DNA from: Bacillota bacterium
GTDB taxonomy: Bacteria > Bacillota > Sulfobacillia > JAJZYS01 > JAJZLH01
Assembly (NCBI GenBank): GCA_021850485.1
Contig: JAJZLY010000021.1
Coordinates: forward strand, 1-14,278
Reading direction: 5' to 3'
Length of the DNA stretch: 14,278 nucleotides
The position numbers and the translations under genes were made by a program. The notes under the pieces were generated by a model. That model worked only from the letters and a program-made list of their open reading frames with translations. It did no database searches and was not told the DNA's origin. How positions within the stretch are numbered: the first letter of the stretch is position 1; the number at the start of each line of letters is the position of its first letter. Below, piece by piece: positions 1 through 14,278 of the stretch.

Positions 1-2
1 CC

Positions 3-494
3 ACCACCAGTGCTGGTACGCCAGCTCCAGCTGTGGCCAGCCAGCCAGTGGCCCAGGTGGTGCACCTGAAGGCCAGCATCTTGAATGGCAACTGGCCGCA
101 GTTCACCCCGACCAACTTCACGGCGACCAAAGGCCAGACCGTGGTGTTGACCATCACCTCCTTCGACCCAGGCACCTCCACGCTGCCGGCCAGCTTCACC
201 AAGGTTTCCGGCACGGTAGGCGGCACCGAACTCGTGAACGGCCAGGCGGTGAGCCAGATCGACCCCAACCAGGGATCCCACACCCTGACCATTCCTTCAC
301 TCGGTATCAACATCGTGGTGCCGGCGGTACCGGTCGGCGAGAAGAGCATCACCGTGCAGGCCACCTTCCAGGTGACCAAATCCGGCGACTTCGTGTGGCA
401 GTGCATGGCTCCTTGCGGCACCGGCCCCTCCGGTTGGAGCGGACCGATGGCGGAGAAGGGCTATATGAGCGGTACCCTCACCGTCTTGAACTGA
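3..494 (+). CDS. Cupredoxin-like exported copper protein (5' end outside the window)
   Basis: The frame is open from the window edge, so the true start and any signal peptide or lipobox lie upstream. The GTG at 33 is an internal valine, not a start. The first visible residues are rich in Thr, Ala and Pro, like the linker of a secreted or lipid-anchored protein. A beta-rich cupredoxin domain follows. Counting from the GTG at 33, candidate copper ligands are His83 (GSHTLTIPSLGINI), Cys124 and Cys128 (WQCMAPCG), and Met139 or Met145. The Cys-x3-Cys spacing recalls the CuA loop of cytochrome oxidase subunit II, but the usual His after the second Cys is absent. From memory, actinobacterial and related cupredoxins share this HT..IP..G.N / C..PCG..GW.GPM.. 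pattern, so it is probably a family trait. The likely role is extracytoplasmic electron transfer or copper binding. The same-strand membrane protein begins 84 bp downstream. The fold is a fairly safe call; the copper type is not. Confidence 0.75.
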   Translation, partial: TTSAGTPAPAVASQPVAQVVHLKASILNGNWPQFTPTNFTATKGQTVVLTITSFDPGTSTLPASFTKVSGTVGGTELVNGQAVSQIDPNQGSHTLTIPSLGINIVVPAVPVGEKSITVQATFQVTKSGDFVWQCMAPCGTGPSGWSGPMAEKGYMSGTLTVLN

Positions 495-528
495 TCAAGA
501 GGGTGGAAGGGGTCCGGTTCACAGCCGA

Positions 529-544
529 CTGATCCGGTGATCAG
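529..544. repeat. Short perfect inverted repeat between cupredoxin and DoxX-like genes
   Basis: CTGATC-CGGT-GATCAG forms a 6-bp stem with a 4-nt loop, 34 bp after the cupredoxin stop and 35 bp before the proposed DoxX-like start. No T-tract follows, so it is not a convincing intrinsic terminator. It could be a small operator, an mRNA processing hairpin, or chance. Confidence 0.3.
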
Positions 545-578
545 ATGAGCCACATCCATGAGGAGGGGGCGATCTCGC

Positions 579-1550
579 ATGCCCGCGCTGGCACACGCAC
601 AGGTCGCCTATGCCGATAAGCCTCCCGCCGCCTGGCAGATCTTGCGCCTCGGGCTGGCTGGTCTGTGGCTGCTAGACGGCCTCTTACAATTGCAGCCGCA
701 GATGTTCACCATGGATATGATCAGTAACATCATGCAACCTGCCGCCACCGGTGAGCCAGGATGGTTGCACGGCCTGATCGCCTGGTCGATCCAATGGGTG
801 ACGCCGAATCTGGTGGCCTTCAACTGGGCAGTGGTCGCCATCCAATTGGCAATTGGGCTGACGCTGTTGGTCCCCTGGCCCAAGGTGATGCGTGGCGGGC
901 TCTGGCTATCCATCGTCTGGAGTGCCTTGGTTTGGTTGTTCGGGGAGGGCTTTGGCCAGCTCCTCACCGGATCAGCCACCTTTCTGACCGGGGCACCAGG
1001 GTCTGTCTTCTTCTACGGAGTGGCTGCCGGGCTGCTCCTGTGGTCTCGAGGCTGGGACGGCGGCCCTCACCCATGGCCAGCAGGGCTGGCGGCGACTCAG
1101 GTGGTGGCAGTCAGTTTGCTCTTGGCAGCAGCCTTGCAACTTGAACCCGGCTTTTGGGCAAGCCTCGGTCTGGGAGCAGTGATTGCTTCTGGAGCGGTGA
1201 TGGCGCAGCCGGACTGGCTGCGCTGGACGCTCGACGTGGCCGCCATGGCGGCCACTCTGGCGCCGGTGTTGGTGAATGCGGTGATCGTCGCGATCTCACT
1301 CGGTCTTGGAGTGGCGGTCATGACGGCAGCCGGCAACCGCTGGGTGCTGTGGGCCACCATCGGATGGTTGCTCGTGGTGTGGTGGATCGGACAAGACATG
1401 GGCGCCCTGTTTAGCGGCATGGCAACCGACCCAAACACTGCGCCGGTATTGGTCCTGTTGCTGTGGGCAGGCTGGCGGGCTCGGGCGGATTTAGCTGCCG
1501 ACGCGGGAGGCGATCGGGATCTAGCCGAGGCTGAGCGCGTTCGGTTCTAG
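579..1550 (+). CDS. Polytopic DoxX-like membrane protein with internal repeat
   Basis: This is a 323-residue integral membrane protein with about eight hydrophobic segments (roughly 20-38, 78-100, 106-121, 142-156, 171-187, 193-210, 221-250, 256-272, with a last one near 288-300). The N-terminal half (LRLGLAGLWLLDGLLQLQP) looks like the DoxX-type membrane family. An ATG at 558 is in frame, but the AGGAGGGGG at 561-569 lies inside that extension and sits 9 nt before the ATG at 579, so 579 is the better start. Residues 121-140 and 270-289 align without gaps (G-E/Q-x-x-G-x-L-x-x-G-x-A-T-x5-AP), which shows an internal duplication of a loop/TM unit. Its function is unknown; some DoxX/DoxD relatives serve in quinone-linked sulfur or thiol oxidation, but no catalytic residues are evident here. 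It follows the cupredoxin on the same strand, so co-expression is plausible. Its stop overlaps that of the convergent radical SAM gene. Confidence 0.7.
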   Translation: MPALAHAQVAYADKPPAAWQILRLGLAGLWLLDGLLQLQPQMFTMDMISNIMQPAATGEPGWLHGLIAWSIQWVTPNLVAFNWAVVAIQLAIGLTLLVPWPKVMRGGLWLSIVWSALVWLFGEGFGQLLTGSATFLTGAPGSVFFYGVAAGLLLWSRGWDGGPHPWPAGLAATQVVAVSLLLAAALQLEPGFWASLGLGAVIASGAVMAQPDWLRWTLDVAAMAATLAPVLVNAVIVAISLGLGVAVMTAAGNRWVLWATIGWLLVVWWIGQDMGALFSGMATDPNTAPVLVLLLWAGWRARADLAADAGGDRDLAEAERVRF

Positions 1551-2695
1551 GCGGGTGATGCCAGCGGGCAGGCGGGATCTGCGGCCAAAGGGTCTCCGGT
1601 CATGCTGTAGGCGCGCGCCCGCGAGCCGCCGCAGATGAAGCGGTGCACGCAGGTGCCGCACGGATCTTGAAAGCAGCGATGGCGGATCGCCTCCAGGAGC
1701 GGGTGATGTCGGTAGATGTCGGAAAGTTGATCGCGGCGTACATTGCCGAGCGGGACGGGCAAAAAACCGCCCGGGGACACGGTGCCATCGTGGGCCACAA
1801 ATAAGATGCCGTCTCCATCCAAGGTGCCCTTAGTGCCGATTCGAACGTCGTGGGGAGCAAGTCCAGATAGTTGCTCCAGTCGGGAACTGAGATGGCGGTG
1901 CAACGCCCCGCCCTGTGTCCCCTGGCGGCGTTCGGTCAGGATCCGGCGGACGAACGGGGCCTCGACCGTGCGCACCACCAGATCGTAGCGGGATGCATCC
2001 AGCAGAAACTGACAGACGTCTTCGCTGTCTTGGGCCGACAACATGTCGTTTTTGCCAGCGCGACCGGTGGCGATTAGGAAGAACACTTCCCAGATCGGGA
2101 TCCGCTCTCGGAGCAGGAGGGCGGCAACGTCGGCCAAAGTCTGGACGGTCTGGGCCATTACCACCGTATTGATCTGAACGCGCAGCCCTATTTCCTGGGC
2201 GAGGCGAGCCGCCTCGAGCGTGCGCTCAAAGGTGCCAGGCACACCTCTGATCTGGTCGTGAACAGCAAGCGGTGCATCGAGGCTGAGTGAAATAGCCGCG
2301 ACGCCAGCTGCCTGCAGGCGCTCCAAAGCAGTGCGGTTCAGCAACGGTGTCACGGCAGGAGCGGCCGCCACGTGTAATCCCAACTGATGGGCGCGAGTGA
2401 TCAGGTCGTAGATGTCTGGGCGTAACAACAAGTCACCGCCAGTGAAGATGACCACCGGGGCCGGTTGGCCGAGGGCACAGATCTGTTCGAGCAACCGCAG
2501 GCCCTCTTTCGTGTCCAACTCGCCGGGCAGGGGGTGGCGCTGTGCAGTTGCCCGGCAGTGGCTACAGGCCAGCAGGCAGGCCCGGGTCGTCTCCCAGAAG
2601 ACCAGCATCGGTCGACTGGCGAACGCTGAGCCTGCCTCTGGCCCTCGGTCGCCCACCACCACCGTCACCTCCGGCTGGTTCAGACACAACACCAA
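1547..2695 (-). CDS. Radical SAM/SPASM domain protein
   Basis: A protein of up to 382 residues. The radical SAM cluster motif is C40-x3-C44-x2-C47 (TTRACLLACSHCRA), followed by the GGD motif (IFTGGDLLLRP) used in SAM binding. A C-terminal SPASM region supplies C341, C346, C349, C355 and C376 (CFQDPCGTCVHRFICGG), enough for auxiliary Fe-S clusters. The layout resembles NirJ/AhbC/AhbD-like and peptide-modifying SPASM enzymes, and from memory the TIGR04053 family. The substrate cannot be told. The start is uncertain: TTG 2695 has no good ribosome binding site, while GGAGGTG lies just ahead of in-frame GTG codons near 2662 and 2659, and these would remove only residues before the conserved domain. 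The gene follows the diiron gene after 72 bp and probably shares its DosR-box promoter. No precursor-peptide ORF is visible nearby, so a RiPP role is not supported. Confidence 0.85.
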   Translation of the reverse strand: MVLCLNQPEVTVVVGDRGPEAGSAFASRPMLVFWETTRACLLACSHCRATAQRHPLPGELDTKEGLRLLEQICALGQPAPVVIFTGGDLLLRPDIYDLITRAHQLGLHVAAAPAVTPLLNRTALERLQAAGVAAISLSLDAPLAVHDQIRGVPGTFERTLEAARLAQEIGLRVQINTVVMAQTVQTLADVAALLLRERIPIWEVFFLIATGRAGKNDMLSAQDSEDVCQFLLDASRYDLVVRTVEAPFVRRILTERRQGTQGGALHRHLSSRLEQLSGLAPHDVRIGTKGTLDGDGILFVAHDGTVSPGGFLPVPLGNVRRDQLSDIYRHHPLLEAIRHRCFQDPCGTCVHRFICGGSRARAYSMTGDPLAADPACPLASPA

Positions 2696-2767
2696 GAGGT
2701 CGCCATGACGTTCCCGTGAGGCGACACCGGACGAGCGAGCCGATCTGACGATAGCGCCGTCGGTGCG

Positions 2768-3634
2768 TTAGGCCGATGGCGGGACGCGAGCCGGTGGCGC
2801 CAACGCAGCTAGCGTCTGAGAGACAAAGCAACCCTGGCAGCTGGCCGGAAGGGGCGTGCCGATCGCAGTTTCGGCGCTGGCCGGACAGGCGCCGCAACGC
2901 AAGCCGACATGGCGGCTCCTGGCCTGCACCTCGTCAGAGAAGGCGGAAAACAGGTCTTGGGCGGGAAAGCCAAGAGCCGAGGCGTCGTCCTTCAAGGTGA
3001 TGCCCATGCGGGCGACGATGCGCAGAAGGTCTTCTTTCACCGAGAAGATCTCTTGGCGCAGGTCGTCGTCGGCAGTCGGCAGGTGGTCAGACAGATAGTG
3101 TTCAGCGAAGGCCTGATGGCGTCCCTCGTCGACCACGATGTTGGCCGAGATGCGGCCGAACAAAAATGCTCCCTTGGTCCGGGCGAAGGCGCCGTACAGC
3201 GTGCGGGCGAAGATGTCGCTGACCAAGATGCCCATCACCCAGTGCAAGGGTGTCTTGCCCATTCGCATGCGGTGATGGTATTGAAGCATCTCTGGCATTT
3301 CCTTGATGCGCATCGGGGCGAAGCCGAGCAGACCGTATAGGTGGGTGATGGTCTCGATGTGGCGGGCCTCGTCCATCAGGAAGCTTGGCATATACAACTG
3401 GGCAGACTCACTTTCGCCGCCGAGCATCAGCAGGGCCTGAGCCCCACCCAACAGAGCTGCCCGCTCGCCTAAGAACACAGGCGTGAGCAGGCGAGCCAAC
3501 GCCTGCCGACCGCGCAGATCCAATCCGTCTGGGATGGTCCAGTCCACGTCCTCAATCGTCCACTGGTGTTTGGCGCCGATGTGAAAGAGCCGGGTATAGC
3601 GCGCATCGTCCAGGCGAGGGGCGATTCTGATCAC
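2768..3634 (-). CDS. Ferritin-like (R2-type) diiron protein with C-terminal CxxC pair
   Basis: A 288-residue, mostly helical protein of the ribonucleotide-reductase-R2/ferritin-like superfamily. Likely diiron ligands are E57 (FLGERAAL), E89 and H92 (MDEARHIE), an acidic residue near D140 (GILVSDIFART), and E170 and H173 (VDEGRHQAFAEHY), giving the expected two ExxH-type pairs. The C-terminus carries C247-x2-C250 and C266-x2-C269, which could bind zinc or iron or act as a redox dithiol; R2, R2lox and AurF-type proteins do not normally end this way. The GTG start is set by AAGGAGG 8 nt upstream. The enzyme is probably an O2-activating oxidase/oxygenase or an electron-transfer diiron protein, not a true RNR subunit, since no R1 gene is present. 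It leads a two-gene unit with the radical SAM gene, and two DosR-like boxes lie 88-124 nt upstream of its start, so induction by the adjacent two-component system is likely. Confidence 0.75.
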   Translation of the reverse strand: MIRIAPRLDDARYTRLFHIGAKHQWTIEDVDWTIPDGLDLRGRQALARLLTPVFLGERAALLGGAQALLMLGGESESAQLYMPSFLMDEARHIETITHLYGLLGFAPMRIKEMPEMLQYHHRMRMGKTPLHWVMGILVSDIFARTLYGAFARTKGAFLFGRISANIVVDEGRHQAFAEHYLSDHLPTADDDLRQEIFSVKEDLLRIVARMGITLKDDASALGFPAQDLFSAFSDEVQARSRHVGLRCGACPASAETAIGTPLPASCQGCFVSQTLAALAPPARVPPSA

Positions 3635-3721
3635 GGAGGAGGCCTCCTTGGGCGCCGGTATCAGGCGTCAGCCCGCCCAACTCATCAGTCTCAGCCTAGA
3701 TCACGGCTGATGGCGCGCCCA

Positions 3722-3735
3722 GGGACTAAAGTCCC
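3722..3735. promoter_or_regulatory. DosR/DevR-like box A
   Basis: GGGACTAAAGTCCC is a perfect palindrome with 6-bp arms. It matches all 14 core positions of the published DosR (DevR) consensus GGGACTWWAGTCCC; the outer flanks (CCA/GCC) do not match the TTS/SAA flanks. It lies 88 nt upstream of the GTG start of the diiron gene and 43 bp beyond the stop of the response-regulator gene. A possible -10 element (TAGGCT on the - strand, around 3694-3699) sits between box and start. Confidence 0.8.
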
Positions 3736-3744
3736 GCCTGGACT

Positions 3745-3758
3745 GGGACGTTAGTCCC
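3745..3758. promoter_or_regulatory. DosR/DevR-like box B
   Basis: GGGACGTTAGTCCC matches 13 of 14 core positions of the DosR consensus. Its centre is 23 bp from the centre of box A, about two helical turns, so two regulator dimers could bind the same DNA face. DosR-regulated promoters in mycobacteria commonly carry such paired sites. It is the promoter-distal site of the pair for the diiron/radical SAM unit. Confidence 0.78.
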
Positions 3759-3778
3759 TGCTGGTCGTGGATGAGCGG

Positions 3779-4432
3779 CTAAGTGCGGTAACGCTGAGTT
3801 TGTTCATGGACCAGCACAACGATCTGGGCCCGCCGGGCGAAGCCCAGTTTGCTCAAGATGTCGCTGATATGGTTCTTGACCGTCTTCTCAGAAAGGCCGA
3901 GCTGATCGCCGATCTCGCGGTTGGAAAGGCCGCGGCTGACCGCCATCACAACTTCCATCTCGCGCTTGGTCAGCCGATCCGCCAGGGCCACGGTGGGATT
4001 GGTGCCCTCGGGTGTTTGCAGGTGGCGGACCAAGGCGTCAGCCACCTGTTCGCCCAGCATCGGCCGCCCGGCCATCAGGTCATCGATGGCCGTGATCAGC
4101 CGCGCACTGTCTGCCGATTTGACCAAGAAGCCGTCAACACCGGCCGCCACCGCTTCCACCACCGCTCGGTCCTCGCCGTAGGAGGTGAGCACCAAGATGC
4201 GGGTGGCGGGAGACAGCCGCCGCACATCCGGGACGATGGCTGTTCCAGGCCGGTCGGGAAGGCGCAGATCGAGCACCAACACGTCTGGCCGGTATAGATC
4301 CACCGCCGCCACGGCCTCTTCGGCCGTACCCACCGCGGCCTTCACCTGAAAATCCGGACGATCGGCCAGCACGGTGGTGAGGCCGACCCGGACCACTGCA
4401 TGGTCGTCGACGATCACGATCGATACGCTCAT
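3779..4432 (-). CDS. NarL/LuxR-family response regulator, DevR/DosR-like
   Basis: A 217-residue two-domain regulator. The receiver domain (about 1-120) has the acidic pair D9/D10, phosphoacceptor D55 (VLVLDLRLPD), T83/S84 and K105. The LuxR/GerE helix-turn-helix occupies about 150-212 (LTKREMEVVMAVSRGLSNRE...). Its recognition helix SEKTVKNHIS keeps Lys183, Lys186 and Asn187; from memory the equivalent K-T-V-K-N residues of M. tuberculosis DosR contact its box. The same motif occurs in other NarL-family members, so the residues alone are not decisive, but two near-consensus DosR boxes within 80 bp of the gene strengthen the call. The start ATG overlaps the kinase stop (ATGA) and has AGGAGG 7 nt upstream, so the pair is translationally coupled. 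It probably activates the diiron/radical SAM promoter and possibly its own operon. Confidence 0.88.
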   Translation of the reverse strand: MSVSIVIVDDHAVVRVGLTTVLADRPDFQVKAAVGTAEEAVAAVDLYRPDVLVLDLRLPDRPGTAIVPDVRRLSPATRILVLTSYGEDRAVVEAVAAGVDGFLVKSADSARLITAIDDLMAGRPMLGEQVADALVRHLQTPEGTNPTVALADRLTKREMEVVMAVSRGLSNREIGDQLGLSEKTVKNHISDILSKLGFARRAQIVVLVHEQTQRYRT

Positions 4433-5823
4433 CGGGTTGCCTCCTGGCTGGGATTGGGCAGGGGCGGATCACAAGGGAGTTCGACCGCTACCCGCGCGCC
4501 CCCCTCCGGGCGTGCTCCGAGCGTGGCAACACCGCCTAGGCGCTGTGCCCGTCGGCTCAGGTTGCCTAGGCCGCGGCCGGCCCCTGACACATCGGAAAGT
4601 CCGATTCCATTGTCGTCAACAGTCAGCCGAATGGTGTTGCCGCTGCGCTCCAGGCAGACTAAAACCTCGCTGGCCTGTCCATGGCGGCCGGCATTGGAAA
4701 CCGCCTCAGCGATCAGCATGGATAAATCGCTGGCCCATCCTCCCGGCATCTCCTTGGCCAGGGCCAACCCTTTCCAGGTCAGCTTAATCCCGTAGAGCTC
4801 AGCCATCTGATGTGTCGCCAGGCGCAACTGGTCGACGATCGCCGGAGCTGGGGTCTGATCGAGGTCGTCCAGGACGCGGCGAATGGCATCCATCGCCTGT
4901 TGCACGGCCTCCAGGACCAAGTCTAACGAGCCTGGATCCGGAACAGACGCCATCTGGAGACGGCGGCTGCGGTCCAACTGGATGCCGACAGCGTAAAGCG
5001 TTTGCAGGGCTCCGTCGTGGAGCTCCATGGCAATCTCCCGCCGCTCTGCGGCCCGCACCACAGCGGCTTGATCGCGCAGCAATCTGGCCCGGGCGATGGC
5101 AGCAGCAGCGTGCATGCCAAACATCTCCAACAGCTGTTCTTCTTCCGCCGAAAACGGCTCTTCGCCGTGGTGGCCGCCCAGGTAGAGGTGTCCGACCAGT
5201 TCCCCTTGCCAATACAGTGGCACACCGAGAAAGGTGCGAAAGTGGGGATGTTCTTTGGGAAAGCCGCTGAAGTCCGTCTCGACCTGGACGTTGGACAGAC
5301 GTAGCGGCCGTTCGTCGACGGACAGCCGGCGGAGCAGGCCGCGATGGCTGGGCGGCAGGCCGATCCGGTCGCGGATGTCATCAGCCACCCCGACCGTGAC
5401 GAAGTTCACCACCTGCTCTTGCTCGTCGAATTCGGACAAGGCCCCATAGGTGGCGCCGGCCAGGCGCACGGCGAGACCCACAATCTGGCGCAAGACGTCG
5501 GGATAGGCCTCTTTGGACCGCACGGCCACCGCCGCCTCGTGCAAGGTCTCGAGCAGCGCTCGACGGCGATCTGCCTCCTCGCGCAGCCGCTCGGCCTCCT
5601 CGGCCTGGGCGGTGGCGCGCACCCAGAGCAGCCCCAGTTGAGAGAAGGCCACGAAGACAAAGATGGCAGCGAGCGCCGTGCCCAAGTAGAGCAGGTCCCG
5701 CTGCCAGGCTAAGGGGGCAAAGGGGGCCAGCGTGAGGCCGACCGCCAGCTCGATGGCAACCACCACCGAGGCGGTGAACCAGCGCCAAAAGCCGCCTTTG
5801 ATCATGGACCGGAGTCGGCGCAA
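4429..5823 (-). CDS. Membrane sensor histidine kinase with GAF domain, DevS-like
   Basis: 464 residues. Two TM helices (about 15-38 and 44-68) flank a very short loop, then a coiled coil (70-100), one GAF domain (about 105-250), a HisKA_3 dimerisation/phosphoacceptor segment with H269 (MELHDGALQTLYAVG) and an HATPase_c domain with an N box around N377, G1 motif D403-D404-N405-G406-I407-G408 and a glycine lid near 416-420. The GAF stretch (RTFLGVPLYWQGELVGHLYLG) is very like DevS/DosS GAF domains, which bind haem and sense O2, NO or CO in mycobacteria. His192 and His194 lie just before it and are candidate ligands, but I cannot confirm the alignment. Mycobacterial DevS has two GAF domains and no TM helices, so this is a variant layout. 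TTG 5823 is preferred because GGAGGTG lies 5-6 nt upstream, whereas ATG 5805 has no ribosome binding site. It lies 45 bp after the oxidoreductase gene. Confidence 0.87.
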   Translation of the reverse strand: MRRLRSMIKGGFWRWFTASVVVAIELAVGLTLAPFAPLAWQRDLLYLGTALAAIFVFVAFSQLGLLWVRATAQAEEAERLREEADRRRALLETLHEAAVAVRSKEAYPDVLRQIVGLAVRLAGATYGALSEFDEQEQVVNFVTVGVADDIRDRIGLPPSHRGLLRRLSVDERPLRLSNVQVETDFSGFPKEHPHFRTFLGVPLYWQGELVGHLYLGGHHGEEPFSAEEEQLLEMFGMHAAAAIARARLLRDQAAVVRAAERREIAMELHDGALQTLYAVGIQLDRSRRLQMASVPDPGSLDLVLEAVQQAMDAIRRVLDDLDQTPAPAIVDQLRLATHQMAELYGIKLTWKGLALAKEMPGGWASDLSMLIAEAVSNAGRHGQASEVLVCLERSGNTIRLTVDDNGIGLSDVSGAGRGLGNLSRRAQRLGGVATLGARPEGGARVAVELPCDPPLPNPSQEATR

Positions 5824-5868
5824 CCGCTCACCTCCAGCGTCGGATTCCGCCCGACCGCTGGCTGCGGT

Positions 5869-7755
5869 CTAGCGGGGATGGCGGGCGATCATCCGGTCGG
5901 CCCCGACCATCACGGCGGCCAGTCCAGCGGAGATGATGCCGCCCACAAAGCCAGCCACGGAGAGGAACAACAACACACTGACCACCAGCAGGCCACCAGC
6001 CGTGAGCAAAAACGGTGACACCCGACGGTGAGGGCTGGGGTTGGCTGCGATCTTCGGTGTGAGAACGCCGCGCCGCGGATGAATGGCCAAAACTGCCTGG
6101 GCAGCAGCCTTGCCCTGGGCCATCGATCCGACCACGGTGGACGGTCCGACCAGGGCGTCTCCAGCGACCCAGATCCGGTCACCCTGCGGTCGCTTGGCCT
6201 GATCCAGGCCCTGCTCCCGCTCGTAGGCGACCTGCCCGACTGAGCCCCTCTGCGACAGTATACCGCTGGCCAGCCAGCGCCGGTCCGGGATTGCCTGAGT
6301 GAGATTGGGCCGGGGCAGCGGCAGCCGGGGGGTGAATGGCAGACTGAGCCCGGAGTCGACGCGATAGCCCATGGCCATCACCACCAGATCGCACTGAACC
6401 GCCTCGGTGGTCTCGTCGGTCACCTTGGGCAACTCGCTGGCTCGCCGCTGGCGCGTGTGGCGGAGCAGAGCAGTGTCGACTTGGCCGGCTTTGCCCTCCA
6501 GTCGCTCCACGGAGGTGGAAAAGCGGATCACAACGCCCTCTGCCCTGGCCTCTGCCAGCTCGTCCCGCCGGACCCGGGCGAAGTGTTCATCCATCCAGTC
6601 CACGGCTGTGGCCTGACCGCCCAGCCGACGGACGGAGCGCGCCACATCCATGGCGGTGTTGCCAGCGCCGATGACCAGCACCCGGGTGGTCGCCTGAATG
6701 TCGTTCAGATGGGTGCCGTGCTGGAGGGCGTACTTGGCCCGCTTCAAGAAGTGGGTGGCATCCTCCACCCCTGCGAGCTCCACTCCCGGTACTGCCATCC
6801 GCATCGGCACAGATGCGCCGTGGGCCAAGATGACGGCGTCGTGCATGCCCAAAAGTTCGTCGATCATCACGTCTTTGCCGATGGCGACGCCCAGACGGAC
6901 ACTGACGCCGGCTTGGCGCAGGGCATCGATTGGCCGCTTGGCCACCTGATCAGGCAGCGAGAAGGAAGGAATACCCCAAGCCAGCACGCCAAGCGGCTCC
7001 AGGTCTCGCTCGTAGACGGTGACCTGGGCGCCGTGGGCGACCAGCTCCCAGGCGGCTGCCAAGCCGGCTGGGCCAGAACCGACCACCGCTACGGAGAGAT
7101 CGTGACCGTCCGTGCCTGCGACTTGCGGCTCGGGCACCGGCTGTTGGTCGGTGATGAAGCGCTCCAGCAGACCAATCGACACCGGGCGCTCTCCCGCCAG
7201 GGTCCAAGAGCACGCCCCTTCGCACTGGGCGGCCTGATCGCACACTCTAGAGCAGATGTCCGGCAGGGCAGTGGTCTGACTGAGGATGCTGTGCGCCTTG
7301 TCCAGGTCATGATCCCGGATCGCCGCGATGAAGGCGGGGATGTCATTGTGCGCTGGGCAGCCCTTGAGACAGGTGGGATCGGGGCAGCTCAGACAGCGGG
7401 TGGCCTCGGTCATCGCCTGCTGCCAGGTGGTGAAACCCTGGCGGATCTCCGTGACGTCGAGATCCAACACGGCCGGGTGATGGGCGGCGGGCCGAACTGG
7501 AGTCGAGACAACGATCGGGCCGGACACCAAGATGGCGCTGTACGGGCAGACGCGCTCGCACTGCCGGCAGCCGACGCACAGAGCATCGTTGGCCTGGGCC
7601 ACCCAGTCCCCGGAGTCAAGGCTTAGGGCGCCAGTCGGGCAGCGGATGATGCACTCTTGGCATCCAGCGCAGCGCTCCTGATTGACCTCGACGTGCGCAT
7701 GACGGGGCTCGATCTCGGTCACAGTCCGGGGGGCGGATTCTTGTCTTAGCGCCAT
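5869..7755 (-). CDS. FAD/NAD(P)-dependent oxidoreductase with 2x[4Fe-4S] ferredoxin domain (GltD-like) and C-terminal TM hairpin
   Basis: 628 residues from the ATG at 7755; AAGGAGG lies 7 nt before it, while the in-frame ATG at 7761 is too close. Residue numbers here count from 7761. The ferredoxin domain has C31-x2-C34-x2-C37-x3-C41 and C62-x2-C65-x2-C68-x3-C72. A GltD/NfnB-type Fe-S region follows (C123, C126, C131, C135; C170, C174, C180, C184). Next come the FAD motif GSGPAG (228-233), LGVLAWGIP, the NAD(P) motif GAGNTA (365-370) and the FAD-closing AGDALVGPSTVVGSMAQGK. The last 50 residues form two hydrophobic helices (about 583-600 and 603-620), unusual for this soluble family and implying a membrane anchor. 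It likely moves electrons between NAD(P)H and Fe-S carriers at the membrane. The upstream polyferredoxin gene ends 27 bp before it, which makes that protein the obvious partner. Confidence 0.87.
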   Translation of the reverse strand: MALRQESAPRTVTEIEPRHAHVEVNQERCAGCQECIIRCPTGALSLDSGDWVAQANDALCVGCRQCERVCPYSAILVSGPIVVSTPVRPAAHHPAVLDLDVTEIRQGFTTWQQAMTEATRCLSCPDPTCLKGCPAHNDIPAFIAAIRDHDLDKAHSILSQTTALPDICSRVCDQAAQCEGACSWTLAGERPVSIGLLERFITDQQPVPEPQVAGTDGHDLSVAVVGSGPAGLAAAWELVAHGAQVTVYERDLEPLGVLAWGIPSFSLPDQVAKRPIDALRQAGVSVRLGVAIGKDVMIDELLGMHDAVILAHGASVPMRMAVPGVELAGVEDATHFLKRAKYALQHGTHLNDIQATTRVLVIGAGNTAMDVARSVRRLGGQATAVDWMDEHFARVRRDELAEARAEGVVIRFSTSVERLEGKAGQVDTALLRHTRQRRASELPKVTDETTEAVQCDLVVMAMGYRVDSGLSLPFTPRLPLPRPNLTQAIPDRRWLASGILSQRGSVGQVAYEREQGLDQAKRPQGDRIWVAGDALVGPSTVVGSMAQGKAAAQAVLAIHPRRGVLTPKIAANPSPHRRVSPFLLTAGGLLVVSVLLFLSVAGFVGGIISAGLAAVMVGADRMIARHPR

Positions 7756-7782
7756 TTCCATACCTCCTTGCCCTTCATCCGG

Positions 7783-9294
7783 TTACTGGATCCCGCCCAT
7801 CGCCACATAGAGGGCCGCCACCGAGGCGGTGGCTACCACCACGAAGCCGAGGGCCAGCACATTGACCAGGACCGGGCGGGCGGTCAGGTGTCGCATGTCC
7901 CGGTTCAAGATGCGGTGAGTGACATAGAGTGCACCAACACCGCCGATCACAGCCAGTAGCACTTGGCTCAAGATCACCCCTGATGTTGGCAGGAGGTGGA
8001 CATTGTACAAGTTGGAGTGGGCCGTTCCGAATAGGTTCCAGCCCACCGCGAAGGGGTCCGAGATGGCCGGAATGATGCGCAGCGCGTGGTCCCAGAAGCG
8101 AGGCAACTGGCGGGCCAAGTAGTCGGCGGCCACGATCGGAGTGAGACCGTAGGCCAGCGGTGTCACCCAGGCAGAGAAGGTGTGGGCTAGGTGGGTCTTG
8201 CGGGAACCAGAGGTGTCGACCAGGCGAATGCCGCCAGCCCAGCGGACCAGGGCGTAGAAGCCGGCGCATACAGCGGTGCCAAGGGCGATGATGCCCAGAT
8301 AGTCGACCGGGTTGGGGTATCCCGGAAAGCCGGTGATGTTGTTTAGCCAATTGTCGAGTGGGACGTAAAACGGCAGGGCGTTCAGTTGCTGGAAGAGCAC
8401 CAGCCCGAACAGGCAGAGGATGGCCCAGGCCACGTCTGAGCGGCGGCTGGTGGGAGCGACCAGCGAGGTGAGCGGACGTTGCACAAACAGGCCCACGTTG
8501 TCCTTGGGGCAGTTCTTAAAGCACTCCGAGCAAAGGCCGCAGGTCAGGTTCGATGTGGCCGAACCAGGCCACTCGTACCAGGGGCAGGGGTAACCGTTCT
8601 CGCTACCGCGCATGCAGTCTTTGGTCTCACAGCTCAGACACACGTCGCGGTCTCTGGTCCGAAAGCCAGCCACCATGCCGGTCGAGCCGACGGTGCCGAT
8701 CAAGGCGGTGAGCGGGCACAGATAGCGGCAGAAGGTGCGCCGTTCGAAGGTCAAAAAGGTGATCAAGGCGAGCCCGATCACACCAAAGACCAGCAGGCTG
8801 GTGAACAGCGGCTTACCCGGCCCGGCGATGTTGTAGAACTCCTCAAACCAGGTCAGGACGATGAACACGCCGACCGAGGATAAAATGCCGACTTTGCTCC
8901 ACGACTTCGGCCATTTCAGGCCGAGGGTGAGCGAGATCTTGTGGCGCTGGAAGAAGCTGCGCCGCTGCACCCACTCGGCGAAGCCGCCAAACGGGCACAT
9001 CAGGCACCAGCCGCGACCTACGCCGACCATCAGTAAAAAGACCACGCAGAACCAGATGTACCAGGTGATCACGGTAGCGAAATTGCGGGTTGGAACAGCA
9101 GCGCCGAACAGGCCGGCCACGATCACAAACCAGAAGATCAGCTGGTTGGGTAAGATGAATAGGAACTGGAACGGGCGACTGCGCAGCATTTTCGCCAACA
9201 GCGGGTTGCGCGCCAGGTCGATCTTCGGATCACTCGGTGCGAAGTGTTCCTCCATCCCGTCTCGGCTGGGCTCCCGGAGCTTTCGTACAGCCAC
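7783..9294 (-). CDS. Membrane-bound polyferredoxin, NapH/NosR-like 4Fe-4S protein
   Basis: 503 residues from GTG 9294. The N-terminal half has about four TM helices with the cysteine motifs of this family: GRGWCLMCPFGGF (C97, C100) and RTFCRYLCPL (C189, C193). A cytoplasmic-type ferredoxin segment follows with C219-x2-C222-x4-C227, C237 and C252-x2-C255-x2-C258-x3-C262, for two [4Fe-4S] clusters. The C-terminal half adds four or five more TM helices (about 288-303, 333-352, 370-391, 437-462, 473-500), longer than plain NapH. It should carry electrons across or along the membrane. An upstream in-frame ATG at 9444 would add 50 residues, but that stretch contains the DosR-like box and is not family-like. 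GTG 9294 has GGAAGGTGG 8 nt upstream and is preferred. It is the first gene of the presumed polyferredoxin/oxidoreductase/kinase/regulator operon. Confidence 0.85.
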   Translation of the reverse strand: MAVRKLREPSRDGMEEHFAPSDPKIDLARNPLLAKMLRSRPFQFLFILPNQLIFWFVIVAGLFGAAVPTRNFATVITWYIWFCVVFLLMVGVGRGWCLMCPFGGFAEWVQRRSFFQRHKISLTLGLKWPKSWSKVGILSSVGVFIVLTWFEEFYNIAGPGKPLFTSLLVFGVIGLALITFLTFERRTFCRYLCPLTALIGTVGSTGMVAGFRTRDRDVCLSCETKDCMRGSENGYPCPWYEWPGSATSNLTCGLCSECFKNCPKDNVGLFVQRPLTSLVAPTSRRSDVAWAILCLFGLVLFQQLNALPFYVPLDNWLNNITGFPGYPNPVDYLGIIALGTAVCAGFYALVRWAGGIRLVDTSGSRKTHLAHTFSAWVTPLAYGLTPIVAADYLARQLPRFWDHALRIIPAISDPFAVGWNLFGTAHSNLYNVHLLPTSGVILSQVLLAVIGGVGALYVTHRILNRDMRHLTARPVLVNVLALGFVVVATASVAALYVAMGGIQ

Positions 9295-9381
9295 TATCGA
9301 TCCCACCTTCCGCCCCCAACGGTAGGCCGGACCCAAGGTGGCCGACAGTGCAAAAGGTCCCGGCCTGAGGGCAAGAAAGGG

Positions 9382-9395
9382 GGGACTAAGGTCCT
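9382..9395. promoter_or_regulatory. DosR/DevR-like box C (weaker)
   Basis: GGGACTAAGGTCCT matches 12 of 14 core positions of the DosR consensus. It lies 88 nt upstream of GTG 9294 of the polyferredoxin, the same distance as box A to the diiron start. It sits in the gap shared with divergent imuB (118 bp before the imuB ATG), so either or both directions could be affected. A lone half-site GGGAC lies at 9357-9361 on the - strand. Confidence 0.55.
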
Positions 9396-9404
9396 TAATT
9401 AAGG
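9393..9404. repeat. Perfect 12-bp palindrome overlapping box C
   Basis: CCTTAATTAAGG is a perfect palindrome sharing three bases with box C. The heptamer TAAGGTC also repeats directly at 9387 and 9400. It is the most AT-rich stretch of this divergent intergenic region and could be a second operator or part of a promoter. No regulator family is identifiable from it. Confidence 0.4.
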
Positions 9405-9512
9405 TCACGGATGAATCGGCCAAGAGCGGATTTTGCCGGGCCATCTTTGGGCAGGACGCCAGCCATCTGATGTCTAAATAGCCGGACCCGGGTATCGAGG
9501 GAGACGGTTTTG

Positions 9513-10586
9513 ATGTGGGTTGCCTTTTTATCCGTCGGCGGGCTCTACGCCAGCGCCGAGGGTCATCCGGTCATCTTGGTTCAAGGCCATGTGGTCTGGG
9601 ATGTTACGCCTGGCGTCGATGGCGTAAGGCCGGGGATGAAGGCCAGAGAGGCAGAACTGGCCGCTCCGGGAATTCCTCACCTCAGCTATGAAAAAGCGCA
9701 CCATGATCGCCCACTGGTGGCCCTGTGGCACACCCTGCAGGAGGCGGCTCCAGTGGTGGCGGTCGGACCAGATCTCATGCATACGGCTTTTTTGGCCTGG
9801 CCCGGAAATTGGCCGGGTCGAGAATTGGCGTTGATTCAAGACCGCTATCCAACTGCCCGAATCGGCGTGGCGACCAACCGTCTGGTGGCGAAGGCCGTGC
9901 TGCCGAGTCAGCCCGGGATGTTCCGGGTGGCGCCGGGTGAGGAGGCTAAAGCGCTGTCTGGGCTGCCGATAAGAGAGTTGTGGACCTTGCCTAAAGATGT
10001 GCAAGAGCAACTCCTGGCGCTTGGTCTGGAGACAGCAGGCGAGGTGGCAGCTGTCCCCCAGACAGTGCTGGTGAATCGGATGGGGCAGGCTGGATACCTG
10101 GCCGCCAGGACCGCACGCGGGCTGGACAACCAGAAAATCCATCACCTTGATCCCACACCCGATCTGACCGAGCGCCGGGTGTGGGCCCCCCCGTGTCGCG
10201 ACCATCTGGCCGAGGCGGTCGCGGAGATGGCTGTGCGGGTGGCGAAGCGTCTGCCAGCGGAGATCGGGGCAAAAGAGCTGACGCTTGTCTTGGACGGTCA
10301 CCGTCTGCAGCGCAGTTGGCCTGCTCCGATCCGTGACATCGGCCGGATCGGCCGGACAGCCGCCTTGCTCACCCTCAGCGTGCGGGCAGAAGAAGTGGAG
10401 GAGGCGACTGTCTCGCTTGGTCAGCTGGCCGCGGTGGCGGCAGTCCAAGAGAGACTCTTTGGGCCAGACCAGACGGCCATCCCGGAGCTGGCTGACGTGT
10501 CGCGTGGGGTAGAGATCGACCGATACGATGCGTTTTTGCGTCGCTACGACCCCCTTTTTGGAGGCAGCGATGGACAGAGGGCGTGA
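9513..10586 (+). CDS. imuB: ImuB-like, catalytically degenerate Y-family polymerase
   Basis: 357 residues from ATG 9513, which has GAGGGAG 9 nt upstream; a TTG at 9510 is directly in front. The Y-family layout is visible: a palm start (WVAFLSVGGLYASAE), the finger-region motif RIGVATNRLVAKAVL, a helix-hairpin-helix thumb (LPIRELWTLPKDVQ to about residue 205) and a little-finger domain (about 240-320). The catalytic acids are lost: the N-terminal Asp of the DxDxFFA motif is replaced, and the Asp-Glu pair of the SxDE motif reads GPDLMHT. This fits ImuB, which does not polymerise but scaffolds DnaE2 at the beta clamp. The sequence QERLF (about 312-316) matches the QxxLF clamp-binding motif. It is shorter than typical ImuB and lacks the usual C-terminal extension, which may be supplied by the next gene. 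The 3' end overlaps that gene by 17 bp. Confidence 0.75.
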   Translation: MWVAFLSVGGLYASAEGHPVILVQGHVVWDVTPGVDGVRPGMKAREAELAAPGIPHLSYEKAHHDRPLVALWHTLQEAAPVVAVGPDLMHTAFLAWPGNWPGRELALIQDRYPTARIGVATNRLVAKAVLPSQPGMFRVAPGEEAKALSGLPIRELWTLPKDVQEQLLALGLETAGEVAAVPQTVLVNRMGQAGYLAARTARGLDNQKIHHLDPTPDLTERRVWAPPCRDHLAEAVAEMAVRVAKRLPAEIGAKELTLVLDGHRLQRSWPAPIRDIGRIGRTAALLTLSVRAEEVEEATVSLGQLAAVAAVQERLFGPDQTAIPELADVSRGVEIDRYDAFLRRYDPLFGGSDGQRA

Positions 10587-10821
10587 GCGGGCAGTCCAAG
10601 TGTGCTGTGACGAAAGTGGCGACCCCGCGACCTTCGTAATGGGGCAGGTGACGTACGGACCGCTGCGGATCGAGGACACTTGGGCCTATCGCGAACCTTG
10701 GTGGCAGGCGGATGGGGGCGGTAACCGCCAGGTGTACCGGGTGCGGAGCAAAGCGGGTCACCTGTTCGATCTGTGCAAGATGCCGGCCGGGGACTGGCGG
10801 ATCTCCCGCCTGTTTGATTGA
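10570..10821 (+). CDS. Small DUF6504-like protein, probable detached ImuB C-terminal domain
   Basis: 83 residues starting at the ATG inside the end of imuB; the frame extends upstream, but only this start fits the overlap. Conserved-looking features are IEDTWAYREPWW, YRVRSKAGHLFDL and the ending GDWRISRLFD. From memory, actinobacterial ImuB proteins end in a similar pattern (W.gPW...WW / ..R..v....G....l....W.l...YD), and separate small proteins of this type are catalogued as DUF6504. Its place between imuB and dnaE2, with a 17-bp overlap on one side and a single base on the other, points to a mutasome component. No enzymatic residues are seen; a role in protein contact is the reasonable guess. 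Identification of the family is moderate, the gene itself is secure from its position and coupling. Confidence 0.65.
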   Translation: MDRGRERAVQVCCDESGDPATFVMGQVTYGPLRIEDTWAYREPWWQADGGGNRQVYRVRSKAGHLFDLCKMPAGDWRISRLFD

Positions 10822-10822
10822 G

Positions 10823-13800
10823 ATGGCAACCCACCTACACCTGCACGGACCCTTCAGCCACTTGGATGGTGCCTCTTCGGCAGCAGATCTGGCAGCGCGA
10901 GCAGCGTCGCTCGGCCAGCAGGCACTGGCCCTCACAGACCACAACTCGCTTTCTGGCATCGGCGAGTTTACACAGGCCTGCACCCAGGCGGGGGTGAGGC
11001 CGATCATCGGGGCGGAGGTCACGGTCGAGGATGCGACCGGTGCATCCAGCCACCTAACACTACTGGTCCCCGATCAGACCGGCTACAGCCATCTGTCACA
11101 ACTCATCTCTGCCGCTCACCTGAGCCGTCCTCGCGGTCAGCCAATGGCATCGCAAGAGGCGCTGGCTGCCCATGCGCCCTACCTGATCGGGCTCAGCGGT
11201 TGCCGTCAGGGCGAGGTGTCCAGACATCTGCTGGGGGGCCGCCGGGAATTGGCAGAAGAGGCGGCCAGGAGACTGATGGGGTGGTTCGGGAGAGGTAAGT
11301 TCTTCCTCGAACAAGAGGTTTGCCGGCTGCCAGGAGACCGTCCCTTACAGCGCGCCATGCGCGACCTTGGCCAGCACCTGCGACTGCCCCGAGTGGCCAC
11401 GTCAAACGCGCACTACGCCCAAGCCCAGGATTTTTGGTTGCACGATCTGTTGGTCTGTATCCGGACCAACAGTCGGGTGGATGATCTGGCACCTGGCCGA
11501 CCGATGAACGACTGGCAGTTTGTGCAATCTGAGGCGGACATGGCGCGCGGGCTGCCAGATGATCCGGCGGCCGTGGCGATGACCGATCGAGTGGCCGATA
11601 TGTGCGGGCTGGCGCTGCCTGATGCCAGGTTGCTGTTTCCGGCCGTCTTGTTGCCGCAAGGAGCGTCGAGCGCCTACGTCTACCTTCGCCAACTCACCGA
11701 ACAAGGGGCAATCTGGCGCTATGGCCAGATCGGCTCAAGATTGCGCCAGCGTATCGACGAGGAGCTCTCGGTGATTGCCCAAACTAAATTCACCGACTAC
11801 ATGCTGGCGGTAGCGGAGATCGCCGGCTGGGCGAGAGGGGCAGGAATTCGCACCTCTGGTCGCGGTTCTGCTGCGGATAGCGTGGTGGCCTACTGCCTGG
11901 GTCTCACCGATGTCGATGCCTTTGCCAGAGATCTCCCCTTTGCCCGGTTTTTGAGCCTGGGCCGGACCGACCCACCGGATGTGGATTTAGACTTCGACGC
12001 CGACCGCAGGGAGGAGGTGGCCGCCCACGTCGCCAGGCGTTACGGGCAAGACCATGTGGCGGCGGTTGCCACTTATGTCCGGTTGGAGGGAAGGCTGGCC
12101 ATCCGGGAGGTCGGCAAGGCTCTGGGGCTGCCAGCGGCAGAACTGGGAGCTATCGCCAAGCGAGTGCCTTATTACGTGGGAGCAGATGGTCTGCGAGAGG
12201 CTCTAGTGCGCGTGCCAGAACTGAGGCAGTTGAAGCTGTCCACAGGGCGGATCGAGACCTTATTGCAGGCCGCCGAGCGTCTTGCCGACTGGCCGCGCCA
12301 TCTGGGCACCCACCTCGGAGGCCTGGTGGTGACTGCCTGTCCAGTGGCCGAGGTCATGCCGCTGCAGATGGCGGCAAAGGGAACGGTGGTAGGCCAGTTC
12401 GATAAGCGGGACTGCGAGACGTTTGGCTTGATCAAAATTGACCTACTTCATTTGCGCACCCTGTCCGCGGTGAACGAGGCAATCACGGTGTCCCAGGTGC
12501 CATGGGAGACCATCCCAGCTGACGATCCGGCCACCTTCCGCCGACTTCGGCGAGCTGAGACGGTGGGTGCCTTCCAGCTGGAGTCTCCGGCCCAACGGGC
12601 CCTGCACCGGCGGATGAAGGGCGATCAGCTGGAGGATGTGATCGCTGCCACCGCTCTGATCAGACCGGGCCCGATCAAGGGGGACATGGTGGCGCCTTTC
12701 GTCAGGCGGCGGCTTGGCAAAGAGGCGATCATCTATCCGGCCCCTGGCCTGGAGGACGTGTTGGGCCGCACCTACGGCGTGGTGGTGTACCAAGAGCAGG
12801 TGTTGGAGATCGCGGTGCGGGTGGCCGGGTTTAGCCCGGCCGAAGCAGACCGGCTGCGGCGGACGATGAGCCGGGCGCGCTCCAAGGCCGAGATGCAGTC
12901 CCTGGGCGATGTGTTCTGCGCACGGGCCGTGGCAAGAGGAGTGGACCGGGGGGCGGCAGCGGAGATTTGGCAGACTCTGCTCGGCTATGCCTCCTACGGC
13001 TTTGCGGAGGGGCATGCCGCCGCCTTCGGACTGATCGGCTATCGCACCTTGTATCTTTTGGAACACCACTCGGCTGTCTGGTACGCAGCCCTCCTCAATC
13101 ACCAGCCAATGGGCTACTACCCACCGCAAACGCTGGTCACAGAGGCGAGGCGAAGAGGCATCCAGGTGCGGTTGCCAGATGTGAACCGGAGCGAACCGAC
13201 GTGGACGGTGCAAGATGGCGCATTGTCCTGCGGCCTCCTACAGGTGCGAAACATGAACGCGGAGGAAACGGACCGGGTGCTGGCCGGCCGACCCTACCGC
13301 ACGGCCTGGGATCTTGCGGAGAAAAGCCGCCTTCAGCCGGCAGCGCTCCGCCAACTGGTGCTGGCGGGAGCGCTTGATAGCCTGATCCCCAATCGGCGGC
13401 GAGCGCTGTGGCAGGTGGGGGGCCAGGCGGCTGTGGCAGATCTGGCTGATTTCACGCCCGAACGGCGACTGGCCCAGGAGATGGTGGCACTGGGATTGGC
13501 GGTGTCCGCGCACCCGCTCTCTTGCTTTCGCCCGCGCCTGGAGCGAGCAGGCGTGTTGCGCACCGACCAGGTGCTGTGTGCTCCGCATCGCATGCAGGCG
13601 ACGGTGGCCGGAGCGCTGGTGCGCCCGCACCGCCCGCCCACTAGGTCCGGTGAGCGAGTCGTGTTCTTGTGTCTGGAAGATGAGCGCGGTCTTCTGGATG
13701 TGACGGTGCCCGAGGCGGTCTACCGGCAAAACGCAGATGCGATCTTCGGGCCAGACGCCTGGCTGGTGGTGGTCGAGGGCACTGTGCGGGAAGTTGGCAC

Positions 13801-13885
13801 GGGTGCCAGTTTGGATGCACAGCGGGTGACCGCACTCACCGCTTATCTGGGCAGGAGTTACGCCCTGCAGCCGCCACGTGCGTGA
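10823..13885 (+). CDS. dnaE2: Error-prone DNA polymerase III alpha subunit DnaE2
   Basis: 1020 residues from ATG 10823, one base after the stop of the preceding gene (translational coupling). The frame is open further upstream, but only this start gives the standard N-terminus MATHLHLHGPFSHLDGAS of the PHP domain, with H4, H6, D15 and the LTDHNSL motif (D39/H40). The C-family palm has PPDVDLDFD with D388 and D390 as the metal-binding pair and D540 in IKIDLLHLRTL as the third acid. The fingers, a tandem helix-hairpin-helix region (LAEKSRLQPAALRQLVLAGALDSL is in the latter part) and a C-terminal OB fold (VAGALVRPHRPP to VTALTAYL) follow. Length and partner genes indicate DnaE2 rather than the replicative DnaE1. 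It performs translesion synthesis after DNA damage together with ImuB. I see no LexA-type operator upstream of the operon. Confidence 0.93.
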   Translation: MATHLHLHGPFSHLDGASSAADLAARAASLGQQALALTDHNSLSGIGEFTQACTQAGVRPIIGAEVTVEDATGASSHLTLLVPDQTGYSHLSQLISAAHLSRPRGQPMASQEALAAHAPYLIGLSGCRQGEVSRHLLGGRRELAEEAARRLMGWFGRGKFFLEQEVCRLPGDRPLQRAMRDLGQHLRLPRVATSNAHYAQAQDFWLHDLLVCIRTNSRVDDLAPGRPMNDWQFVQSEADMARGLPDDPAAVAMTDRVADMCGLALPDARLLFPAVLLPQGASSAYVYLRQLTEQGAIWRYGQIGSRLRQRIDEELSVIAQTKFTDYMLAVAEIAGWARGAGIRTSGRGSAADSVVAYCLGLTDVDAFARDLPFARFLSLGRTDPPDVDLDFDADRREEVAAHVARRYGQDHVAAVATYVRLEGRLAIREVGKALGLPAAELGAIAKRVPYYVGADGLREALVRVPELRQLKLSTGRIETLLQAAERLADWPRHLGTHLGGLVVTACPVAEVMPLQMAAKGTVVGQFDKRDCETFGLIKIDLLHLRTLSAVNEAITVSQVPWETIPADDPATFRRLRRAETVGAFQLESPAQRALHRRMKGDQLEDVIAATALIRPGPIKGDMVAPFVRRRLGKEAIIYPAPGLEDVLGRTYGVVVYQEQVLEIAVRVAGFSPAEADRLRRTMSRARSKAEMQSLGDVFCARAVARGVDRGAAAEIWQTLLGYASYGFAEGHAAAFGLIGYRTLYLLEHHSAVWYAALLNHQPMGYYPPQTLVTEARRRGIQVRLPDVNRSEPTWTVQDGALSCGLLQVRNMNAEETDRVLAGRPYRTAWDLAEKSRLQPAALRQLVLAGALDSLIPNRRRALWQVGGQAAVADLADFTPERRLAQEMVALGLAVSAHPLSCFRPRLERAGVLRTDQVLCAPHRMQATVAGALVRPHRPPTRSGERVVFLCLEDERGLLDVTVPEAVYRQNADAIFGPDAWLVVVEGTVREVGTGASLDAQRVTALTAYLGRSYALQPPRA

Positions 13886-13929
13886 GGGCTCAGGTTGCCA
13901 GCACCTTGCCAGATGTCTAAGAGGAGCCG

Positions 13930-14139
13930 ATGAAGCTGCCGCCGCCTCGACGGCCAGGGACCGCCCGTAGTCTTGATCGGTGGCCTGTACAGCCAGCCCG
14001 GCGACTATCGGCGCCTGATCTCCCCTCTGGCCCAGAGCTATCAGGTGATCACTGTTTGCCCGTTCAGCACCCCCCCGCCCAAGAGCTGACGTCAGCCTGG
14101 CCCGGTTGTGCTCGCGGCCCAGGGAGCGAGGGGATCTGA
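13930..14139 (+). pseudogene. Alpha/beta-hydrolase-like gene remnant
   Basis: An ATG at 13930 with GAGGAG upstream (13921-13926) starts a 69-codon frame whose product resembles nothing. In the +1 frame, codons from about 13949 to 14086 read DGQGPPVVLIGGLYSQPGDY followed by RRLISPLAQSYQVITVCPF, much like the first beta strand, oxyanion loop and second strand of alpha/beta hydrolases. That frame ends at TGA 14087-14089. After it, the same frame reads PGPVVLAAQGARG, reminiscent of the strand before the nucleophile elbow but lacking Gly-x-Ser-x-Gly. The intervening part is missing, so I read this as a frameshifted and internally deleted remnant. A short unrelated ORF is the alternative. This accounts for most of the roughly 300 bp between dnaE2 and the next gene; nothing else is seen there. 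Confidence 0.4.
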
Positions 14140-14187
14140 GCGGCGGCAGAGAAATTTGATCTGATCTACAAGATAGGGGATGACCGC

Positions 14188-14278
14188 ATGCTGAAGATTC
14201 CTCCGCTCGCGTCCGTCGACAGCAAGGGGCCGCTGGGTGTGGTGCAGTTGCCGCGGCTTTGGTCCAAGGTGCTGCTCG
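14188..14278 (+). CDS. DUF5069-like protein (5' part only)
   Basis: Thirty codons are visible before the window ends. AGGGGA at 14175-14180 lies 7 nt before the ATG; an earlier ATG at 14180 meets a stop after four codons. The sequence IPPLASVDSKGPLGVVQLPRL, then WSKVLL, resembles the start of DUF5069 proteins, which from memory begin with a P-R-S-P...LGG...LPRL.DK.RA pattern. The function of that family is unknown to me. The call rests on a short stretch, so it is tentative; the gene start is well supported by the ribosome binding site. Confidence 0.45.
   Translation, partial: MLKIPPLASVDSKGPLGVVQLPRLWSKVLL

Follow-up and report, generated by a model that had tools for sequence, protein, structure and literature searches.

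Described diiron and gas-sensing systems

Oxygen- and NO-sensing regulators of the DosR kind control dormancy in mycobacteria. In the mycobacterial kinase DevS (DosS), His149 is the heme ligand and Tyr171 the gas-discriminating distal residue (PMC4082495), and the DosR consensus has been published as TTSGGGACTWWAGTCCCSAA (PMC2275270). Our literature search found no report linking DevR/DevS with acidophiles. Among ferritin-like diiron oxygenases, BioE takes part in biotin synthesis and has long acyl chains as substrates (PMC12915131); the aldehyde-deformylating oxygenase (ADO), R2lox and AurF N-oxygenase families are further points of comparison for the protein described here.

The window, that is, the whole stretch of 14,278 nucleotides that was analysed (contig JAJZLY010000021.1 of a Bacillota bacterium, class Sulfobacillia), carries a diiron gene and a radical SAM gene downstream of a two-component system of the DosS/DosR kind, with DosR-type boxes directly before the diiron gene (Table 1). 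Our preferred reading, to which we give a probability of about 0.6 as a whole, is that an R2lox/aldehyde-oxygenase-fold diiron oxidase/oxygenase was captured by a gas-sensing regulon: this diiron copy and the TIGR04053 gene would belong to a small regulon of the DosS/DosR-like system, and the enzyme, supplied with electrons through its cysteine tail, would act with O2 or NO on a substrate of hydrophobic nature. A diiron family would thereby be tied to heme-based gas sensing, known chiefly from mycobacterial dormancy, by DNA sites beyond mere adjacency, and in acid-mine bacteria.

Table 1. Features of the locus, with positions counted from the first base of the window.
Feature	Position	Strand	Remarks
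Radical SAM/SPASM protein, TIGR04053	1547..2695	-	CLLACSHC cluster motif and SPASM CxxC-x5-C
Ferritin-like (R2lox/ADO-fold) diiron carboxylate protein	2768..3634	-	288 aa; ligands E57, E89, H92, D140, E170, H173
Cys tail, residues 247-269, C247GAC250 ... C266QGC269	2828..2896	-	predicted disordered
Proximal DosR-type box GGGACTTTAGTCCC	3722..3735	.	88 bp before the diiron start codon
Distal DosR-type box GGGACTAACGTCCC	3745..3758	.	23 bp from the proximal box, start to start
DosR/DevR-type response regulator	3779..4432	-	217 aa; DNA-contact K, K, N of EKTVKN kept
Membrane-anchored GAF histidine kinase, DosS/DosT type	4429..5823	-	H192 = His149 equivalent, Y214 = Tyr171 equivalent
GltD-like NAD(P)H Fe-S flavoprotein	5869..7761	-	N-terminal ferredoxin clusters, C-terminal hydrophobic segment
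NosR/NapH-like membrane polyferredoxin	7783..9255	-	start 9255, 490 aa
DosR-type box AGGACCTTAGTCCC, one mismatch	9382..9395	.	before the NosR-like gene

The diiron protein and known families

The diiron ORF opens with a GTG preceded by a Shine-Dalgarno-like AGGAGG, and the orthologues in two congeneric genomes are about 90% identical and equal in length (288 aa). An earlier note on this DNA had described an R2/ferritin-like core that keeps both ExxH pairs and ends in four cysteines, and this description was confirmed: the pairs are E89-H92 and E170-H173, the other two ligands are E57 and D140, and Cys is found at positions 247, 250, 266 and 269 and nowhere else in the protein. The AlphaFold2 model has a confident helical core (pLDDT >90 for 184 residues) whose fold matches R2lox, RNR R2 and ADO (Z about 23-25). 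The ligand geometry is taken from alignment, in which all six ligands are invariant wherever aligned among 51 relatives and D140 lies at the helix-3 Glu of ADO. No substrate gene was found near the diiron gene.

With ADO (PF11266, TIGR04059) the protein shares the ferritin-like fold, the six-ligand diiron site and a C-terminal half that can be aligned over residues 120-246. In contrast to ADO, it has Asp for the helix-3 Glu and an additional Cys tail, it scores under the PF11266 gathering threshold (25.6 vs 28 bits) and far under that of TIGR04059 (25 vs 222.65 bits), and no acyl-ACP reductase partner was found adjoining the window gene. R2lox provides the top structural match of the model (7qbp, Z 24.6, 2.9 A over 244 residues; 3ee4, Z 24.1) and aligns with the N-terminal half in the profile search, whereas identity to it is 18-19% and the NCBIfam R2lox equivalog cut-off was missed (12.6 vs 194 bits); to our knowledge, R2lox has no Cys tail. 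The AurF family PF11583 was matched by all 29 relatives (E up to 0.01), and the window protein itself scored 23.4 against a gathering cut-off of 29.6 bits, so that its ADO and AurF scores are just under the Pfam cut-offs and its R2lox score far under.

BioE has the ligands E, E, H, E, E, H (PMC12915131), an order repeated in the window protein except for Asp in place of the helix-3 Glu; this is a likeness of ligand order, not of compared sequences. A link to BioE was rejected because a single distant relative (L062) adjoins bio genes and the others do not. The order in that relative (L062:3999-12132) is kinase, regulator, diiron gene, rhodanese, bioF, bioA, bioD and bioB, which recalls BioE and leaves a diiron step in pimeloyl supply possible there.

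Putative gas-sensing genes and DosR-type boxes

Judged by sequence, the genes upstream of the diiron gene encode a DosS/DosT-type heme-GAF kinase and a DosR-type regulator. The top PDB match of the kinase GAF domain is the mycobacterial DevS (DosS) GAF-A (E 1.5e-23) in a gap-free alignment that conserves both the proximal heme His (His149 equivalent) and the distal Tyr (Tyr171 equivalent), and that of the regulator is DevR (3c3w, E 3.3e-40), with K179/K182/N183 of EKTVKN retained. The locus thus resembles the DosS/DosT-DosR system of mycobacteria in its heme-GAF kinase, its DevR-type regulator and its DosR-box sites, but differs from it in that the window kinase has a single GAF and a membrane anchor, the regulon is apparently very small, and the host genome is acidophilic and Bacillota-type.

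The proximal palindrome GGGACTTTAGTCCC equals the core of the published consensus and the distal one GGGACTAACGTCCC nearly so. In the 1,612,407 bases of the genome, GGGACYWWRGTCCC, the exact core, is found a single time, before the diiron gene, and three of the six genomic sites with no more than one mismatch to the core belong to this locus, the third of them being the box ahead of the NosR-like gene. None of 2,000 shuffles of the regulator-diiron intergenic region equalled the box result. The core is exact, whereas the consensus flanks TTS...SAA are matched only in part (4-5 mismatches of 20). Since GGGAC-N4-GTCCC is not enriched genome-wide (four sites, as many as for the reversed control), what speaks for the boxes is their position, their tandem order and their conservation across three genomes. 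Tandem boxes precede the diiron gene in all three members of the window genus, and the proximal box lies within 22 identical bases with varying flanks; these three genomes are related and, as far as the records show, all metagenome-assembled, and genes in relatives were called by a simple custom script. In one of them (L022), an inserted gene separates the regulator from the diiron gene and both boxes stay with the latter, which indicates that they belong to it. The box before the NosR-like gene is present in both genomes in which it could be checked, being exact in L021 (230-243); the L022 locus does not reach there. For the NosR-like gene, we preferred the start at 9255 over the ATG at 9444 because the orthologue and the gene call both give 490 aa and the box then lies upstream. 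No Rfam element was detected in the window.

The preferred reading would begin with the recruitment, in the window genus, of this diiron copy and the radical SAM gene downstream into the DosS/DosR-like regulon. The kinase would sense the loss of O2, or NO/CO, and the regulator would bind at two places, the tandem boxes that precede the diiron gene and the box ahead of the NosR-like, GltD-like, kinase and regulator genes. Because boxes precede both units, both would be made at low O2 or with NO/CO, and the diiron/radical SAM pair is probably switched on as oxygen runs low. The diiron enzyme would then employ the scarce O2, or NO, in a reaction with a hydrophobic substrate resembling an acyl compound or an aldehyde, the nature of which is our guess. 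The link to a gas sensor makes the role of the diiron protein directly testable, with low O2 or NO, one regulator and two enzymes. The oxygen theme of the earlier note survives as DosS/DosR-like gas sensing, the DosR boxes immediately preceding the diiron gene, and not as the pairing of diiron and radical SAM enzymes that it had proposed.

The diiron protein might instead sit within the signalling device and tune the kinase by binding O2 or NO, and diiron genes do stand beside a kinase and regulator in three families of the class (the window genus; L056; L060 and L062) on at least two branches of the tree. The kinases beside the L060 and L062 copies have both heme residues, and those of L056 are of another build. 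The tree places the window genus together with the L020/L056 copy (95/93, long branches) and sets L060/L062 on a branch of their own, so the link between diiron and two-component genes arose at least twice or was often lost. A two-mismatch box precedes the L060 operon (10/500 shuffles); no recognisable box was found before the L062 and L056 diiron loci. Against such a role, which we regard as quite unlikely, the window gene has its own promoter region with regulator boxes between itself and the regulator, and together with the L022 insertion this makes it look like a target of the regulator; moreover, all six catalytic ligands are retained.

The wider diiron family and its reductase-like partner

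On comparison with its relatives, the window diiron gene is a diverged paralogue in a family whose usual partner in the class is an HMG-CoA-reductase-like enzyme. The gene for that enzyme adjoins the diiron gene in 28 of 41 loci compared, in 11 of them together with an acyl-CoA ligase gene, and such neighbours point to a metabolic enzyme. The second diiron copy of the window genome (39% identical; L053:5102-7352 with its neighbour) also adjoins a reductase-like gene, whose product keeps the catalytic residues and has the HMG-binding residues replaced. The catalytic Glu, Lys and Asp are kept in all 30 reductase-like proteins, while at the positions that we take to bind HMG, as assigned from human HMG-CoA reductase, Ser is replaced by Glu and the Lys and Asn/His positions show a different invariant pattern; the score against TIGR00533 is 166 with a cut-off of 442. 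In the window genome, HMG-CoA synthase was not detected and Dxr is present. The mevalonate pathway was rejected as the meaning of this neighbour, a role that the replaced residues and the presence of Dxr without a detected HMG-CoA synthase make unlikely.

The reductase-like protein could conceivably reduce acyl-CoA in concert with an ADO-like oxygenase, and a partner with such changed substrate residues points to undescribed lipid chemistry. Extended further, this would give the wider family a pathway that leads from acyl-CoA to hydrocarbons or alcohols and has no relation to that of cyanobacteria. It would consist of an acyl-CoA ligase, an acyl-CoA reductase that derives from HMG-CoA reductase and has had its pocket rebuilt, and an ADO-like oxygenase that carries its own Fe-S tail for electrons; the window copy would be a version of this oxygenase recruited with the radical SAM gene to a DosR-type low-oxygen regulon. 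We offer this as a speculative scheme with low odds. Elsewhere in the family, a heme-copper oxidase subunit I gene is followed directly by a diiron copy that has no tail (L059:3405-6175).

The radical SAM neighbour

The protein encoded downstream belongs to TIGR04053 (437.8 bits against a cut-off of 395), with CxxxCxxC present as CLLACSHC. Its gene follows the diiron gene on the same strand after a gap of 72 bp in which no sigma-70-type promoter match and no terminator-like match was found, and the two apparently form a single transcription unit. In a first survey, 17 of 19 diiron-bearing genomes held a TIGR04053 gene above the cut-off, but the two genes adjoin in only three of the 17, all of the window genus; in the other 14, they are on different contigs or far apart. 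Within 6 kb in the named genome records, a window-type radical SAM gene stands beside a diiron gene only in L021 and L022, and the nearest radical SAM relatives (about 65% identity) lie between transporter and pilus-type genes. Confined as it is to one genus, the pairing is recent and local. The adjacency on which the earlier note had built is thus real in the window genus and the co-occurrence broad, while the families are rarely neighbours, an outcome that the note itself had named as refuting its proposal; no fusion of the two was found, the long frames in L005, L006, L014 and L015 being overlapping upstream frames and discarded as candidates.

The note had offered two meanings for the pair. 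According to the first, the diiron protein would be a scavenger that reduces O2 or NO and shields the oxygen-sensitive radical SAM enzyme, wired like rubrerythrin and taking in electrons through the Cys tail. It suits a scavenger that the two genes apparently share a transcription unit under common DosR-type boxes and that a gas sensor would control both, and the diiron four-helix bundle with a CxxC...CxxC element recalls rubrerythrin as an idea for electron entry; unlike in rubrerythrin, folding or iron binding by the window tail would be an idea only. We nevertheless consider shielding unlikely: relatives beside HMG-CoA-reductase-like and acyl-CoA ligase genes point to a metabolic enzyme, TIGR04053 genes elsewhere have no diiron neighbour, and the Pfam matches listed for the window protein and its relatives include neither rubrerythrin nor flavodiiron similarity, an absence that is not proof.

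The second meaning was alternative chemistry, an O2-dependent diiron and an O2-independent radical SAM enzyme performing the same step on one substrate, as AcsF and BchE do. The genes are adjacent and co-directional, and the presence of TIGR04053 in 17 of 19 genomes would suit such a pair. Yet pairs of this kind are usually oppositely regulated or apart, whereas here both genes follow common boxes; shared ancestry confounds the co-occurrence, and only one genus shows the adjacency. We hold this to be very improbable.

A heme role of the window radical SAM gene was rejected, the AhbD and NirJ models scoring far below cut-off; a HemQ/ChdC homologue in the genome means that the gene is not needed for heme b. 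No publication naming TIGR04053 was found. In L109, hemA-like and ccsA-like (cytochrome c assembly) genes come after a TIGR04053 gene, which hints at a tetrapyrrole role for part of the family.

The cysteine tail

Cysteines are concentrated in the tails of the 51 relatives (165 of 3,059 residues vs 22 of 12,588 in the cores), more than by chance. A C-terminal CxxC-x5-C after a linker of variable length is present in 40 of them; the remaining tails have two CxxC (three, all of the window genus), CxxC...CxC (one) or no Cys (seven), and the C-terminus of a member from outside the class likewise reads CAGCLLALWC. The same motif occurs in the SPASM domain of the neighbouring radical SAM protein (CGTCVHRFIC). 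CxxC-x5-C is the spacing of SPASM domains and of endonuclease III-type 4Fe-4S loops; on that ground, the favoured idea is that the family tail may hold an Fe-S or similar site.

The window protein departs from this Fe-S type spacing. Its C266xxC269 is part of the family-wide motif, whose third Cys is absent, and the C247/C250 pair, giving the two-CxxC form, is found only in the window genus; with the third Cys gone and a new pair present, a putative tail ligand would be held differently. Structure prediction, run as the earlier note had proposed, gave the confident core described above and no confident tail, with pLDDT about 40 for both the window protein and a relative with the full motif, and was dropped as a source of tail geometry. 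The suggestion that the tail holds a metal or acts as a dithiol relay accordingly fared in two ways: a metal- or electron-carrying role is plausible since C266 and C269 continue a motif kept in most relatives, while C247 and C250 are peculiar to the genus and Cys is missing altogether from the tails of 7 of the 51 relatives.

The protein could also be simply a metabolic enzyme induced by hypoxia, the radical SAM gene beside it being incidental and the tail cysteines drifting remnants that hold no metal. Such a reading agrees with the restriction of the radical SAM adjacency to one genus, the missing third Cys and the disorder of the tail in the models, but it would have to explain why all four Cys are kept in three of three congeners although the rest of the tail varies, and why four Cys recur in the differently built L020 tail; we think it improbable.

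Returning to the preferred reading, electrons probably reach the diiron enzyme through the Cys tail, and our guess at their supply is that they would pass from the co-regulated GltD-like Fe-S flavoprotein, a possible donor, and the NosR-like ferredoxin protein to the tethered Cys motif, a site of Fe-S, Fe or Zn, or a dithiol, and on to the diiron site. Electron supply is a recurring bottleneck for diiron oxygenases, and the family-wide tail suggests one with its own electron inlet.

Other features of the window

At one end of the window (3-494) lies a cupredoxin-like fragment with no Pfam match, whose end WQCMAPCGTGPSGWSGPM resembles the CuA/cytochrome oxidase subunit II motif without its His. 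At 9510-13885, a Y-family-polymerase-like ORF precedes a DnaE-type polymerase, an order like that of a DnaE2/ImuB mutasome; we named the first ORF by reading its sequence, as Pfam gave no match for it. In a congener (L110, G002:C14), a second TIGR04053 copy has recombinase and transposon-type genes as neighbours, and a DnaE2 homologue lies close by on the other strand.

Follow-up and report, generated by a model that had tools for sequence, protein, structure and literature searches.

The window analysed here, a stretch of DNA of 14,278 nucleotides, is contig C33 of a 1.61-Mb genome that is 97% complete. On its minus strand, the genes for a membrane polyferredoxin (polyFd), a GltD-like flavoprotein, a histidine kinase (HK) and a response regulator (RR) are followed by two palindromic boxes and then by genes for a diiron protein and a radical SAM protein (Table 1). 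The likely start of polyFd is the GTG at 9294, which is preceded by the Shine-Dalgarno sequence GGAAGG, and the domains of polyFd and the flavoprotein suggest that electrons may be passed from NAD(P)H to acceptors in the membrane or of low potential. The homologs of the diiron protein that show 89–91% identity come from the MAGs MAS3.bin100 and YP3.bin27, both labelled as Bacillota, and the more remote ones are mostly from Bacillota MAGs, Sulfobacillus, and Sulfoacidibacillus. Based upon the distribution of these homologs, the host is an acid-mine Bacillota lineage near Sulfobacillus and not a mycobacterium. Of the remaining genes in the window, those at 9510–13885, divergent from the polyFd operon, comprise a weak match to DNA polymerase IV (ImuB-like) followed by an error-prone DnaE-type polymerase, an arrangement that resembles the imuB-dnaE2 mutagenesis cassette. 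The region 33–1550, located after the radical SAM gene and convergent with it, encodes a cupredoxin/COX2-like protein, for which Pfam gives no significant match, as well as a membrane protein assigned to no family; both of these proteins also occur in locus L034.

Table 1. Positions of the genes and of the candidate regulatory elements within the window; operator centres are relative to the predicted start sites.
Feature	Position	Strand	Sequence (minus strand)	Remarks
polyFd, membrane polyferredoxin (Fer4_5, NapH-like), operon gene 1	7783..9306	-		domain matches; gene order conserved
GltD-like NAD(P)H/FAD oxidoreductase with 4Fe-4S ferredoxin domain	5869..7761	-		same operon; gene order conserved
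Sensor histidine kinase	4429..5823	-		two hydrophobic segments, one GAF, HisKA_3, HATPase
NarL-family response regulator, DevR-like	3779..4432	-		D55 phospho-acceptor; KTVKN at 183-187
Diiron gene, ferritin-like R2/ADO-fold protein	2768..3634	-		GTG start; AAGGAGG Shine-Dalgarno
Radical SAM/SPASM protein, TIGR04053 family	1547..2695	-		437.8 bits against a cut-off of 395
Distal candidate operator, polyFd-GltD-HK-RR promoter	9382..9395	-	AGGACCTTAGTCCC	
Proximal half-box, polyFd-GltD-HK-RR promoter	9348..9361	-	GGGACCTTTTGCAC	implied centre -42.5
Putative -10, polyFd operon promoter	9319..9324	-	TACCGT	TAnnnT at the same place in nine genomes
Box B, distal candidate operator, diiron promoter	3745..3758	-	GGGACTAACGTCCC	implied centre -65.5
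Box A, proximal candidate operator, diiron promoter	3722..3735	-	GGGACTTTAGTCCC	implied centre -42.5
Putative -10, diiron promoter	3693..3698	-	TAGGCT	same hexamer in all three species of the genus; spacing to box A constant

The Pfam matches of the diiron protein (Ald_deCOase and AurF) are weak. Its structural model (pLDDT 84.6) matches RNR R2, aldehyde-deformylating oxygenase (ADO), and R2lox, and it exhibits the characteristics of the R2/ADO type, viz. a helical ferritin-like fold, two ExxH motifs and two further carboxylates. The residues E57, E89, H92, D140, E170, and H173 were invariant in 21 diiron homologs, and on the basis of the sequence and the model the gene product is a predicted ferritin-like carboxylate diiron protein. 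The adjoining radical SAM protein passes the curated cut-off of TIGR04053, on which our literature search found no paper. The adjacency of the diiron and radical SAM genes, as well as the presence of boxes at either of them, was seen only in this genus, and no conserved boxes were found upstream of diiron or radical SAM homologs outside it.

The two boxes lie in the 144-bp gap between the stop codon of the RR and the GTG of the diiron gene. The original prediction had described them as matching the mycobacterial dormancy-regulon consensus at 14/14 (box A) and 13/14 (box B) positions with their centres 23 bp apart in this gap, and all of these details were confirmed: box A (GGGACTAAAGTCCC) has no mismatch to GGGACTNNAGTCCC, box B (GGGACGTTAGTCCC) has one, and the coordinates give the same spacing. 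A 14/14 match was obtained in none of 3000 dinucleotide shuffles of the 200-bp region upstream of the diiron gene. It had also been proposed to check whether the two boxes are retained in front of orthologous diiron genes, and within the genus they are. Box A is base-for-base identical in both of its other species (G001 and G002), where the box and its flank are nearly unchanged while the DNA otherwise drifts, whereas box B is weaker but retained (GGGACTAAGGCCCT in G001 and AGGACTAAGGTCCT in G002). The G002 copy of box B is altered at both of its own ends (AGGAC..GTCCT) with its own dyad intact; a symmetric change of this kind is as expected of a dimer site, and we count it in favour of the boxes being operators.

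The original prediction, which placed the boxes upstream of the diiron gene, is correct for that promoter, but they are not limited to it. A further box (9382–9395) and a half-box (9348–9361), which had been missed together with both -10 hexamers, are present in front of the first gene of the sensor-regulator operon itself. At the position of this distal box the two congeners contain GGGACCTTAGTCCC (G001) and GGGACTTTAGTCCC (G002), and across nine genomes, which represent two families of the order, polyFd is preceded by a box at a distance of 89–97 bp. In the other family (G005, G006, G007, G010, G011, and G012), where the same operon is present and the RRs are 57–60% identical, it has the form (A/G)GGACTTTGGTCC(C/T) and lies 90–97 bp upstream of polyFd. 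The match in G007 is weak when taken alone (equalled by 313 of 3000 shuffles), and its assignment rests on position and the shared pattern. Judging from this distribution in the sequenced genomes, the regulator's own operon is both the older and the more widespread target, with boxes in two families, and the boxes of the diiron/radical SAM pair are confined to the genus. In five loci of the other family (L124, L125, L128, L159, and L160), an extra half-box is also seen upstream of polyFd; it follows the distal box by 14 bp, and the sites then number three, at about -92, -78, and -44.

The arrangement of these sites relative to the predicted promoters is highly regular. In both promoters of the window a GGGACYTT half-box is situated exactly 23 bp ahead of a TAnnnT -10 element. 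At the diiron promoter, exactly 23 bp separate box A from TAGGCT in each of the three species of the genus, and at the polyFd promoter a half-box GRGACYTT precedes TAnnnT by 23 bp in eight genomes, with G005 showing a weaker half-box at 24 bp. When the genomes of this genus were scanned for RGGACYTT-N29-TANNNT, exactly two sites each were found genome-wide in G000 and G001, and three in G002; in every case two of them were those at the diiron and polyFd promoters, and the control counts were 0–2 per genome and strand. With the TAnnnT hexamer set as -12 to -7, the proximal sites are centred at -42.5, and start sites are predicted at about 3686 (diiron) and about 9312 (polyFd operon). No consensus sigma-70 -35/-10 pair is present in the diiron gap. 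A protein bound at -42.5 of these predicted promoters would take the place of the -35 element, a geometry typical of activation, and together with the lack of a consensus -35 this favours activation over repression. The DevR promoters of Mycobacterium tuberculosis likewise commonly contain two or more sites, of which the start-proximal one overlaps the -35 region (PMC3029386).

Since boxes A and B are complementary to each other, the minus strand RNA of 3690–3770 can form an unusually stable hairpin (-39.4 kcal/mol, z -3.97) in which box B pairs with box A, and the palindromes could thus act in RNA by ending or stabilising the transcript of the upstream operon. We consider this very improbable, because the hairpin contains no T run and gives no terminator match, no such hairpin is formed at the conserved site of the polyFd promoter (z 0.33), the changes in box B of G002 retain its own dyad but weaken the pairing with box A, and a fixed 23-bp spacing to the -10 element is unexpected for a terminator.

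The signal from the boxes is local. Sites with no more than one mismatch number seven in the genome, as against seven for the reversed control, and hence there is no genome-wide excess. Two of these seven fall in the RR-diiron gap, three are inside genes (a trpB-like gene, dnaK, and, next to a likely mraW, a gene for a short membrane protein), the sixth overlaps nothing but an antisense ORF of 173 aa, and the last is located between ORFs. An equal abundance of such sites inside coding sequence had been named beforehand as an argument against the boxes; the genome-wide counts are indeed those expected by chance, but the cluster in the gap departs from it. A wider regulon based upon the box scans was rejected, as the sites away from the locus are at the level of the reversed-pattern control and mostly in coding sequence. 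In place of a large regulon of dormancy genes, two promoters were found, with the remaining sites at chance level.

Among proteins of solved structure, the RR was most similar to DevR of M. tuberculosis (3c3w, 141 bits; 41% identity overall), and the next match was VraR (115 bits). Its recognition helix, LSEKTVKNHIS, retains the K-T-V-K-N residues as originally reported, and D55 and KTVKN align with the Asp54-type acceptor and the base-contact residues of DevR, those of DosR being Lys179, Lys182, and Asn183 (PMC4082495). The earlier description of a DevRS-like two-component system next to the boxes is thus upheld, DevR and DosS/DosT being the best structural matches of its two proteins. The KTVKN helix by itself was rejected as proof of a DosR-type regulator, as the sequences in our tree show it to be common among NarL-type RRs. 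In this tree the RRs of the order formed a clade of their own (11 sequences, support 100/100, stem 1.38), separated by a long branch from DevR, which grouped elsewhere with RRs from Rhodococcus, Streptomyces, and an Embleya plasmid (100/98). Therefore, we refer to this protein as DevR-like and not as a DevR ortholog. Among 398 genomes of the phylum that were scanned, this RR group was found in this order alone. In G004, the helix reads KTVKH instead of KTVKN and no box is present upstream of polyFd, which would be one instance in nature of a joint change in regulator and site.

Sites of the GACT..AGTC type could instead be read by some other regulator, such as one related to LiaR/VraR, and not by the adjoining RR. 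VraR shares the NarL fold of this RR and ranks second among its matches of solved structure, and hence related regulators with sites like these could be present in Bacillota. Nevertheless, the box travels with the polyFd-GltD-HK-RR operon across genera, and the GerE helices that were read elsewhere in the genome (all but two of the GerE hits) are KTVET and NTVKT, without the DosR contact set; the helix of VraR itself is KTVKT, as compared to KTVKN here. Sensors of the VraS type are not known to be kinases with a heme GAF domain. This explanation appears to us scarcely credible.

The GAF domain of the HK was by sequence most similar to the GAF-A domains of DevS and DosT (86 bits), and with its predicted fold the first 17 PDB matches were all DosS/DosT GAF-A structures (E values of 5e-15 to 1e-12), the next GAF domain following at 8e-8. 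Its residues H192 and Y214, both invariant in 10 genomes of the order, align with His149 and Tyr171 of DosS (residue numbering matched by counting along the crystallised construct), which are the heme ligand and the ligand-discriminating residue, respectively (PMC4082495). However, the position of DosS Glu87 is occupied by Ser, and in contrast to the two GAF domains and absence of a membrane anchor in DosS/DosT, the HK contains a single GAF domain, preceded by two hydrophobic segments (about 15–40 and 42–72) that likely serve as a membrane anchor. These differences, and the wide occurrence of the same His motif (GFPxxHP) in GAF kinases, including paralogous ones, are consistent with a reading in which this RR does use the boxes as its operators, while its sensor responds through the GAF domain to some other ligand or to a redox state, and not to a heme-bound gas, and in which the RR may repress. 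This reading is rather unlikely, since the proximal His and the distal Tyr are invariant in the order, DosS/DosT fill all of the leading fold matches, and among the seven GAF_2 hits of the genome the extended motif GFPxxHP..TFLGVP is present in this HK alone; the promoter geometry noted above also favours activation.

Hence, our preferred interpretation, which we consider to be quite probable, is that the locus provides this acidophilic Bacillota lineage with a compact, local, and self-regulating switch similar to DosS/DosR, which responds to a gas or to redox conditions. The boxes and the extent to which they are conserved, the constant distance of 23 bp to the -10 element, the conservation of the operon, and the heme-ligand and DNA-contact residues are all seen directly in the sequences; heme binding, the signal, phosphotransfer, DNA binding, and the direction of regulation are the parts that we infer. 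In this switch, the heme in the single DosS-type GAF domain of the membrane-anchored HK would lose O2 or bind NO or CO, upon which the HK would phosphorylate the NarL-type regulator, and a dimer of the phosphorylated regulator would bind to boxes of the GGGACTTTAGTCCC type. At both promoters it would be positioned at -42.5, in the place of the -35 element, and be aided by the upstream box (class II activation with cooperative sites). The first promoter would drive the regulator's own operon (polyferredoxin, GltD-like flavoprotein, HK, and RR), resulting in positive autoregulation, and the second, limited to this genus, would drive the diiron protein and the radical SAM enzyme.

DosRS is a central hypoxia/NO switch of mycobacteria. 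The system described here resembles DosS/DosT-DosR (DevS-DevR) of M. tuberculosis in its tandem palindromic boxes of the GGGACTWWAGTCCC type, the proximal copy of which covers the -35 region as placed by the predicted -10, in its NarL-type RR with an Asp acceptor and the K-T-V-K-N contact helix, in a heme-type GAF domain with proximal His and distal Tyr, and in the box at the regulator's own operon. It differs in belonging to another phylum, with an RR that is 41% identical and forms its own clade, in the single GAF domain and two hydrophobic N-terminal segments of its sensor, and in having two promoters as opposed to a large regulon, the targets here being polyferredoxin/flavoprotein and diiron/radical SAM genes. 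DevRS-type systems with boxes upstream of the regulator gene are also known outside the mycobacteria, e.g., the actinobacterial OsdK-OsdR of Streptomyces coelicolor, with the consensus AGGGCCGATCGGCCCT and about 50 predicted targets (PMC5069765). Another DevSR-like pair, PolS-PolR of Microlunatus phosphovorus, is thought to respond to oxygen; PolR is 76% identical to DevR and yet is reported to bind GTTCACnnnnnGTTCaC (PMC6754071), from which it appears that similarity of the RR alone predicts little about the box sequence.

The other DosRS-type examples that we found in the literature are actinobacterial, and searches for DosR together with Sulfobacillus, or for DevR/DosR boxes in Firmicutes, yielded no report of the present system. 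We see about an even chance that, in Bacillota, regulators of a clade that falls outside the DevR lineage work with an operator and a promoter layout all but identical to those of mycobacterial DosR and answer to a heme sensor of the DosS type, and that in one genus this system has captured the diiron/radical SAM pair, so that a gas signal would jointly control two metalloenzymes, one probably using O2 and the other sensitive to it. A two-promoter, minimal form of the switch in a Bacillota bacterium from acid mines would provide a simple system for studying heme-GAF signalling and the logic of DosR boxes, and it leads to the direct prediction that the uncharacterised diiron/TIGR04053 radical SAM pair is controlled by O2 or NO.

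A related HK-RR-diiron gene order, with the RR helix KTIKHY, is present in G045 and G020; a weak site in the latter (GGAACAGTAGTCCC) was not counted as a box, and G045 has no site. In two loci from distant Sulfobacillus-class genomes (L192, 3487–6758, and L193, 7034–10002), the genes for a kinase with only one GAF domain, for an RR of the NarL type (KTIKHY), and for a diiron protein are found consecutively, and based upon these gene orders the linkage of kinase, RR, and diiron gene may be older than the boxes.
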